From Frigoribacterium sp. ACAM 257 (GTDB taxonomy: Bacteria > Actinomycetota > Actinomycetes > Actinomycetales > Microbacteriaceae), in NCBI RefSeq assembly GCF_007954365.1, contig NZ_VOLO01000003.1, positions 124,001-188,000 on the forward strand: 64,000 bases of DNA. Direction: 5' to 3'. Below are positions 1-64,000 of this stretch, in pieces; position 1 is the first letter of the stretch, and each line of letters opens with the position of its first letter. Both the position numbers and the translations under genes were made by a program. A model generated the notes under the pieces. That model saw nothing but the letters and a program-made list of their open reading frames with translations, was not told the origin of the DNA and made no database searches.

Positions 1-673
1 GCAGCGCGAGGGCGTGAGCATCGTCGACCCGCAGACCACCTGGATCGACCGCGACGTCGCGCTCAGCCCCGACGTCGAGCTGCTTCCCGGCACGCAGCTG
101 AAGGGCGCCACGTACGTCGCGGCGGGTGCCGTTGTCGGTCCCGACACGACGCTCGTCGACACCGAGGTCGGAGAAAGGGCGGTCGTGAAGCGCACCGACG
201 CGACCCTCGCCGTCATCGGTGCCCGCGCCTCCGTGGGGCCGTTCTCGTACCTGCGTCCCGGCACCGTGCTCGGCGAGGGCGGCAAGATCGGCACCTTCGT
301 CGAGACGAAGAACGCCGAGATCGGCGCGGGCTCGAAGGTGCCCCACCTCAGCTACATCGGCGACACGGAGGTCGGCACCGACAGCAACATCGGCGCCGGC
401 ACCATCACGGCGAACTACGACGGGGTGCACAAGCACCGCACCGAGGTCGGGTCGAACGTGCGCACCGGGTCGCACAACGTCTTCGTCGCCCCCGTTAGGA
501 TTGGCGACGGAGCGTACTCAGGCGCAGGGACGGTCGTCCGCAAGGACGTGCCGGCCGGCGCGCTGGCGCTGAGCATCGCCCCACAGCGCAATGCGAGCGG
601 ATGGGTCGAGGCGAACCGCCCCGGCTCAGCGGCGGCCGAGGCCGCCGCCCGCGCCGAACGAACGACCGACTGA
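1..673 (+). CDS. glmU: GlmU, C-terminal part (partial at window edge)
   Basis: This is the last ~224 residues of the bifunctional UDP-GlcNAc pyrophosphorylase / glucosamine-1-phosphate acetyltransferase; the frame is open from base 2 and runs off the left edge. The visible part is the left-handed beta-helix acetyltransferase domain with hexapeptide repeats. It carries family motifs [14 protein letters not shown] and [13 protein letters not shown], whose Arg, His/Tyr and Asn/Tyr residues bind the sugar phosphate and acetyl-CoA. The uridyltransferase domain lies outside the window. The product supplies UDP-GlcNAc for peptidoglycan in the cytoplasm. The next gene, prs, starts 42 nt downstream on the same strand, an arrangement common in Gram-positive bacteria. 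Confidence 0.95.
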
Positions 674-715
674 CCCCCTGTCGGGTTGGCCCTCCGGGGC
701 CGGAGAGCGAGTGAC

Positions 716-1693
716 GTGTCCGGAATCAAGATCACCGGCGAGAACCGACTCGTTCTGGTCTCGGGGCGTGCGCACCCCGAGCTGGCGAACCAGATCGCGT
801 CGGAGCTCGGCTCCGAGCTGATCCCGACCGACGCCCGCACCTTCGCCAACGGCGAGCTGTACGCCCGGTACGACGAGAGCGTGCGCGGCGCCGACGCGTT
901 CGTCATCCAGTCGCACTCGGCCCCGATCAACGAGTGGCTCATGGAGCAGCTGATCATGGTCGACGCCCTCAAGCGCGCCTCGGCGAAGCGCATCACGGTG
1001 GTCGCACCGTTCTACCCTTACGCCCGCCAGGACAAGAAGGGGCGCGGTCGCGAGCCGATCTCGGCCCGTCTCGTCGCCGACCTGTTCAAGGCCGCGGGCG
1101 CGCACCGCATCATGAGCGTCGATCTGCACGCCCCGCAGATCCAGGGCTTCTTCGACGGCCCGGTCGACCACCTCTTCGCCATGCCGGTGCTGCTCGAGCA
1201 CTTCCGCACCAAGCTCGACAACAGCACCCTGACCGTGGTCTCGCCCGACATGGGCCGCGTCCGCGTCGCCGACATCTGGAGCGAGAAGCTCGACGCGCCC
1301 CTCGCCATCATCCACAAGCGCCGCGACCCGCTGGTGCCGAACCAGGTCACGGTGCACGAGATCGTCGGCGAGGTCGAGGGCCGCGTCTGCCTGCTGGTCG
1401 ACGACCTGATCGACACGGGCCGCACCATCGTCAAGGCCGCTGAGGCGCTCAAGGCGGCCGGTGCGATCGGCGTCGTCGTCGCGGCCACCCACGCGGTCTT
1501 CAGCGACCCGGCGCCCGAGATCCTCAGCAGCGATTTCATCGACTCGGTCGTCGTCACGGACACCCTGCCGCTGACCGACCACCAGAAGTTCGACAAGCTC
1601 GAGATCCTGCCGATCGCCCCCCTCATCGCCCGCGCGATCCACGAGGTCTTCGACAACGGCTCGGTCACGTCGATGTTCGACGGCGCGGCGTAG
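716..1693 (+). CDS. prs: Ribose-phosphate pyrophosphokinase (PRPP synthetase)
   Basis: Makes PRPP from ribose-5-phosphate and ATP for nucleotide, His and Trp synthesis. The 325-residue product has the family's duplicated phosphoribosyltransferase fold: FANGE near the N-terminus, the SVDLHAPQ segment with the active-site histidine, a KRR basic pair, and the PRPP-binding loop VDDLIDTGRT near residue 225. I chose GTG at 716 because GGAGAGCGAG lies just upstream and the product then begins SGIKITGEN, as homologues do; an in-frame TTG at 686 would add ten unlikely residues. It is probably cotranscribed with glmU. Confidence 0.95.
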   Translation: MSGIKITGENRLVLVSGRAHPELANQIASELGSELIPTDARTFANGELYARYDESVRGADAFVIQSHSAPINEWLMEQLIMVDALKRASAKRITVVAPFYPYARQDKKGRGREPISARLVADLFKAAGAHRIMSVDLHAPQIQGFFDGPVDHLFAMPVLLEHFRTKLDNSTLTVVSPDMGRVRVADIWSEKLDAPLAIIHKRRDPLVPNQVTVHEIVGEVEGRVCLLVDDLIDTGRTIVKAAEALKAAGAIGVVVAATHAVFSDPAPEILSSDFIDSVVVTDTLPLTDHQKFDKLEILPIAPLIARAIHEVFDNGSVTSMFDGAA

Positions 1694-1893
1694 CGGAGTC
1701 GGCGAACCCGTCGGCGCTGCCGACGCCCGGCGTAGGCAGCATCTCGTGCCCGTCGTCGAGTCCCGCTGCGTCGTCCCCGTCAGCCCCGAGCTCGCCTTCG
1801 CCGTGTCGCAGACGACGGGAGAGGCGCGCCTCCGCTGGGACCCGTTCATCCGGCCCCGCACCGGCAGCGCCTGCAACGCCGGCCGCTCCGACA

Positions 1894-1945
1894 GCGAGAA
1901 GGGACGAGGCAGGCGCGGGACCGCGCCTGCCTCGTCCCTTCTCGC
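1894..1945. repeat. Perfect 25-bp inverted repeat between prs and gnd
   Basis: The arms 1894-1918 and 1921-1945 are exact reverse complements separated by only two bases (GA). The left arm begins GCGAGAAGGGACGAGGCAGG. It lies in the ~290-bp gap between the convergent prs and gnd genes, so it could act as a bidirectional terminator, but there is no T-tract. Its core CGAGAAGGGACGA recurs in the palindrome at 33551-33600. The rest of 1694-1982 shows no gene. Confidence 0.85.
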
Positions 1946-1982
1946 CTGCGACACCGCGACCCGGCGTCGAGTCGCGCCGACG

Positions 1983-3455
1983 TCAGTGCGTCGACGGCTC
2001 CGTCTCGATCTCCGAGCGGTCGCCCGACCACAGCGTGTGGAACACGCCGTCCTCGCCGACCCGCTCGTAGGTGTGCGCGCCGAAGAAGTCACGCTGGCCC
2101 TGGATGAGGGCGGCCGGGAGGCGCTCCGACGCGAGCGAGTCGTAGTACGACAGCGCCGACGCGAACCCGGGCACGGGGATGCCCGACAGGGCCGCCTTGG
2201 CGACGATGCGGCGCCAGGCCTGCTCGCCGTCGCGGACGGCTGCGGCGAAGTAGTCGTCCTCGAGCAGCGTCGCGATGGTCGAGTCCTTCTCGTACGCCTC
2301 GACGATGCGGTTGAGGAACTGCGCGCGGATGATGCAGCCGCCGCGCCAGATCTTCGCCACGGCGCCCTTGTCGATGTCCCAGTCGTACTCGAGCGCGCCC
2401 GCGATGATCGCGTCGAAGCCCTGGGCGTAGGCCACGATCTTCGAGGCGTAGAGCGCCTTCTGCACGTCGTCCTCGAAGCCGTCGCCCGCCTCGTGCACCT
2501 CGGGCCGTCCCTGCAGGGTCGCCTGCACCGCGGCGCGCTGGTCGGGCTTCGACGAGACGGCCCGGGCGAAGACGGCCTCGGCGATGCCGCCGACGGGGAC
2601 GCCGAGGCCGACGCTGTTCTGCACGGTCCAGACGCCGGTGCCCTTCGATCCTGCCGCGTCGACGATCGAGTCGACCAGCGGCCCGCCGGTCTTGGCGTCG
2701 ACCTGGCGCAGCACCTCGGCGGTGATCTCGATCAGGTACGACTCCAGCTCCCCCTTGTTCCACTCCTCGAACACGGCGGCGATGTCGGCCGGCTCGTGGC
2801 CGCCGACGCGGCGGAGCAGGTCGTACGACTCGGCGATGAGCTGCATGTCGGCGTACTCGATGCCGTTGTGGATCATCTTCACGAAGTGGCCCGCGCCGTC
2901 GGAGCCGATGTGCGTGACGCAGGGCTCGCCCTCGGCGACCGCAGCGATCGACGCCAGGATCGGCCCGAGGGTCTCGTACGCCTCCTTCGAGCCGCCGGGC
3001 ATGATCGACGGGCCCTTGAGGGCGCCCTCCTCGCCGCCGGAGATGCCGGCGCCGACGAAGTTGAGGCCACGCTCCTTGAGGGCCGCCTCGCGCCTCCTCG
3101 TGTCCTGGAAGTTCGCGTTGCCGCCGTCGACGATGATGTCGCCCTCCTCGAAGAGGTCGGCGAGCTGGTCGATGACGGCGTCGGTGCCCTTGCCGGCCTG
3201 CACCATGATGATCGCGGTGCGGGGCTTCTGCAGCGACGCGGCGAAGTCCTCGATCGACCCCGAGGCGACGAAGCCGGCGTCGCCGTGCTCGTCCATCAGG
3301 GTGTCGGTGCGCCCGGGGGAGCGGTTGTAGACGGCGACGGTGTTGCCCTCGCGGCTGGCGAGGTTGCGGGCGAGGTTCGAACCCATGACGGCCAGGCCGA
3401 CGACTCCGATGTTCGCCTGGGCGGTGGGGGTGGACTGTTCTCCGTGCTCGGTCAC
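1983..3455 (-). CDS. gnd: 6-phosphogluconate dehydrogenase (decarboxylating)
   Basis: Oxidative pentose phosphate enzyme converting 6-phosphogluconate and NADP+ to ribulose-5-phosphate, CO2 and NADPH. The 490-residue product shows an N-terminal Rossmann fold (GVVGLAVMGSNLARN), IIVDGGN, the catalytic KMIHNGIEY segment, and the C-terminal QRDFFGAHTYER tail whose Arg/His contact substrate in the dimer. Length fits the ~470-490-residue dimeric class. GTG at 3455 is the start because AAGGAGG sits 5 nt upstream; the open frame continues upstream without a better start. It is divergent from gluconokinase (start 3607), so gluconate can enter the pathway by phosphorylation and be used directly by this enzyme. 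Confidence 0.96.
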   Translation of the reverse strand: MTEHGEQSTPTAQANIGVVGLAVMGSNLARNLASREGNTVAVYNRSPGRTDTLMDEHGDAGFVASGSIEDFAASLQKPRTAIIMVQAGKGTDAVIDQLADLFEEGDIIVDGGNANFQDTRRREAALKERGLNFVGAGISGGEEGALKGPSIMPGGSKEAYETLGPILASIAAVAEGEPCVTHIGSDGAGHFVKMIHNGIEYADMQLIAESYDLLRRVGGHEPADIAAVFEEWNKGELESYLIEITAEVLRQVDAKTGGPLVDSIVDAAGSKGTGVWTVQNSVGLGVPVGGIAEAVFARAVSSKPDQRAAVQATLQGRPEVHEAGDGFEDDVQKALYASKIVAYAQGFDAIIAGALEYDWDIDKGAVAKIWRGGCIIRAQFLNRIVEAYEKDSTIATLLEDDYFAAAVRDGEQAWRRIVAKAALSGIPVPGFASALSYYDSLASERLPAALIQGQRDFFGAHTYERVGEDGVFHTLWSGDRSEIETEPSTH

Positions 3456-3562
3456 GGTGCCTCCTTGCGGTCGATGACCCCCGCACACTATTCCTCCGTC
3501 CTGCGCCCCTGACAGGCACCGTCAGTGCCCTCCGGGGCGCGGACGACACGAGGAGGCGCGTC

Positions 3563-3568
3563 TACGCT
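3563..3568 (+). promoter_or_regulatory. Probable -10 box of gntK
   Basis: TACGCT fits the actinobacterial TANNNT -10 pattern. Transcription would start near 3575, leaving a ~30-nt leader with GAGAGG before the GTG at 3607. Confidence 0.45.
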
Positions 3569-3606
3569 GGTCGGGACGCCGCCGTCCCCGACACCGAGAG
3601 GTCCCC

Positions 3607-4140
3607 GTGCCTGAGACCCCGATGCCCGCTCCGTTCCCCTCCTCGATCCCGCCCGTCGTCGTGATGGGGGTGTCCGGCTCCGGCAAGTCCACGGTCGGCG
3701 AGCTCCTCGCCCGCACGGCGGGCGTCCCCTTCGTCGACGCCGACGACCTGCACCCGAAGACCAACCGCGACAAGATGGCCGCCGGCCACGCGCTGGACGA
3801 CGACGACCGGGCGCCGTGGCTCGAGATCGTCGCGGACCGCATCCGCGACGCGGGAGAAGACGGCGTCGTCGTCGCCTGCTCGGCCCTGAAGCGCCGCTAC
3901 AGGGACGTGCTCCGCGGCGGCGACCCGCGCCTCCTGTTCGTGCACCTCACCGGTGTCCGTGAGCTCGTGGCCGAGAGGCAGAAGGCACGCAAGGGCCACT
4001 TCATGCCTCCCGGGCTGATGGACTCGCAGTTCGCGACCCTCGAGCCGCTCGGCGACGACGAGCCCGGCTTCGGCGTCGACGTGTCCGCGGGTCCGGACGA
4101 GATCGTCGCGGAGGCGCTGGCCCGTCTCGACGGACGCTGA
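3607..4140 (+). CDS. gntK: Gluconokinase
   Basis: Phosphorylates D-gluconate to 6-phosphogluconate with ATP. The 177-residue product is a compact P-loop kinase: Walker A GVSGSGKST near residues 21-29, then FVDADDLHP (substrate-binding segment typical of GntK/IdnK), the WLEIVADRI helix, VVACSALKRRYRD, and the lid KARKGHFMPPGLMDSQF. GTG at 3607 is preceded by GAGAGG; an ATG five codons further in is an alternative. The pairing with divergent gnd makes a gluconate-shunt unit. No permease of the GntT type is adjacent. Confidence 0.93.
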   Translation: MPETPMPAPFPSSIPPVVVMGVSGSGKSTVGELLARTAGVPFVDADDLHPKTNRDKMAAGHALDDDDRAPWLEIVADRIRDAGEDGVVVACSALKRRYRDVLRGGDPRLLFVHLTGVRELVAERQKARKGHFMPPGLMDSQFATLEPLGDDEPGFGVDVSAGPDEIVAEALARLDGR

Positions 4141-4222
4141 CGTCCGTCTTCACGGGGCGCCCACGACCCGTGACGCCGACACGGGACGCCGACACGGGTT
4201 GGCGACACGCCCGGGTGGCCTG

Positions 4223-4228
4223 TAGCCT
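4223..4228 (+). promoter_or_regulatory. Probable -10 box of rplY
   Basis: TAGCCT matches TANNNT. A start near 4235 would give rplY a ~168-nt leader, long for this genome, containing a small GGGCC/GGCCC hairpin near 4371-4384. No known leader family was recognised. Confidence 0.4.
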
Positions 4229-4402
4229 GGGTGTCGACTTCGGCGAGGGGCGCTCCGGCACCCGTTATCGACGCGGTAGGCAGGCACTCGGTCTCGTGAC
4301 ATCGTCCCCACGGCTGCGAGGTCCCTCCTCACGCGATCTGCGTTCGAGTTGACATCGACCCACACATCCCGGGCCGCCAGGCCCGCAGAAACGGAGACAT
4401 CC

Positions 4403-5038
4403 ATGGCTGACGACAACACCCTTTCCGCTCTCGTCCGCACCAGCTTCGGCAAGGGCGCGGCCCGCAAGATCCGCGCGAACGACCAGATCCCCGCCGTCAT
4501 CTACGGCCACGGAACCGACCCCCAGCACGTCACGCTGCCCGGCCACGAGACGATGCTCATCACGCGTCGCTCGAACGCGCTCATCACGCTCGACATCGAG
4601 GGCACCCAGCAGCTCGCCCTCGTCAAGGACATCCAGCGCGACCCGGTCAAGCAGGTCATCGAGCACATCGACCTCATCGTCGTCCGTCAGGGCGAGAAGG
4701 TCGAGGTCGACGTCCCCGTCCACATCGAGGGCGAGTCCGCTCCCGGCACGATCCACGTCGTCGAGCTCAACGCCATCACCCTCGAGGTCTCGGCCACCGC
4801 GATCCCGCAGTCGGTCGTCGTCTCGATCGAGGGCCTCGAGGACGGCGCGCAGGTGCACGCCTCCGACGTCGTCCTCCCCGAGGGCGCCTCGCTCGTCACC
4901 GACGCCGAGGTGCTCATCACGAGCGTCTCCGTCCCGCAGCTCGACCTCACCACCGACGCCGTCGACGACGAGTCGGGCGAGGCCGCCGAGGCCGAGGGCG
5001 ACGTGCCCTCGATCGAGGACGAAGAGCGCTCCGAGTAA
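4403..5038 (+). CDS. rplY: 50S ribosomal protein L25/general stress protein Ctc
   Basis: Binds 5S rRNA in the large ribosomal subunit. The 211-residue product is the long Ctc/TL5 type: an N-terminal L25 domain (residues ~1-95, with GKGAARKIR and IPAVIYGHG) followed by a beta domain and a very acidic C-terminal tail rich in Glu/Asp/Ala. ATG at 4403 gives MADDNTLSALVRT, preceded by ACGGAGAC. The in-frame ATG-like start at 4349 is rejected because it adds 18 residues with no ribosome-binding site. The neighbours pth and mfd are the usual actinobacterial ones. Confidence 0.94.
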   Translation: MADDNTLSALVRTSFGKGAARKIRANDQIPAVIYGHGTDPQHVTLPGHETMLITRRSNALITLDIEGTQQLALVKDIQRDPVKQVIEHIDLIVVRQGEKVEVDVPVHIEGESAPGTIHVVELNAITLEVSATAIPQSVVVSIEGLEDGAQVHASDVVLPEGASLVTDAEVLITSVSVPQLDLTTDAVDDESGEAAEAEGDVPSIEDEERSE

Positions 5039-5040
5039 GA

Positions 5041-5112
5041 CCGCATCACCGCATCACCGCATCACCGCATCACCGCATCACCGCATCACCGCATCACCGC
5101 ACCACCGCACCA
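5041..5112. repeat. 8-bp tandem repeat (CCGCATCA)7 plus two variants
   Basis: Seven exact copies of CCGCATCA (5041-5096) are followed by two CCGCACCA copies (5097-5112). The array starts two bases after the rplY stop codon and ends ~60 bases before pth, so it lies in the rplY-pth spacer. Units of this size can change number by slippage. It is not CRISPR: there are no spacers. Confidence 0.95.
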
Positions 5113-5174
5113 CGGCGTCGTCCGCGACGCCGACCGCCTGACAGCCCCGCGTGTCTCCCGAGGAGGACCATCCC

Positions 5175-5762
5175 GTGGACGACTCGCAGTGGCTCGTGGT
5201 CGGGCTCGGCAACCCCGGGCCCGACTACGCAGGCACCCGGCACAACGTCGGACAGATGGTGCTCGCCGAGCTGGCGCACCGCCTGTCGGCGAGCTTCAAG
5301 AACCACCGCACCAACGCGAGCGTCGCGGAGGGCCGCCCCCAGCCGGGCGGCCCCCGCTTCGTCCTCGCCGCCCCCCGCAGCTTCATGAACCTGTCGGGCG
5401 GGCCCGTGGCCGCGCTGCTCAAGTACTACGACCTGGACGTGTCACGGCTGATCGTGGTGCACGACGAGCTCGACATCGACTTCGACTCGATCAAGCTCAA
5501 GCAGGGCGGCGGCCACGGCGGCCACAACGGGCTGCGCGACATCATCGCCGCCACCGGCTCGAACGAGTTCCTGCGCGTCCGCGTCGGCATCGGTCGTCCG
5601 CCCGGCAGGCAGCCCGCCGCCGACTACGTGCTCAAGGCCTTCTCGTCGACCGAGCGCAAGGAGCTCCCGCTGCTGCTCGGCGACGCGGCCGACGCGGTCG
5701 AGATGATCGTCTCCGACGGCCTCACCGCGGCGCAGCTCAAGTTCCACACCGCGAAGGCCTGA
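5175..5762 (+). CDS. pth: Peptidyl-tRNA hydrolase
   Basis: Cleaves peptidyl-tRNA released from stalled ribosomes. The 195-residue product has the family landmarks in order: GLGNPG with the Asn, YAGTRHNVG with the catalytic His, FMNLSG, HDELD (the Asp that activates the His) and GGHGGHNGLRD. GTG at 5175 has GAGGAGGA nine bases upstream; a GTG at 5151 in the same frame would place the start before that site. It sits between the tandem-repeat spacer and mfd. Confidence 0.95.
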   Translation: MDDSQWLVVGLGNPGPDYAGTRHNVGQMVLAELAHRLSASFKNHRTNASVAEGRPQPGGPRFVLAAPRSFMNLSGGPVAALLKYYDLDVSRLIVVHDELDIDFDSIKLKQGGGHGGHNGLRDIIAATGSNEFLRVRVGIGRPPGRQPAADYVLKAFSSTERKELPLLLGDAADAVEMIVSDGLTAAQLKFHTAKA

Positions 5763-5845
5763 TCGGGGCCCTGCCCAGCCGCGACCTGCTGCCAGCTCCC
5801 ACCGGGCGGGGCATCGCCGACCGGCGCACTGTCGGCGGTGCCGAG

Positions 5846-5851
5846 TAGCCT
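5846..5851 (+). promoter_or_regulatory. -10 box of mfd, leaderless
   Basis: TAGCCT ends 6 nt before the GTG start at 5858, so transcription should begin at or next to the start codon. No ribosome-binding site is present. Confidence 0.55.
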
Positions 5852-5857
5852 TGTCCG

Positions 5858-8800
5858 GTGATACTCGCGGGCTTGATCAAGGCGCTGTCGCGCGCCTCCA
5901 CGTATTCCTCCGCCCTCGACCGGGCCGAGCGCAGCACCGACTTCTCGGTGGTCGACGGCCTGCGCGTGCCGCTCCTCGCGGGGCTGCTCGCGCGCCGCGC
6001 CGGGCCCCAGGCCATGCTCGTGGTCACCGCCACCGGTCGCGAGTCCGAGGCCGTCCGCCTGTCCCTCGCCAGCTACGTACCGGGCGCCGAGGTGATCGAG
6101 TTCCCCGCGTGGGAGACCCTGCCGCACGAGCGCCTCAGCCCGAGCGCCGAGACCGTGGGCAAGCGCATCCACGCGCTCCGTCGCCTCGCCGCCTGGTCGG
6201 CCGAGGCGGAGGCGGCGACGATCGCCACGGCCGCCGGCAGCACGGGCCCCGCGAGCGACGTGCGTCCCCTCGTCGTCGTCGCGGGCGTGCGGGCCGCCCT
6301 CCAGCCCGTCTCCGACAACCTCGCCGACATCGACCCGGTCGTGCTGACCATCGGCGACCGGGGCCACGACCTCTCCGCGATCGCCCTGCGGCTCGTCGAC
6401 CTCGCGTACGCGCGCGTCGACATGGTCACCCGGCGCGGCGAGTTCGCGGTGCGCGGCGGCATCCTCGACGTGTTCCCGCCGACGGCCGAGCACCCGGTGC
6501 GCGTCGACTTCTTCGGCGACGAGGTCGACCAGCTCCGCACCTTCTCCGTCGCCGACCAGCGCAGTCTCGAGGGCGTCGTGAGCACGGTGGAGCTTCCGCC
6601 GAGCCGCGAGATGCTGCTGACCGCCCCGGTCCGACAGCGTGCTCGCGAGATGCAGCACGAGTTCCCCGGCCTCGCCCAGATGCTGGCCAAGATCGCCGAG
6701 GGCATCCCCGTCGAGGGGATGGAGTCCCTGGCCCCCGCCCTGGTCGACCGCCTCGTGCCGCTCACGCACTACTTGCCGGCGGGCGCCTCCGTCGCCGTGC
6801 TCTCGCCCGAGCGCGTGCAGTCGCGCGCGAAGAGCCTCGCCGAGACGAACCGCGAGTTCCTGTCCGCGGCCTGGAACGCCGCGACGGCCGGGGCCGCCGC
6901 CCCGATCGACCTCGACGCCGGCGACTTCCTCGCTCTCCGTGACCTGCGGGCCGCGGCCGGCGACCGAGCCTGGTTCACCTTCAGCGGCTTCGACTCCGGC
7001 GAGGTCCTCACCGACGACGAGGCGGCACAGGCGGCGGGCGACTACGTGCGCGTCGAGGCGGCGCCCGTCCCGAGCTTCAGCGGGCACGCCGAGGGCGCGC
7101 TCGACCATGTCGTCGGCCGAGTGCAAGACGGGTGGAGCGTCGTCGTGACGGCGCGGGGCACCGGTCTCGTCGAGCGGGCCCGCGACGTGCTGTCCGAGCA
7201 GGGGGTGGCCGCCCGCCTCGTCGAGGCACTGCCCGACGACCTCGAACAGGGCGTCGTGCACCTCGTCGCCGGGGGAGTGGAGGCCGGCTTCGAGCTGCCC
7301 TCGGCCAAGATCGCCGTCCTCGGCGAGAGCGACTTCTACGGCCGGTCGGCCAACTACGACTCCCGTCAGGTCAAGAAGCTCGCGAGCCGCCGCAAGAACG
7401 TCGTCGACCCGCTCCAGCTCAAGCCGGGCGACGTGGTCGTCCACCAGACCCACGGCATCGGCAAGTTCCTCGAGCTCACCAGCCGCGAGGTCTCGTCCGG
7501 CGGCCGGAACGCCGTCAAGAACAGCCGCGAGTACCTCGTGCTCGAGTACGCGCCGTCGAAGCGCGGCTACCCGGGCGACAAGCTCTACGTGCCCACCGAC
7601 CAGCTCGACCTGCTCAGCCGCTACGTCGGCGGCGAGGCGCCGTCGCTGAGCAAGATGGGCGGCAGCGACTGGGCCTCGGCGAAGAGCAAGGCCCGCCGGG
7701 CCGTCCGCGACATCGCGGTCGAGCTCGTCAAGCTGTACTCGGCGCGGATGGCGTCGAAGGGGCACGCGTTCCCGCCCGACACCCCGTGGCAGCGCGAGCT
7801 GGAGGAGGCGTTCCCGTTCGCCGAGACGCCCGACCAGCTCACGACGATCGACGAGATCAAGGCCGACATGGAACGGCCGATCCCGATGGACCGCCTGCTG
7901 TCGGGCGACGTCGGCTACGGCAAGACCGAGGTCGCCGTGCGCGCCGCCTTCAAGGCGATCCAGGACGGCAAGCAGGTCGTGATGCTCGTGCCGACGACCC
8001 TGCTCGTCAAGCAGCACTTCGACACCTTCAGCGAGCGCTTCGCCGGGTTCCCCGTGCACCTGCGGAGCCTCAGCCGGTTCCAGTCCGCGAAGGAGAGCAA
8101 GGAGACCATCAAGGGGCTCGGCGACGGCACGGTCGACATGGTCATCGGCACGCACCGCCTTCTCAGCGAGGGCATCGCCTACAAAGACGTGGGGCTGGTG
8201 ATCATCGACGAGGAGCAGCGGTTCGGCGTCGAGCACAAGGACGCCCTGAAGAAGCTCAAGACGAACGTCGACATCCTGGCGATGTCGGCGACGCCCATCC
8301 CGCGTTCGCTCGAGATGGCGGTGACCGGCATCCGCGAGATGTCGACGCTCGCGACGCCTCCAGAAGACCGCCACCCAATCCTCACCTTCGTCGGGCCGGA
8401 GGGCGAGCGGCAGAAAGCGGCCGCGATCCGACGAGAGCTGCTGCGCGAGGGCCAGGTGTTCTACGTGCACAACCGCGTGTCGAGCATCAACCGCGTCGCC
8501 GCCGAGATCGCCGAGCTCGTGCCGGAGGCGCGGGTCGCGGTCGCGCACGGCCAGATGGCCGAGTCCACCCTCGAGCAGGTCATGGTCGACTTCTGGGAGC
8601 GCAAGTTCGACGTGCTCGTCTCGACGACCATCATCGAGACCGGCCTCGACATCGCCAACGCGAACACCCTGATCATCGACCGGGCCGACAAGTACGGCCT
8701 GAGCCAGCTCCACCAGCTGCGCGGCCGCGTCGGCCGAGGTCGGGAGCGCGGCTACGCCTACTTCCTCTACGACCCGGACAAGCCGCTCAGCGAGACCGCG

Positions 8801-9505
8801 CAAGACCGGCTGGAGACCATCGCGGCGAACAACGAGCTCGGCGCCGGCATGCAGGTGGCCCTGAAGGACTTGGAGATCCGCGGCGCCGGCAACCTGCTCG
8901 GCGGCGAGCAGTCCGGCCACATCGCGGGCGTCGGCTTCGACCTCTACCTCCGCATGATCGGCGAGGCGGTCGGCGCGTTCCGCGGCGACGTGGCCGAGGG
9001 CCAGACCGAGCTGCGGCTCGAGCTGCCCGTCGACGCGCACATCCCGGACGAGTACGTCGAGAGCGAGCGCCTCCGCCTCGAGGCCTACCAGAAGCTCTCG
9101 ACCGCCAGTGCTCCGACGTCGAGCGACGACCAGATCGACTCCGTGCTCGACGAGCTCACCGACCGCTACGGGACCCCGCCGGCGTCCGTGCTGGCTCTGA
9201 TCGAGGTCTCCCGTCTCCGGCGTGCGGCGCAGAAGGCCGGTCTCAGCGAAGTCGTCGTCATGGGCAGCAACCTGCGCGTGGCCGGGGCCGACCTGGCCGA
9301 CAGCGTCCAGGTCCGCCTGCAGCGCCTCTACCCCGGCGCCCGCTGGTTCGGCCAGACGAACTCGGTCAGCGTGCCCCTGCCCGTCCGACACGGGGAGGGC
9401 CTGGCCGACGCCGAGCTCATCCTCTGGGTCGAGCAGCTGATGACCGCCATCTACGGTGCCGACGTGCCGCGGCCTGCCGTCGGCGGCGCTGCCCCCACGG
9501 CCTGA
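5858..9505 (+). CDS. mfd: Transcription-repair coupling factor Mfd
   Basis: ATP-driven translocase that removes RNA polymerase stalled at lesions and recruits UvrA. The 1215-residue product has the full domain order: UvrB-homology module at the N-terminus, the RNA-polymerase interaction (CarD-like) domain starting near residue 523 with GDVVVHQTHGIGKF, and a RecG-like motor with Walker A GDVGYGKTE near 684, the DEAD-like box IIDEEQRFG near 782 and SATPIPRS near 809. Next come the HNRV and QLRGRVGRGRERGYAY motifs and the C-terminal TRCF domain that masks UvrA binding. The start is GTG with a -10 box just upstream. mazG follows 63 nt downstream. Confidence 0.97.
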   Translation: MILAGLIKALSRASTYSSALDRAERSTDFSVVDGLRVPLLAGLLARRAGPQAMLVVTATGRESEAVRLSLASYVPGAEVIEFPAWETLPHERLSPSAETVGKRIHALRRLAAWSAEAEAATIATAAGSTGPASDVRPLVVVAGVRAALQPVSDNLADIDPVVLTIGDRGHDLSAIALRLVDLAYARVDMVTRRGEFAVRGGILDVFPPTAEHPVRVDFFGDEVDQLRTFSVADQRSLEGVVSTVELPPSREMLLTAPVRQRAREMQHEFPGLAQMLAKIAEGIPVEGMESLAPALVDRLVPLTHYLPAGASVAVLSPERVQSRAKSLAETNREFLSAAWNAATAGAAAPIDLDAGDFLALRDLRAAAGDRAWFTFSGFDSGEVLTDDEAAQAAGDYVRVEAAPVPSFSGHAEGALDHVVGRVQDGWSVVVTARGTGLVERARDVLSEQGVAARLVEALPDDLEQGVVHLVAGGVEAGFELPSAKIAVLGESDFYGRSANYDSRQVKKLASRRKNVVDPLQLKPGDVVVHQTHGIGKFLELTSREVSSGGRNAVKNSREYLVLEYAPSKRGYPGDKLYVPTDQLDLLSRYVGGEAPSLSKMGGSDWASAKSKARRAVRDIAVELVKLYSARMASKGHAFPPDTPWQRELEEAFPFAETPDQLTTIDEIKADMERPIPMDRLLSGDVGYGKTEVAVRAAFKAIQDGKQVVMLVPTTLLVKQHFDTFSERFAGFPVHLRSLSRFQSAKESKETIKGLGDGTVDMVIGTHRLLSEGIAYKDVGLVIIDEEQRFGVEHKDALKKLKTNVDILAMSATPIPRSLEMAVTGIREMSTLATPPEDRHPILTFVGPEGERQKAAAIRRELLREGQVFYVHNRVSSINRVAAEIAELVPEARVAVAHGQMAESTLEQVMVDFWERKFDVLVSTTIIETGLDIANANTLIIDRADKYGLSQLHQLRGRVGRGRERGYAYFLYDPDKPLSETAQDRLETIAANNELGAGMQVALKDLEIRGAGNLLGGEQSGHIAGVGFDLYLRMIGEAVGAFRGDVAEGQTELRLELPVDAHIPDEYVESERLRLEAYQKLSTASAPTSSDDQIDSVLDELTDRYGTPPASVLALIEVSRLRRAAQKAGLSEVVVMGSNLRVAGADLADSVQVRLQRLYPGARWFGQTNSVSVPLPVRHGEGLADAELILWVEQLMTAIYGADVPRPAVGGAAPTA

Positions 9506-9568
9506 CCCGACGGGCGGCCTCTCGGCGGCCCGTCCACGACGGCCCCGGCGGCCAGACGAGGAGGCGCG

Positions 9569-10276
9569 GTGCGCGACGACAGAGGGCTCGAGGCCGAGGT
9601 CAGGGAGCTGTCCGACGTGGTCGCGGCGCTGCTGGCAGACCAGGGCGGCTGCGAGTGGAACCGCGCTCAGACGCACGAGTCGCTCGTCACCTACCTCGTG
9701 GAGGAGTGCGCAGAGCTGGTGGAGGCGGTCGAGGACGGCACCGCAGCTGATCGGCGTGAGGAGCTGGGCGACGTGCTCTACCAGGTGGTCTTGCACTCCG
9801 CGATCGCGGCACGCGCCTCCGGGGACGCCTTCGACCTGGCCGACGTCGTGCGCGACGTCCGGCTGAAGACCGTACGGAGGCACCCGCACGTCTTCGGCGG
9901 CGCGAGCGCGTCGGACGTCGACGACATCGTGCGTCTCTGGAGTGCCGCGAAGGCCGTCGAGAAGGCCAGCAGGTCGAGCGCGTACGACGGTGTGCCGCGT
10001 GGCCTGCCCGCGTTGTCCCGTGCCCAGAAGCTCGAGGGCAGGCGCCTCGCCGCCGGGGCCCCTCCGGCAGACGGAGGAGTCCAGGGCCGCGACGCGGGAC
10101 TCGTCGAGGTCGGCGACGCCGGCGACGATGCCGAACTGCTCTGGGGACGCGACCTGCTCGCCGCAGTCGACGCGGCAGGTCGAGGCGGCATCGACGCCGA
10201 GCGTGCGCTGCGTCGGGCGGTGCGAGAACGAGAGGCCCTGCTGCGGGCCCGCGAGGAGCAAGCCCCACGCGCCTAG
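9569..10276 (+). CDS. mazG: MazG family nucleoside triphosphate pyrophosphohydrolase
   Basis: Hydrolyses (d)NTPs, including damaged ones, to the monophosphate and pyrophosphate. The 235-residue product has a MazG core at residues ~30-105: CEWNRAQTHESL, then VEECAELVEAVED and REELGDVLYQVVLH, which supply the acidic metal ligands (EEC/E and ExxD). The usual second MazG repeat of E. coli MazG is degenerate. The GTG start has GAGGAGG 6 nt upstream. It lies downstream of mfd, as in other actinobacteria. Confidence 0.88.
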   Translation: MRDDRGLEAEVRELSDVVAALLADQGGCEWNRAQTHESLVTYLVEECAELVEAVEDGTAADRREELGDVLYQVVLHSAIAARASGDAFDLADVVRDVRLKTVRRHPHVFGGASASDVDDIVRLWSAAKAVEKASRSSAYDGVPRGLPALSRAQKLEGRRLAAGAPPADGGVQGRDAGLVEVGDAGDDAELLWGRDLLAAVDAAGRGGIDAERALRRAVREREALLRAREEQAPRA

Positions 10277-10311
10277 TCCGGTGGGGTCAGCCGAAGGCCG
10301 GAGGCGAAGGT

Positions 10312-10344
10312 GGGCGCCCCCCTGACCCGAACAGGGAGGCGCCC
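10312..10344 (+). terminator. Hairpin downstream of mazG
   Basis: The arms GGGCGCCCCCCTG (10312-10324) and CAGGGAGGCGCCC (10332-10344) pair with one mismatch around a 7-nt loop. There is no T-tract. Position 36 nt after the mazG stop fits a terminator. Confidence 0.6.
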
Positions 10345-10423
10345 GCGCGTGGTCTTGTCGGAACGCGAAGCTCACGTGCCTGGGGAGACACGGGCGTCTC
10401 GCAGTGAATCGACGACAGACCAC

Positions 10424-10482
10424 ACCATCGTCACGGCGCTCGATTCTGGGGATCACACCAGAACGGGCACTGTGACGATGGT
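10424..10482. repeat. Nested inverted repeats in the mazG-hisS gap
   Basis: The outer arms ACCATCGTCAC (10424-10434) and GTGACGATGGT (10472-10482) are exact; inside lie TTCTGG (10444-10449) and CCAGAA (10458-10463). It could be a structured RNA or a second terminator. The surrounding 10277-10799 stretch (523 bp) holds no convincing gene, only this element, the hairpin before it, and the palindrome and tandem repeat described next. Confidence 0.6.
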
Positions 10483-10502
10483 CTGAATGTAGCCCGTGTC
10501 GG

Positions 10503-10514
10503 TTGACATGTCAA
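10503..10514. promoter_or_regulatory. 12-bp perfect palindrome TTGACATGTCAA
   Basis: A perfect dyad of operator size, immediately followed by a further TGACA half-site. It contains TTGACA, a -35-like hexamer. No obvious regulated ORF begins within 100 bases, so its target is unclear. Confidence 0.35.
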
Positions 10515-10539
10515 GTGACACTCACCAGCCGCTGCCGGC

Positions 10540-10578
10540 AGACGTTCTCTGGAGACGTTCTCTGGAGACGCTCTCTGG
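10540..10578. repeat. Three tandem 13-bp units AGACGTTCTCTGG
   Basis: Two exact copies (10540-10552, 10553-10565) and one with a single change (10566-10578, AGACGCTCTCTGG), then further degenerate GACGCTG-containing fragments to about 10610. Upstream of hisS. Function unknown. Confidence 0.85.
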
Positions 10579-10787
10579 GGACGCTGTTGCTGGGCGCTGC
10601 CTCGAGACGCTGGCGGGTGGATGACGGACCGGGCAGAACGCCCGGCCCGTCGCGGCGCCCGGCCGCAGGGAAGGCGGGCGCCAGGTCGGCGATGCGCAAC
10701 CCGATTCGCGTCGCCGACACCTCGACAGTACAAGCAATGTGAAATATGGGCAAGCGGTGATCGGAATCGTGTGGTCGACCGCTCTGG

Positions 10788-10793
10788 GATGAT
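10788..10793 (+). promoter_or_regulatory. Candidate -10 box of hisS, leaderless
   Basis: GATGAT within TGGGATGAT lies 6 nt before the ATG at 10800. The same TGGGATGAT string sits at the same distance before the ABC-F gene at 60878, which supports its being a promoter element despite lacking the leading T of TANNNT. Confidence 0.4.
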
Positions 10794-10799
10794 GGTCCG

Positions 10800-12044
10800 A
10801 TGCCCTCACACGTGACCCCGCCGCGCGGGATGAGAGACTTCCTGCCCGCCGACAAGCGCCGCCGTGAGCGGGTCCTCTCCGTGGTCCGGGACGTCTACAG
10901 GGCGCACGGCTTCGACGAGATCGAGACCCCGGTCGTCGAGTCGAGCGAGTACCTCTTCTCGGGCCTGGGCGGCGACAACGAGAAGCAGGTCTTCGCGGTG
11001 CTGCGCCGGGGCCTCGACGACGAGGCGCTGCGGTCCGCAGCGTCCCCGCTCGAGCTCGCCGACCTCGGCCTCCGCTTCGACCTGACGGTGCCGTTGGCGC
11101 GCTTCTACGCGTCCCACCGCGCCGAGCTGCCGACGGTCTTCCGCAGTGTCCAGATCGCTCCCGTCTGGCGTGCCGAGAAACCGCAGAAGGGCCGCTACCG
11201 GCAGTTCGTGCAGTGCGACATCGACATCCTGGGCGAGCCGGGCCAGCTGGCGGAGATCGAGCTCATCTCCGCCACCACGGCCGTGCTCGGCGCCCTCGGG
11301 CTCGACGGCACGACCATCCGCGTCAACGACAGACGCGTCCTCATCGGCGTGCTGTCGCACTGGGGCGTGCCTGCCGACCTGCACGACCGCGCCCTGCTCG
11401 AGATCGACAAGCTCGACAAGATCGGCGTCGAGGGCGTCGCGGCCCAGCTCGTCTCGATCGGCGTGGAGGCACCCGGCCTGGCCGACCAGCTGGCCCAGCT
11501 CGGCGACGCGACCTGGGACTCGGCGACCGCCTCCCCGCCTCCTGCGTGGCTCGACCAGGACGCCTTCGGCGACCTGCTCGCCCTCCGCGCCGCGCTGCCT
11601 GAGGTCGCTCTCGTCTTCGACCCGACGCTCGTGCGGGGAATGGGCTACTACACGGGCACGATCTTCGAGGTGGCGCACCCCGACTTCTCGTACTCGCTCG
11701 GCGGCGGTGGCCGGTACGACGGCATGATCGGCCGGTTCCTCGGCACCGACGTGCCGGCCGCCGGCTTCTCGCTCGGCTTCGAGCGGATCGTCGACCTCGT
11801 CGAGCTCGACGACGCCGACGACGACGGCCTCGTCGTCCTCTACGACAAGGCGGTCGCCCCGGTCGAGCTGCTGGCCCTGCAGAAGGCGCTGGTGTCCCGG
11901 GGGGAGGCGCGGGTCCGGCTGCAGAAGCGCGCCAAGAACGTCGGCGGCCAGCTCGACGCCCTCGCGGCCGCCGGGTTCCGGCGCTTCGTCGCGGTGCGCG
12001 GGGGAGAAGCACCGGACGACCTCGAGGTGCGGCCGCTGGGCTGA
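10800..12044 (+). CDS. hisS: Histidyl-tRNA synthetase
   Basis: Charges tRNA-His. The 414-residue class II synthetase has motif 1 around PPRGMRDFLP with the following ETPVVESSEYLF, motif 2 VWRAEKPQKGRYRQFVQCDID (ATP-binding Arg), the histidine-specific FDPTLVRGMGYYTGTIFE loop and motif 3 near AAGFSLGFERI. A C-terminal anticodon-binding domain begins near residue 325. The ATG start has no ribosome-binding site but a -10-like box 6 nt upstream. Confidence 0.95.
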   Translation: MPSHVTPPRGMRDFLPADKRRRERVLSVVRDVYRAHGFDEIETPVVESSEYLFSGLGGDNEKQVFAVLRRGLDDEALRSAASPLELADLGLRFDLTVPLARFYASHRAELPTVFRSVQIAPVWRAEKPQKGRYRQFVQCDIDILGEPGQLAEIELISATTAVLGALGLDGTTIRVNDRRVLIGVLSHWGVPADLHDRALLEIDKLDKIGVEGVAAQLVSIGVEAPGLADQLAQLGDATWDSATASPPPAWLDQDAFGDLLALRAALPEVALVFDPTLVRGMGYYTGTIFEVAHPDFSYSLGGGGRYDGMIGRFLGTDVPAAGFSLGFERIVDLVELDDADDDGLVVLYDKAVAPVELLALQKALVSRGEARVRLQKRAKNVGGQLDALAAAGFRRFVAVRGGEAPDDLEVRPLG

Positions 12045-12100
12045 CGCGCGTCCCGCCCGGCGTGGGTCCAGGCGGCCCGCTCGGCGTCGGCCCGCGCGGC

Positions 12101-12106
12101 TAGGAT
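12101..12106 (+). promoter_or_regulatory. Probable -10 box of eno
   Basis: TAGGAT matches TANNNT. A start near 12113 gives a ~44-nt leader containing AAGGAG before the GTG at 12157. Confidence 0.5.
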
Positions 12107-12114
12107 CGAGATGA

Positions 12115-13437
<1,323 letters not shown>

Positions 13438-13490
13438 CGCCACAGAGCAGTGCCCGACGGGGCCCACGTCCTCGACGTGGTCCCCGCACC

Positions 13491-13522
13491 GAGGCCCGTT
13501 CCCCCTCGGGGGAGCGGGCCTC
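13491..13522 (+). terminator. Terminator hairpin after eno
   Basis: GAGGCCCG and CGGGCCTC form the outer stem, with TTCCCC/GGGGAG continuing it, around a CTCG loop. It is 54 nt after the eno stop. Confidence 0.65.
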
Positions 13523-13558
13523 TCGGCGTTCCGTGACCCTGCCCCCTCGAGGGTCGTC

Positions 13559-13564
13559 TACCCT
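13559..13564 (+). promoter_or_regulatory. -10 box of the ftsB-like gene, leaderless
   Basis: TACCCT ends 7 nt before the ATG at 13572. No ribosome-binding site is seen. Confidence 0.5.
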
Positions 13565-13571
13565 CGGGTGC

Positions 13572-14108
13572 ATGCCCCGTGAGACCCCGACCCGACGTGT
13601 GCCCGTCGCCTTCGCGTCGCGCGAGACCGCTGCGGGCGGCTGGCTCCGCAGCATCCGTTTCTCCGGCTTCAGCCTGCTGATGCTCGTCATCCTCGTGCTG
13701 TTCGTGGTCGTGCTCGCGCCCTCGCTCCGCACGCTGGTCCAGCAGCAGCAGCAGATCGCGACCCTCCAGCAGGACGTGCGCGACCAGCGGGACGACGTGG
13801 ACGACCTCCAGGGGGACGTCGCGCGCTGGAGCGACCCGGCGTACATCGAGGCGCAGGCCCGAGACCGGCTGCTCTACGTCTACCCCGGCGAGTACAGCTA
13901 CCTCGTGATGGGTGCGGACGCCGACGCGGCGACGCCGTCGCAGGCACCCATCAGCGACACCCTGCAGACCCCCCAGGTCGACTGGGTCGCCGCGATGATG
14001 TCGTCCGTGATCGACGCGGGCCTCAGCGACGAACCCGCGACCGAGCTGGTCGCGCCCGACATCGGCGGGGCGCCCCTGCCGTCCTCCACGACAGGCGGCA
14101 CCCCGTGA
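13572..14108 (+). CDS. Septum formation initiator, FtsB/DivIC-like
   Basis: Bitopic divisome protein of 178 residues, expected to join the FtsB-FtsL-FtsQ complex at the septum. The layout is a short cytoplasmic N-terminus, one membrane helix at residues ~36-54 (FSLLMLVILVLFVVVLAP), and a periplasm-facing coiled coil (LVQQQQQIATLQQDVRDQR). Then comes the family's DPAYIEAQARDRLLYVYPGE segment (normally 'ARE+L...+PGE') and a disordered C-terminus. The position directly after eno and before DUF501 is conserved in actinobacteria. Its GTGA overlap with the next gene indicates coupling. Confidence 0.85.
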   Translation: MPRETPTRRVPVAFASRETAAGGWLRSIRFSGFSLLMLVILVLFVVVLAPSLRTLVQQQQQIATLQQDVRDQRDDVDDLQGDVARWSDPAYIEAQARDRLLYVYPGEYSYLVMGADADAATPSQAPISDTLQTPQVDWVAAMMSSVIDAGLSDEPATELVAPDIGGAPLPSSTTGGTP

Positions 14109-14692
14109 CGACCCCTCCCTTCGAGCCCGTCAGCGACCGCGACGTCGAGCTCGTCACCGCCATGCTGGGACGCCCCGCGCGCGACGTGATCGGCATCCCC
14201 GCGCGCTGCGTCTGCGGCAACCCGACCGTGGTCGCGACGAAGCCGCGCCTCGGCGACGGCACGCCGTTCCCGACTCTCTACTACCTCTGCCACCCCGGCG
14301 CGACGGCGGCGATCTCGACCCTCGAGGCCAACGGCGTCATGGCCGAGATGACCGAGCTGCTGGCCTCGGACGACGACCTCAGGAGGCGGTACCACGACGC
14401 GCACGACGCCTACCTGGCCGACCGCGAGGGCATCGAGCACGTGGCCGAGATCGCGCACGTGACGGCCGGCGGCATGCCCGAGCGCGTCAAGTGCCTGCAC
14501 GCCCTCGCCGGGCACGCCCTGTCGGCGGGTCCCGGCGTCAACCCGCTGGGCGACCTCGCCGTCGAGCGCTCGAGCTGGAGCCCCGACGTGTGCCGCTGCG
14601 GCGACTACCTGGGCGAGGCCGCCGGCGACGACGCAGCGACCGGCGCGCCCGGCGAGACCGCCGCCTCCTCCGCTCCGCTCGAGGCAGGCTGA
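14105..14692 (+). CDS. DUF501 domain-containing protein
   Basis: 195-residue cytoplasmic protein of the DUF501 family, function unknown. The sequence shows RDVIGIPARCVCGNP, a PTLYYLCHPG segment, VKCLHALAGHALS and a closing CRCGDY. The conserved Cys/His positions (CVCG, CHPG, CLHALAGH, CRCG) suggest a metal site, which is inference. It overlaps the preceding ftsB-like gene by four bases. In many actinobacteria the next gene is an exopolyphosphatase; here a subtilase takes that place. Confidence 0.85.
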   Translation: MTTPPFEPVSDRDVELVTAMLGRPARDVIGIPARCVCGNPTVVATKPRLGDGTPFPTLYYLCHPGATAAISTLEANGVMAEMTELLASDDDLRRRYHDAHDAYLADREGIEHVAEIAHVTAGGMPERVKCLHALAGHALSAGPGVNPLGDLAVERSSWSPDVCRCGDYLGEAAGDDAATGAPGETAASSAPLEAG

Positions 14693-14697
14693 GGCAG

Positions 14698-15972
14698 GTG
14701 CGCCGCACCGGGGCGCGCGCGGCGACCAAGGCGCTGTCGGCGAGCCTGCTCGTGGTCGTGACCGCCGTCGGCCTCGTGCTCGTGCCCGCCGCGACCGCGT
14801 CGGCCGACAGCATCCGCGATGCCGAGTACTGGCTGTCCGACTACGGCGTGCGGGAGGCCTGGCAGACGACGCGCGGCGCGGGCGTCACGGTCGCCGTGAT
14901 CGACACGGGCGTCGACGGCTCCGTCCGCGAGCTGCAAGGTGTCGTCGTCGGGGGCACGGACATGTCCGGGCAGGGCTCCGCCGACGGTCAGAGCCCGGTC
15001 GGCTCCGACGACCCTGCCCACGGGACCCTCGTCGGCTCCCTCCTCGCAGGACGAGGCACGGCGACCGGCGACGGCGTGATCGGCGTCGCGCCCGAGGCCG
15101 ACCTCCTCTCGATCTCGGTGGGCTTCGGCGCCGGCGCGGTCGACTCCGACCAGCAGATCGCCGACGCCGTCACCTGGGCCGTCGACCACGGCGCCGACGT
15201 CATCAACATGTCCCTGACCCGCAACACCCTCGACTGGCCCACGAGCTGGGACGAGGCGTTCCTGCACGCGCAGGAGGAGGACGTCGTCGTGGTCGCGGCG
15301 GCCGGCAACCGCGGCAGCGGCACGACCGAGGTCGGCGCGCCCGCCACGATGCCGGGCGTCCTCACCGTCGCCGGCGTCGACCGGTCGGGCGCGGCGAGCT
15401 TCGACGCCTCCAGCCAGGGCATCACCATCGGCGTCTCGGCCCCCAGTGAGAAGCTCGTCGGCGTGGGCCCCGGCGACGTGCACTACAGCTGGAGCGGCAC
15501 CAGCGGCGCGACGCCCCTCGTGGCGGGCATGGTCGCGCTCGTGCGGAGCGCCCACCCTGAGCTGGGCGCGGCTGACGTCATCAACCGACTGGTGTCGACG
15601 GCGGATCCCCGGGGCAGCTCGCTCCCCGATCCGTTGTACGGCTACGGGCTCGTCGACGCGGCCGCCGCCGTCCGGAGGACGGTCGCGCCCGTCTCGGCGA
15701 ACCCCATGGGCGACCTGGCGGAGTGGATCCGCGTGCACCGACGGGCCGACGCGCCGACGCCCTCGGCCGGGGCCGTCGCCCCCGTCGAGCCGGCTCCGGT
15801 GCCGACGCCGCAGAGCGACGGCGACCACCCCCTCCGTGCGCTGCTCCCGACGGTCGAGTCGATGCGCTCGACCGGGCTGCCGCTGATCGTCTTCGCGGTC
15901 TTCGGCGCGGCCCTCGTCGCCGTCGCCGCGGGAGCGGCCCGCCAGTTCAGGCGACGACACGAGCAGGAGTAA
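14698..15972 (+). CDS. Secreted, membrane-anchored S8 serine protease (mycosin-like)
   Basis: Subtilisin-family peptidase of 424 residues. It has a signal peptide (RRTGARAATK, then a hydrophobic run ending ATASA near residue 37) and the catalytic triad in VAVIDTGVD (Asp ~68), DDPAHGTLVGS (His ~108) and SGTSGATPLVAGM (Ser ~269). A Pro/Ala linker follows, then a C-terminal membrane helix near residues 390-412 with a basic cytoplasmic end. This layout is that of mycosins (MycP), but no type VII secretion genes are in the window. GTG at 14698 follows the DUF501 stop by 5 nt, so the two are probably cotranscribed. Confidence 0.88.
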   Translation: MRRTGARAATKALSASLLVVVTAVGLVLVPAATASADSIRDAEYWLSDYGVREAWQTTRGAGVTVAVIDTGVDGSVRELQGVVVGGTDMSGQGSADGQSPVGSDDPAHGTLVGSLLAGRGTATGDGVIGVAPEADLLSISVGFGAGAVDSDQQIADAVTWAVDHGADVINMSLTRNTLDWPTSWDEAFLHAQEEDVVVVAAAGNRGSGTTEVGAPATMPGVLTVAGVDRSGAASFDASSQGITIGVSAPSEKLVGVGPGDVHYSWSGTSGATPLVAGMVALVRSAHPELGAADVINRLVSTADPRGSSLPDPLYGYGLVDAAAAVRRTVAPVSANPMGDLAEWIRVHRRADAPTPSAGAVAPVEPAPVPTPQSDGDHPLRALLPTVESMRSTGLPLIVFAVFGAALVAVAAGAARQFRRRHEQE

Positions 15973-16012
15973 AGTCGTCGTGCCACCCCACCACCTCGAG
16001 GAGTTCACCCCT

Positions 16013-17566
16013 GTGCCCAAGATCCTGATCGTCGGCGGCGGCTACGCCGGTTTCTACACAGCCTGGAAGCTCGAGAAGTGGCTGCGCGCCGGGGAGGCGG
16101 AGGTCACGATCGTGGATCCGCTGCCGTACATGACCTACCAGCCGTTCCTCCCGGAGGTGGCCGCCGGCTCCATCGAGCCGCGCCACGCAGTCGTCTCCCT
16201 GCGTCGTCACCTCAAGAAGACCACCGTCGTCACGGCGAAGGTCACGAAGGTCGACCACGCCACCAAGACGGCCACCATCACGCCGGAGGTCGGCGACCCG
16301 TGGACGGTCGACTACGACCAGGTCGTCATGACCGCGGGCGCCGTGTCGCGCACGTTCCCGATCCCGGGCGTCGCCGACGAGGCCATCGGCCTCAAGACCA
16401 TCGAGGAGGCGGCGGCTATCCGCGACAAGCTCCTCACCAACTTCGCGGCGGCCGCGAACCTGCCCGCCGGTGCCGCACGCGACCGCCTCCTGACCGTCAC
16501 GGTCGTCGGTGGCGGCTTCGCCGGCATCGAGGTGTTCGCCGAGCTGCGCAGCTTCGCCAGCGACCTGCTCAAGAAGTACCCGCAGCTCACCATCGACGAC
16601 ACGCACTTCCACCTCGTCGAGGCCATGGGCCGCATCATGCCCGAGGTGTCGCTCGAGACGAGCCACTGGGTGCTCAAGAACCTCGCCGAGCGCGCCGCGA
16701 CCGTGCACCTCGACACGCAGCTGAAGTCCGCGGTCGGAGGCGTCATCGAGCTCTCGACGGGCGAGTCGTTCGAGTCCGACCTGATCGTCTGGACGGCCGG
16801 CGTCATGGCCAACCCGATGGTGCGCAGCACCGACCTCCCCCTCGAGGAGCGAGGGCGCATCACCGTCAAGGCCGACCTCCGCGTCGTCGACGGCGAGACG
16901 ATCGTGCCCGACGCGTGGGCGTGCGGCGACGTCGCGGCGACCCCCGACCTGACCGGCAAGGGCGTCGGCGGCTTCTGCGTGCCGAACGCCCAGCACGCCG
17001 TCCGGATGGGCAAGCACCTCGCCAAGAACATCACCGCGTCGCTGCGCGGCGAGGGCGTGGCCGACTACCGTCACGACAACCTCGGTGCGGTCGCCGGGCT
17101 CGGCGTCGGCGTGGGCGTCTTCCAGAGCGGCAAGTTCGTGCTCAAGGGCCTGCCCGCCTGGGCCGCGCACCGGGGCTACCACGGTCTCGCCATGCCCTCG
17201 TTCGAGCGCAAGTTCCGCGTCGCGACCGGTTGGTGGAACAACATGTGGCTCGGCCGTGACATCGTCTCGCTCGACAACCGCGAGCGTCCCCGTGCTGCGT
17301 TCGAGGAGTTCGCGTCACGTCCGAAGGCCGAGGCCGCAGCTCCGGCAGCCCCGGCGACGCCCGAGCTCGGCAAGGTCGCCGGCGAGCCCGGCCCGGCCTA
17401 CGCCAACCCGGCCGACGAGAAGGGCGCGCCCGCCGAGGGGGAGCCCGCGAAGGCCGCTCGCAAGACACCTGCCCGCAAGCCTGCCGCCAAGAAGTCGGCC
17501 ACGGCGAAGGACGCCGACGCAGCACCCGTCGACGCCGGGCGCGGCTCGCTGTCGACCAGCGACTGA
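16013..17566 (+). CDS. ndh: Type II NADH dehydrogenase (NDH-2), with Lys/Ala-rich tail
   Basis: Non-proton-pumping respiratory enzyme moving electrons from NADH to quinone at the inner face of the membrane. The 517-residue product has two dinucleotide folds: FAD-binding ILIVGGGYAGFYTA at the N-terminus and NAD-binding TVVGGGFAGIE near residue 163. It also has the second FAD motif WACGDVAATPDLTG near 302 and a quinone-site-like AQHAVRMGKHLAKN. After about residue 435 comes an ~80-residue tail rich in Ala, Pro and Lys (ARKTPARKPAAKKSATAK) that ordinary NDH-2 lacks. GTG at 16013 has GAGGAG upstream. Confidence 0.92.
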   Translation: MPKILIVGGGYAGFYTAWKLEKWLRAGEAEVTIVDPLPYMTYQPFLPEVAAGSIEPRHAVVSLRRHLKKTTVVTAKVTKVDHATKTATITPEVGDPWTVDYDQVVMTAGAVSRTFPIPGVADEAIGLKTIEEAAAIRDKLLTNFAAAANLPAGAARDRLLTVTVVGGGFAGIEVFAELRSFASDLLKKYPQLTIDDTHFHLVEAMGRIMPEVSLETSHWVLKNLAERAATVHLDTQLKSAVGGVIELSTGESFESDLIVWTAGVMANPMVRSTDLPLEERGRITVKADLRVVDGETIVPDAWACGDVAATPDLTGKGVGGFCVPNAQHAVRMGKHLAKNITASLRGEGVADYRHDNLGAVAGLGVGVGVFQSGKFVLKGLPAWAAHRGYHGLAMPSFERKFRVATGWWNNMWLGRDIVSLDNRERPRAAFEEFASRPKAEAAAPAAPATPELGKVAGEPGPAYANPADEKGAPAEGEPAKAARKTPARKPAAKKSATAKDADAAPVDAGRGSLSTSD

Positions 17567-17652
17567 GCCGACCTGCTCGCCACGACGCCCGCCCGCTGAC
17601 CCCAGCGCGGCGGGCGTCGTCGTCCCCGCCGCGGATCGTAGGCTGGGTCCAC

Positions 17653-17726
17653 GCCCTCGTAGCCCAACGGTCAGAGGCAGGCGACTTAAAATCGCTTCAG
17701 TCAGGGTTCGAATCCCTGCGGGGGCA
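17653..17726 (+). tRNA. tRNA, anticodon UAA (Leu), class I shape
   Basis: All four arms can be drawn: acceptor 17653-17659 with 17719-17725 (one G-U pair), D stem GCC/GGC, anticodon stem 17680-17684 with 17692-17696, loop CTTAAAA with anticodon TAA at 17687-17689, and T arm CAGGG-TTCGAAT-CCCTG. The discriminator is A73 and CCA is not encoded. The variable loop is only 5 nt (17697-17701). Standard bacterial tRNA-Leu species are class II with a long variable arm, so the class I shape is unusual. Identity as leucine is from the anticodon only. Confidence 0.85.
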
Positions 17727-17757
17727 CCCTCGTTCCTCCCTCCGCCACGGCTGTGGC

Positions 17758-17811
17758 GAACCGTCACGAAGGCCCGTCGCGCGCCTCCCAGGGAGTACTT
17801 CGTGACGGTTC
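17758..17811. repeat. Inverted repeat with 14-bp arms after the tRNA
   Basis: GAACCGTCACGAAG (17758-17771) and CTTCGTGACGGTTC (17798-17811) are exact complements around 26 nt. It lies just before the stop codon of the convergent Ig-like gene and may terminate both transcripts. The right arm, with its preceding GTA, shares GTACTTCGT with the palindrome at 33579-33600. Confidence 0.75.
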
Positions 17812-17830
17812 ACACACCCTCAGGGAGGGG

Positions 17831-20095
17831 CTAGAGAGCGCGGCGGGCCGGCTCGACCCACGTGGTCCAGAGCCAGGCGGCGACCGCGAGCAGCGCGGCG
17901 ACCAGGCTCGTCACCAGGAGTGCCGGCAGGGGGAACGACGAGGAGGGTGCGCCGACGAAGACGGCGGCGGCGACGGACACCCCGACGACGGCCAGCACGC
18001 CGTAGATGGTCTTCGACCAGGCCCAGACGTGGCGACCCGGCAGCGAGCCGACCGGGAGCAGGTGGACGACTAGCGAGCCGAGGCCGGCCAGGCAGACGGT
18101 CGCGAGGGACTCGCGGCCGAGCTGTGGCCAGGCTCCCGCGGCGTCGACGAGCCCGTGCAGCACCCAGGCGGTCGCGGGGACGACGACGCCCGCCGAGAGC
18201 TGCGCCGCCGAAAGGACTCCGCGGTCACGTCCGCTCGGGGTGCGTCCCGTACCCACGGCGTGGTGGCCCCCGGGGCGGACGGCTCCCAGCGTCGTGACGA
18301 GGAGGACGCCCAGGACGAGCGGGGGATCGAGCGAGAAGAGCCGGGTGGCGCCGCAGGCCACGACGGCGGCCAGCAGGAGACCTGGCGACATGCGGACGCG
18401 GAGTGAGAGGCCGAGGCGCCGTGCGACGAGCACAGCGGGAAGGAGGACCACGAGGCCGTTCAGCGCCACGAGCCCCACGACGATCCCGGCGAGGAGGCGC
18501 GCGTACTGGACCTGGCCGTCCACGCCGGCGGCCACGGCGATGGCGACGGCACCGGCGGCCAGCGCGAGACCGGACGCGACACGGGGGTCGACGGCACCGC
18601 GGTTGAACGAGGTGGGGAGCTCGGACGACCGGTTCCGGCCGGTCAGACGTGCTGCGCGAGGACGGAATCTGCCCCGGGCCGAGGCCGCGGCGAGCCGGGA
18701 CGGCCCGGCGACGAGGACGAGGAAGAGCAGGGCCACCGCGACGCCCAGCGGCCAGACCGGGCCGCCGAGCGTCTGGGCGAGGGTGGGCAGGTCCGCTCCG
18801 AACGTCGTCGCGGTGGCCCACGTGCCGGTCTGCGTCCCCTCGTCGGTGCCGGGGGCCGTGTTGCCCGGAGTTCCGCCGTCGTCGGGTCCGACCGGAGAAC
18901 CCGGGGCCCCGGCACCGTCGTCGGAGGGCCCTGTGGGCGCCGTGGGCGGCGGGACCGCACCGGGCGAGGGCGTCGCGGTCGGCCCGGGACGGGGCGTCGC
19001 CGTGGCGCCGGACGACGGCGGAGCGCTCGCCAGCACCCCGATCGTGACGCGGACCGCAGCGCTCGGCGGGCCGTAGTTGCCGGCCTGGTCGACGAGGGCC
19101 GCCTGCACGACACGGTCACCGTCCCCCAGCTCGCTGCCCCCGGCGCTGCACGACCAGGTGCCGCCGCCCGAGACGGTGGCCTGGCAGACGGGCGTGCTGT
19201 CGACGTAGACCGTCGCCAGCGCCCCGGCCTCGCCCGTCCCGGACACCGCGAGGGGCAGGGCCGCGACGCGCTGGCCGGACGTGGGGCTCGTCACGACCGG
19301 GGCCACGGGGGCGTCGCGGTCGACGACGACGCTCGACGCCGGCGAGGAGGCGGAGACCGGGACGTCCGGCACGGCAGCCGACGACTGGACGGCACGGACG
19401 GCGTGCCGACCGGACGGGAAGCCCGCCGCGGGCAGCACCGCGACCCAGCTGCCGTCCGCCGACGTGGTCGCCGTGGCGGCGGATCCCGACTCCGAGGTCA
19501 CGGTCACCATGGCGCCCGGGAAGGCCGCCCCGCCGATCTTGGCGCCGACGAGCAGGCCGGAGCCGACGGTCGGAGCCGTGAGGACCGAGAAGGAGGGGGA
19601 CGTCGCCTGGTCGAGGTCGGTGTGGTCGAGGTCGGTCACGACGGCCGTCCAGCCCGCTCCGCTCGGGACCGAGGCGGAGCAGCTCCAGGCGCCGGTCGTC
19701 GTCGTCGTCACCGAGGGGCAGAGGTCGCGGTAGGCCCCGTTGCCCGTGAGAGCCACCTTGACCCTGGCCGCCGGCGTCGCCTCGCCCTGCACCAGCACCG
19801 TGCCGGTGGCGCTGTCGTCGACGGGCCGCACGGTCGGCGCCGTGGGGGTCGCGGGCGGCGTGGTGGGGTCGGGGGTCGGGGTGGGCGCCCCGAGCTGGGG
19901 TGCGGGCGACTCCGTGGGAGCTCCCGCCGCCTCCGCAGGTCCGATCGGCCCGATCGTCGCGGACAGGCCGACGAGGAGGGTGCCGACCGCGAGGACCCAG
20001 GCGAGGCGGGCCCGCCGGCCGCGTCGGCGGTCACCGAGCTCGCGTCCGGCGACGGAGGCGGGACGCGGCGAGGGGAGGATCGTGGAGTCGAGCAC
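17831..20095 (-). CDS. Secreted/membrane protein with Ig-like repeats and C-terminal membrane domain
   Basis: 754-residue protein of unknown function. It has a basic N-terminus and a signal segment ending near residue 57 (GPAEAAG). A Pro/Thr linker follows, then tandem bacterial Ig-like modules (residues ~90-360) with repeated GTWSCSA/GAWSCSA and 'A.V.V..D...V' patterns, another Pro/Gly/Thr-rich linker (~365-430), and about eight hydrophobic membrane helices (~435-750). GTG at 20095 has GGGGAG upstream. The extracellular part resembles cell-surface adhesin-type domains; the polytopic C-terminus argues for a membrane-embedded sensor or transporter-like role. I do not recognise a specific family. 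Confidence 0.7.
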   Translation of the reverse strand: MLDSTILPSPRPASVAGRELGDRRRGRRARLAWVLAVGTLLVGLSATIGPIGPAEAAGAPTESPAPQLGAPTPTPDPTTPPATPTAPTVRPVDDSATGTVLVQGEATPAARVKVALTGNGAYRDLCPSVTTTTTGAWSCSASVPSGAGWTAVVTDLDHTDLDQATSPSFSVLTAPTVGSGLLVGAKIGGAAFPGAMVTVTSESGSAATATTSADGSWVAVLPAAGFPSGRHAVRAVQSSAAVPDVPVSASSPASSVVVDRDAPVAPVVTSPTSGQRVAALPLAVSGTGEAGALATVYVDSTPVCQATVSGGGTWSCSAGGSELGDGDRVVQAALVDQAGNYGPPSAAVRVTIGVLASAPPSSGATATPRPGPTATPSPGAVPPPTAPTGPSDDGAGAPGSPVGPDDGGTPGNTAPGTDEGTQTGTWATATTFGADLPTLAQTLGGPVWPLGVAVALLFLVLVAGPSRLAAASARGRFRPRAARLTGRNRSSELPTSFNRGAVDPRVASGLALAAGAVAIAVAAGVDGQVQYARLLAGIVVGLVALNGLVVLLPAVLVARRLGLSLRVRMSPGLLLAAVVACGATRLFSLDPPLVLGVLLVTTLGAVRPGGHHAVGTGRTPSGRDRGVLSAAQLSAGVVVPATAWVLHGLVDAAGAWPQLGRESLATVCLAGLGSLVVHLLPVGSLPGRHVWAWSKTIYGVLAVVGVSVAAAVFVGAPSSSFPLPALLVTSLVAALLAVAAWLWTTWVEPARRAL

Positions 20096-20250
20096 TGCTC
20101 CCCATTCAGCACGCTGCCGGGGGACCTGTCAATCGGTCGCCAGGACCAGTTCGCGCCCGCGCCGCGGCCCTCGGGCCCTCATGCGACAGGTGATGTCGAG
20201 AGTTCCCCCCGAAGACGCCCCGTCCACGGGGAGCCCCCATCCGGTCCATT

Positions 20251-20256
20251 TATAGT
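20251..20256 (+). promoter_or_regulatory. -10 box of the lemA-htpX operon
   Basis: TATAGT, within an AT-rich patch TTTATAGTGG, is the best -10 in the 250-bp gap before lemA. The leader would be ~80 nt and carries AAGGAG before the ATG at 20346. Confidence 0.5.
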
Positions 20257-20345
20257 GGCCCACGCATCGACGTGACCCTCGACCGGCATCCTGAGGACGA
20301 CCGCGACGCGTCCACCCGAGCCGTATCCCCAAGGAGTCACCACCC

Positions 20346-20927
20346 ATGCAACCGGCCCTCATCGCCACCCTGGTCGCCGTCGGGATCATCGTCCTGCTCG
20401 TCGTGATCGCCGGCATCTACCTCTGGTCGACCTACAACAGCCTGGTCACGCTCAAGGTCCGAGTCGACGAGGCGTGGAGCGACATCACGATCCAGCTGAA
20501 GCGCCGGGCCGACCTGATCCCGAACATCATCGAGTCGGTCAAGGGCTACGCGTCGCACGAGGCGAAGGTGTTCCAGAACGTCACGGAGGCGCGGGCCGAG
20601 ACCCTGGGGGCACAGACGCCCGCAGAGGCGTCCGCCGCCGAGGGCCACATGCAGACGGCGCTCAAGAGCATCTTCGCCGTGTCGGAGGCCTACCCGCAGC
20701 TGCAGGCGAGCCAGAACTTCCTGCAGCTGCAATCGGAGCTCGTCGACACCGAGGACAAGATCCAGGCCGCGCGCCGGTTCTACAACGGCGGTGTCCGCGA
20801 GTTCAACACCAAGACACGCACGTTCCCGAACACCCTCTTCGTGAAGCGCCTCGGCTTCACCGAGCGCGACTTCTTCGAGGTGGCCGAGCCGTCGGCCATC
20901 GCCGAGCCGCCGCGCGTCCAGTTCTAG
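20346..20927 (+). CDS. LemA family protein
   Basis: 193-residue LemA protein: an N-terminal membrane helix (residues ~7-28), an extracellular or cytoplasmic helical bundle with the hallmark LKRRADLIPNIIESVKGYA, and a C-terminal ARRFYNGGVREFNTKTRTFP followed by FVKRLGF. The function of the family is poorly defined. Its partner immediately downstream (27-bp spacing) is an M48 protease, a common pairing that suggests joint membrane quality control. AAGGAG is 9 nt upstream of the ATG. Confidence 0.92.
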   Translation: MQPALIATLVAVGIIVLLVVIAGIYLWSTYNSLVTLKVRVDEAWSDITIQLKRRADLIPNIIESVKGYASHEAKVFQNVTEARAETLGAQTPAEASAAEGHMQTALKSIFAVSEAYPQLQASQNFLQLQSELVDTEDKIQAARRFYNGGVREFNTKTRTFPNTLFVKRLGFTERDFFEVAEPSAIAEPPRVQF

Positions 20928-20954
20928 CGCCGCGGCTCCGCCAGGGCTCCTGCC

Positions 20955-21863
20955 ATGTACTCGGCCATCGCGCGGAACAAGCGCAACACGGTCTTCATCG
21001 TCCTGATCTTCCTGCTCATCGTGGGCGCGCTGGGCTTCGCTGCCTCTGCCCTCTGGAACAGCCCCTCCATCGGCTTCGTCGTCCTCGTCGGCGCCGCCGT
21101 CTACGCGCTGATCCAGTACTTCGCCGCCGGGCGGCAGGCGCTCTCGATGAGCGGCGCGCAGGAGGTCGACGGGACGACGGCGCCGAGGCTCTGGCGCACG
21201 GTCGAGAACCTCTCGATCACCATGGGCATGCCGATGCCGAAGGTGTACGTCGTCGTCGACCCTGCCCCCAACGCGTTCGCGACCGGACGTGACCCCGACC
21301 ACGCGGTCGTGGCGGCCACGACGGGCCTGCTCGCGCTGATGGACGACGCTGAGCTGCAGGGCGTCATGGCGCACGAGATGGGCCACGTCAAGAACTACGA
21401 CATCCGCGTGTCGACCATGGTCTTCGGGCTGGTCGTCGCGGTCGGCTTCCTCGCCGACGTCCTGATGCGCATGTCGTTCCTCAGCGCGCTCACCGGGGGG
21501 CGCAACAACAACAACGGCAACGGAGGCGGCGGCGGCTCGAACCCGGTGTTCCTCGTGCTGGGCCTCGTCGCGATGATCATCGCGCCGCTCGCCGCCGCGG
21601 GCGTGCAGGCCGCCGTCTCCCGTCAGCGCGAGTACCTCGCCGACGCGACCGGGGCGCTCACCACCCGCCACCCCGAGGGGCTCGCCAGCGCGCTCGAGAA
21701 GCTCGGCGCCTATGGCCGCCCCATGCAGCAACAGAGCACGTCCATGTCGCACCTGTGGATCAGCGACCCGATGAAGCCGGGCCTCATGGACCGTCTCTTC
21801 AGCACGCACCCGCCCCTCGCCGACCGGGTCGCGCGGCTGCGCGAGAACGCCGAGCGCTTCTAG
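20955..21863 (+). CDS. htpX: M48 family zinc metalloprotease, HtpX-like
   Basis: Membrane-bound protease of 302 residues likely to degrade misfolded membrane proteins. Two N-terminal helices (residues ~15-60) precede the catalytic domain. HEMGH at residues 139-143 gives the two zinc-binding histidines and the catalytic Glu, and the downstream REYLADATGAL supplies the third ligand (Glu). A Gly/Asn-rich insert (NNNNGNGGGGG) sits between them, followed by another hydrophobic helix and a C-terminal STHPPLADRVARLREN that is typical of the family. Its stop overlaps that of the convergent alkX gene (CTAG). Confidence 0.92.
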   Translation: MYSAIARNKRNTVFIVLIFLLIVGALGFAASALWNSPSIGFVVLVGAAVYALIQYFAAGRQALSMSGAQEVDGTTAPRLWRTVENLSITMGMPMPKVYVVVDPAPNAFATGRDPDHAVVAATTGLLALMDDAELQGVMAHEMGHVKNYDIRVSTMVFGLVVAVGFLADVLMRMSFLSALTGGRNNNNGNGGGGGSNPVFLVLGLVAMIIAPLAAAGVQAAVSRQREYLADATGALTTRHPEGLASALEKLGAYGRPMQQQSTSMSHLWISDPMKPGLMDRLFSTHPPLADRVARLRENAERF

Positions 21864-23116
21864 CCCGCCTCGCCGCGGTCCGTCGCGGCCAGACCGGCCG
21901 CCACGACGGCTTGCCGCAGCTCGGCGGCCAGGTCGCCTCGCGGAACGACCTCGACGCCGTCGAGCCCTTGCCAGGCGGCGGCCCGGCCCAGCAGCGCCGC
22001 GAGGCGTCCGACGTCGACCGGCAGGTCGCGCTCACGCCACGACGCCTGCACGCGGAGGACGCCCGCCTGTCGGTCGCTCTTGAGGTCGACGCGGGCGACG
22101 AGCTGGTCGTCCTGCAGCACGGGCAGCACGTAGTAGCCGTGCACCCGCTTCGCCTGCGGCGTGTAGATCTCGATCCGGTACCGGAAGCCGAAGAGCCGCT
22201 CGGCCCGGGGGCGGTGCCACACCACGGGGTCGAAGGGCGACAGCAGGGCGTCCGCCTCGAGTCGGCGAGGCAGCCGCGCCTCGGCGTGCAGCCACGCGGA
22301 CGACGCCCAGCCGTCGACCGACACGGGCTGCACGACGCCCGCGTCGTGCAGCTCACGGAGCGCGGGCACGACGTCGGCCGCCTTCAGCCGCCAGTAGTCG
22401 GCCAGGTCGGAGGCGGTGGCGACGCCGGAGGCGCGGGCCGCGTGGGCGACCAGCTGGCGGTGCGCCTCGCCCCGGTCGACCTCGACGCCCAGCACCGCTG
22501 CCGGCAGGACCTGCTCGGGCAGCGCGTACACGCGCTCGAAGCGACGGCGACCCGCGCTCACCAGCGAGCCCACGCGGAAGAGGGCCTCGAGTCCGCGCTT
22601 CACGTCGCCCCACCCCCACCACGGGCCGGTGCGGGTCGGCGACGGGAACAGGTCGGCGTCGTGCTCGACGAGGCTGGCGGGCAGCGGGCCCTTCTCCCGG
22701 ATCTCGTCGAGCAACCAGCGCGCCATCTGCGGCTTCGTCGAGAGCCACGAGTTCTCGTCTGCCCGCCAACGGCCGTCGTAGTCGCTCATGCGCCAGCGCA
22801 TGAGCGGCCAGCTCGCGACGGGGAGGATCGCCGCCTCGTGCGCCCAGTACTCGACGAACCGGCCCCGAGGCGCGAACACGAGCCGATCGAGCGCGTCTCG
22901 GTCGTAGTGGCCCAGTCGGGCGAAGACCGGGAGGTGGTGGCTGCGCTCGAAGACGTTCACCGAGTCGATCTGCAGCAGGCCGAGCCGGTCGACGAGGCTG
23001 GTGAGCTGGCGCGTGCCCACGGCCGTCGAGCCCGGGGCGGCCGCCGGCCGGCCGAGGCCCTGCGCCGCCAGGGCGACGCGGCGGGCGAGGGCAGGGGAGA
23101 GGCGGTCACGGGGCAC
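21860..23116 (-). CDS. Winged-helix DNA glycosylase, YcaQ/AlkX type
   Basis: 418-residue member of the HTH_42 family that excises alkylated bases and unhooks interstrand crosslinks. The N-terminal part holds LLQIDSVN, whose Q-hydrophobic-D matches the catalytic motif described for the YcaQ/AlkX branch (the AlkZ branch has QxQ); further family segments are HHLPVFARLG, EYWAHEAAILP and WRMSDYDG. Later come WWGWGDVKRGLEALF, LLSPFDPVVWHRPRAERLFGF and a C-terminal KVHGYYVLP-type motif, here RVHGYYVLPVL. The GTG start is leaderless (-10 at 23123-23128). Confidence 0.87.
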   Translation of the reverse strand: MPRDRLSPALARRVALAAQGLGRPAAAPGSTAVGTRQLTSLVDRLGLLQIDSVNVFERSHHLPVFARLGHYDRDALDRLVFAPRGRFVEYWAHEAAILPVASWPLMRWRMSDYDGRWRADENSWLSTKPQMARWLLDEIREKGPLPASLVEHDADLFPSPTRTGPWWGWGDVKRGLEALFRVGSLVSAGRRRFERVYALPEQVLPAAVLGVEVDRGEAHRQLVAHAARASGVATASDLADYWRLKAADVVPALRELHDAGVVQPVSVDGWASSAWLHAEARLPRRLEADALLSPFDPVVWHRPRAERLFGFRYRIEIYTPQAKRVHGYYVLPVLQDDQLVARVDLKSDRQAGVLRVQASWRERDLPVDVGRLAALLGRAAAWQGLDGVEVVPRGDLAAELRQAVVAAGLAATDRGEAG

Positions 23117-23122
23117 GGTGCG

Positions 23123-23128
23123 AGGCTA
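23123..23128 (-). promoter_or_regulatory. -10 box of alkX, leaderless
   Basis: On the minus strand this reads TAGCCT, 6 nt before the GTG at 23116. Confidence 0.5.
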
Positions 23129-23231
23129 GCCGTGACCTCCGACACGAGACCGGCCCGGCGCCTCCTCCCGCCCCCTCGGTGCATGCCGAGCGGGGCATGG
23201 ACGACGGGGCGGAACACCACCGGGCCCGCCC

Positions 23232-23237
23232 TACACT
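23232..23237 (+). promoter_or_regulatory. -10 box of the AI-2E transporter gene, leaderless
   Basis: TACACT ends 6 nt before the ATG at 23244. The alkX promoter faces the other way ~105 nt away. Confidence 0.5.
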
Positions 23238-23243
23238 GAGCGC

Positions 23244-24422
23244 ATGATGCGCCGCAGCAGGCTCCCGCGGGGAGCGGCCGAGAAGGTGACCGACCCGAGC
23301 GCCCCCTCGGGGTGGGCGCCCGACCCGTCGGTGCCGCGAGGCATGGTCATCGCCGGCGCGTGGTCCTGGCGGGTCCTGCTCGTGGTGGCGGTGGTGGCCG
23401 TGTTCGTCTGGCTGGTGATCCAGCTCCGCATCATCGTCATCCCGTTCCTGGTCGCCCTGCTCGTCTCGGCCCTGCTCGTCCCCTTCTCGGGGTGGCTGCA
23501 GCGTCACCGCTGGCCGAAGTGGGTCGCGGTCGTCGTGAGCCTCGTCGGCTTCCTGGTCGTCGTCGCGGGGCTCTTCACCCTCGTCGTCCTGCAGATCGTC
23601 GACGGCTGGCCGGCGCTGCGCGACCGGTCCGTCGCCTCCTACGGCGAGCTCAAGGACTTCCTGCTCGCGTCGCCCCTCCACCTCACCGAGGGGCAGCTCA
23701 ACGGCTACGTGAGCGATGCGGTCGCCGCGCTGCAGCAGGACAGCCAGCCCCTGCTGCGGGGCGCCCTGTCGATCGGCTCGACGGCGGGCCACGTCGGCGC
23801 GGGGCTCGTGCTCATGCTCTTCACGACGATCTTCCTGCTCGTCGGCGGCGGCGAGATCTGGCGCTGGGTGGTCAGGCTGTTCCCGCGCGCCGCGCGCGAG
23901 GCCGTCGACGGGGCGGGCCGGGCAGGCTGGCTGACGCTGACGAACTTCGTCAAGGTGCAGATCTTCGTGGCGTTCGTCGACGCCGTCGGCATCGGGCTCG
24001 GCGCGCTCCTCCTCGGGCTGCCGCTCGTCGCGCCGATCGCGATCGCCGTGTTCCTCGGGTCGTTCGTGCCCGTCGTCGGCGCCGTCGCCACCGGGGCGAT
24101 CGCGGTCGTGATCGCGCTCGTCTACAACGGCTGGGTGGTCGCGCTGCTGATGCTCGCCGTCGTGATCCTGGTCCAGCAGATCGAGGGGCACCTCCTGCAG
24201 CCCTTCGTCATGGGCAGCGCGGTCAAGGTGCACCCGCTGGCCGTCGTCTTCGCCGTGGCGGCCGGCGCCCTCCTCGCCGGCATCCCCGGAGCGCTCTTCG
24301 CGGTGCCCGTCATTGCCGTCCTCAACGTCATGATCGGCTACGTCGCGAGGGGCTCGTGGCGCACGACCCCCCGACCGACGTCCGCCGACGTCACCTCGCC
24401 CGGAAAGGCCACGGATGTCTGA
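23244..24422 (+). CDS. AI-2E family transporter (PerM/YdiK-like)
   Basis: 392-residue polytopic inner-membrane protein. After a short soluble start there are about eight hydrophobic segments, among them VLLVVAVVAVFVWLVIQLR, IIVIPFLVALLVSALLVPF and GLVLMLFTTIFLLVGGGE, then the family's closing block with QQIEGHLLQPFVMGSAVKV and GALFAVPV. Substrates are uncertain: some members export autoinducer-2 and others are Na+/H+ antiporters. It overlaps the threonine ammonia-lyase gene by 8 bp, suggesting cotranscription. Confidence 0.88.
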   Translation: MMRRSRLPRGAAEKVTDPSAPSGWAPDPSVPRGMVIAGAWSWRVLLVVAVVAVFVWLVIQLRIIVIPFLVALLVSALLVPFSGWLQRHRWPKWVAVVVSLVGFLVVVAGLFTLVVLQIVDGWPALRDRSVASYGELKDFLLASPLHLTEGQLNGYVSDAVAALQQDSQPLLRGALSIGSTAGHVGAGLVLMLFTTIFLLVGGGEIWRWVVRLFPRAAREAVDGAGRAGWLTLTNFVKVQIFVAFVDAVGIGLGALLLGLPLVAPIAIAVFLGSFVPVVGAVATGAIAVVIALVYNGWVVALLMLAVVILVQQIEGHLLQPFVMGSAVKVHPLAVVFAVAAGALLAGIPGALFAVPVIAVLNVMIGYVARGSWRTTPRPTSADVTSPGKATDV

Positions 24423-25653
24423 CCTCACGATCGCCGGTCCCACGCTGCTCGAGATCGAGGAGGCGCGCGAGCGCGTCTCGCGCGTCGCCCGCGTCACGCC
24501 GATGGAGAGCTCGCGGTTCCTGGCCGAGCTGCTCGGGTCGCCGGTGCACCTCAAGTGCGAGAACCTCCAGCGCACCGGCTCGTACAAGATCCGGGGCGCC
24601 TACAACCGCCTGACGCAGCTGACGGACGAGGAGAAGTCGCGGGGCGTCGTTGCGGCGTCGGCGGGCAACCACGCCCAGGGCGTCGCCTTCGCCGCCCGCG
24701 AGCTGGGCATCGCCGCGACGATCTTCATGCCCGTCGGGGTCGCCCTGCCCAAGCTGCAGGCGACGAGGGAGTACGGCGCCGACGTCGTGCTCAGCGGCCA
24801 CGACGTCGAGCAGGCGCTGCGCGCGGCCGCCGAGTTCGCCGCGAGCACCGGCGCGGCCCTCATCCCGCCCTTCGACCACCCCGACGTCGTCGCCGGCCAG
24901 GGCACCCTCGGCCTGGAGATCCTCGAGCAGGTCCCCGACGTCGACACGATCATCGTGCCCATCGGCGGAGGCGGCCTCATCGCCGGCGTGGCCAGCGCGG
25001 TCGCGCAGCAGACGGCCCGGACGGGCCGCTCGGTCCGTGTCATCGGCGTGCAGGCGGCCAACGCGGCTCCCTACGCCGTGTCGATGGCGAGCGGCGTCCG
25101 CACGGACATCACGGCCCTGCCGACCATCGCCGACGGCATCGCGGTGGCCCGCCCCGGCGTGCTGAACTTCGAGATCGTGCGCCAGACCGTCGACCAGGTC
25201 GTCACGGTGGGCGACGACGACACGGCAAGGGCGATGCTCGTGCTGCTCGAGCGAGCCAAGCTCGTCGTCGAGGCAGCCGGCGCGGTGGGCGTCGCAGCCG
25301 TGATGACCGAGCAGGTGCGTGACCTGGGGACCACCGTGATCGTGCTCAGCGGCGGCAACATCGACCCCTTGATGATGGAGCGCGTCATCAGCCGCGGCCT
25401 CGCCGCCGCCGAGCGCTACCTCAAGCTGCGGGTCGGCCTGCCCGACCGGCCGGGCCAGCTGACCCGCGTCTCGCAGATCCTGTCCGACGCGAACGCCAAC
25501 GTGGTCGAGGTGCTGCACACCCGCCACCAGCGGGGCCTGCAGATCAGCGAGGTCGAACTCGAGCTGAGCGTCGAGACGCGCGGGCCGGACCACGTCGAGG
25601 ACGTCCTGCGGCGGCTCCGCGACGCCGGCTTCGACCCGAACGTCGACTTCTAG
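24415..25653 (+). CDS. ilvA: Threonine ammonia-lyase with ACT domain
   Basis: PLP enzyme converting threonine to 2-oxobutanoate and ammonia, feeding isoleucine synthesis or threonine catabolism. The 412-residue product has the PLP lysine in TGSYKIRGA (Lys ~58), the substrate loop SAGNHAQGVA, the glycine loop PIGGGGLIAG near residue 181 and a C-terminal ACT domain (~335-410) starting RVGLPDRPGQLTRVSQIL. A single ACT domain and ~400-residue size fit the shorter, ilvA-TIGR01127-like type rather than E. coli IlvA. ATG overlaps the preceding gene. Confidence 0.92.
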   Translation: MSDLTIAGPTLLEIEEARERVSRVARVTPMESSRFLAELLGSPVHLKCENLQRTGSYKIRGAYNRLTQLTDEEKSRGVVAASAGNHAQGVAFAARELGIAATIFMPVGVALPKLQATREYGADVVLSGHDVEQALRAAAEFAASTGAALIPPFDHPDVVAGQGTLGLEILEQVPDVDTIIVPIGGGGLIAGVASAVAQQTARTGRSVRVIGVQAANAAPYAVSMASGVRTDITALPTIADGIAVARPGVLNFEIVRQTVDQVVTVGDDDTARAMLVLLERAKLVVEAAGAVGVAAVMTEQVRDLGTTVIVLSGGNIDPLMMERVISRGLAAAERYLKLRVGLPDRPGQLTRVSQILSDANANVVEVLHTRHQRGLQISEVELELSVETRGPDHVEDVLRRLRDAGFDPNVDF

Positions 25654-25683
25654 GCGGCAGCGCGCCGTCGCGGCCGGCGGACG

Positions 25684-25727
25684 CACGACGGGGGCCCCTG
25701 CTCGGCTGAGCAGGGGCCCCCGTCGTG
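25684..25727. terminator. Bidirectional terminator between ilvA and greA
   Basis: The 20-bp arms CACGACGGGGGCCCCTGCTC (25684-25703) and its exact complement (25708-25727) enclose a 4-nt loop GGCT. It lies between convergent genes. There is no T-tract on either side. Confidence 0.8.
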
Positions 25728-25754
25728 GTCGAGTCCGGTCAGGGACCGTACCGA

Positions 25755-26249
25755 TCAGGGCACGTAGGTCTCGACCGCGGTGACCGAGACCGTGATCTCC
25801 TTGCCGTTCGGCGCCGTGTAGCTGGTCGTCGTGCCGACCTTCTGGCCGTTGATGGCCTGGCCGAGCGGGCTCGTCTCGCTGTAGACCGAGAGGTCGCTGC
25901 CGGGCGCGATGATCTCGCGGTTCCCGAGCAGGAACGTGCTGGGGTCGCCGGCGATCGTCGCGGTCACGACGGTGCCGGGGCCGACGATGCCGTCGGCGGC
26001 CGTCGACTCGCCGACCGTGGCGTGCTTCAGCAGGTTGATCAGGGTGCGGATGCGCGCCTCGATCTTGCCCTGCTCGTCCTTCGCGGCGTGGTAGCCGCCG
26101 TTCTCCTTGAGGTCGCCCTCTTCGCGAGCGGCCTCGATGCGGCCCACGATCTCGGCTCGGCCCTCGCCGCTCAGCGTCTCGAGCTCGGCCTGGAGGCGGT
26201 CGCGGGCGTCGGGCGTCAGCCAGGTGGTGGCGTCGTTGTCTTGGCTCAT
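25755..26249 (-). CDS. greA: Transcription elongation factor GreA
   Basis: Stimulates RNA polymerase to cleave backtracked transcripts. The 164-residue product has the N-terminal coiled coil with the acidic tip region (AREEGDLKENGGYHAAKDEQ, residues ~43-62) and the C-terminal FKBP-like domain (GTVVTATIAG, SPLGQAINGQKVG). The usual position next to DUF4307 and mca is kept, as in mycobacteria. Confidence 0.95.
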   Translation of the reverse strand: MSQDNDATTWLTPDARDRLQAELETLSGEGRAEIVGRIEAAREEGDLKENGGYHAAKDEQGKIEARIRTLINLLKHATVGESTAADGIVGPGTVVTATIAGDPSTFLLGNREIIAPGSDLSVYSETSPLGQAINGQKVGTTTSYTAPNGKEITVSVTAVETYVP

Positions 26250-26337
26250 GGTGTCTCCGTCCGTGCGGCGGCCAGCGCGTGCGGCGGCCCTGTCCGCGGG
26301 AGCGGGGGCCGCGCGCCCGGGCGGGGCACGCCCACCG

Positions 26338-26368
26338 AAAAAAGGAGACCGGCCGAGTGGCCGGTCTC
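26338..26368 (-). terminator. Intrinsic terminator of the DUF4307 gene
   Basis: The stem GAGACCGGCC/GGCCGGTCTC (26345-26354, 26359-26368) with GAGT loop is followed, in minus-strand reading, by a run of six T (26338-26343). This is the only textbook Rho-independent terminator in the window. Confidence 0.9.
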
Positions 26369-26385
26369 GTGGGTGTCCGCGCAGT

Positions 26386-26865
26386 CTACGGAAGCCAGCA
26401 CTCGTAGATCAAGCCTGTCACGGCGCGTTCGCTGGTCGCGAGCGACGTCGTGTAGGTGGTCGAGTACGTGCTCGAGGCCGGCAGGTGCACGACCTTCCAG
26501 CCCACGATGCTGAACTTCTGGTTCTGTGCCTGCACGGCGCAGCTCACCTCGCTGCCCGGCTGGGTGCTGATCGTGTACTGCACGTCGACCGCGCGGTCGT
26601 CGAGCACGGAGTAGCCCACGTCGGTGCTCTCGAGCTTCGAGCCGTCGCCGTCGAACGCGGCGAAGACGACCCACGCGGCGAACACCACGACGAAGGAGGC
26701 GGCGACCGCGATCGCGATCCAGCGACCGCGCCGCCGGGTGCCGGTGCTGCGCCCGTAGCGGGCGTCCAGCCTGGCCGTCTCGCCGTCGGGTCGACCGTCG
26801 GAGGCGCCGCCGACGGGCTGCTCGGGCGCAGCGGCCGGTGAGGGTGCGGGGGGCATGGACGCCAC
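26386..26865 (-). CDS. DUF4307 domain-containing membrane protein
   Basis: 159-residue single-pass membrane protein of unknown function. It has a Pro/Ala-rich cytoplasmic N-terminus, LDARYGR, an RRRGR stop-transfer-like patch, one helix (residues ~50-70, IAIAVAASFVVVFAAWVVFA) and an extracytoplasmic beta-rich domain ending CWLP. Its neighbour pair greA and mca matches the mycobacterial Rv1080c-Rv1081c-Rv1082 order (from memory). GTG at 26865 or ATG at 26856 are both possible starts. A terminator lies 18 nt past the stop. Confidence 0.85.
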   Translation of the reverse strand: MASMPPAPSPAAAPEQPVGGASDGRPDGETARLDARYGRSTGTRRRGRWIAIAVAASFVVVFAAWVVFAAFDGDGSKLESTDVGYSVLDDRAVDVQYTISTQPGSEVSCAVQAQNQKFSIVGWKVVHLPASSTYSTTYTTSLATSERAVTGLIYECWLP

Positions 26866-26881
26866 GGGAACTCCGTCCGAT

Positions 26882-26887
26882 TATCCT
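26882..26887 (+). promoter_or_regulatory. Probable -10 box of mca
   Basis: TATCCT fits TANNNT; the leader would be ~40 nt with GTGAGGA before the GTG at 26935. It overlaps the upstream region of the divergent DUF4307 gene. Confidence 0.4.
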
Positions 26888-26934
26888 TGTCCCGAGGGTA
26901 GCAACGTCTGCCCTGCACGAATTGTGAGGAACCC

Positions 26935-27828
26935 GTGACCCTGCGCCTCTTGGCCGTCCACGCCCATCCCGACGACGAGTCCAGCAAGGGCTCGGCGACC
27001 TACGCCTACTACCGCAGCCTCGGTGCCGAGGTGCTCGTGGTCAGCTGCACCGGGGGCGAGCAGGGCTCGATCCTCAACGAGCAGCTCGAGGCGCGGGCGC
27101 ACGCCGAACGCGACATCGCGGGCCTGCGGGTGCACGAGATGCGAGCCGCCCAGGAGGCGATGGGCATCGACCACGTCTGGCTCGGCTACGCCGACTCCGG
27201 GCTGCCCGCCGAGGGCGAGCCCGTCGCGGTCAACTCGTTCGCGACCATCCCGCTCGAGATCAGCGCCGAGCCCCTCGTCTCCGTCATCCGGCGCTTCCGG
27301 CCCCAGGTCCTCGTCACGTACGACGAGATCGGCGGCTACCCGCACCCGGACCACATCCGCACCCACGAGATCTCGATGGAGGCGTTCCGTGCCGCCTCCG
27401 ACGCCTCGCGCTACCCGGCCGCGGGCGAGCCCTGGCAGATCGACAAGGTCTACTACGACCGCATGTTCAGCGCCGGCCGCGTCGGCGCGATGATCACGCA
27501 CCTGAAAGCCGAGGATCCCGAGTCGCCGCTGATCGAGCGCCTCACCGAGATGCTCGAGCGCTTCAGCGACCGGCCGGGCCTCGCCACGACGCACGTCCCG
27601 GTGTCGGAGTTCTTCCCCGTCCGCGACGCGGCCCTCCGCGCGCACGCCAGCCAGGTGCCGCTCGACAGCGCCTTCTTCTTCTGGCCGCACGACCTCCAGG
27701 TCGCCGCCTGGCCCACCGAGGACTTCCAGCTGGTCGAGTCGCGCGTCGACTCGCCGGTGCCCGAGACCGACCTCTTCGCCGGCGTCGCCGACCCGGACAC
27801 CGGACTCGTGGGGGTGCAGGCCCGATGA
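26935..27828 (+). CDS. mca: Mycothiol S-conjugate amidase
   Basis: Cleaves mycothiol S-conjugates to release mercapturic acids for detoxification; mycothiol is the main thiol of Actinobacteria, which supports the taxonomic placement. The 297-residue LmbE-type zinc hydrolase has VHAHPDDESS (His11, Asp14 and Glu15 region), a SCTGGEQG segment, and GYPHPDHIRTHE for the third zinc ligand near residue 140. The length and KVYYDRMFS favour Mca over the deacetylase MshB. GTG start with GTGAGGA upstream; overlaps the following small gene by 4 bp. Confidence 0.93.
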   Translation: MTLRLLAVHAHPDDESSKGSATYAYYRSLGAEVLVVSCTGGEQGSILNEQLEARAHAERDIAGLRVHEMRAAQEAMGIDHVWLGYADSGLPAEGEPVAVNSFATIPLEISAEPLVSVIRRFRPQVLVTYDEIGGYPHPDHIRTHEISMEAFRAASDASRYPAAGEPWQIDKVYYDRMFSAGRVGAMITHLKAEDPESPLIERLTEMLERFSDRPGLATTHVPVSEFFPVRDAALRAHASQVPLDSAFFFWPHDLQVAAWPTEDFQLVESRVDSPVPETDLFAGVADPDTGLVGVQAR

Positions 27829-28175
27829 GCGCGACAGGCGACCTCGTGCTGACGGCGGCCGTGCGCCTCCTCGCGCAGCCGTCGACCCCCGACGCGACCC
27901 TGCCGCCGTCGACGGTGCCCGACGTCGACGTCACGCCCGGCGTGTGGGGCTTCGTCGCCATCGCGTTCGTCGCCGTGGCGACGGTGCTGATCATCGTCGA
28001 CATGACGCGTCGCGTCCGTCGCACCCGGTACCGCGGCGAGGTCCGAGAGAAGATCGAGGCCGAGCGGGCCGAGGCGGACGCCGCCGCCGCGGAGCTGGAC
28101 GACGAGCCGCGCCCCCGCTCCGACGACGATCGTCGCGACGGGTCGGGGCTGCCGGACGGGCCCGACCGGCGCTAG
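27825..28175 (+). CDS. Small single-pass membrane protein downstream of mca
   Basis: 116 residues: an N-terminal hydrophobic stretch, a Pro/Thr linker, one clear membrane helix (residues ~45-66, VWGFVAIAFVAVATVLIIVDM), then a basic patch RRVRRTRYRGEVREK and an acidic, charged C-terminus. It overlaps mca by ATGA. A small membrane gene in this position is also present after mca in mycobacteria (from memory), but no function is known. Confidence 0.8.
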   Translation: MSATGDLVLTAAVRLLAQPSTPDATLPPSTVPDVDVTPGVWGFVAIAFVAVATVLIIVDMTRRVRRTRYRGEVREKIEAERAEADAAAAELDDEPRPRSDDDRRDGSGLPDGPDRR

Positions 28176-28235
28176 GTCCGGCCGAGGCGGTCCGGCCGGC
28201 TCGTCCGGCGCCTCCTGCGTGTCGGCGTGTCGGCG

Positions 28236-28973
28236 TCAGACGAAGACGGGCGCGTTCAGCGCCAGGACCAGGATGCCCGTCCAGTGGCACAGGTAGGCCA
28301 GCACGGTGCAGGCGTGGAAGAGCTCGTGGAACCCGAACCGGCCAGGCGCCGGGTTCGGCCGCTTGAGCGCGTAGAAGACGGCGCCGACGATGTACAGCAG
28401 CCCGCCGACGAGCACGAGGACGGTCATCGGCACGGACGCCGCGACGAGGTCGGGCAGGAACCCCAGGGCGCCCACGCCCATCAAGATGTACAGCGGCACG
28501 TAGAGCCAGCGCGGCGCGTGGATGAAGAACACCCGGAACGCGATGCCGAACGCCGCGGCCGTCCAGACGAGCGTCAGCAGCAGGGCCGACCTGCCGGGCG
28601 GCAGGGCGATCGCCGCGATGGGCGTGTACGTGCCGGCGATCAGCAGGAAGATGTTCGAGTGATCCAGCCGCTTGAGGAACATCTTCGCGCGGGGGCTCCA
28701 CGGGAACCGGTGGTACGTCGCCGAGATGCCGAAGAGCAGCAGCGACGTCGTCATGAACACCGCGCAGGCCCAGGTCGCGGCGGCGCCGTCGGCGAGCACG
28801 ACGAGCACGATGCCCGTCGCGATCGCGACCGGGAAGGTGCCCGCGTGGATCCAGCCGCGCCAGGTGGGCTTGCGCTCGATCGACGAGTAGGCGAGGGCGT
28901 CGTCGAGCAGCGGGATGTTCGGCAGCTCCGCACCGCCGTCGTCGGCGACCGGAGAGGGCGAGGAGGTGCTCAT
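28236..28973 (-). CDS. Hemolysin III / TrhA family membrane protein (PAQR-like)
   Basis: 245-residue protein with about seven membrane helices. Hallmarks include GISATYHRFPW, LDHSNIFLLIAGTYTP, RVFFIHAPRWLY, and the closing GFHELFHACTVLAYLCHW, whose histidines, with those of YHRF, form the probable zinc site of PAQR/TrhA proteins. TrhA homologues affect membrane energetics and fatty-acid composition. The start is ATG at 28973, as a minus-strand TACGCT 7 nt upstream makes it leaderless; further upstream in-frame sequence opposes uppS. Divergent from uppS, as in mycobacteria. Confidence 0.9.
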   Translation of the reverse strand: MSTSSPSPVADDGGAELPNIPLLDDALAYSSIERKPTWRGWIHAGTFPVAIATGIVLVVLADGAAATWACAVFMTTSLLLFGISATYHRFPWSPRAKMFLKRLDHSNIFLLIAGTYTPIAAIALPPGRSALLLTLVWTAAAFGIAFRVFFIHAPRWLYVPLYILMGVGALGFLPDLVAASVPMTVLVLVGGLLYIVGAVFYALKRPNPAPGRFGFHELFHACTVLAYLCHWTGILVLALNAPVFV

Positions 28974-28980
28974 GGGGGCG

Positions 28981-28986
28981 AGCGTA
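28981..28986 (-). promoter_or_regulatory. -10 box of trhA, leaderless
   Basis: TACGCT on the minus strand, 7 nt before the ATG at 28973. Confidence 0.5.
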
Positions 28987-29027
28987 GGGGAGGCGGCCCG
29001 GCGACCGCTGTGACCGCGCGGGTGGGT

Positions 29028-29033
29028 TAACCT
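29028..29033 (+). promoter_or_regulatory. -10 box of uppS, leaderless
   Basis: TAACCT ends 6 nt before the GTG at 29040. Together with the trhA box it forms a compact divergent promoter region of ~55 bp. Confidence 0.5.
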
Positions 29034-29039
29034 GGGCAC

Positions 29040-29828
29040 GTGAAGAGTCCTGGACGGCCTCCCGTGGCCGGCGGCCTGCTGTACGGCCTGTACCAGCGTC
29101 GTCTGCGCCGTGAGCTCGACGGGGCCGAGCTGCCGCACCACGTCGCCATGATCGTTGACGGCAACCGTCGCTGGGCCAAGGCCCGCATGCTCGAGACGGC
29201 CGCGCACGGGCACCGTGCCGGCGCCGCGAAGATCAGCGAGTTCCTCACCTGGTGCGACGACCTCGGCATCCGCGTCGTCACCCTCTACCTGCTCTCGGCC
29301 GACAACCTCGGCAACCGCGCCTCCGACGAGCTCACGGAGCTCTTCGGCATCATCGGCGACGTCGCCGACGAGCTGTCCCACCAGCGCGACTGGAAGGTGC
29401 AGCACGTCGGCGCGACCGACGACCTGCCCGCCGGACTCTGCTCGTCGCTCTCCGCGGCCGAGGAACGCACGCGCGACCACGGCGGCCTGCACGTCAACCT
29501 CGCCGTCGGCTACGGCGGCCGGCGCGAGATCGCGGACGCCATGCGCAGCATCGTCCGGGCCCACGACGCGGCGGGCGGCACCCTCGACGCCCTCGCCGAG
29601 GTGCTGACGCCCGAGCTCATCGCCGATCACCTCTACACCGGCGGCCAGCCCGACCCCGACCTCGTCATCCGCACCTCGGGCGAGCAGCGGCTCAGCGACT
29701 TCATGCTCTGGCAGAGCGCCCACAGCGAGTTCTACTTCGTCGAGGCGCTCTACCCCGACCTCCGCGAGGTCGACTTCCTCCGCGCCGTGCGCGACTTCGC
29801 CCTGCGCCACCGCCGCTTCGGCAGCTGA
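29040..29828 (+). CDS. uppS: Isoprenyl (polyprenyl) diphosphate synthase, cis-type
   Basis: Condenses isopentenyl units with Z geometry. The 262-residue product has the catalytic Asp in VAMIVDGNRRWA (residues ~36-47), the HGHRAGAAK block, SADNLGNRASDEL and the C-terminal RTSGEQRLSDF with QSAHSEFYF. Its sequence and position next to trhA resemble the mycobacterial short-chain Z-farnesyl diphosphate synthase, so the chain length is not certain: it may make Z-FPP or C50/C55 lipids for cell-wall carriers. GTG start, leaderless. Confidence 0.92.
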   Translation: MKSPGRPPVAGGLLYGLYQRRLRRELDGAELPHHVAMIVDGNRRWAKARMLETAAHGHRAGAAKISEFLTWCDDLGIRVVTLYLLSADNLGNRASDELTELFGIIGDVADELSHQRDWKVQHVGATDDLPAGLCSSLSAAEERTRDHGGLHVNLAVGYGGRREIADAMRSIVRAHDAAGGTLDALAEVLTPELIADHLYTGGQPDPDLVIRTSGEQRLSDFMLWQSAHSEFYFVEALYPDLREVDFLRAVRDFALRHRRFGS

Positions 29829-29908
29829 CACCGGCGGCCGTCGGCTGCTCGGTCCCTCGACGCCCGGGGCCGGGTACGGTGGAGGACCCCGATCCGAGGA
29901 GCACCACC

Positions 29909-31036
29909 GTGACCACCATCGACGACTTCGCCGCCGGCTTCGCCGACGAGGCGGGCTGGTTCGACTTCGCCTCGTTCGGCCCGATGGGCACGGGCGTCGT
30001 GCAGGAGGCGCGGGCGCTGACCGAGCTCCAGTCGCGGTCCCGGCACGGCTCGGTCGTCGCCCTCGACGAGCAGTCCGGACGTGCCCGCCGGGCCGTCGCC
30101 GCCCTCACGGGCTTCCCGACCGACCACGTGGTGTTCCAGCCGAGCACGAGCCAGGGCATGATGCACACGCTGTTCGGGCTGACGGGTGCGCTCGCGCTGT
30201 CTCCGCGGGAGTACCCGACGACCCCGCTCGCCGCGACCCGCGCCTCCTCGGCCCTGCGCGTGCTCGACACCGTCTGGCTCGACGTGCCGGACGACGCGGT
30301 GACGCCCGCGGTGCTGCGCGAGCACCTGACGCCGTCGGTGACGGCCGTCGCCGTCAGCGTCGTCGACTACCGCACGGGCTACCTCGCCGATCTCGAAGGC
30401 ATCCGCCAGGTGATCGGCGACCGGCTGCTGATCGTCGACGGGATCCAGGGCTTCGGCGTCGTCGACGCGCCCTGGGCCGTCGCCGACGTGCTGGTCACGG
30501 GCGGCCAGAAGTGGCTGCGCGCGGGCTGGGGCACCGGCTTCATGGCGCTCAGCGACCGCGCCCTGACCGATCTCACTCCCGTGTTCAGCGGCGTCCACGG
30601 CTCGGAGATCACCCTCGGCGGCTCGTACGAGCGCGGTGCCGAGCCGGTCCCCGGTGCGGCCGCGTTCCAGCTCTCCCGCCCCGACCCCATCGCGGAGGCG
30701 CGCCTCGCGACCTCGCTGGAGGAGGTCGCGGACGTCGGCATCCGTCCGGTCGCCGCGGCCGTCGCCGACCGGGCGACCCGCCTCATCGACCTCGCCGACG
30801 AGTTCGCCGTGCCGGTGACCTCGTCCCGCGTGGAGTCGGAGCGGGCCGGGATCGTCGTGCTCGAGCCGGAGCCGCAGCACCTGACGGCGCTGACCGCCTC
30901 GCTGCTGAACCACGGGGTGAGCGTGACGGTGCGGAGCACGAGCGTCCGTCTCAGCACCCACGTGTCCAACGGCGAGGACTCGTTCGGGCTGCTCCGCGAG
31001 GCGCTGATGTCGTACGGGAGCGCGATCTCGTACTGA
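29909..31036 (+). CDS. Aminotransferase class V-fold PLP enzyme (kynureninase/cysteine desulfurase-like)
   Basis: 375-residue fold-type I PLP protein. The cofactor-contacting Asp lies in LIVDGIQGFG (~176) and the Schiff-base lysine is in TGGQKWLRAG (~201). The N-terminus has STSQGMMHTLFG, which fits the phosphate-binding helix. The closing SVRLSTHVSNGEDSFG is like that of selenocysteine lyase/isopenicillin epimerase-like proteins. The substrate cannot be read from sequence. A second class V PLP gene is at 58392-59600. GTG 29909 has GAGGAGC upstream. Confidence 0.8.
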   Translation: MTTIDDFAAGFADEAGWFDFASFGPMGTGVVQEARALTELQSRSRHGSVVALDEQSGRARRAVAALTGFPTDHVVFQPSTSQGMMHTLFGLTGALALSPREYPTTPLAATRASSALRVLDTVWLDVPDDAVTPAVLREHLTPSVTAVAVSVVDYRTGYLADLEGIRQVIGDRLLIVDGIQGFGVVDAPWAVADVLVTGGQKWLRAGWGTGFMALSDRALTDLTPVFSGVHGSEITLGGSYERGAEPVPGAAAFQLSRPDPIAEARLATSLEEVADVGIRPVAAAVADRATRLIDLADEFAVPVTSSRVESERAGIVVLEPEPQHLTALTASLLNHGVSVTVRSTSVRLSTHVSNGEDSFGLLREALMSYGSAISY

Positions 31037-31142
31037 GGTCCCACCACGCGGCCTGCAGACCCTCGACCAGCACCTGAGGGTCGTTCACCTGATCGTCACA
31101 CGACACGGCGTGCCGTGCTGGACCCGTGTCGGAGGCACGACG

Positions 31143-31263
31143 TAGGTTCGGCTCATCGGGCAAGTAGCCCGGTCGAGACGGCCACGAAAGTTCGCCTCGC
31201 GACTGCTCCGCGGCCGTCCTGCCGAAGGTACCGAGTGCCTCGTCGCTCGGAGATGGAGTCGTC
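31143..31263 (+). promoter_or_regulatory. phoH2 promoter and structured leader
   Basis: TAGGTT (31143-31148) is a good -10; transcription from ~31155 gives a ~110-nt leader. Within it GACGGCC (31177-31183) pairs with GGCCGTC (31212-31218), CGAAAGTTCG forms a small inner hairpin, and CCGAG/CTCGG another near the start codon. No known riboswitch family was recognised; it may regulate phoH2 by structure. No gene is seen in 31037-31263. Confidence 0.4.
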
Positions 31264-32628
31264 GTGACCGTCAACACCCGGGCCGACCAGCAGAGCACCT
31301 CAGCAGACCGTCGTGCGGGCACGCCCCGAGCTGCGGTCGACCAGCGCACCTACGTCCTCGACACGTCCGTCCTGCTGAGCGATCCGCAGGCGATCTTCCG
31401 GTTCGCCGAACACGACGTGGTGCTGCCCGTCGTCGTCGTCAGCGAGCTCGAGGGCAAGCGCCACGATCCTGAGCTGGGCTACTTCGCGCGACAGGCGCTC
31501 CGCCTCCTCGACGGTCTGCGCGTGGCGCACGACCGCCTCGATTTCCCGGTCGAGGTCGGGTCGGGCGGCTCGTTCCGGGTCGAGCTCAACCACTCGAACA
31601 TGTCGGTGCTGCCGTCGGGCCTCCAGCTCGGCGACAACGACTCGCGCATCCTCGCGGTGGCGTCGAACCTGGCGAACGACGGGCTGGCCGTGACGGTCGT
31701 CTCGAAGGACCTCCCGCTGCGCGTCAAGGCGGCCTCCATCGGACTCGCGGCGGAGGAGTACCGCGCCGAGCAGGTCGTCGACAGCGGCTACACCGGCCTG
31801 AGCGAGCTCGACGTCTCGAGCGACCAGATGGCGTCGTTCTGGGAGAAGGAGACGATCAGCTCTCGTGCCCTCGCCGACGTCCCCGTGAACACCGGGCTCG
31901 TCGTGCACTCCGACCGCGGGTCGGCGCTCGGTCGGGTCACCGCCCGAGGCGAGGCCCGTCTCGTGCGCGGGGACCGCGACGTGTTCGGGCTGCACGGCCG
32001 CTCGGCCGAGCAGCGGCTCGCCATCGACCTTCTGCTCGATCCCGAGGTCGGCATCGTGTCGCTCGGCGGCAGCGCGGGCACGGGCAAGTCGGCGCTCGCC
32101 CTGTGTGCCGGGCTCGAGGCCGTGCTCGAGAAGCAGCAGCACAAGAAGATCATGGTGTTCCGGCCGCTGTACGCGGTCGGCGGGCAAGACCTCGGCTTCC
32201 TGCCCGGCGACGCCGCCGAGAAGATGAACCCCTGGGGGCAGGCGGTCTTCGACACCCTGGGCGCCATCGTCTCGCAGAACGTGCTCGACGAGGTCGTCGA
32301 GCGCGGGCTGCTCGAGGTGCTCCCGCTGACGCACATCCGCGGCCGCTCGCTGCACGACGCGTTCGTGATCGTCGACGAGGCCCAGTCGCTCGAGCGCAAC
32401 GTGCTGCTCACCGTGCTCAGTCGGATCGGGCAGAACAGCCGGGTCGTCCTGACCCACGACGTGGCTCAGCGCGACAACCTCCGGGTGGGGCGCCACGACG
32501 GCGTCGCGTCGGTGATCGAGACGCTCAAGGGGCACCCGCTCTTCGGGCACGTGACGCTGACGCGCTCGGAGCGCTCGGCCATCGCCGCGCTCGTGACCGA
32601 GCTGCTCGAGTCGAACGAGCTCGCCTAG
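31264..32628 (+). CDS. phoH2: PhoH2: PIN domain fused to PhoH ATPase
   Basis: 454-residue two-domain protein. The N-terminal PIN RNase domain (residues ~30-160) shows [10 protein letters not shown] with its metal-binding Asp, [10 protein letters not shown], and NDSRILAVA plus [11 protein letters not shown]. The PhoH ATPase domain starts near 235, with Walker [14 protein letters not shown] and Walker [12 protein letters not shown], and ends with EVLESN-like ELLESNELA. The family couples ATP hydrolysis to RNA unwinding and cleavage. Located between a PLP enzyme and a prepilin peptidase; the mycobacterial homologue is also near fum and uppS. Confidence 0.9.
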
Positions 32629-32638
32629 GGCCGCCGGC

Positions 32639-32696
32639 GTGTGGACGGGGGCGGGTCCTTGCTCCACCGGGGCGACCTGCGCGAAGTCGTCCACAC
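32639..32696. repeat. Inverted repeat downstream of phoH2
   Basis: GTGTGGACG (32639-32647) and CGTCCACAC (32688-32696) are exact complements 40 nt apart. Likely part of the termination region of phoH2. Confidence 0.6.
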
Positions 32697-32747
32697 ACGC
32701 GGGTCGACCGCAGGAGGCGGCGGAGACGGGGGCGTCAGGGTCGCCTC

Positions 32748-33536
32748 ATGACGACCACAGAGCACGAGCACAGCCACGGCCACGGTGAGCACGGCCGACA
32801 CGAGCACCGTGGAGGCGGTGACGAGCACGGCCGCGACGAGCCGCACGGCCGCGGAGAGCTCGGTCGAGACCGCCACGGCGACGGAGAACTCGGCCGCGAC
32901 GAGTGCGGTCGCGGCGGTGACGAGCGCGAAGGCGACCGTGACGGGGACGGCTCGGCCCCGTTTCCGTCTCCGCGCCCGGGGCGGAGCCGGAGGCCGACCG
33001 GGATCGACGTCGTCACGGGGCTCGCGCTGCTCGGCCTCGTCGCGGCGCTCGACCTCTCCGTGCCGGGGGCGCTGGCGGCGTCGGCACTCGCGGTCATGAC
33101 CGGTCCACTCGTCCGCGTCGACGTCGCCGAGCGACGCCTCCCGAACGCCCTCGTGCTGGTGGCCCTGGTCGGCGCGGCGTCCGCTGTGGTCCTCGCCGTG
33201 ACCACGGGCGGCGGAGTCCCGGCGGCGTGGGCGTGCCTCCTCGGCCTCACGGTGCTCGCGGCGTGCGTCCCGCTCGTGCACGGCGGCGGCCTCGGGGCCG
33301 GCGACGCCAAGCTCGCGAGCGTCGGCGCCGTGGCCGCAGCTCTGGCATCGCCGTCGGCGCCGCTCGCCTGGCTCCTGGCGGTGGCGCTGCTCGGGGGTGT
33401 GCACGGCACCGCCGCGGTCGCCGTCCGACGACGGGGCGCCTCGCCGACCAGGGTTGCCATCCCGTTCGGGCCGGTGCTGCTCGTCGGCTGGTGGCTCGCG
33501 GTCGCCGTGGCGTCGACGGTCCTCGACGCGTCGTAG
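32748..33536 (+). CDS. A24 prepilin peptidase-like protein with His/Asp/Gly-rich N-terminus
   Basis: Membrane aspartyl protease of the prepilin peptidase (TadV/CpaA) type. The C-terminal ~180 residues have 5-6 helices and the two catalytic Asp motifs: VDVAERRLPNALV, and GLGAGDAKLAS. The first ~80 residues are a low-complexity run of EHGHGEHGRHEHRGGG-like units with many His, Asp, Arg and Gly, absent from normal A24 enzymes. It may be a metal-binding or disordered extension, or the real start may be further in, at about 33000-33050; there is no good ribosome-binding site at 32748. No pilin genes are in the window. Confidence 0.7.
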   Translation: MTTTEHEHSHGHGEHGRHEHRGGGDEHGRDEPHGRGELGRDRHGDGELGRDECGRGGDEREGDRDGDGSAPFPSPRPGRSRRPTGIDVVTGLALLGLVAALDLSVPGALAASALAVMTGPLVRVDVAERRLPNALVLVALVGAASAVVLAVTTGGGVPAAWACLLGLTVLAACVPLVHGGGLGAGDAKLASVGAVAAALASPSAPLAWLLAVALLGGVHGTAAVAVRRRGASPTRVAIPFGPVLLVGWWLAVAVASTVLDAS

Positions 33537-33550
33537 CGTCCGCGAGTGCC

Positions 33551-33600
33551 CGAGAAGGGACGAAGTGCCGCCGGGCCGGGCGGTACTTCGTCCCCTCTCG
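33551..33600. repeat. 22-bp inverted repeat between convergent genes
   Basis: The arms 33551-33572 (CGAGAAGGGACGAAGTGCCG...) and 33579-33600 are complementary at 20 of 22 positions. The left arm begins with the same CGAGAAGGGACGA as the palindrome at 1894. It lies between the prepilin peptidase and fumC, which are convergent. Confidence 0.8.
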
Positions 33601-33604
33601 CGTA

Positions 33605-33680
33605 GGTCCCGCGGCCTGGCCTGCCTGGCCGGCCGGGCCGGCCTGACCGGCGGGCCGGCCGGCCGGGCGGCGCTGCGCGC
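33605..33680. repeat. GGCC-rich low-complexity run
   Basis: A stretch made almost entirely of CCTGGCC and GGCCGGCC units, for example GGCCGGCCGGGCGGCG near 33656. No coding signal. It might form slipped or very stable hairpins. Confidence 0.7.
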
Positions 33681-33686
33681 GGCGGC

Positions 33687-35081
33687 TCAGCCCGGGCGGG
33701 TCATGCTCAGCACGTCGAGTGCCGAGTCGAGCTGCGCCTCGGTGACCTCGCCGCGCTCGACGAAGCCGAGGTCGACGACGGCCTCGCGCACCGTGATCTT
33801 CTGCGCCACGGCGTGCTTCGCGACCTTCGCTGCCGCCTCGTACCCGATCACGCGGTTCAGCGGGGTGACGATCGACGGCGACGACTCGGCCATGGCACGG
33901 GCTCTCTCGACGTCGGCCTCGAGGCCGTCGACGGTCTTGTCGGCGAGCACCCGGGTCGCGTTCGACAGAAGTCGGATCGACTCGAGCAACGCGGTGCCCA
34001 TCACCGGGATGGCGACGTTGAGCTCGAACGACCCGGAGGCGCCGGCCCAGGCGATCGTGGCGTCGTTCCCGATCACGCGTGCCGAGACCATCAGCACGGC
34101 CTCGGGCACCACGGGGTTGACCTTGCCGGGCATGATCGACGAGCCGGGCTGCAGGTCGGGGACGTGCAGCTCGCCGAGGCCCGCGTTGGGGCCCGAGCCC
34201 ATCCAGCGGATGTCGTTGTTGATCTTCGTGAGGCTGACCGCGAGCACGCGGAGCGCGCCGGACGCCTCGACGAGGCCGTCACGGGCGCCCTGCGCCTCGA
34301 AGTGGTCGAGAGCCTCGGTCACGGGCAGTCCGCTGTCGTCGGCGAGCACGGAGATGACCTCCTGCGGGAAGCCGACCGGCGTGTTGATGCCCGTTCCCGT
34401 CGCGGTGCCTCCGAGCGGCACCTCGGCCACGCGGGGGAGCGTCGCCTGCACGCGCTCGACGCCGAGCCGGATCTGGCGGGCGTAGCCGCCGAACTCCTGG
34501 CCGAGCGTCACCGGGGTCGCGTCCATGAGGTGGGTGCGGCCCGCCTTGACGACGCCGGCCCACTCGGCGGCCTTGCGCTCCAGCGACTCGGCGAGGTGCT
34601 CGAGGGCCGGCACGAGGTCGTGGAGCAGGGCTCCCGTCACGGCCACGTGGACGGAGGTCGGGAACACGTCGTTCGACGACTGCGACGCGTTGACGTGGTC
34701 GTTGGGGTGCACGTCGACGCCGTCGACGGTCCCGGCGAGGCTGGCCAGCACTTCGTTCATGTTCATGTTCGACGAGGTCCCGCTGCCGGTCTGGTAGACG
34801 TCCACGGGGAACTGGTCGTGGTGCTGCCCGCCGATGATCGTGTCGGCCGCGGCGACGATCGCGTCGGCGACGCCCTCGGGGACGATTCCCCGTCGGCCGT
34901 TCACGACGGCGGCCGCCCGCTTGATGCGCGCCAGGGCCACGATCTGCGCGGCCTCGAGGCCGGCTCCCGAGATGGGGAAGTTCTCGACGGCCCGCTGGGT
35001 CTGCGCCCGCCACAGGGCGGACGCGGGGACCCGCACCTCGCCCATCGTGTCGTGCTCGATGCGGTACTCGGTTGTGGTCAC
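33687..35081 (-). CDS. fumC: Class II fumarase
   Basis: TCA-cycle enzyme that hydrates fumarate to malate without an iron-sulfur cluster. The 464-residue homotetrameric type shows [14 protein letters not shown] (substrate site), [15 protein letters not shown], and the fumarase/aspartase signature [11 protein letters not shown] near residue 313 with the catalytic serine. GTG at 35081 is preceded by AAAGGA. It is the last gene of a minus-strand run: xseA, xseB, DUF4245, carbonic anhydrase, fumC. Confidence 0.95.
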
Positions 35082-35147
35082 GACGTCATCGTCCTTTCCT
35101 TCGGCCCTCGTGGGGCGGTGTCACGGGGGCCGGTCGCCCCCGCGGCG

Positions 35148-35777
35148 TCAGAGTCGACCGATGATGATCGACGGGTCGACGCGGCCGTCGGCGAGCGCGT
35201 AGTTCGCCCCGACCACGGTCAACCTACCCTCGGCGACGGCGGCCGAGATGAGCGCGCTCCGGCCCACCAGCGACTCGACCGAGGCCTGGATGTGCAGCGC
35301 GCCGACCGCGCGCGGGTCGAGCACCGCGCCCGGCTCGAGGGCGATCGTCGCGCGCCGGACACTGGGCACGATCATGTCGACGAGGTCGCCGAGGAACCGC
35401 GACCCGGGAGGCGCGTCGCTCGTGAGCGAGTCGATGGCCGTCGCGACCGCGCCGCAGCTGTCGTGGCCGAGCACGACGATGAGCGGCACCCCGAGCACGG
35501 AGACCGCGTACTCGAGCGACGCGATCACGGTGTCGCCGACGACCTGGCCGGCGTTCCGCACGACGAAGAGGTCGCCGAGGCCCACGTCGAAGATGATCTC
35601 GGCGGCGAGACGCGAGTCGGCGCAGCCGAAGAGGGCCGCCACGGGCTCTTGCCCGCCGGCGAGCAGGGCACGCCGGTCGCTGTCCTGGTGGGGGTGCTGC
35701 GGCGCGCCCGTCACGAAGCGCTCGTTGCCGGCCTTCATCCGCTCCCACGCACGGCCCGGGGTCGGTGAGTCGGTCAC
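35148..35777 (-). CDS. Beta-class carbonic anhydrase
   Basis: Interconverts CO2 and bicarbonate. The 209-residue product has the beta-class zinc ligands Cys52 and the Asp54/Arg56 dyad in FGCADSRL, and His105 and Cys108 in LGHDSCGA; further hallmarks are FVVRNAGQVVGDTVIASLEY. It overlaps DUF4245 by four bases, so the two are translationally coupled. Position in a fum-xse operon is unusual; bicarbonate supply for carboxylation is inference. Confidence 0.93.
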   Translation of the reverse strand: MTDSPTPGRAWERMKAGNERFVTGAPQHPHQDSDRRALLAGGQEPVAALFGCADSRLAAEIIFDVGLGDLFVVRNAGQVVGDTVIASLEYAVSVLGVPLIVVLGHDSCGAVATAIDSLTSDAPPGSRFLGDLVDMIVPSVRRATIALEPGAVLDPRAVGALHIQASVESLVGRSALISAAVAEGRLTVVGANYALADGRVDPSIIIGRL

Positions 35778-36469
35778 GACTGGTCTCCTGTCTGGTCGGC
35801 CAGCTGCTCGGCCAGCGCGGTGGCTAGCTGCTCGAACTCGACGTCGCCGGCCGTGCCGTGCAGCACGTACGAGCTGCGGTCGACCGTCGTCGTCATCGAG
35901 TAGGCGAAGTTGCCGGGGCTCTCGCCGTCGCGGCGGTCGTACACCTGCCAGTCGAGGCCCGCGATCGTCGTCGCACCCGTGGCCGGTCGCGCCTGCACCG
36001 CGTTCGCGACCCAGGTCGCGTTGGCGTCGACGCCCTGCTCGAGGGCGATGAACTGCTCGGTGGGCGTGATGAGCCCGACGTACCAGGTGGCGACGCCGTC
36101 AGCCGTGCCGGTGGAGATGTCGGCACGGTTCGACGTCCAGCCGCTCGGCAGGTCGGGAGCGGCCAGCGGCACGTCGACGTTGCTCTCGGCGTTCTGCGCC
36201 ACCGACCGGTAGTCGATCTCCTCCCGGTTGACCGTGCCGCCGGGGCGCACGACGACCAGCACCAGGAAGAGCACGACCGCGAGCGACGCCACGATGGACA
36301 ACGTCAGGTTGACCGCGGTCTGGTTGGCGTAGTGCTTGCGCGTGTTCTCCGCCTTGCGACGCGCCGTCTCGTCCGGGGTCTCGGGACGCCCCAGCTCGGC
36401 CACGATGCGCGGCTCCCTGCTGCGAGAGCCGCGAGCGCCCCGAGGCTCGGGCGTGCCGGGCTCGGTCAT
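35774..36469 (-). CDS. DUF4245 domain-containing membrane protein
   Basis: 231-residue protein of unknown function. It has a charged cytoplasmic N-terminus with a cluster of Arg, one membrane helix (residues ~54-74, [20 protein letters not shown]), and an exported domain with the family features [20 protein letters not shown] and [21 protein letters not shown] at 36469 overlaps the xseB end (ATGA); the long open frame upstream is antisense/out-of-frame to xseA. A DUF4245 gene beside fum is also found in mycobacteria. Confidence 0.87.
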
Positions 36470-36711
36470 TCGGCGGGCGCCTGTCGACGCGCGGCCTCGA
36501 GGCGCTCCCGGGCGCCGAGCAGCCACTCTTCGCAGCGGCGGGCGAGCGCCTCGCCTCGCTCCCACAGGGCGAGCGACCGCTCGAGGGTCGACGCCCCCTG
36601 CTCGAGCTCGGACACGACCGTCACGAGTTCGTCGCGCGCCTCTTCGTAGCTGAGGGACGCCACGTCGGCGGGAGCGGACGCGGAAGGGGCGGGGGAGGAG
36701 GACTGTGCCAC
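36466..36711 (-). CDS. xseB: Exodeoxyribonuclease VII small subunit
   Basis: 81-residue helical protein that binds the XseA large subunit to form exonuclease VII. The conserved part is [20 protein letters not shown] and [20 protein letters not shown]. The Pro/Ala/Ser-rich first ~18 residues are typical of actinobacterial versions. It starts 9 bp after xseA ends. Confidence 0.92.
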
Positions 36712-36720
36712 GGGTCGATC

Positions 36721-38010
36721 CTAACGAGAGGTGCTGGCAGGGGAGGCGGCGTCGCTCGACGGCGAGGAGGACGTGGAGGAGGCGGGGCCTGGGGAGGAGG
36801 CGCCGGTGCTGACGGCCTGGAGCGCGCCTCCTTCGAGGGTGAGGACGAGCTCGGTCGCGTCCGGGGCGTCCGCCGGGTCGCGGAGGACGGCGCCGCCCGG
36901 CAGCTGCACGATCGAGTAGCCCCGTCGCAGGGTGCCCTGGGGCGACAGCGCCCGCAGCTGCGCGGTCAGCTCGGAGACGCGGGTGTGCGCCCGCTCGACC
37001 GCACGGGCGAGCAGCTCTTCGCCGCGGGACACGGCTCGGACGATCTCGTCGGCGCGCACGTCGACCAGGGTCTGGGGCGAGGCGAGCACCGGGCGGCTGC
37101 GCACCTGCTCGAGCCGGTCGATCTCGGTCGACACGATCTGGTTCAGCCGCACCCCGATGCGCGACCTGGCCTGCTGCACCCGCGACAGCTCTTCGCCGAC
37201 GTCGGGCACCACGCGCTTGGCGGCGTCGGTCGGGGTGGACGCACGGAGATCGGCGACGTCGTCGAGCAGGGGGCGGTCGGCCTCGTGGCCGATGGCGCTG
37301 ACGACCGGGGTGCTGCAGGCGGCCACGGCCCGGACGAGCGACTCGTCGCTGAAGCCGAGCAGGTTCTGGAAGTCGCCGCCGCCACGGGCGACGATGATGA
37401 CGTCGACCTCGGGGTCGGCGTCGAGCTGCTGGACGGCGGCCGTCACCTCGCCCACCGAGCGGTCGCCCTGCACGGCCGCGTGCACGACGCGGAACGAGAC
37501 CGATGGCCAGCGCAGCTGGGCGTTGCGCAGGACGTCTTTCTCGGCGTCGCTGTCGCGGCCGGTCACGAGGCCGATGCACTGCGGCAGGAAGGGCAGCCGC
37601 TTCTTGCGGTCGGGCGAGAAGAGGCCCTCGGCGGTGAGCTGGGCCCGCAGTCGCTCGAGCCGCTCGAGCAGGTCGCCGAGCCCGACGTGGCGCATGTCGA
37701 AGACCTGCATGGTCAGCGAGCCGCCCTTGACCCAGTAGTTCGGCTTGACCGCCGCGACCACGCGGTCGCCCTGCTTGAGGTCGGCGGGCACCCTCGACTT
37801 CACGCTCGACCAGATCGAGAACGACACGGTGACGTCTTGCTCGAGGTCGCGCAGCTTGCCGTAGACGTTGCCGCCGGAGACGTTCCACTGGGTGATCTGC
37901 CCCTCGACCCACGCCGTGCCGAGTCGGTCGATCCAGTCGCGCACCTTGCCCGCGAGCAGGCCGACCGGCCAGGGCGCGTCGGCGGTGGGCGGCGGGGTGA
38001 CGATCGTCAT
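36721..38010 (-). CDS. xseA: Exodeoxyribonuclease VII large subunit
   Basis: Catalytic subunit of the single-strand-specific exonuclease VII. The 429-residue product has the OB-fold N-terminus ([20 protein letters not shown]), the catalytic region with [36 protein letters not shown] and [29 protein letters not shown], and C-terminal [15 protein letters not shown] at 38010 gives the family's usual beginning; the in-frame GTG-like start at 38124 would run into the ispH promoter. A Ser/Pro-rich C-terminal tail is present. Confidence 0.93.
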
Positions 38011-38103
38011 GCAGGGTGTCCTCAGGTCGGAGCGCGGACGGGGGCAGGAGCGCGGGCGGGACACGGAGGCGGGGCCTCCCAGAACGCGACCAGTCGTCAC
38101 GCC

Positions 38104-38109
38104 TATCAT
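38104..38109 (+). promoter_or_regulatory. -10 box of ispH, leaderless
   Basis: TATCAT ends 6 nt before the GTG at 38116. It is the closest to consensus of the leaderless promoters here. Confidence 0.6.
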
Positions 38110-38115
38110 CGACGG

Positions 38116-39192
38116 GTGGCACACATCACGAACGGCGCCATCGCCGTCGACCTCCCGACTCCGCGCGTCCCTGCGCTGCGCAACAGGCTACGGGACACCC
38201 CCGTCAACGGGACGAAGCGGGTGTTGCTCGCGGCCCCTCGCGGCTACTGCGCCGGCGTCGACCGTGCGGTCATCGCCGTCGAGAAGGCCCTCGAGCACTA
38301 CGGCTCGCCCGTCTACGTCCGCAAGCAGATCGTGCACAACGTCCACGTCGTCTCGACGCTCGAGCGCCAGGGGGCGATCTTCGTCGACGAGGTCGAAGAG
38401 GTCCCCGAGGGCTCGCACGTGGTCTTCAGTGCCCACGGAGTCTCGCCGGCCGTCGTCCAGGGCGCCGCGGACCGCGGCCTCCAGGCGATCGACGCCACCT
38501 GCCCGCTCGTCACGAAGGTGCACCGCGAGGCCGTCCGCTTCGGCTCGCAGGGCCGCCACATCATCCTCATCGGCCACGCGGGCCACGAAGAGGTCGAGGG
38601 CACGATGGGCCACGCCGCCGATCGCACCACCCTCGTGCAGAACCCGGCCGAGGTCGACGACCTCGTCATCGACGACCCGGACAACCTCGTCTGGCTCTCG
38701 CAGACCACGCTGAGCGTCGACGAGACCATGGAGACGGTCCGCCGCCTCCGTGAGCGCTTCCCGAGTATCCAGAACCCCCCGAGCGACGACATCTGCTATG
38801 CCACGCAGAACCGCCAGGTCGCCATCAAGAAGGTCGCGGTCGACTCCGACCTCGTCATCGTCGTCGGCTCCGCGAACAGCTCGAACAGCGTCCGGCTGGT
38901 CGAGGTCGCCCTCGAGCACGGGGCCAAGGCCGCGTACCGCGTCGACTACTCGAGCGAGATCAAGCAGGAGTGGCTCGACGGCGTCGAGACCGTGGGCGTG
39001 ACCTCCGGCGCCTCCGTGCCCGAGGTCCTCGTCAAGGAGGTCCTCGACGACCTCGCCGACGCCGGCTACGGCGACGTGTCCGAGGTCGTCACGGCCGAGG
39101 AGGACCTGATGTTCTCCCTCCCGAAGGAACTCCGCAAGGACCCCCAGGGCCAGACCGACACCCGCGCGCTCGGCGGACGCACCGCCCGATGA
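38116..39192 (+). CDS. ispH: 4-hydroxy-3-methylbut-2-enyl diphosphate reductase
   Basis: Last enzyme of the MEP isoprenoid pathway, producing IPP and DMAPP. The 358-residue product has three Cys ligands of its iron-sulfur cluster in [21 protein letters not shown] and [11 protein letters not shown], the catalytic Glu region in the QTTLSVDET segment, and the substrate loop [15 protein letters not shown] at 38116 is leaderless. The gene overlaps DUF6264 by ATGA. xseA is divergent, as commonly seen. Confidence 0.96.
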
Positions 39193-39902
39193 GCGACGAC
39201 CGCGACCAGCGGGCCGGCCGCGAGCAGCGCGACGGCGGCCGCGAGCAGCGCGACGGCGGCCGCGACGGCGACGCGGCCGCACCGACCGGGCGCGATCCGC
39301 GACCGCGTCCCCGGTACGGCGAGTACGCGCCGGAGGGCTGGGTCAACCCGGTCCCGCCGGCCGACGTCGCGCCTCCTGCGGGCCAGGCGGGACCAGCACC
39401 CGACGGCGCCCAGCCGGCCCCGCCCTCGGCGTCGTGGTCGCAGCCGCAGCAGGGCCAGGGCGCAGGAGGCGCCCAGCCCTACCCGGGACCGCCCGCCACG
39501 CCGGCAGCTCTGAGCACCGGACGCCGCGTCGACCGCGTCGCCACGTTCGTGCTGCTCGGCCTCGCCGGCTACAACGTGATCACGAACATCGTGCTCGTCT
39601 CGGGGTTCTCGCGCACGCTGCTGTCGGCGTTCTCGGCGCAGGGCTACCCGGTCGACGACTTCTCCGGGCAGGCCGCTCTGCAGCAGGCCGGCGCGGCGAT
39701 CGCGATCGTGTCGCTCGTCGTGTTCGTCCCGATGCTCGTGCTCACCCTCCGCCGGCTGCGTGCGGGCAAGCTGACCTTCTGGGTGCCCCTCGCCGCGGGC
39801 GCCGTCGTCACGATCGTGCAGATGGTGCTCGTGCTCTCGGTCTTCCTCGGCGACCCGGCGTTCGTGCAGTCCTTCCTCGACAGCGCACGCCCCGCCTCCT
39901 AG
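39189..39902 (+). CDS. DUF6264-type membrane protein
   Basis: 237-residue protein of a Microbacteriaceae-enriched family. The N-terminus is a disordered, Arg/Asp/Gly-rich repeat ([18 protein letters not shown]), followed by [17 protein letters not shown] (the family hallmark), a Pro/Gln-rich linker, and four membrane helices in residues ~115-230. Function unknown; its overlap with ispH is probably positional. A terminator hairpin follows 44 nt downstream. Confidence 0.78.
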
Positions 39903-39945
39903 GCCCGTCGTCGCCCGCTTCGGCACCGATGGCGGTCACGACGAC

Positions 39946-39980
39946 GAGAGGCCCCGCAGCTGGTCGCTGCGGGGCCTCTC
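39946..39980. terminator. Terminator between DUF6264 and fba (convergent)
   Basis: The 14-bp arms GAGAGGCCCCGCAG and CTGCGGGGCCTCTC (39946-39959, 39967-39980) enclose CTGGTCG. It serves both converging genes. Confidence 0.8.
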
Positions 39981-40001
39981 TCGTGGACCAGGAGGCGCGG
40001 G

Positions 40002-41030
40002 TCAGCTGCCCGACTGGCCGAAGGAGCCGAGCTGCTTGGTCGCCTCGACCACGCGCGCTGCCATCGACGACTCGGCGACCTTGCCCCAGGCGCGGGGGTC
40101 GTACTGCTTCTTGTTGCCGACCTCGCCGTCGGCCTTGATGAAGCCGTCGTAGTTCTTCAGCACCGTGTCGGCGATCGAGCGGCTGAAGGCGTACTGGGTG
40201 TCGGTGTCGAGGTTCATCTTGACGACGCCGTTCGAGACGGCCTCGCGGATCTCGGCGTCGGACGAGCCCGACCCGCCGTGGAAGACGAGCTCGAGGGGCT
40301 TCTCGCCCGTGGTGAAGCGGTCCTGGATGCCCTGCTGGATCTCGCCGAGCAGCTCGGGGCGGAGCTTGACGTTGCCGGGCTTGTAGACGCCGTGGACGTT
40401 GCCGAAGGTGAGGGCGGCGATGTAGCGGCCGTTCTCGCCGAGGCCCAGGGCCTCGACGGCCTTGGTGACGTCGCCGACGGTCGTGTAGAGCGCCTCGTTG
40501 GAGCCCTCGTGCTGGACGCCGTCCTCCTCGCCGCCGACGACGCCGATCTCGACCTCGAGGATGGCGTTGATCGCCGCGGTGCGCTTCAGCATCTGCTGCG
40601 CGATCTCGAGGTTCTCGTCGAGGGGGATGGCCGAGCCGTCCCACATGTGCGACTGGAACAGCGGGTTGCGACCGGCCTTGACCTCTTCCTCGCTGGCGGC
40701 GATGAGGGGCAGCACGAAGCCGTCGAGGGCGTCCTTCGGGCAGTGGTCGGTGTGCAGCGCGACCGTGACGGGGTAGTTCTTGGCGACCTCGGTGGCGAAC
40801 TTCGCGAACGCGATCGCGCCTGCGGCACGGTTCTTGACGGTCTGGCCGGCGAAGTAGTCCGCGCCGCCCGTGGTGACCTGGATGATCCCGTCGCTGCCGG
40901 CCTCGGTGAGGCCCTGCAGCACGGCGTTGATCGTCTGCGACGACGACACGTTGACCGCGGGGTAGGCGAACCCCTTGTTCTTCGCCTTGTCCAGCATCTC
41001 GGCGTACTGCTCGGGGGTGGCGACGGGCAT
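40002..41030 (-). CDS. fbaA: Fructose-bisphosphate aldolase, class II
   Basis: Zinc aldolase cleaving fructose-1,6-bisphosphate. The 342-residue product has VALHTDHCPKD and HEGSNEALYT for zinc binding, the AFAKFATEVAKNYPV and FGNVHGVYKPGN segments, GGSGSSDAE and the closing NLDTDTQYAFSR. ATG at 41030 has AAGGAGA seven bases upstream and gives MPVATPEQYAEML; the open frame has an extra start six codons earlier without such a site. Class IIA type. Confidence 0.96.
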   Translation of the reverse strand: MPVATPEQYAEMLDKAKNKGFAYPAVNVSSSQTINAVLQGLTEAGSDGIIQVTTGGADYFAGQTVKNRAAGAIAFAKFATEVAKNYPVTVALHTDHCPKDALDGFVLPLIAASEEEVKAGRNPLFQSHMWDGSAIPLDENLEIAQQMLKRTAAINAILEVEIGVVGGEEDGVQHEGSNEALYTTVGDVTKAVEALGLGENGRYIAALTFGNVHGVYKPGNVKLRPELLGEIQQGIQDRFTTGEKPLELVFHGGSGSSDAEIREAVSNGVVKMNLDTDTQYAFSRSIADTVLKNYDGFIKADGEVGNKKQYDPRAWGKVAESSMAARVVEATKQLGSFGQSGS

Positions 41031-41106
41031 GGAATCTCCTTCGATCACTGACTGGGGCTGCTCGGGTCAGCCTACCCAGCGGCCGTGGGCGGTCGTCCAG
41101 CACGCG

Positions 41107-41140
41107 ACGAAGCCCCTCCCCGGACCTGGAGGGGCTTCGT
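41107..41140. terminator. Hairpin between fbaA and the surface-protein gene
   Basis: ACGAAGCCCCTCC (41107-41119) pairs with GGAGGGGCTTCGT (41128-41140). It stands just after the surface-protein stop (41159) and 77 nt upstream of fbaA, so it should end the surface-protein transcript. Confidence 0.7.
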
Positions 41141-41158
41141 CCCGTCGCTGAGGAGTCG

Positions 41159-44100
41159 TCACGCGTCGGCTGCGGCAGCCTCTGCTCCGCGACGCCGGCG
41201 ACGGAGTCCTGCACCGATGCCCACGAGTGCCGTGGCGAGCGCGACGGCGCCGAGGGCATGACCGCCGGTGAAGGCGAGCGTCGGTCGCGCCTCGGCGCGG
41301 GTCGCCGGGTCGTCGGGGTCCCCGGCCCCGGAGGCGACGACGGGCGGCTCGATCACGGGCGGCTCGATCACGGGCGGCTCGACGACGGGCGGCTCGATCA
41401 CGGGCGGCTCGACGTCGGGCGACGGCAGGGCACCTGCGTTGACGTGCCCTGCGCTCGAGACGCCGACGAGGCGTCCGTCTGCGTCGAGCTCCGTGACGAG
41501 CGAGGTGCGAGCAACGCCCGCCTGGTCGACGTCCGAGTCGAGAGCGGGCTCGTCCCCCACGAAGGGCGCGGTCCACTCGATCGAGGATGCGCCGAAGGCG
41601 ACGGCGTACGCGCCGGGGCGCAGGCCGGTGAAGGCGTACTCCCCGTCGTCGGAGGTCGTGGCCGTGACAGCCACAGGGTCTCCGCGGTCGTCTGTGCCGG
41701 TCAGGTCGACCTGGTGCCCGAAGAGGCGGGACTCGTCCACGGATCGGACACCGTCGGCGTCGTCGTCGAGCCAGGCGAGGCCCGACACCGACCCTGCGAC
41801 GGAGGTCGTCGTGACGACGGACGCGCGGGTCGTGTGGTCGAGGCCGAGCACGCGCAGGCCGAAGGTCGAGGCCCAGGTCTCAGCAGCGCCCTCCTGGTCG
41901 GCCGTGGCCAAGACGAGATCGTGATCGACGGCTCCGCCGCGCTCGACTGCGTCGAGGCGGTCGATCCGGACGGCCGTCACGTCGTCGAGTCCGAGCGGGC
42001 AGCCGGGCGATCCGAGAGCGTCGAGCGCGCACCACGTCGTCGAGCCGCCCGGCGCGTTCGAGGAGTGGGCCGGATCGTCGGAGACCCTGTCGGCCGTCGC
42101 AGACGTGTAGAGGACGGTCTCGCCCGGTGAGGCGGGCTCGACGGGCCGCACGAGACGCGGCCGCGCGGACTCGGACGTGCCCCGGCCGTCACCGCCGTGG
42201 GGAAGGACCGTGACGACGGTGCTCCCGGGGAGCGCCTCGGACCCGGCGTTTCGGTAGCTCAGTGTGAAGACGACGTCGTCGCCGACGACGTGGACCGGCG
42301 AGTCGACGGTCTCGTCGGCGTCGAAGCCACTGCCGGCGAGCACGTGCAGGGCCCGCTCTGTCGTGCGCCGTGCCTCGGGCGACACGTCGCGCGAGGCCTC
42401 GACGCTGGCCGAGTTGATCGCCTCCGCTCCCGCCGCGGCGCTCACGAAGCGGACCTCGAAGGTCACCGGCGCGATCGGCTCGTTCACCACGGCCTCGTCC
42501 GTCGTCCAGGTGAGTCGCTGACGGGCGACTCCCTCGACGTCGACCTCGTCGACGACGGGGGCGAGCGACGCGCTGCCGTCGACGTACTCTGCACCGGCGG
42601 GCAGCACGTCGCGGACCACGAGCGTCTCGGGGAGGCGGTCGTCGGAGGCGTTCGTGAGGGAGGGGCGCAGGACGTAGGTGACGCGACCGCCCGCGGTCAC
42701 GTAGGTCGTCTCGTCCGGGGTGTCGCCGGCACCGTGCCCCGGGTCGACGACGGCGCTCGTGATCCGTGCGAGGTTGCCGGTGACGCTGAGGAAGTCGGCC
42801 CAGGCGCCGTTGGCCTGCGCCGGGTCGTTCCTGTCGTGCGTCCAGCCGCTCGTCGCGGTGCGTCGCACGCTGGAGAACGTGCGCATCCTGGCGTGGTTCT
42901 CGAGTCGGGGCTCCGCGGACACGTGGGTGTTGAAGGTGATGCTCGTCGTGCCGGGGTGGTCGTAGGTCCACCGGACGGCGCCGACGGCGTCCGGACCGCC
43001 GGGGACGTCCTCCGGGTCGTCGTGCCAGGCGAGGTCGTCGTCTCCACAGGTCGCGTCCCGAGCGACCGAGGGGTCGGACGCGTCGAACGCGGCGAACTCC
43101 GGCGCACCCGTCACCCCGGCACGGTTCGACGCCGCCCAGGACCCCGGGGTGTTCTCGCGCAGGGTGTGCTGGTCCGTGTCGAAGACCGTGCACGTGATCG
43201 TCCCTGCCCAGGCCGCCCGGCCGGAGTTCGTGATCGACGTGTTCGTGATCAGCGTCTGGGCGGGGGTCACGTAGGGCTCGTCGTACTTGCCGGACAGGGT
43301 GAAGGAGGTGCTCGTGCCGGTGTCCCATCCTCGGTAGCGCGTCGATCCCGAGACGCCGGCGCTGTCGAGGAGGTTGCGCGAGACGGTGTTGTCGTCGAGG
43401 GGCTCGCTCTCTCCGTCGTAGTTCGTCCGGCCGCTCACCGACTCCGCGGCGAAGTCGCGGTAGGTGTTGACGGCGGTCAGCGACTCGCCGAGAGGCGGGA
43501 CGGGCACCCAGAGGCTGACGTAGGCCGAGACCACGGACGGGACGACCCCTCCTGCGATCTCGCCGCCCGACACGCTCTTGACGGGGATGCTCGCCAGGGA
43601 CGTGTCGGCGCCGGTGATCTCGATGACGACGGGGTGGCCGGGACCGGCCTGCGTGCAGGTCACCGTGCCGGAGTCGACGACGGCGCCCTCGCCTCCGCCT
43701 GCCCCACCGGGCGCCGCACTGATCTGCCCCGTGTTGACGCCGCAGGCAGGGGCGCCGTCGACGGAGGCGAGGACGGCGGGGCTGGCCTCGCCCCCGTACA
43801 TCCCGGAGACGTCGTCGACGATCGTCATGCGGCCGTCGAGCTGCTCGTAGCCGAGCAGGCCGCCGCCGTCGACGAGCCCCTCCCAGTGCACGCTCAACGG
43901 GTACACGATCCGGTACCCAGGGGTGATGCCGTCAGGCCCCGGGGTGGGCGTGAAGCTGGGCACAGCCCTGTTCATCGACAGGTCGAAACGAGGCACTGCG
44001 GACACCGTCACGGCCGGTACCTCGGCCGTCACCTCGGCCTGGCCGGCGGCGACGGCTGCGGCGACGGGCTGCACCGTCGAGCCGTGGTGCGCGGACGTGG

Positions 44101-44527
44101 AGACCGCCGCCGCGACGCTGATCGACCTGACGCCGCTCGTGATGGTGCCGAGGGCGCACGTCAGGGTGTCGCCCTGGATGCTCGAGCCGGGGCTCGAGCA
44201 CTCGTCGGGCAGCCGCGACCACGCGAGGCCGGACGGCGCCGTCAGGGTGACGACCCCGTCCGCGGCGGAGCCGGAGGTCGTCGAGACCATCACGCCGTAG
44301 ACGATCGCGTCGGCGGTGCGGACCAGACCGTTGCCCGGGCCGGAGTCACCGCCAGGGCGATCGTCGTCGCTGAAGCGGCCGAGGCCGTCGGAGGCGACAG
44401 CGACGGAGAGCTGCAGCGCGTCGTCGAGGACGTCGGACGCCCCCGCAGGCGTGGCGCTCGCAGCGACGACCAGCGTCGACAGGAGCGTGGCCACGAGCGG
44501 AGGTGCGATCCTCTTGGCGTTCTTCAT
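41159..44527 (-). CDS. Large LAXTG-anchored surface protein with DUF11/SdrD-like repeats
   Basis: 1122-residue exported protein. Signal peptide at residues ~1-31 (helix around LVATLLSTLVVAASATPAGA). The body comprises many ~100-residue beta modules of the DUF11 type (e.g. 'YVTAGGRVTYVLRPSLTN...LVVRDVLPAGA') and, near the C-terminus, an SdrD/CnaB-like fold (SVSGLAWLDDDADGVRSVDE). Then comes a repeated PPVIEPPVVEPP stretch, and last LAFTG, a hydrophobic helix and RRRRR. LAXTG is the class E sortase motif. ATG at 44527 has AGGAAGG 6 nt upstream. Function is probably adhesion or surface coat; no sortase is in the window. Confidence 0.88.
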   Translation of the reverse strand: MKNAKRIAPPLVATLLSTLVVAASATPAGASDVLDDALQLSVAVASDGLGRFSDDDRPGGDSGPGNGLVRTADAIVYGVMVSTTSGSAADGVVTLTAPSGLAWSRLPDECSSPGSSIQGDTLTCALGTITSGVRSISVAAAVSTSAHHGSTVQPVAAAVAAGQAEVTAEVPAVTVSAVPRFDLSMNRAVPSFTPTPGPDGITPGYRIVYPLSVHWEGLVDGGGLLGYEQLDGRMTIVDDVSGMYGGEASPAVLASVDGAPACGVNTGQISAAPGGAGGGEGAVVDSGTVTCTQAGPGHPVVIEITGADTSLASIPVKSVSGGEIAGGVVPSVVSAYVSLWVPVPPLGESLTAVNTYRDFAAESVSGRTNYDGESEPLDDNTVSRNLLDSAGVSGSTRYRGWDTGTSTSFTLSGKYDEPYVTPAQTLITNTSITNSGRAAWAGTITCTVFDTDQHTLRENTPGSWAASNRAGVTGAPEFAAFDASDPSVARDATCGDDDLAWHDDPEDVPGGPDAVGAVRWTYDHPGTTSITFNTHVSAEPRLENHARMRTFSSVRRTATSGWTHDRNDPAQANGAWADFLSVTGNLARITSAVVDPGHGAGDTPDETTYVTAGGRVTYVLRPSLTNASDDRLPETLVVRDVLPAGAEYVDGSASLAPVVDEVDVEGVARQRLTWTTDEAVVNEPIAPVTFEVRFVSAAAGAEAINSASVEASRDVSPEARRTTERALHVLAGSGFDADETVDSPVHVVGDDVVFTLSYRNAGSEALPGSTVVTVLPHGGDGRGTSESARPRLVRPVEPASPGETVLYTSATADRVSDDPAHSSNAPGGSTTWCALDALGSPGCPLGLDDVTAVRIDRLDAVERGGAVDHDLVLATADQEGAAETWASTFGLRVLGLDHTTRASVVTTTSVAGSVSGLAWLDDDADGVRSVDESRLFGHQVDLTGTDDRGDPVAVTATTSDDGEYAFTGLRPGAYAVAFGASSIEWTAPFVGDEPALDSDVDQAGVARTSLVTELDADGRLVGVSSAGHVNAGALPSPDVEPPVIEPPVVEPPVIEPPVIEPPVVASGAGDPDDPATRAEARPTLAFTGGHALGAVALATALVGIGAGLRRRRRGAEAAAADA

Positions 44528-44609
44528 CAACTACCTTCCTGGAGGGCATAGAAGCCTTGATCCGTATAGAACATATCTCATGTCGATCTGCCTCGAAGAC
44601 CGTTCCGGA

Positions 44610-44615
44610 TAGGAT
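44610..44615 (+). promoter_or_regulatory. -10 box of glpX, leaderless
   Basis: TAGGAT ends 6 nt before the ATG at 44622. The ~95 bp between the two divergent genes is locally AT-rich. Confidence 0.55.
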
Positions 44616-44621
44616 CGGGGC

Positions 44622-45620
44622 ATGGCCGACTCATCCTCCGGGAACCTCTACTCGCACCCCGATCGCAACCTCGGCATGGAGCTGGTGAGGGCCACCGAGG
44701 CAGCCGCGATCCGCAGTGCCCCCTACATCGGCAAGGGCGACAAGAACGCCGCCGACGGCGCCGCGGTCGACGCGATGCGCAAGTTCCTCGGCACCGTGGC
44801 CTTCGACGGCGTCGTCGTGATCGGCGAGGGCGAGAAGGACGAAGCGCCGATGCTTTTCAACGGCGAGCACGTGGGCAACGGCTTCGGCCCCGCCTGCGAC
44901 ATCGCCGTCGACCCGATCGACGGCACGAGCCTCACCGCGGCCGGCCGCATGAACGCCCTCTCGGTCATCGCGGTCAGCGACCGGGGCAGCATGTTCGACC
45001 CCAGCGCCGTGTTCTACATGGACAAGATCGTCACCGGCCCCGAGGGCATCGGCGTGATCGACCTCGACAAGCCGGTCGGCGACAACATCCGCGCCCTCGC
45101 CGACGCGAAGGGCCTCGCCGTCGAGGACATCCAGGTGGCCGTGCTCGACCGGCCGCGCCACGCCGACCTCATCCAGCAGATCCACGCCGCGGGCGCCGGC
45201 ACCCGCCTGCTGCTCGACGGCGACGTCGCCGGCGGCATCAACGCCGCCCGTCCCGACTCGCGCATCGACATGTGCGTCGGCATCGGCGGCACCCCCGAGG
45301 GCATCATCACGGCCTGCGCCGTGAAGGCCCTCGGCGGCCTCATCCTCACCCGTCTCGCCCCGAAGGACGACGCGGAGCGCCAGAAGGCGATCGACGCCGG
45401 CCACGACCTCGACCGGGTGCTCGACCAGGACGACCTCGTCAAGGGCGACAACGCCTACTTCGTGGCCACCGGCGTCACCGACGGCGCCCTCGTCGCCGGC
45501 GTCAAGCGCAAGCAGGGCATGATCCGCACGTCGAGCATCGTGCTGCGCTCGCACTCGGGCACCATCCGCCGGGTCGAGGCCGACCACCTCGTCTCGAAGT
45601 GGTACGGCGAGAGCGCCTAG
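44622..45620 (+). CDS. glpX: Class II fructose-1,6-bisphosphatase
   Basis: Gluconeogenic phosphatase of 332 residues. Hallmarks are [27 protein letters not shown] (metal ligands), DPIDGTSLT, a [18 protein letters not shown] loop and [18 protein letters not shown] at the C-terminus. The class II enzyme is the usual one in Actinobacteria, and the gene order near fum and xse is also seen in mycobacteria. Leaderless ATG. It ends a few bases before the convergent rmuC. Confidence 0.95.
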
Positions 45621-45626
45621 CTCGCC

Positions 45627-46955
45627 CTAGCTCGCTCGATCTGTCCAGGTCGCCCGGCTCGTCTCACGTTCGTCGGCCGCCGCCCTCGGTGCCTCGACCT
45701 CACGGTCGGCGTCGAGGGCGGTCGTCAATTCTGCCGCCGTGAGGTCTCGGGGCAGCTCCTCGACGACGGTCGGCGAGGTGAGCGACTTGGTCTCGTCGAG
45801 CATGCTGAGGCGGCGTGCCGACGGCAGCACGGTGCGCTCGAGGGAACCCACGAAGCGGTTGTAGTCGTTCACCGAGCCGCGCAGCGACCGGCCGAGCTTG
45901 TCCACGTGCCCGGCCATCGTCGCGAGCCTGCCGTACAGCTCGCGGCTGAGGTCGAAGAGCACCTTCGCCTCGTTCGTCACGACGTCCTGCTGCCAGCTGA
46001 ACGCGACGGTCTTGAGCACGGACCAGAGGGTGACTGGCGACGCCAGCGCCACGCGCTTCTGGAACGCGTAGTCCATCAGCGAGGGGTCGGCCTCGAGGGC
46101 GCTCGACACGAGCGACTCGCTCGGGATGAAGGCGATGACGAGCTCGGGCGACGACTCGAGCCCCGCCCAGTAGGTCTTCGCCGAGAGAGCGTCGACGTGC
46201 GCACGCAGCGCCTTGACGTGCTGTCGGACGAGCACGTCTCGACGGGCGGCCTCCTCGCCGACGGCCGTGGCGGGGATCGCGCTCGCCTCGAGGAAGGCCG
46301 CGAACGGCACCTTGGCGTCGACGGCGATGTTCTTGCCGCCGGGCAGGTGCACCACCATGTCCGGTCGGCCGGCACCGGCATCGCTCGAGATGCTGCTCTG
46401 CAGGTCGAAGTCGACGCGCTCGACGAGACCGGCGGCCTGGACCACGTTGCGCAGCTGCGTCTCGCCCCAGACCCCTCGGGTGCTGTTCGACCGCAGCGCG
46501 GACGCCAGTGACTCGGCGGTGCTCCGCAGCCGCTCCTCAGAGGCGACGGCGCTGCGCAGCTGCTCGCTGAGCGTGCCGTACTGGTGCGCACGTTGCTCTT
46601 CGAGCTCGGCGACCTTCGCCTGGACGGCCGCGAGGCTCTGCGCGACCGGGCTGAGCGCCGTCATCACCTGGCCCTCGGAACGGGCCCGCTCGGCCTCGGC
46701 GATGCGAGCGTCGCGGAGCCTGTCCTGGAACTCGCGCAGCCTCGCCTCCTGCCCGGCGACCTCGCGTCGGTGCTGCTCGTCGAGGTCGATGAGCCGCTCG
46801 CGGTAGCCGTCGACGGTCGCGCGGGCGGCGGCGCCGTCTGCGGCGAGCCGTGCCGTGGCCTCGGCGGCCCGGGACCGGGACAGCAGCACGCCGAGGGCCG
46901 TGCCGACCACGAGCGCGACGACGACGAGGGCGACGAGGAGGAGCGGTGAGGTCAT
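45627..46955 (-). CDS. rmuC: DNA recombination protein RmuC
   Basis: 442-residue predicted nuclease that limits inversion at short inverted repeats. Layout: one N-terminal membrane helix (LLLVALVVVALVVGTALGVLL), a long coiled coil (residues ~25-140), and the C-terminal RmuC domain with NSTRGVWGETQLRNVV, GRPDMVVHLPGGKNIAVDAK and VIAFIPSE. ATG at 46955 gives this start; longer in-frame sequence upstream is not conserved in the family. A GACACT six bases before the start suggests another leaderless gene. Confidence 0.92.
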   Translation of the reverse strand: MTSPLLLVALVVVALVVGTALGVLLSRSRAAEATARLAADGAAARATVDGYRERLIDLDEQHRREVAGQEARLREFQDRLRDARIAEAERARSEGQVMTALSPVAQSLAAVQAKVAELEEQRAHQYGTLSEQLRSAVASEERLRSTAESLASALRSNSTRGVWGETQLRNVVQAAGLVERVDFDLQSSISSDAGAGRPDMVVHLPGGKNIAVDAKVPFAAFLEASAIPATAVGEEAARRDVLVRQHVKALRAHVDALSAKTYWAGLESSPELVIAFIPSESLVSSALEADPSLMDYAFQKRVALASPVTLWSVLKTVAFSWQQDVVTNEAKVLFDLSRELYGRLATMAGHVDKLGRSLRGSVNDYNRFVGSLERTVLPSARRLSMLDETKSLTSPTVVEELPRDLTAAELTTALDADREVEAPRAAADERETSRATWTDRAS

Positions 46956-47056
46956 GCAGGGAGTGTCGCAGCAGCCGCCGACACGGGCCGCGAGCGCGCG
47001 CCGCGAGCGGCGCGCCCGGCGTGCGTGGCGCGCCCGGCGGCCGCGCCGACGAGGTC

Positions 47057-47116
47057 CCGACGCGAAAGCGACAAAGCGACGCGGGACCCCGTGTCGTTTC
47101 GTCGCTCCCGCGTCGG
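47057..47116. repeat. 27-bp imperfect inverted repeat between rmuC and the exonuclease gene
   Basis: Arms 47057-47083 and 47090-47116 match at 22 of 27 positions; the mismatches are all transitions, so some pair as G-U in one strand's RNA and some in the other's. Loop of 6 nt. It resembles the other palindromes at 1894, 33551 and 57580 in size and setting. Confidence 0.6.
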
Positions 47117-47158
47117 TTCGGCGCCTTGAGCCCAGCCGGGCGGCAGGGTGAAAGACCG

Positions 47159-47791
47159 CTAGCGGAAGACGACGCGGCGACGCGGGGCCGGGGCGGCCGC
47201 GCCGTCCGCCTCGGGCGGCGCGGCGGGCGTGAGCCGCTTCATGCTGACGCGCGCGGTGTCGGCGAGCTGCCGCAGGTCGTCGGCCCCGTGGAACTGCGCC
47301 GCGTGGACGACGATGGCGGCGCAGGCCTCGGCGTCGGCCAGGGCGTCGTGGTGCGAGAAGCCGGTGAACCCCGCGGCGGCGGCGGCGAGCGGCAGCCGGT
47401 ACGAGTCGAGGGCGTAGGTCTTGCGGGCGACCTGGAGGCTGCAGAGGTACGCCCACGACGGGGGAGTGACCCCGGTCGCCGCGCACGCGCCCTTGATGAC
47501 GCCCATGTCGAAGCCGGCGTTGTGGGCGACGAAGACGTCGATGCCGGCGAAGTCGGCGATGAGGTCGAACTGCTCGTGCCACTCGAAGGCGTCGACGACG
47601 TCGTCGGCCCGGATGCCGTGGATGCGGGTGTTCCACTCGAGGAACGTGTCGTGCCCCGCGGGCGGCTTGATCAGCCAGCCGACCTTGTCGACGACGACGC
47701 CGTCGCGGACCTTGACGAGGCCGACGGAGCAGGCGGAGGCGCTGCTCGAGTTCGCGGTCTCGAAGTCGATCGCGGTGAAGTCGATGGGCAT
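47159..47791 (-). CDS. 3'-5' exonuclease, DEDDh (DnaQ-like)
   Basis: 210-residue nuclease. The four acidic residues and general base are visible: TAIDFETAN (D,E), FVAHNAGFDMGV (D) and the histidine-containing HHDALADAEACA. The fold covers residues 1-165; the remaining tail is Ala/Pro-rich and basic (APRRRVVFR). The role is probably proofreading or repair, or RNA/DNA trimming. Just upstream of ychF and divergent from it. Confidence 0.88.
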   Translation of the reverse strand: MPIDFTAIDFETANSSSASACSVGLVKVRDGVVVDKVGWLIKPPAGHDTFLEWNTRIHGIRADDVVDAFEWHEQFDLIADFAGIDVFVAHNAGFDMGVIKGACAATGVTPPSWAYLCSLQVARKTYALDSYRLPLAAAAAGFTGFSHHDALADAEACAAIVVHAAQFHGADDLRQLADTARVSMKRLTPAAPPEADGAAAPAPRRRVVFR

Positions 47792-47885
47792 CGCACCATG
47801 GTGTCACGGGCCTCGGACACTGCCGGGTCGACCCGCGCCTCCTGCGGTCGGGTGCACCCCGGAGGTGTGCCGGGCCGCGCGCCGG

Positions 47886-47891
47886 TACGAT
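47886..47891 (+). promoter_or_regulatory. -10 box of ychF, leaderless
   Basis: TACGAT ends 8 nt before the GTG at 47900. Confidence 0.5.
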
Positions 47892-47899
47892 GGCTGACC

Positions 47900-48973
47900 G
47901 TGGCTCTCACTATCGCGATCGTCGGACTGCCCAACGTCGGCAAGTCCACCCTGTTCAACGCCCTGACCAAGAATCAGGTGCTGGCGGCGAACTACCCGTT
48001 CGCGACCATCGAGCCGAACGTGGGCATCGTCAACCTGCCCGACCCGCGCCTCGACGTGCTCGCCGGCCTGTTCGGTTCGGAGAAGACCCTGCCGGCGCCG
48101 GTGTCGTTCGTCGACATCGCCGGCATCGTCAAGGGCGCGAGCGAGGGCGAGGGGCTCGGCAACAAGTTCCTCGCGAACATCCGCGAGGCCGACGCCATCG
48201 CCGAGGTCGTCCGCGGCTTCGTCGACCCCGACGTGGTGCACGTCGACGGCAAGGTCGACCCCGAGGGCGACATGGGCACGATCAACACCGAGCTGATCCT
48301 CGCCGACCTCGAGACCGTCGAGAAGGCGCTCGTGCGCTACGAGAAGGAACTCCGCCTCAAGCGCGTCGAGCCGCTCACGCACGAGACGGCCGTGGCCGCC
48401 AAGGAGGCGCTGCAGCGCGGCGAGGCCCTCTCGGCCTCCGGCATCGACCTCGAGCCCATCCGTGAGCTCGGGCTGCTCACCGCCAAGCCCTTCATCTACG
48501 TCTTCAACGTCGACGAGTCGATCCTCACCGACGACGCCAAGAAGGCCGAGCTGTCGGCCCTCGTCGCCCCGGCCGAGGCGGTCTTCCTCGACGCGAAGAT
48601 CGAGTCCGAGCTGATCGACCTCGACCCGGAGGACGCCGCCGAGCTGCTCTCGTCGACCGGCCAGGACGAGTCCGGCCTCGACCAGCTCGCCCGCATCGGC
48701 TTCGAGACCCTCGGCCTGCAGACCTACCTCACGGCAGGCCCGAAGGAGACCCGCGCCTGGACCATCGGCAGGGGCTGGAAGGCCCCCCAGGCCGCGGGCG
48801 TCATCCACACGGACTTCGAGAAGGGCTTCATCAAGGCCGAGGTCATCTCGTACGCCGACCTCGTCGAGACGGGCTCCATCGCGGAGGCGCGCTCGGCCGG
48901 CAAGGCCCGCATCGAGGGCAAGGAGTACGTCATGCAGGACGGCGACGTGGTGGAGTTCCGCTTCAACAACTAG
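47900..48973 (+). CDS. ychF: Redox-regulated ATPase YchF
   Basis: Obg-family P-loop protein that prefers ATP and binds ribosomes. The 357-residue product has G1 IVGLPNVGKST, switch I region NYPFATIEPNVG, G3 VDIAGIVKGAS, the noncanonical G4 (NVDE) and a C-terminal TGS domain ending VVEFRFNN. GTG at 47900 has a -10 box just upstream. The last 22 bases (48952-48973) are duplicated at 54304-54325 and are read here as attL; the gene itself is intact. Confidence 0.94.
   Translation: MALTIAIVGLPNVGKSTLFNALTKNQVLAANYPFATIEPNVGIVNLPDPRLDVLAGLFGSEKTLPAPVSFVDIAGIVKGASEGEGLGNKFLANIREADAIAEVVRGFVDPDVVHVDGKVDPEGDMGTINTELILADLETVEKALVRYEKELRLKRVEPLTHETAVAAKEALQRGEALSASGIDLEPIRELGLLTAKPFIYVFNVDESILTDDAKKAELSALVAPAEAVFLDAKIESELIDLDPEDAAELLSSTGQDESGLDQLARIGFETLGLQTYLTAGPKETRAWTIGRGWKAPQAAGVIHTDFEKGFIKAEVISYADLVETGSIAEARSAGKARIEGKEYVMQDGDVVEFRFNN
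48952..48973 (+). repeat. attL: 22-bp direct repeat in the 3' end of ychF
   Basis: GGAGTTCCGCTTCAACAACT plus AG, ending at the ychF stop. The copy at 54304-54325 differs at one base. This is the proposed left attachment site. Confidence 0.8.
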
Positions 48974-48994
48974 TCGGTCCCGCTCGCCCTGGAT

Positions 48995-49246
48995 CTACGC
49001 GGATCCGGCCCGACAGTTCGTCACAGATTCTTCAGCATCCCCAAAGACGTCGTCGACGAGCCCTTGGGCGGCCCGCCTGGTGCGGTCCTCCTCGCGCGGC
49101 CACAGGTGGGTGTACTCGTTCAGCTTGATCGACGGCGACGAGTGCGCGAGGGCCGTCTGAACCGTGGCGATCGAAAAGTTCGCAGCGATCAGCCCGGACG
49201 CGAAGTAGTGGCGCAGGTTGTGCAGGACGAGGCGTGCGCGCGACAC
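48995..49246 (-). pseudogene. Tyrosine integrase, C-terminal remnant
   Basis: About 83 residues match the C-terminal catalytic part of phage-type tyrosine recombinases: HNLRHYFASGL (His-x-x-Arg), LAHSSPSIKLNEYTHLWP (catalytic His and the nucleophile Tyr), then REEDRTR. The N-terminal two thirds, with the first catalytic Arg, are missing. The frame continues upstream into an unrelated sequence beyond 49246, where a deletion seems to have joined it to the tail-protein fragment. It cannot work as an integrase. Confidence 0.85.
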
Positions 49247-49398
49247 CGCCGCGGTACGCGCCTGCGGTGATGCGGTTCCAGCAGCCGGCGGCGCCGGTGG
49301 TCACCCGGGAGGGTGACAACTTCTACATCCAGGCGCCGACCGATCCGGTCGCGGTGGCTCAGGCCGTCTCGCGACGACAGCAGGGAAGGGGTATCTGA
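49243..49398 (+). pseudogene. Probable phage tail protein, C-terminal fragment
   Basis: An open frame of about 51 codons ending TGA at 49396-49398 contains VTREGDNFYIQAPTDP and AVAQAVSRRQQ. This pattern (a Gly/Asp beta-strand, then 'DP.AVA.AV.RR') resembles the C-termini of phage tape-measure or minor tail proteins. There is no start codon with a ribosome-binding site; the 5' end stops at the integrase remnant. Recognition is from pattern only. Confidence 0.45.
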
Positions 49399-49637
49399 TG
49401 GAGCTCGAGCCCGACCAAGACGCGACCCGGTTGCTGTGATTCGAGCATGCCGACGGCTCCACGGCGCTGCTGCCTGCGCATCACGAAGAGCTGATCGCGG
49501 TGCTCACTGTTGCGCTCGGCGCTGCTCGAGACGACAAGACCGCGGTGTTGCTCCTCTTGGGAGTCAAGGCCGACGCCGATCTCGATGTGAACTACGGACG
49601 CATGGTCATCGTGCAAGGGGTCGAAAAGCTCTTCTAA
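49398..49637 (+). pseudogene. Small phage-type gene broken by in-frame TGA
   Basis: ATG at 49398 overlaps the preceding stop (ATGA). The frame reads MELEPDQDATRLL, then TGA at 49437-49439, then continues open for 65 codons with a good-looking sequence (FEHADGSTALLPAHHEELIA... KADADLDVNYGRMV) to TAA at 49635-49637. Reading TGG for TGA would restore a 79-residue protein. It is therefore more likely a nonsense-inactivated gene than two short ones. Confidence 0.65.
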
Positions 49638-49774
49638 ATGCTGCTGCGCGCAGCGACGCCGTTCGAGGTCGTCCTCATCGGATCACGCCTGCCCGCACTC
49701 ACTAATGTAGCGAGAGCGCCGCTAGCGCAGGACTCTCTCCCAGGCAGCCGCGACGGTCGCTCACTGCTGGCAGT

Positions 49775-49814
49775 CCGAGGCCGCGCCTAGCCATCAGAGC
49801 AGAGGCGGCCTCGG
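49775..49814. repeat. 10-bp stem hairpin in the element
   Basis: CCGAGGCCGC (49775-49784) and GCGGCCTCGG (49805-49814) are exact complements 20 nt apart. It may be a terminator; the rest of 49638-49927 (290 bp) shows no gene. Confidence 0.5.
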
Positions 49815-49876
49815 CAGCCATGCTCGTACCCGTCGGGTGCCGTGGGGGAAGCCGTCCGCGAGCCGGTCCGCGCCGC

Positions 49877-50410
49877 TCACGCCACCCAACTCTGGGAGAC
49901 ACAGTTGCTTCCCGCTACGGTCGAGCCATGTCCCCCATCGAGCCCCTGCCCGACCTGCCGACCACGGCCGGCGACGCTGTCCAGTGGGTCGGGCAAAACG
50001 GAGGGTTCCGCTTTACCCGCAGCGACCCCGATGTGTGGGTGGTCCACCGTCGAGGTGACCAGACCTGGGTCGGTCGGCTCGAGCGACACGGTGGCCTCTA
50101 CGACTTTTCCACCACTGGCGGGAAGCCCGGCACGATCGCCATCAGCGCTATTGGCATGCATTTGACCGAGGTCGTAACTGACCTGCTCTGAGACGCTCAC
50201 GACCGCGATCGCGTCGGCCGCCACCATGCAGGGCAGCGTCTCGTCGGCGATGAACAGGGCCACGACGTCACCGGCCTGATGCACGATGACGCGCACGACA
50301 TCGTCGACGAGGTCGCCGTCGCCGTCGCCGTCGCGGTCCGGGACCGTGATCGTCTTCCCGATCATGTCGCCGGACAGCAGCCCGGCGTACGTCTCACGGC
50401 GGTCGGCCAT
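49877..50410 (-). CDS. Hypothetical phage-type protein, C-terminal end uncertain
   Basis: The first ~75 residues from ATG at 50410 look like a real small protein: MADRRETYAGLLSGDMIGK, TITVPD, an Asp/Gly repeat, VVRVIVHQAGDVVALFIADE and ending AADAIAVVSVS. After that the frame runs antisense to the 49928 gene and becomes low quality. A stop codon was probably lost. The Asp/Gly run (DRDGDGDGDLVDD) comes from an imperfect GTCGCC repeat near 50310. No function recognised. Confidence 0.45.
   Translation of the reverse strand: MADRRETYAGLLSGDMIGKTITVPDRDGDGDGDLVDDVVRVIVHQAGDVVALFIADETLPCMVAADAIAVVSVSEQVSYDLGQMHANSADGDRAGLPASGGKVVEATVSLEPTDPGLVTSTVDHPHIGVAAGKAEPSVLPDPLDSVAGRGRQVGQGLDGGHGSTVAGSNCVSQSWVA
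49916..49921 (+). promoter_or_regulatory. -10 box of the 49928 gene, leaderless
   Basis: TACGGT ends 6 nt before the ATG at 49928. Confidence 0.45.
49928..50191 (+). CDS. Hypothetical protein, 87 residues
   Basis: Begins MSPIEPLPDLPTTAGDAVQW and reads smoothly to VVTDLL. Composition is Trp/Gly-rich with alternating hydrophobic residues (VWVVHRRGDQTWVGRLE), suggesting a small beta-rich domain. No family recognised. The start is an ATG with a -10 box just before. On the opposite strand a longer ORF (49877-50410) overlaps it; which one extends here is uncertain, but the promoter and internal consistency favour this one. Confidence 0.55.
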   Translation: MSPIEPLPDLPTTAGDAVQWVGQNGGFRFTRSDPDVWVVHRRGDQTWVGRLERHGGLYDFSTTGGKPGTIAISAIGMHLTEVVTDLL

Positions 50411-50424
50411 CACGCACGCCCCGC

Positions 50425-50430
50425 TACGCT
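50425..50430 (+). promoter_or_regulatory. -10 box of the 50438 gene, leaderless
   Basis: TACGCT ends 7 nt before the ATG at 50438 and overlaps the beginning of the minus-strand gene. Confidence 0.45.
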
Positions 50431-50437
50431 CAGGCCC

Positions 50438-50794
50438 ATGATCAGTGAGCAAGGGGCGATCCTGATCGCCACGGTGTACCCGATCGGCCTGCTGCTGTTG
50501 CTCGTCGAGGGGGTAGAGGCTTTCGAAGCCTTCATCCACCTGTTCGGCCAGCGGCTGCGTTCGCTGGGCTTCTTCGTCTCAGTCGCCGAAATCACCGCGG
50601 TGACCATGTCAATCGCTTTCTGCGTGTACTCGGTGAGCTCTGGAACCGCGCTGGACGGCTTCCAGGCCGTCGTGGTCTCCGTGTCAGGAGGGCTGCTGAT
50701 GTTCTTGTTCGCCCTGGCAGCTGGATCGTTGCTGGGCAGAGGTGGCATTTCGATTGACCGCTTGCGGTCCTCGAAGAAATCGGACGATGAATAG
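50438..50794 (+). CDS. Hypothetical membrane protein, 118 residues
   Basis: Three predicted membrane helices (near residues 6-24, 42-64 and 74-96; e.g. GAILIATVYPIGLLLLLVEG, GLLMFLFALAAGSLLG), a short basic/acidic tail ending SSKKSDDE. No family recognised. Size and topology are seen in phage holin-like or accessory proteins, but nothing specific supports that. Confidence 0.55.
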   Translation: MISEQGAILIATVYPIGLLLLLVEGVEAFEAFIHLFGQRLRSLGFFVSVAEITAVTMSIAFCVYSVSSGTALDGFQAVVVSVSGGLLMFLFALAAGSLLGRGGISIDRLRSSKKSDDE

Positions 50795-50926
50795 GTCGTG
50801 AGCATGCTGATTGAGCTCTCCTCGGGCACGCGGCACGAAGCTCGCGAATCGTGAGGCCGCGCGGTCGTCCCAACGTCTCTTGAGTATGCATCGCCTAGTC
50901 ACCATGTGCGATCGTCTGGCCTGCTC

Positions 50927-50932
50927 TATCGT
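50927..50932 (+). promoter_or_regulatory. -10 box of the 50939 gene, leaderless
   Basis: TATCGT ends 6 nt before the ATG at 50939. Confidence 0.45.
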
Positions 50933-50938
50933 TTCTGC

Positions 50939-51175
50939 ATGACTAAGCCGCGTGACCATCACGACCACGAAAGCCACGCGTACGGACGGGCCCACGCCAT
51001 CCGCGATCGTGGCGAGACCCAGTGGCGGGTTTCGTTTGCCGGCGGTTACAAGGGCACCGTGCACGAGGTTGGGGGACTGTTCCATGCGACCTATCTCGGT
51101 CACGTCGGCGAGGCCGACCTCGGTGGCTACCCGTCACTCGACGACGCAATCGACGCGCTTATGGACGAGGACTAG
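50939..51175 (+). CDS. Hypothetical protein, 78 residues
   Basis: Starts MTKPRDHHDHESHAYGRAHA with a His-rich segment, then a small domain with WRVSFAGGYKGTVHEVGG and GGYPSLDDAIDALMDED. The acidic ending and 'SLDDAIDAL' helix resemble small phage or plasmid proteins. No function recognised. Its TAG is shared with the stop of the converging 51172 gene. Confidence 0.55.
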   Translation: MTKPRDHHDHESHAYGRAHAIRDRGETQWRVSFAGGYKGTVHEVGGLFHATYLGHVGEADLGGYPSLDDAIDALMDED

Positions 51176-51360
51176 TCCAGGGGCTCCGGGGCGCAGCGGC
51201 TGATGAGGTCGCGGATCTCGGGCTCGTGCTGCAGCATCCAGGCGACGGCGCTGTTCAAGGTCGCAAACTTCCGCAGCCAGGGCCTGCGGTTCTCTTGGTC
51301 CCTGCAGTACGCGTAGCAGTGGTAACTGGGCCCGTTGCGCGTGACCGTGAGATGACCCAC
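51172..51360 (-). CDS. Hypothetical protein, 62 residues
   Basis: GTG at 51360 gives MGHLTVTRNGPSYHCYAYC, followed by RPWLRKFATLNSAVAWMLQHEPEIRDLISRC. The sequence has a sensible hydrophobic pattern for a small alpha/beta protein with three Cys. It converges on the preceding gene through a shared CTAG. No function recognised. Confidence 0.45.
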   Translation of the reverse strand: MGHLTVTRNGPSYHCYAYCRDQENRRPWLRKFATLNSAVAWMLQHEPEIRDLISRCAPEPLD

Positions 51361-51774
51361 CCGAGGGGCGGCCCTGGCTTGACTTGGACTACCCAGAACC
51401 CGTTCGCGCCCGGGGCCGGCGGGTGCGCGTGTGGGTGCGTCGGGGACGGCTTCCCCCGTGCTCGTCTGGCTGCGTCTCCTGGCTCGGAGACCTTCACGGG
51501 CGGACGCTACGGCCAGCGACCGACAACGGAATACGCGCCCTTGGCGAATCTAGTTGACCGTCTGCAATGGCTGCGGTCGTTGCGGGCCCTCGGGTGAACA
51601 CTGGTGGTGGGGACGCAGCACGAGTTGCGATCGCGCCGCCTCGAGGCTGTAGCTGTGAAAACAGCAGGTTGGTCGGGCGCCCGAGTCTCTTCTCTGCCGA
51701 GGCCGCGGCGACGCTCGTAGTGACCCTCGCCTGAGACGCGTCGCGTTCTGCCGTCGCTGTAGGGTTAGCTGATC
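51361..51774. other. Non-coding stretch in the element
   Basis: 414 bp with no convincing gene. A + strand frame ends RPTTEYAPLANLVDRLQWLR before a TGA near 51595 and a minus-strand frame contains NGFWVVQVKPGPPLGW; both look like short remnants of decayed genes, too weak to annotate. A -10-like TAGGGT lies at 51760-51765, 9 nt before the next gene. Confidence 0.4.
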
Positions 51775-52224
51775 ATGAGCAGGCAGGGGAAGCAGCGTGC
51801 GTTGCAGACGCGCAGGGCAGCCCGTAAGGACCCTCCGGCCGTTTCCCCGGCACAGGAACCGTGGCCCATCCCTGCTGAGGAGGACTGGGACCACTCGTCG
51901 GGCAGTTTCGCCTACCACGTGAGTGCAACGGTGCGGATCGTTGAGCGAATCGGTCGCCTGGACGGCCGTCTGGTCTTTTACGCGATCATGCTGGAGTGCG
52001 TGTCGGCTGGCGGCGAATGGACGAACGTCTGGCGCATCGATTGCAAGCATGACTCTGTTCACCGACACACGTTCGCCGACGGCATGAAGAGTCGCGAGGT
52101 CATCAGGCCGATTTCGGGCCAAGACGATGTAGAAAGTACCTATGAGGCGTCGCTCCAAGAGGTCGAAGAGCGATGGCCAGAGATCGAGAGAGGTTGGCGT
52201 GATGGACGTCCGTACCGAGCGTGA
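51775..52224 (+). CDS. Hypothetical protein, 149 residues
   Basis: Begins with a basic, Arg/Ala-rich tail (MSRQGKQRALQTRRAARKD), then a folded part with DDWDHSS-like EEDWDHSSGSFAYHVSATVR, RLVFYAIMLECVS, EWTNVWRIDCKHDSVHRHTF and a C-terminal helix (SLQEVEERWPEIERGW). No recognised family. The next gene starts 23 bp before its end, so the two are likely translated together. TAGGGT 9 nt before the ATG may be its -10 box. Confidence 0.6.
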   Translation: MSRQGKQRALQTRRAARKDPPAVSPAQEPWPIPAEEDWDHSSGSFAYHVSATVRIVERIGRLDGRLVFYAIMLECVSAGGEWTNVWRIDCKHDSVHRHTFADGMKSREVIRPISGQDDVESTYEASLQEVEERWPEIERGWRDGRPYRA

Positions 52225-52633
52225 GCAGCGGGATCTATTTGCGGGAACGGTCCTCCGGGCCGTGGCACAGGGGGCGGGTCCTCTTCTGCGCGTCACGGCT
52301 GATGATGGAACGCGGCCGGTTGTCGTGGCGTTTGACCACGAGCTGGTGTCCGATGTTCTTAACCGGGTCAGCTGGTCGGGCGGGTACGCGAACCTGTTCG
52401 TGATCGCCGGCGAAGGAAAGATGATCCGCGCATCCGTCGTGCCTCCAAGTGCGTCTCTTGACGAGGGAGCGGCTGAGTCTCTGGGCCTTGGAGCCGTGCA
52501 CGACGACTCGACGATCGGAATGCTCATGGCGAACGTCTCGACTGCTCGAGACGGCCTGACCGTCCAGGTGCGCCTACCTCGTAATGCAGCCGATCTGAGC
52601 AGCATCAGCGCTCCTGAGCCCGTCCCTGCTTGA
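52202..52633 (+). CDS. Hypothetical protein, 143 residues
   Basis: ATG at 52202 inside the previous gene has GAGAGAGG nearby and gives MDVRTEREQRDLFAGTVLRA. The sequence is a soluble alpha/beta protein: LLRVTADDGTRPVVVAFDHE, NLFVIAGEGKMIRASVVPP, DGLTVQVRLPR. No function recognised. An overlapping pair with a shared terminator suggests that the two proteins act together. Confidence 0.6.
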   Translation: MDVRTEREQRDLFAGTVLRAVAQGAGPLLRVTADDGTRPVVVAFDHELVSDVLNRVSWSGGYANLFVIAGEGKMIRASVVPPSASLDEGAAESLGLGAVHDDSTIGMLMANVSTARDGLTVQVRLPRNAADLSSISAPEPVPA

Positions 52634-52636
52634 CGC

Positions 52637-52679
52637 GCAAGAAGCCCCGCTCCTCTCCTCGAGGGGCGGGGCTTCTTGC
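52637..52679. terminator. Terminator after the 51775-52633 gene pair
   Basis: GCAAGAAGCCCCGCTCCTC (52637-52655) pairs with GAGGGGCGGGGCTTCTTGC (52661-52679), with a single wobble pair. It probably also terminates the converging minus-strand gene. Confidence 0.8.
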
Positions 52680-52687
52680 CGGTTGCG

Positions 52688-52915
52688 CTACTTGCCGAGG
52701 GACAGCATGGCCGGCTGCTCTCCGCCGGCGACCGCGCGGTAGAATCGAGACAGCGCCTCGATCGCAGAGGCGCTGTGCTTGCCGTCGACAAGCCGCTTCA
52801 GTGCAGTGAGAATGCTCAGTTTGGCGTCGAGCTTGGCCTGGTCCAATTCTTCTTTCGACGCCAGGAGGGCGCCCTTTGTTGTCGGTGGTGCAACGGCAGT
52901 GGGCTCCTCCGACAA
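52688..52915 (-). CDS. Small hypothetical protein (start uncertain)
   Basis: About 75 residues from a TTG at 52915: PTAVAPPTTKGALLASKEEL, then a helical KLDAKLSILTALKRLVDGKH and ASAIEALSRFYRAVAGGEQP, ending LSLGK. The sequence looks like a small amphipathic helical protein. The open frame continues upstream to 53488 but opposite the 52964 gene, with poor sequence, so I place the start late. No ribosome-binding site supports it. Confidence 0.4.
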   Translation of the reverse strand: MSEEPTAVAPPTTKGALLASKEELDQAKLDAKLSILTALKRLVDGKHSASAIEALSRFYRAVAGGEQPAMLSLGK

Positions 52916-52963
52916 CGGTGCCCGCTGCTTCCGGTCACATCGGCGCCGAGGCAGACTCGGTGT

Positions 52964-53431
52964 GTGCCTATCGAGACCCCCGAAGACAAACCCGATGAGA
53001 CGCCGGAGCGGCGCAAGCTCACTCAGGAGCAGAAGGCGTCTCTGTTTGAGACACCCGTGTGGGACCGCCTTCAGGACGCAATTACCGCCGGAGTCTTCAG
53101 CGGCGTGCTTGATCGATACCCGGGACCAGGTCGTGGCATTGTGCCCGAGCCTCCACCCCTGCCTGTCGTGGCGTACAACGATTCTCCTGACCGGACCGCC
53201 CGTGCTACGCAGGAACTGGCAGGGCGTGCAGCGGACACGAATGAGCTCACAAAGCAACTTGCGGCCGCCATGGTGGAGAGCCTGGCTCTGTCGAAGCAGG
53301 CCCGTGAGGACGGACGAGTGTCCGCAGAGTCGTCCCGGCGCTACGCCGTTCAGTCGTTGGTGATCGGCTACACGTCCGGAGTACTTGCGTTCGCGTCTGC
53401 CGTGATCGCCCTCATCGCATTCCTCCGCTAG
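52964..53431 (+). CDS. Hypothetical membrane-anchored protein, 155 residues
   Basis: GTG at 52964 starts a soluble, charged N-terminal part (PIETPEDKPDETPERRKLTQ), a Pro-rich middle (DRYPGPGRGIVPEPPPLPVV), a helical segment (ELTKQLAAAMVESLALSKQAR) and a C-terminal membrane helix (VIGYTSGVLAFASAVIALIA) with a single Arg after it. The tail-anchored design fits a phage- or plasmid-encoded membrane protein; function unknown. CAGACT 6 nt upstream may be a leaderless -10. Confidence 0.55.
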   Translation: MPIETPEDKPDETPERRKLTQEQKASLFETPVWDRLQDAITAGVFSGVLDRYPGPGRGIVPEPPPLPVVAYNDSPDRTARATQELAGRAADTNELTKQLAAAMVESLALSKQAREDGRVSAESSRRYAVQSLVIGYTSGVLAFASAVIALIAFLR

Positions 53432-53468
53432 ACACCCGTCCCGTGCCTCATGGTGCAGGACGGGTGTT

Positions 53469-53939
53469 GTGGGCGACGATGGCGGCACGACGCGCCGTCA
53501 GTACCGTTCGCACGGTTCCAGTCGCGGTAGCGAGCTCTCAGCGCTCGAGCGAGAGATGAAGACTTGGCTGCGCCTCGGCCTTGTCCGCGGCGACAACCCG
53601 CCAGGCACGTTCCGACGCTGGCAGGACTTCTACGGCGACTGGTCCGAGTGGTCGCCGCGCGAGGAGGCCGACTTCGTACGCTGGTGCCTGATAGAGGACG
53701 GGACATCCTACGACGCCGCCGGCGCCGAGATGCGCGAGATGGTCGACGTCACGCCGCCGCCGGCCCGTCGGGATCCGGCTCCGTGGGTCGCGGCCTTCGC
53801 TTCCTCGGCTTCAGGGGCTGCTTCGGGCCCCGCTGCCATCGCTCCACGGCCTCGCGACGCGGATCCGGCGTTCCATTCATCCACGTGTCGACCAACGCTG
53901 GCCGGACTCTCCATGTTCCGTACTTCACGCGCTGCGTAG
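53469..53939 (+). CDS. Hypothetical protein, 156 residues (C-terminus doubtful)
   Basis: The first ~100 residues are plausible (LEREMKTWLRLGLVRGDNPP, FRRWQDFYGDWSEWSPREEA, DFVRWCLIEDGTSYDAAGAE). The last ~55 run antisense to the HTH pseudogene, are Ala/Ser/Pro-rich and probably arose by loss of the original stop. Some Trp/Arg-rich helices suggest a nucleic-acid-related or structural protein; no family is recognised. Confidence 0.45.
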   Translation: MGDDGGTTRRQYRSHGSSRGSELSALEREMKTWLRLGLVRGDNPPGTFRRWQDFYGDWSEWSPREEADFVRWCLIEDGTSYDAAGAEMREMVDVTPPPARRDPAPWVAAFASSASGAASGPAAIAPRPRDADPAFHSSTCRPTLAGLSMFRTSRAA

Positions 53940-54165
53940 CGAACAACTCGCCGGTCTGACAGGCCTTCCGCACGGTGTCCTCGGGGAGGCCGACCCGGGC
54001 CGCTGCTTCGCGCGTGGAGAGCCAGGCCGAGTCCTCGGCGGGAGCCCGTGTCGCCGCGGCCGTCAGGGCGTTGAGTTAGAGCGCGACCTGCTCCTCGAGC
54101 TGGTGGGCAATCTCGTCGCGGATGTACGCCTCGAGGGCGGCGGCCAGGTCGGTGCTCGTCGTCAT
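53749..54165 (-). pseudogene. HTH/excisionase-like protein broken by in-frame TAA
   Basis: ATG at 54165 starts MTTSTDLAAALEAYIRDEIA, a good N-terminal helix, then TAA occurs at 54076-54078 after residue 29. The frame then continues open for 109 codons with a helix-turn-helix pattern (WLSTREAAARVGLPEDTVRK, ACQTGELFATQRVKYGTWRV) and a basic Pro-rich tail (KQPLKPRKRRPRP), typical of MerR-like/Xis DNA-binding proteins. Two short ORFs are less likely than one gene with a nonsense mutation. Lies just left of attR. Confidence 0.65.
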
Positions 54166-54303
54166 GCAACTACCGTGCCAACGTTCGTCAGCCGTTCGTC
54201 ACGACACCCGTCTTATGGCACAGACGACCATCGACGGAGACGCGCGCTCGCCCCGGAATCTCGGGCCTACCGTCGGTCACCATCGACAAGACAACAGCCC
54301 CGC

Positions 54304-54325
54304 GGAGTTCCGCTTCAGCAACTAG
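54304..54325 (+). repeat. attR: second copy of the ychF 3' end
   Basis: GGAGTTCCGCTTCAGCAACT plus AG; one base (G for A) differs from 48952-48973. In its own frame it encodes EFRFSN and a stop, echoing the EFRFNN end of YchF. This is the proposed right attachment site. Confidence 0.8.
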
Positions 54326-54647
54326 GTGTGCCCGGCCCCGAGCTAGGCATATCCGACACGGTCGCTCGCGACATTTCTTCTATTTGAGGAAACTTAGTGG
54401 CGTATTCGTTCACGTCATAGGCAACGAGCCTGAGCACAACGACATTCGGAAGCACCCGCACGCAAAACTGCTGTATGCCGTGCTACGTTTGTAAATGAGG
54501 TAGATACTCCCCATCGACGGCCGAGTAGTCGGGCGCTAGTACGACCTAAGGTCTTGTGGGTAGTGAACGGCCTTGCTAATACCTTGATCAGCGGCAGTCT
54601 ACGCGTAAATGTGTGGGTATTTCCGACGTCAGCACTTTGGGGGAGTA
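54326..54647. other. Low-GC non-coding stretch before the Septu-like genes
   Basis: 322 bp without a convincing gene. GC is visibly lower than in the flanking chromosome. TTGATC (54583-54588), 16 nt, then TAAATG is a possible promoter, and GGGGGAG lies just before the ATG at 54648. No reverse transcriptase is present, so there is no reason to read it as a retron RNA. Confidence 0.4.
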
Positions 54648-55892
54648 ATGGTTAACATTCTAGAGCATGCCCACGGGCCGTTCTCATTCAGTCTCGCGAG
54701 AAGCGAGGAACATGGCAACCGGTACACAGTAGTGATTGGATCAAACGGCTCTGGGAAGAGCAGGCTGCTGAGAAGCTTGGCTGATAAAACATCGCGTAGT
54801 GCCGAGGGTCAGAACCTTGCTGAAGTAAAATGGCCCAGCAGAACTTTGGCGGTGTCGAATCTCGTCTCTGACGTCTTCAAGTTTTCAACTGAGGGTGAGG
54901 GGGCGTATCTTTATTTAGGGCTGCGGCAAAGCACTAACCTGCTGACAACTGGATCTCTTCGAGATGCGACGGTACAGGCCGTCTTCGGCTGTACAGCAGA
55001 TAAGTGGCAAGCGGACGCGTTGACTAGAGCAACTGCTCTGATCGGTTTCTCCAGCTACTCGATCATTTCTGAAGGTGTAAGCGGGGAGCCGTCATCTCGC
55101 GAGGGTTTCCTCATGGATCTCAACCGATCACGACGCGATTTCGAACTACCCCGGGATATCCAAGAGCAGGTCTACGAATTCCTGTCGTCTGAGCGTGTAC
55201 AACGAGATGCCGCGGACTACTCAAATATCTACGAAGTCTCTGCCGTTCGAAGCTTCACGCATTTCGCCACAAGTGTGGGTCTTGAGGTGGCCGATTTATT
55301 GCGCATGGCAAAACGTTATAAATTTGCCAGCTATAAGCTCAGCTTCAACCGTGGCGACCAGTCTATGGATTCGAGTGAACTCAGTACCGGACAGCTATTA
55401 TTGTTTTCTATGGTGGCGAGAATTGTGTCATCAATCGCTCGAAATTCTTTGGTACTCATTGACGAACCAGAGACTGGTTTGCATCCCGAGTGGCAAGCAG
55501 CTTTTTTGCCTCTACTCAAGGACTGCTTGCCCGGCGAACTCGAGAGTCACATCATTCTCGCGACTCACTCGCCGCACATCGTTTCAGACGCTTCCGACGT
55601 CCTCTTGCCTGGCGACACTTGGGGTCAGTTCGTGAGCTTTAACGAACCCCACTTCGGACAGCCGATCGAAAGTCTCTTGTACCGAGTTTTCCATGCTCGC
55701 GTAGCGGGAAACTTGTTGGTCGAAGAGGACCTCACGATCATTCTCGAGTTCTTGGCAGGTTTAAAATCCCGTGAGCAGATGCGCGAGGTCGCAGATGCTG
55801 TTGAGAGACTTGAAAACGTTGCAGGCTTAGACACTCCCACTGTGATGGAAGCCATCCTGGCTGCAAAACATATGATTGAGACCGGACTGTGA
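54648..55892 (+). CDS. ptuA: AAA ATPase, Septu PtuA-like
   Basis: 414-residue ABC/SMC-type ATPase of the AAA_21 class. Walker A GSNGSGKS at residues ~31-38, signature SSELSTGQ near 242-249, Walker B SLVLIDEPETGLHP near 267-280 and the H-loop ATHSPHIVSD near 305 are all present. The middle is poorly conserved. The gene uses at least five TTA leucine codons, which high-GC neighbours avoid. It overlaps the following HNH gene (GTGA), and the pair matches the two-gene Septu defence layout. Substrate sensing is not known. ATG at 54648 has GGGGAG upstream. Confidence 0.8.
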   Translation: MVNILEHAHGPFSFSLARSEEHGNRYTVVIGSNGSGKSRLLRSLADKTSRSAEGQNLAEVKWPSRTLAVSNLVSDVFKFSTEGEGAYLYLGLRQSTNLLTTGSLRDATVQAVFGCTADKWQADALTRATALIGFSSYSIISEGVSGEPSSREGFLMDLNRSRRDFELPRDIQEQVYEFLSSERVQRDAADYSNIYEVSAVRSFTHFATSVGLEVADLLRMAKRYKFASYKLSFNRGDQSMDSSELSTGQLLLFSMVARIVSSIARNSLVLIDEPETGLHPEWQAAFLPLLKDCLPGELESHIILATHSPHIVSDASDVLLPGDTWGQFVSFNEPHFGQPIESLLYRVFHARVAGNLLVEEDLTIILEFLAGLKSREQMREVADAVERLENVAGLDTPTVMEAILAAKHMIETGL

Positions 55893-56542
55893 GGTCATTA
55901 TCCCGACCGCCGTCGTATCTTATATTGCCTCAGTCCGATAGAATATTCGTTCGTAAGTCGGTGCAACACTGGCGTGACTGGGATTCCAGTGCGGGTTCCT
56001 GCGTAGAATTCAGGGCTGCATTTCGTGCCTGGGCCATGCGGAACCAAGAATATCGATGTGCGTACTGTTGCTTGACCATCGATGACGGTCACAACCGCTA
56101 CCCGACAATTGATCACTTCGTCCCGAAGAGTGGTGATCATGGAATTCCGGACTGGACCTTTGAGTCAGCAAATCTATTGGTAGCGTGTGCTTCTTGCAAC
56201 ATGGGCAGCAAAGGGCAAAGCAACACACTTTCGCGTCCGCACACCACCGACTATTCAAGAAACACTTTTACGGTTTTTCATCCCTACTTTGACGATCCTA
56301 GCCTTCACATTATTGGTGGCTATCCCGGTGGTACTGTTCGACCCTCACCCATTCGAGGTGTTTCCAGCGCGGGCCTCGAATACATTCGTCTATTCAATCT
56401 CTCGCATCCAAGTCTGCAACACGTATGGAAGAACGAATGCTATATCGCGCGTCGAGAGGCAAGACGAAAGCCTTTGCGCTCCATTTTTGGTCCTGCGCTA
56501 GGGCAGATGCTGCGCGAATTGGCGCGTGCGCGTAGGTTCTGA
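55889..56542 (+). CDS. ptuB: HNH endonuclease, Septu PtuB-like
   Basis: 217-residue nuclease, the likely effector of the pair. CAYC (Cys57/Cys60), then the core YPTIDHFVPKSGD with the catalytic HNH histidine region, W-F-ESANLL, and CASCN (Cys ~99/102) form a zinc-stabilised ββα-metal fold typical of PtuB. The protein then has a mixed alpha/beta C-terminus (LEYIRLFNLSHPS, REARRKPLRS). In Septu systems PtuA ATPase and PtuB cut DNA or tRNA after phage sensing; the exact target here is unknown. Starts GTG, overlapping ptuA by four bases. Confidence 0.8.
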   Translation: MRSLSRPPSYLILPQSDRIFVRKSVQHWRDWDSSAGSCVEFRAAFRAWAMRNQEYRCAYCCLTIDDGHNRYPTIDHFVPKSGDHGIPDWTFESANLLVACASCNMGSKGQSNTLSRPHTTDYSRNTFTVFHPYFDDPSLHIIGGYPGGTVRPSPIRGVSSAGLEYIRLFNLSHPSLQHVWKNECYIARREARRKPLRSIFGPALGQMLRELARARRF

Positions 56543-56625
56543 GCTCCCAGTTTTTAGTTGTGATCACGACGCGATCGCAGGGGGCTAGGAGCGAACCTGA
56601 TCACAGTCGCTCGACGAGGGAGAAG

Positions 56626-57558
56626 ATGAACAGGCAACAGGTCGTCGAAGGCAATCCAATACCTTCGGGATACTTAGCTGGGGCCCCGGCCGGACCCCGC
56701 ACCGCCGTCGTCTTCGGCGGCGGCGGCATCACCGGCATCGCGTGGGAGCTGGGCGTGCTCGCCCGCCTGCTCGAGGTGGGCATACCGCTGGACGACGCCG
56801 ACCTCGTCGTCGGCACCTCCGCGGGCTCGGTCGTCGGCACCACCCTGCGGCTCGGGGCGAGCGGCATCGCCGATGCGTACGCCGAGCAGCTCGTGCCCGC
56901 TGCGGCGACGCCCGAGGCCGCGCTCGACGGCGAGGACTTCATGCAGCGCATCGGCCAGGCGATCCAGGGCGCGACGAACGCTGAGGAGGCGCGGGCCCGC
57001 CTGGGCGCGCTCGCCCGGCAGGTGCCCGTCACAGGCGACGAACCCGAGCTCGTCACGGCCATGCGCGGGCGCTTCGGCGCGGACGCAGCCTGGCCCGAGG
57101 GGCAGCTCGCGATCTGCACCGTCGACGCGACCGACGGCGAGTTCCGGGTGCTGACCGCCGCCTCCGGCGTGCCCCTGCACGTCGCCGTCGCGGCCAGCTG
57201 CTCGGTCCCGCTCGTCTGGCCGACCGTCGAGGTCGACGGGCGGCCGACCATGGACGGCGGCATCCGCTCGGGCACCAACGCCGACGTGGCCGACGCCGCC
57301 GAGCGCGTGCTCGTGCTCTCGTGCGGGCCGGAGCTGGCGCAGTCGCCGCTCGGCCCGACCCTGCCCGGCGTCGTCTCGACCCGCATGGGCGCCGACCGAC
57401 CCGTCTTCGTGATCGAGGCGGACGCCGAGAGCATCGCCTCCTTCGGTGCCAACTCGCTCTCGAGCGCGAACCGCGGCCCGGCTGCCGAGGCCGGCCGTCG
57501 TCAGGCCGAGGGCGTCGTCGAGGCCGTCCGTGCGTTCTGGGCCGGCACCGCCGCCTGA
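56626..57558 (+). CDS. Patatin-like phospholipase, N-terminus in low-GC DNA
   Basis: 310-residue lipid acyl hydrolase. The oxyanion hole GGGGITGIAWELG, the nucleophile elbow GTSAGS (Ser) and the catalytic Asp in MDGGIRSG are present. Residues 1-17 (MNRQQVVEGNPIPSGYL) are encoded with AGG, ATA and TTA codons in low-GC sequence, then base composition changes abruptly near 56685 where GGGGCCCCGGCC begins. The right boundary of the acquired segment thus lies in this gene, and the original N-terminus may have been replaced. ATG at 56626 has GAGGGAGAAG upstream. Confidence 0.82.
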   Translation: MNRQQVVEGNPIPSGYLAGAPAGPRTAVVFGGGGITGIAWELGVLARLLEVGIPLDDADLVVGTSAGSVVGTTLRLGASGIADAYAEQLVPAAATPEAALDGEDFMQRIGQAIQGATNAEEARARLGALARQVPVTGDEPELVTAMRGRFGADAAWPEGQLAICTVDATDGEFRVLTAASGVPLHVAVAASCSVPLVWPTVEVDGRPTMDGGIRSGTNADVADAAERVLVLSCGPELAQSPLGPTLPGVVSTRMGADRPVFVIEADAESIASFGANSLSSANRGPAAEAGRRQAEGVVEAVRAFWAGTAA

Positions 57559-57579
57559 GCCGGCGGCACCCGGCCCTGC

Positions 57580-57649
57580 CCGAAACACCCCCGAGTGGAC
57601 CCTGCACCCCGAAACGACGGGGTGCATGGTCCACTCCGGGGTTCTTCGG
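57580..57649. repeat. 32-bp inverted repeat downstream of the patatin gene
   Basis: Arms 57580-57611 and 57618-57649 match at 28 of 32 positions around AAACGA. The left arm includes GAGTGGACCCTGCACCCCG. It is among the longest palindromes in the window. Probably a terminator region for the patatin gene, but the size is far above that of ordinary terminators. Confidence 0.8.
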
Positions 57650-57739
57650 GCTGACTGGGAGACGCCTCCGAGCGGGCTGCTGCCGGGCTGGACCAGTGCC
57701 AGGCTGAGCTCGACCCCGCACCCGATCCGAGGAGGCCAC

Positions 57740-58282
57740 GTGGCCAGCACGAAGAAGCTCCAGAAGGCCGCGACCGCGGCACTCGACTCCGCCCTCGACG
57801 CGGTCGTCGACGCGCGCAAGGGCGTCAAGGCGCTCGCCAAGGCCGACGGCGCCAAGAAGGCGAAGAAGGCGCGCGGCTCGGCCGAGGACGCCCTCGACAC
57901 CGCGGCGAAGAAGATCAAGGACGCCGAGAAGGCGACGAAGAAAGCAGTGAAGAGCGCGACGAAGGAGGCGCCGGCCGCCTCCCCGGAGACGCCCGCCACC
58001 CCTGCCCCGAAGCCCACGAAGTCGCACGAGCAGGTCGAGGCCGAGGTCGCGCAGAAGTCCGTCGTCCCGACGACGAGCGCGCCGAAGGGCCCCGGCGCGG
58101 CCTACACGCCCCCGCTGCCGCACGCCGACGAGACCACGGTCACGGCGCACGACGGCTCGGAGGCGCACGTCGACCTGCACGCCCAGACTCTCGTCTCGCT
58201 GCGTCAACTCGCCACCGACAAGGGCGTCACCGGCGTCTCGCGCCTGACCAAGGCCCAGCTGATCGAGAGGCTCCAGGCCTGA
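57740..58282 (+). CDS. Histone H1-like, Lys/Ala-rich protein with Rho-N-like end
   Basis: 180 residues. The first ~95 are Lys/Ala-rich amphipathic helices (KKLQKAATAALDSALDAVVD, AKKAKKARGSAEDALDTAAK) of histone H1-like type, followed by a Pro/Thr linker. The C-terminal ~35 residues (VSLRQLATDKGVTGVSRLTK, then AQLIERL) match the Rho N-terminal/SAP-type helix bundle that binds nucleic acid. It should bind DNA or RNA, perhaps as a nucleoid-associated protein. GTG 57740 has GAGGAGG upstream. Confidence 0.75.
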   Translation: MASTKKLQKAATAALDSALDAVVDARKGVKALAKADGAKKAKKARGSAEDALDTAAKKIKDAEKATKKAVKSATKEAPAASPETPATPAPKPTKSHEQVEAEVAQKSVVPTTSAPKGPGAAYTPPLPHADETTVTAHDGSEAHVDLHAQTLVSLRQLATDKGVTGVSRLTKAQLIERLQA

Positions 58283-58319
58283 CCCCGGCCGACCGGGACC
58301 CGGCCCCGGTCGCCGGCGC

Positions 58320-58375
58320 TGAACCGGCGCGAACTGCCGTCGGGGCCTGCCCGGGCAGCCGTTCTCGCCGGTTCA
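58320..58375. repeat. Inverted repeat between two convergent genes
   Basis: TGAACCGGCG (58320-58329) pairs with CGCCGGTTCA (58366-58375); the pairing continues imperfectly inward (CGAAC/GTTCT). It lies between the histone-like gene and the PLP enzyme gene. Confidence 0.6.
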
Positions 58376-58391
58376 CTCGTGAAGGTGCGAG

Positions 58392-59600
58392 TCAGGCCGC
58401 GACGAACTCCTCGATGCCGGCGACGAGACGGTCGACGTCGGCCTGGTCCGTGTACGGCGCGAGGCCGATGCGGAGCCCGGTCGTGTCGTCGTCGAGGCCC
58501 ATCGCCTGCCACGCCTCGATCGCGTAGAAGTGCCCGGCCGGCGCCAGGACGTCGCGCCCCGCGAGGTGTGCGGCGAGCTCGCGCATGGAGCGCCCCTCGA
58601 TCGTCACGTAGAGAGTCGGCGTCCGTCGTGCCGCCCGCGAGCGCACCGTGAGGCCAGGCACCTGCGCGAGCCGCTCCTCCAGCGCGACGCGCAGCGCCGT
58701 CTCGTGCTGGTGCACGGCAGCGAAGGAGGCGACGAGGGCCTGCCTACGGCCGGTCGCGTCACCGGGCGCGATGCCGGCCAGGAAGTCGACGGCGGCCGTC
58801 GCCCCGGCGAGCTGCTCGTAGGGGAGCGTGCCGAACTCGAAGCGCTCGGGCACCACGTCGGTCGACGGCAGCAGCTTCGCCGGCCGGATGCCCTCGAGCA
58901 GCTCGGGGTCCGCGCCGAGCACGCCGCAGTGCGGGCCGGCGAACTTGTAGGGCGAGCAGACGACGAAGTCGGCTCCGAGCGCGGCCCTGTCGACGAGCTC
59001 GTGGGCGGCGAAGTGGACCGCGTCGACCCAGACCAGGGCGCCGACGGCGTCCGCCCGGTCGGCGATCGCCGCCACCGGCGGCTGGGTGCCGAGCAGGTTG
59101 GAGGCGGCGGTCACGGCGACGAGGCGCGTGCGTCTGGTGATCGCTGCGGCGACCGACTCGAGGTCTAGCTCGCCCGTTGTGGGGTCGAGCTCGATCCAGC
59201 GCACGGTCGCGCCGACGGCCTCGGCAGCCTGCACCCACGGCCGGATGTTGGCGTCGTGGTCGAGCCGTGAGACGACGACCTCGTCGCCGGGACCCCACGA
59301 CGCGGACAGGTGCCGCGAGAAGTCGTAGGTGAGCTGGGTGGCGCTGCGTCCGTGCACGACGCCTGCCGCCGGCACGCCGAGGAAGTCGGCGTAGGCGGCA
59401 CGGAAGGCCTGGACGGTCGCCTCGCTGTTGCGCTCGGACGCGGTGCTCGTCCCGCGGATCGACGTGGGGCCGGTCATCGCGGCGAGGATCGCCTCGCCGA
59501 CGACGCGCGGCGTCTGGGTGCCGCCCGGTCCGTCGAAGTGGGCGATGCCCGACGAGAGGGACGGGTAGGCAGAACGGAGGGCGGCGACGTCGAGGGGCAT
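58392..59600 (-). CDS. Cysteine desulfurase-like class V aminotransferase
   Basis: 402-residue fold-type I PLP enzyme of the TIGR01976-like (cysteine desulfurase-like, SufS/CsdA-related) group. The Schiff-base Lys is in CSPYKFAGPHCG near residue 217, the phosphate-binding Ser/Thr in GRSATQLTYDFS, the Asp in VWVDAVHFAAHE, and the Arg contacts in TGLRIGLAPYT. No catalytic Cys loop or Suf partners are nearby, so the reaction cannot be specified. It starts ATG at 59600, converging on the histone-like gene. Confidence 0.82.
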   Translation of the reverse strand: MPLDVAALRSAYPSLSSGIAHFDGPGGTQTPRVVGEAILAAMTGPTSIRGTSTASERNSEATVQAFRAAYADFLGVPAAGVVHGRSATQLTYDFSRHLSASWGPGDEVVVSRLDHDANIRPWVQAAEAVGATVRWIELDPTTGELDLESVAAAITRRTRLVAVTAASNLLGTQPPVAAIADRADAVGALVWVDAVHFAAHELVDRAALGADFVVCSPYKFAGPHCGVLGADPELLEGIRPAKLLPSTDVVPERFEFGTLPYEQLAGATAAVDFLAGIAPGDATGRRQALVASFAAVHQHETALRVALEERLAQVPGLTVRSRAARRTPTLYVTIEGRSMRELAAHLAGRDVLAPAGHFYAIEAWQAMGLDDDTTGLRIGLAPYTDQADVDRLVAGIEEFVAA

Positions 59601-59707
59601 GCACCCTGCTTACCAGGTGCCGGTGCCCTCGCCGCCCTCGTCGTCACCGCCCTCGTCGTCACCCCCGAGGAGAGGTGCCGCGCACCGGCGTCCGGTTCGA
59701 CCGGAGG

Positions 59708-60262
59708 TCAGCTCGCGACGGACTCCTGCTCGCGCTTCGGCAGGACCCAGCCCGGACGGACGAAGTGGCAGGTATAGCCGTTGGGGAGCTTCTCCAGGTA
59801 GTCCTGGTGCTCCTCCTCCGCCTCCCAGAAGTCGCCGACGGCCTCGACCTCGGTGACGACCTTGCCCGGCCACAGGCCAGAGGCGTCGACGTCGGAGATG
59901 GTGTCGAGCGCGGTCGCTCGCTGCTCGTCGGACGTGAAGAAGATCGCCGATCGGTAGCTGTCGCCGATGTCGTTGCCCTGGCGGTCCTTCGTCGACGGGT
60001 CGTGGATCTGGAAGAAGAACTCGAGCAGCTCGCGGTAGCTGATCACCGAGGGGTCGAAGACGATCTCGACGGCCTCGGCGTGGCCGGCGTGGTTGCGGTA
60101 GGTGGCGTTCGGGGTGTGGCCCCCCGAGTAGCCGACGCGGCTCGAGACGATGCCGGGTCGACGACGGAGCAGCTGCTGCGCGCCCCAGAAGCAGCCGCCG
60201 GCGAGGACCGCTCGCTCGGTGGTGCCGGTGGAGGGGGAGGCGTCGGGTGCGATGTCGTTCAT
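59708..60262 (-). CDS. msrA: Peptide-methionine (S)-S-oxide reductase
   Basis: Repairs oxidised methionine. The 184-residue product has the catalytic [49 protein letters not shown] and the C-terminal [18 protein letters not shown] at 60262 is leaderless with TAGATT seven bases upstream. A second free Cys for disulfide recycling is visible only in the C-terminal CHF. Confidence 0.95.
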
Positions 60263-60269
60263 GCCGGGC

Positions 60270-60275
60270 AATCTA
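60270..60275 (-). promoter_or_regulatory. -10 box of msrA, leaderless
   Basis: TAGATT on the minus strand, 7 nt before the ATG at 60262. Confidence 0.55.
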
Positions 60276-60385
60276 CGCCCGACGTCCGACAGTGCCGTGT
60301 GGCCGGGCCGAGTGCTGGCTGTGCACGGCGTGCAGTCTGCGCCCCGGAGCTTGCGCCGCCGCCGCGCCCCGGGGAGGATCGGGAC

Positions 60386-60547
60386 ATGGAGTCCTTCATC
60401 ATCGCCCTGATCGTCCTCGGATCCGTGGTGGTGATCGTCGGGATCGTCATCGCCCTCGTCACGCCGGTCCTGTCGAGCGTGCTCGAGCGTCGAGCCGCCG
60501 CGAAGGGACGCCCCGGCCCTGCTTCGGGCTACCGCACCGGCCGCTGA
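60386..60547 (+). CDS. Small single-pass membrane protein, 53 residues
   Basis: ATG at 60386 with GGGAGG 8 nt upstream gives [20 protein letters not shown], a long membrane helix, followed by [16 protein letters not shown], a basic tail. It is too short to assign and may be a membrane-associated regulator. Confidence 0.6.
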
Positions 60548-60877
60548 GCCCAGGCGTGCCGCGTCAGTCCGCCGTTCGAGTGGTGCCTCGGGAGCGCAGC
60601 CCTGCCGTGAAGCTCATCGACGCTCCGCGAGGCACCTGACCGGGGGTTCACGACGTCCCGGCCTGCCATCACGGTACGACGTCGACCCCGGGTTGGCGAA
60701 TCACAAAAGCCCCGGTCACAGGGCCGAAAATAGGTAGATCGTCTAGCGTCGCGGCGTCATCGGGACTTTCGGCGCGACGCGCCCGGCCTGCTGCCTGTCC
60801 GTTTCGCGCAGTCGTGAGGCAGCCTCGCGGACGCGACCGGCACCTCCTGCGCCCCTCGTCCCTGGGATGATCGTCGG
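60548..60877. other. Non-coding stretch before the ABC-F gene
   Basis: 330 bp without a gene. GTGCCTCGGGAGCG (60583-60596) and CGCTCCGCGAGGCAC (60621-60635) form a near-perfect inverted repeat with one bulge. Further on is an AT-rich patch (ACAAAAGCCCCGG near 60703 and GAAAATAGGTAGATC near 60727). GATGAT (60866-60871) ends 6 nt before the ABC-F ATG. Confidence 0.55.
60866..60871 (+). promoter_or_regulatory. Candidate -10 box of the ABC-F gene, leaderless
   Basis: GATGAT within TGGGATGAT, 6 nt before the ATG at 60878; the same string precedes hisS. Confidence 0.4.
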
Positions 60878-62503
60878 ATGAGCCTCATCCGACTGCACGA
60901 CGTGTCCGTCCGCTTCGAGAACGCCCCCGTGCTGCGCGAGGCGTTCTTCCGGCTCGAGCAGGGCGACCGGGTCGGCCTGATCGGCCGCAACGGCTCGGGC
61001 AAGTCGACCCTGCTCAAGCTCGTGCTCGAGCAGGTGCAGCCCGACACGGGCACCGTCACGGTCGAGCCCGGCACCCGCATCGGGTACTTCTCGCAGTTCA
61101 GCGAGCTCGACGGCACGTCCACCGTCACCGAGGTGCTGCAGGGCCTCTTCGAGGGTGTGCGTGCCATGGAGGCCGAGCTGGCCGAGATCGACTCCGCCAT
61201 CGCGGTCGCGGCGGTCGACCCCGACCAGGGCGATGAGCTGACCCGGCTGATCGACCGTCAGGCCGAGCTCTTCGCCGAGATGGACCGCCAGGACGGCTGG
61301 GACTACCCGCGCCACATCGACACGGCCCTCACGACTCTCGGCTTCACCGACGAGCACCGCTCGCTGCCCATCGACGACCTGTCCGGCGGCTGGCGCAACC
61401 GGGCGGCGCTCGCGAAGATCCTGCTCGAGCAGCCCGACGTCCTCCTGCTCGACGAGCCCACGAACTTCCTCGACGTGGCCGGCGTCGAGTGGCTCGAGCA
61501 GTGGTTCCGCGATTTCCGCGGCGCTGCCGTCGTCGTCTCGCACGACCGGCAGTTCCTCGACGCGGTCGTCACGCGCATCGTCGAGGTCGAGGCGTTCCAC
61601 CTGCACGAGTACCCCGGCGACTTCGGCGAGTACGTCGTGCAGAAGCAGTTCCGACTGAAGACCATCGAGCAGCAGTTCGCGCACGAGTCCGAGCTGCTCG
61701 CCTTCGAGTCCGAGGGCATCGCCGACCGGCGCGAGGCGGTCAAGGTCGCCAAGGCCGCGAAGGCAGGAGGCGCGGGCGGCCTCACGAAGGAGCTCGCGAA
61801 GATCAAGAAGCAGCGGGCCCCTCGCCCGGTCGACCAGATCATCACGGAGATCTACGGCGGGCTGCACGTCAAGGACGTGCTCTGCCGCGTCGAGGGGCTC
61901 GGCAAGTCGTACGGCGACCGCGTGCTCTTCGACGACGTCTCGTTCGAGCTCCGTCGCCGCGACCGGATGGTCGTCTCGGGCTCGAACGGCAGCGGAAAGA
62001 GCACGCTCCTCCGCGTCCTGGCGGGGGAGGAGCGGGCCGACCGGGGGCGCGTCGACTGGGCCGGCGGGGCGAGGGTCGTCTCGTACGACCAGGTGCTCGC
62101 CGACCTCGACGACCAGGACACGGTGACCCACGCGGTCAACGCCATGCCGGACAGCCTCGCCCTCACGGCGACGCGCAAGTCGGTCGGCCGGTTCCTCACC
62201 ATGTTCCAGTTCTCCGAGGCCGACGTGAAGCAGCGCATCGGCGCGCTCAGCGGAGGCCAGCGGGCCCGGGTGGCGATGGCCCAGTGCCTGCTGTCGGGCG
62301 CCTCCGTCCTGCTGCTCGACGAGCCGACGAACCACCTCGACCTCGCGAGCACACAGGTGATGGAGCGAGCGCTCGTGCACTTCCCGGGCGCGGTCGTCGT
62401 GGTCAGCCACGACCGCTTCTTCAGCGAGAAGGTCGGCAACCGCCGGGTCGTCTTCGGGGCTGCGGGCGCGGCGGTCGGCGAGCTCGAGGTCGGCGCGGCC
62501 TGA
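60878..62503 (+). CDS. ABC-F family ATPase
   Basis: 541-residue soluble protein with two ABC domains and no membrane helices, so it acts on the ribosome and not as a transporter. Domain 1: Walker A GRNGSGKSTLL near residue 36, LSGGW signature, Walker B VLLLDEPTNFLD; domain 2: GSNGSGKSTLL near 368, LSGGQRARVA, VLLLDEPTNHLD. Between them is the interdomain linker (~240-320) with many Lys/Arg. ABC-F proteins act in translation control (EttA/Uup type) or give ribosome-protection antibiotic resistance; the subgroup is not resolved here. Confidence 0.9.
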   Translation: MSLIRLHDVSVRFENAPVLREAFFRLEQGDRVGLIGRNGSGKSTLLKLVLEQVQPDTGTVTVEPGTRIGYFSQFSELDGTSTVTEVLQGLFEGVRAMEAELAEIDSAIAVAAVDPDQGDELTRLIDRQAELFAEMDRQDGWDYPRHIDTALTTLGFTDEHRSLPIDDLSGGWRNRAALAKILLEQPDVLLLDEPTNFLDVAGVEWLEQWFRDFRGAAVVVSHDRQFLDAVVTRIVEVEAFHLHEYPGDFGEYVVQKQFRLKTIEQQFAHESELLAFESEGIADRREAVKVAKAAKAGGAGGLTKELAKIKKQRAPRPVDQIITEIYGGLHVKDVLCRVEGLGKSYGDRVLFDDVSFELRRRDRMVVSGSNGSGKSTLLRVLAGEERADRGRVDWAGGARVVSYDQVLADLDDQDTVTHAVNAMPDSLALTATRKSVGRFLTMFQFSEADVKQRIGALSGGQRARVAMAQCLLSGASVLLLDEPTNHLDLASTQVMERALVHFPGAVVVVSHDRFFSEKVGNRRVVFGAAGAAVGELEVGAA

Positions 62504-62544
62504 GCCCCGCCCCCGGCTGTCCGCGCCCGCAGCCCCGGGGGTGT

Positions 62545-62568
62545 TGACTGGGGGAGCTGCGCCAGTCA
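62545..62568. promoter_or_regulatory. Candidate operator of the MarR regulator
   Basis: TGACTGG (62545-62551) and CCAGTCA (62562-62568) form a dyad with a 10-nt spacer, just upstream of the regulator gene, and overlap the TTGACT -35-like sequence. It could be the autoregulatory site. Confidence 0.4.
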
Positions 62569-62624
62569 GGTCTGTCGTGGAGACTCCCCTCCCGCGAGCA
62601 CCGACACCCAGAAGCGAGGCCGTC

Positions 62625-63218
62625 ATGGCCACCCCCGCACCGCACACCGCCGACACCCTCCCGACCCAGGCCCCGGACCCGCAGGAGGGGCCGGCCGACT
62701 CCCAGCCCGCCCTGCGGAACGCCCAGGTGGTCGGCACCGGCATGCCCCTCCTCGAGGAGCGGGCACCGACCGACGCCGCGAGCGAGATCCTGGCCCGGAT
62801 GCGCCGGGTCCGCGACGCGGACATCGCGTTCGCGCTGCAGCTCCGTCAGCAGCTCGGCCTGAGCGGCAACGACCTGGCCGCGGTGACGCTCATCCAGCAC
62901 TGCGAGGCGAAGGGCACGAACGCCCACGCCAAGGACATCGCCCACCAGCTGGGCGTCACGAGCGCGGCGGCCACGATCATCGTCGACCGGCTCGTCGCCC
63001 TCGGGCACGTCGCGCGCACCGACGACCCGGCCGACGGCCGGCAGCGCATCCTCAGCCTCACCCCGAGCACGTGCGCGCTGCTCGAGCGCGCCACCCAGGA
63101 GGCGGACCGAGCGTTGGCCGAGCTGGCCGCGACCCTCTCGACCAGGGAGCGGACGCGGCTGACGACGCTGCTCGACGCCGTCGCGGAGATCCTCGACGCC
63201 GGGCCCGCCGCCTCCTAG
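62625..63218 (+). CDS. MarR family transcriptional regulator
   Basis: 197 residues: a long Pro/Ala-rich N-terminus (~60 residues), then a winged helix-turn-helix domain (~residues 70-190). AKDIAHQLGVTSAAATIIVD is the DNA-recognition helix and wing, with LVALGHVARTDDPADGRQR as the following wing strand. MarR proteins repress or activate by ligand binding, often next to their targets. ATG at 62625 is the chosen start since upstream codons overlap the candidate operator; the gene may start further in. Confidence 0.82.
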   Translation: MATPAPHTADTLPTQAPDPQEGPADSQPALRNAQVVGTGMPLLEERAPTDAASEILARMRRVRDADIAFALQLRQQLGLSGNDLAAVTLIQHCEAKGTNAHAKDIAHQLGVTSAAATIIVDRLVALGHVARTDDPADGRQRILSLTPSTCALLERATQEADRALAELAATLSTRERTRLTTLLDAVAEILDAGPAAS

Positions 63219-63445
63219 GGTCGGTCTTCGGGGGTCGGTCGCGACCTATCCGCTTTGCGAATTCCCTCGCACGATTAGCTTCGTGCATTAGGTAGAGCCA
63301 CCGTCGGGGCATAGCTTCGGGGTACCGGATCTTCCCCTCCGGCGCCCTCCGCCGATACGCCGCCAACATCCTGGTGGTCCTTCGCGGGGCGCTGTGCACC
63401 CGGTTGACGCGAGGCCAGCTACGCCTCAGATCACGGCCGTGTCCC
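63219..63445. other. Non-coding stretch after the MarR gene
   Basis: 227 bp without a convincing gene. It contains an AT-richer patch with GCACGA/TCGTGC around TTAGCT near 63270-63287 and CATTAGGTAGAGCC, which may be a promoter region. No known RNA recognised. Confidence 0.4.
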
Positions 63446-63688
63446 ATGACGACGATCGATCCTGTCCGAACTGCCGCCCGCCCGCTCCTCCACGTCCGTG
63501 AGGTGCCCGCGCCGGCCACCCGCCCCCCGCTCGTACCCCGTGGCGCGAGCAGCTACACCACCGCCCCCGGCGCCGTGCCCGTGCGCATCGGCTCCTACCG
63601 GCGCGGCGCCCGTGCGTCCCGCCCCGCAGCCCCGGTCGTCGCGGCCGAGCTGACCTACGGCGACTTCTTCGCCACGCCCGGCGCCTAG
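63446..63688 (+). CDS. Hypothetical protein, 80 residues
   Basis: Starts MTTIDPVRTAARPLLHVREV, is Pro/Arg/Ala-rich, and has GAVPVRIGSYRRGARASRPA before ending AAELTYGDFFATPGA. No family recognised and no ribosome-binding site is obvious; the composition suggests a disordered protein. Coding is supported mainly by the clean open frame. Confidence 0.45.
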   Translation: MTTIDPVRTAARPLLHVREVPAPATRPPLVPRGASSYTTAPGAVPVRIGSYRRGARASRPAAPVVAAELTYGDFFATPGA

Positions 63689-63820
63689 CGCCGCGGCGTC
63701 GCCCTCCCGCGACGCCTCCTCCTCCGGCACCGCCCGGCAGTCGGCACCCCGACTCGCTCGACCTGTCCCACACCCGGGCACAGGTCGTCCCCACAGCTCC
63801 CTCACCCGAGAGGCACCACC

Positions 63821-63925
63821 GTGACCCAGACCCCGCTCACGTCCGTCCCCGCCGTCGACCACCTGTCCGTCGAGACCCAGGCCATCGACGTCATCTCGCT
63901 CATCTCCGCCCAGGACGCCGCGTGA
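63821..63925 (+). CDS. Small ORF, 34 residues
   Basis: GTG at 63821 with GAGAGGC upstream gives MTQTPLTSVPAVDHLSVETQ, ending ISAQDAA. Its stop (TGA) overlaps the GTG of the next ORF, so translation would couple. The function cannot be told from sequence. Confidence 0.4.
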   Translation: MTQTPLTSVPAVDHLSVETQAIDVISLISAQDAA

Positions 63926-64000
63926 CCGCCGCCGAGCTGGCGGCGCTGCCGCCCGAGGCGCTCGTCGACCTCGTCCGTCGCGTGCTGCGCGAGCCCGCCA
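63922..64000 (+). CDS. CDS running off the right edge (start only)
   Basis: GTG at 63922 overlaps the preceding stop (GTGA) and gives MTAAELAALPPEALVDLVRR. About 26 codons are visible, with a helical N-terminus; the rest is outside the window. No family can be assigned. Confidence 0.4.
   Translation, partial: MTAAELAALPPEALVDLVRRVLREPA

Follow-up and report, generated by a model that had tools for sequence, protein, structure and literature searches.

A compact, divergent Septu type I gene pair beside a recurrent integration site at the 3' end of ychF

The 64,000-nucleotide stretch of Frigoribacterium sp. ACAM 257 analysed here (the window) carries a sound, ordinary Septu type I system that belongs to an unusual lineage. 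It is very probably a chromosomal Septu in which a PtuA oligomer would restrain the PtuB HNH nuclease until infection released nucleic-acid cutting. The pair lies beside the 3' end of ychF, where integration has recurred in the genus and the family, with defence genes in several cases. The two genes are:

54648..55892, plus strand: ptuA, the ABC/AAA-type ATPase of Septu (414 aa, ATG start)
55889..56542, plus strand: ptuB, the HNH nuclease of Septu (217 aa, GTG start)

An earlier note on this DNA had described overlapping ATPase and HNH genes with the core motifs of PtuA and PtuB, and both reading frames were found exactly where it had placed them. The overlap is 4 bp, with the GTG at 55889 falling within the end of ptuA. 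A ribosome-binding-like stretch, GGGGGAG, lies just 5' of the ptuA ATG at 54648; an alternative in-frame ATG at 54609 was judged a less likely start. All of the core motifs were located. PtuA contains Walker A (GSNGSGKS, residues 31-38), the signature (STG, residues 246-248), Walker B (LIDEPE, with D272 and E273) and the H-loop (H307), and PtuB contains C57-x2-C60, H76, N95 and C100-x2-C103-N104. Alignments of 57 PtuA and 55 PtuB sequences show little or no variation at the key residues. The second signature position, 247, is Thr in the window PtuA, whereas 55 of the 57 aligned sequences have Ser and two have Thr.

With both frames full length, the catalytic residues intact, and a start codon and ribosome-binding-like stretch in place, it is unlikely that this is a genuine Septu that no longer works, carried as an inert passenger in a decayed island. 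Such a loss of function would be in keeping with the decay of the adjoining element, with the early stops in both genes of a related copy (G054), and with the lack of a consensus promoter upstream of ptuAB. No promoter- or terminator-like site was found in 54100-57000, where the promoter scan covered one sigma type only.

As the earlier note had suggested, the proteins were compared with PtuA and PtuB profiles, and the Septu models PtuA1 (3e-46, 156 bits) and PtuB1 (4e-20, 70 bits) were the best matches in PADLOC. In Pfam, the ptuA product matches AAA_21 (2.5e-21) and the ptuB product matches HNH below threshold. The order ptuA then ptuB is the one common to Septu type I, and the predicted folds of both proteins match solved Septu PtuA and PtuB. 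The assignment to Septu is thus supported at the level of profile, fold, motif and gene order.

A profile search of genome contigs with the single window protein returned no relative, but a search with a seed alignment (A1) that includes one same-family copy and three plasmid-borne pairs did. From this search we took the best 80 of at least 198 confirmed genome loci, and 52 viral contigs. A PtuB-like ORF adjoins the ATPase gene in 63 of these best 80 of 198 genome loci and in 35 of the 52 viral contigs, as judged by our own HMMs built from five sequences each, including the window's. These pairing counts allow gaps of -60 to +110 bases and depend on the choice of start codon; at least one unpaired locus (L079) may reflect a mis-called start. 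Seventy paired relatives were eligible, having a distinct sequence and E <= 1e-24 with the A1 profile. The PtuA alignment (A3) holds 56 of them and the PtuB alignment (A4) 54, each with the window sequence added, after rows were dropped by hand that were mostly short, fragmentary or near-duplicate, along with a small number of long or divergent ones. The leading PADLOC PtuA1 models match all 57 PtuA members. One PDC-M01A model and one AriA model also match 57 of 57 at 1e-10, with best scores lower than those of PtuA1.

The latter matches raise the question of another ABC-ATPase defence, namely PARIS AriA, the PADLOC candidate PDC-M01 or an OLD/Gabija-like pair. A phmmer search with the window ATPase ranks AriA chains highest, and both PDC-M01A and AriA models recognise it. 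PDC-M01 is not the best match, at 94 and 31 bits for PDC-M01A/B against 156 and 70 bits for PtuA1/PtuB1. PARIS, PDC-M01 and OLD-like systems were ruled out on relative profile and fold scores, and we consider an identity of this kind highly improbable.

Equally improbable, and largely refuted, is that the pair is a retron type I-A whose reverse transcriptase and ncRNA were lost or separated. Septu type II is retron I-A and has a reverse transcriptase, according to the available part of PMC8565338. The solved PtuA and PtuB of retrons Ec78 and Ec83 rank equal with those of Septu among the closest structures. The profiles separate the two, however, with PtuA1 at 156 bits against 55 for ATPase_I-A, and PtuB1 at 70 against 44 for HNH_I-A. 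The NCBIfam models of Ec78 PtuA and PtuB (NF041760 and NF041761) score 45.4 and 35.9 bits, far below their cutoffs of 500 and 150. Furthermore, the fold alignment begins at Ec78 residue 64, which leaves an N-terminal portion of Ec78 PtuA unmatched in the window protein. An RVT_1 search of the whole genome gave no match (3 of 14 controls were positive), and Rfam at gathering scores found only a tRNA, and no retron RNA, in the window. With neither a reverse transcriptase in the genome nor a gathering-score match to a retron RNA in the window, retron I-A was ruled out.

Within Septu type I, the window pair is divergent. In the PtuA tree, it is joined with full support to G054, the other same-family copy, on a stem of 1.04 changes per site, and the two are sister to a proteobacterial clade (support 100/99). 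This clade comprises pairs from a Rhizobium plasmid (L028), a Pseudomonas plasmid (L030), Roseinatronobacter (L033) and P. frederiksbergensis (L032). It should also be noted that, among these near relatives, Rhizobium CIAT894 (L028) has a dCTP deaminase gene 127 bp upstream of ptuA, and the Pseudomonas plasmid has an upstream gene for an 850-aa AAA ATPase that overlaps ptuA.

The earlier note had raised the possibility of a divergent Septu subtype. The divergence holds, given the long, well-supported branch shared with G054; a separate subtype is disfavoured by length, domains and a PADLOC class within type I. A distinct subtype by size was rejected, as 21 of the 70 paired relatives have shorter ATPases (one, of 198 aa, looks truncated). 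The part of PtuA after residue 344 has 71 residues, the usual length (median 70 in 56 relatives). With this usual length and domain make-up, we therefore regard the pair as a divergent lineage of type I and not as a new subtype.

Close copies are rare. Counting the window's own genome and taking all values as lower bounds, ptuA was found in one of 16 genus genomes, and close copies (E <= 1e-12) in two of 398 family genomes; among 396 order and 396 phylum genomes sampled, ptuA was found in the window's own genome only. The family, order and phylum searches scored the top four candidates per genome and kept those with E below 1e-12 or 1e-20. The sole other same-family ptuAB found (G054, L024:9921-11813) is interrupted by stops close to the beginning of each gene, and its neighbours differ from those in the window. 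Another actinobacterial PtuA/PtuB-like region, in Pseudarthrobacter oxydans (L105), appears frame-broken. The window pair is a compact, deep-branching addition to Septu from a group with few close copies.

The composition of the two genes sets them apart from their surroundings, as the earlier note had remarked for both GC content and TTA codons. GC is 51.6% in ptuA and 51.7% in ptuB, compared to 68-77% in 11 neighbouring genes, and GC3 is 0.55 and 0.51, compared to 0.91-0.98. There are five TTA codons in ptuA and one in ptuB; the same 11 neighbours have none. The low GC and GC3, together with six TTA codons where the neighbours have none, suggest that the segment is probably foreign to the chromosome, and composition and distribution together point to horizontal acquisition of the pair. 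The segment and the gene that it runs into are:

54326..56681, no strand assigned: low-GC foreign segment with ptuAB, reaching from the right repeat into the patatin-like gene as far as codon ~19
56626..57558, plus strand: patatin-like phospholipase gene (PF01734, 7.7e-18)

GC in the foreign segment is 51.6-54.7%, against 76.5% just to its right, and homology with sister genomes resumes at 56682-56696, within the patatin-like gene. Compared to five sister genomes, the first ~19 codons of this gene and its upstream region are replaced by the foreign segment. We infer that a deletion took out the native gap and any distal repeat. The new start codon lies 83 bp after ptuB (replaced N-terminus, 56626-56681), and the gene may now be co-transcribed with ptuAB. 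A role as a third Septu gene was rejected, as the patatin-like gene has matches in all 16 genus genomes and ptuA in one.

On the other side, a 5.3-kb span bounded by repeats separates ptuAB from ychF. Its features are:

48952..48973, plus strand: left 22-bp repeat, the 3' end of ychF (attL-like)
48998..49300, minus strand: C-terminal remnant of a tyrosine integrase (PF00589, 3.4e-8; phrog_1, 1.7e-9)
53749..54165, minus strand: excisionase/HTH-like ORF with an in-frame stop (part after the stop: HTH_17, 1.1e-9; phrog_66, 1.6e-7)
54304..54325, plus strand: right 22-bp repeat (attR-like), 21/22 identical, 322 bp before ptuA

No recurrence of the 22-bp repeat with one mismatch is expected by chance (0 matches). 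A third copy, including to the right of ptuAB, was not found at <=3 mismatches in the window or the genome. The integrase remnant lies inside the left repeat and the excisionase-like ORF inside the right one. These were the two of nine tested pieces with clear PHROGs matches, both to integration/excision families, and the excisionase-like ORF has a weaker match to a terminase small subunit family. The other seven ORFs between the repeats had no clear phage match in PHROGs; one further ORF matches DUF7718 in Pfam. The earlier note had placed the pair immediately outside the attR of a decayed prophage. The repeats, the position and the decay agree with this description. The word prophage is less certain, since the clear PHROGs matches concern integration and excision only; with seven ORFs lacking a clear phage match, the span may be an integrative element in decay, without being a prophage in the strict sense.

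An adjoining integrative element might suggest a Septu that acts mainly against plasmids or other mobile DNA and not phages, and phage and plasmid defence overlap in general. No Septu precedent for such a role was found in the available parts of the literature, and we consider it improbable.

We used the 22-bp sequence to follow the ychF 3' end through the genus. At <=3 mismatches, it occurs in the 16 genus genomes solely at or downstream of ychF, and a reversed control was never found. In six of the 16 (G000, G001, G003, G010, G012 and G015), ychF lies < 30 kb from the patatin-like gene; in the other 10 the two are on different contigs or >500 kb apart. The gap between them is ~150 bp in G010, 0.85 kb in G015, 2.4 kb in G003, 7.7 kb in the window, 9.6 kb in G001 and 29 kb in G012. 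Displaced or extra copies of the ychF end are present in four of the 16 genomes (G000, G007, G008 and G012). The 29-kb insert of G012 (L164, L020), running from ychF to the patatin-like gene, encodes a DRT4 reverse transcriptase (8.5e-97), a type IIG restriction-modification protein (2035 bits), an OLD-like ATPase and serine recombinases. In G007, a GmrSD protein and a serine recombinase lie directly before the displaced ychF end.

A 24-base version of the ychF end, allowing <=3 mismatches, matches 185 of 398 family genomes, with at least two copies in 27; its reversed control gave one match, in G325, among the rows listed. Of the 27, 14 have listed positions 0.6-12.4 kb apart on one strand, three have copies on different contigs and 10 are without listed positions. 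Twelve of these multi-copy loci were examined beyond G000 and G012, and 10 proteins from seven of the 12 were scanned; the remaining five and G008 were not, and the PADLOC scans took in a subset of the ORFs at the ychF sites. The ychF-end loci considered, besides window positions 48952-54325, are L020, L164, L165 and L175-L186. AbiD models match in G138 and G295. In G138 (L185:1075-2112), the ~1.1 kb that separates two ychF-end copies is taken up by a lone AbiD/Abi_2 gene, without a recombinase. In G305 (L181), the 12.4 kb between two copies encode a GmrSD_N protein with HEC-05-like PADLOC matches and an 810-aa nSTAND NTPase, and one ORF resembles a tyrosine recombinase by eye, with no Pfam match at 1e-5. 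Proteins from G155, G156, G107 and G366 had no PADLOC match at 1e-5; G155 has a CHAT protein.

Overall, a recognised defence model is present in six of 16 loci (G000, G007, G008, G012 and the 12), just outside the repeats in the case of G000; this is a raw count without a random-site comparison. The earlier idea of a defence hotspot finds support in the varied defence genes that other genomes carry at this ychF 3' end. A bolder reading, which we put forward tentatively, is that defence genes dock at the ychF 3' end throughout the family, that both tyrosine- and serine-recombinase elements use the site, and that small segments seemingly without a recombinase (e.g., the AbiD gene of G138) are stacked there and presumably moved in trans. 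The window ptuAB would then be such cargo, its distal repeat lost together with the start of the patatin-like gene in one deletion. SCC elements at rlmH follow a comparable docking-site logic. An S. pneumoniae prophage att site also adjoins ychF, but its sequence differs (available part of PMC8637289). Literature searches on integration or defence hotspots at ychF listed papers on pneumococcal prophages and, among the matches listed, none on this ychF-end hotspot. Across genomes, the conserved ychF 3' end offers an address at which to look for candidate defence genes, which may accumulate there; the integration hotspot beside ptuAB deserves its own study and is a broader gain than the Septu pair.

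By analogy with studied relatives, the PtuA oligomer would hold PtuB in check, and infection would disturb the PtuA-PtuB state such that PtuB is released or activated and cuts nucleic acid. Phage growth could then be stopped through cutting of phage DNA, or through cutting of host tRNA and a halt of the infected cell. Assembly, activation and abortive defence are all modelled on those relatives. The sections available of PMC13096335 report that E. coli Septu EcB88 needs both its ATPase and HNH motifs, cleaves the variable loop of tRNA-Tyr, has a phenotype described as typical abortive infection, and is less effective against T6 at high multiplicity. Likewise, those of PMC11555353 report that retron Eco7 PtuAB degrades tRNA-Tyr, that retron Eco4 probably does not target tRNA, and that the Septu of E. 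coli ATCC25922 is cited as targeting nicked DNA. Because studied relatives are reported to act on nicked DNA or on tRNA-Tyr, we leave DNA and tRNA as alternative targets here. The lineage should help in comparing PtuB targets, whether DNA or tRNA, between members of the family.

Among known systems, the window pair corresponds to E. coli PtuAB (Septu type I, PtuA1/PtuB1; PDB 8ee4, 8eea and 8sux), with which it has the gene pair, order, motifs, folds and PADLOC models in common; as in E. coli Septu type I, no reverse transcriptase was found, and the window proteins are 16-20% identical to E. coli PtuA and PtuB in fold alignments. The effectors of retron type I-A/Septu type II (Ec78/Eco7 and Ec83) have related PtuA and PtuB folds. 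PARIS AriA-AriB shares the ABC-ATPase core with the window PtuA, but the AriB partner is absent, the partner here is a PtuB-fold HNH protein, and the PARIS profile and fold scores are lower. The proteobacterial PtuAB clade has the same gene pair at 28-31% identity, with longer PtuA proteins (480-527 aa) and, in L028 and L030, a large insert after Walker A that the window PtuA lacks. Compared to its relatives, the window PtuA is compact at 414 aa, with 18 residues in the stretch after Walker A against a median of 29 (n = 56), a stretch that is similarly short in 19 of the 56.
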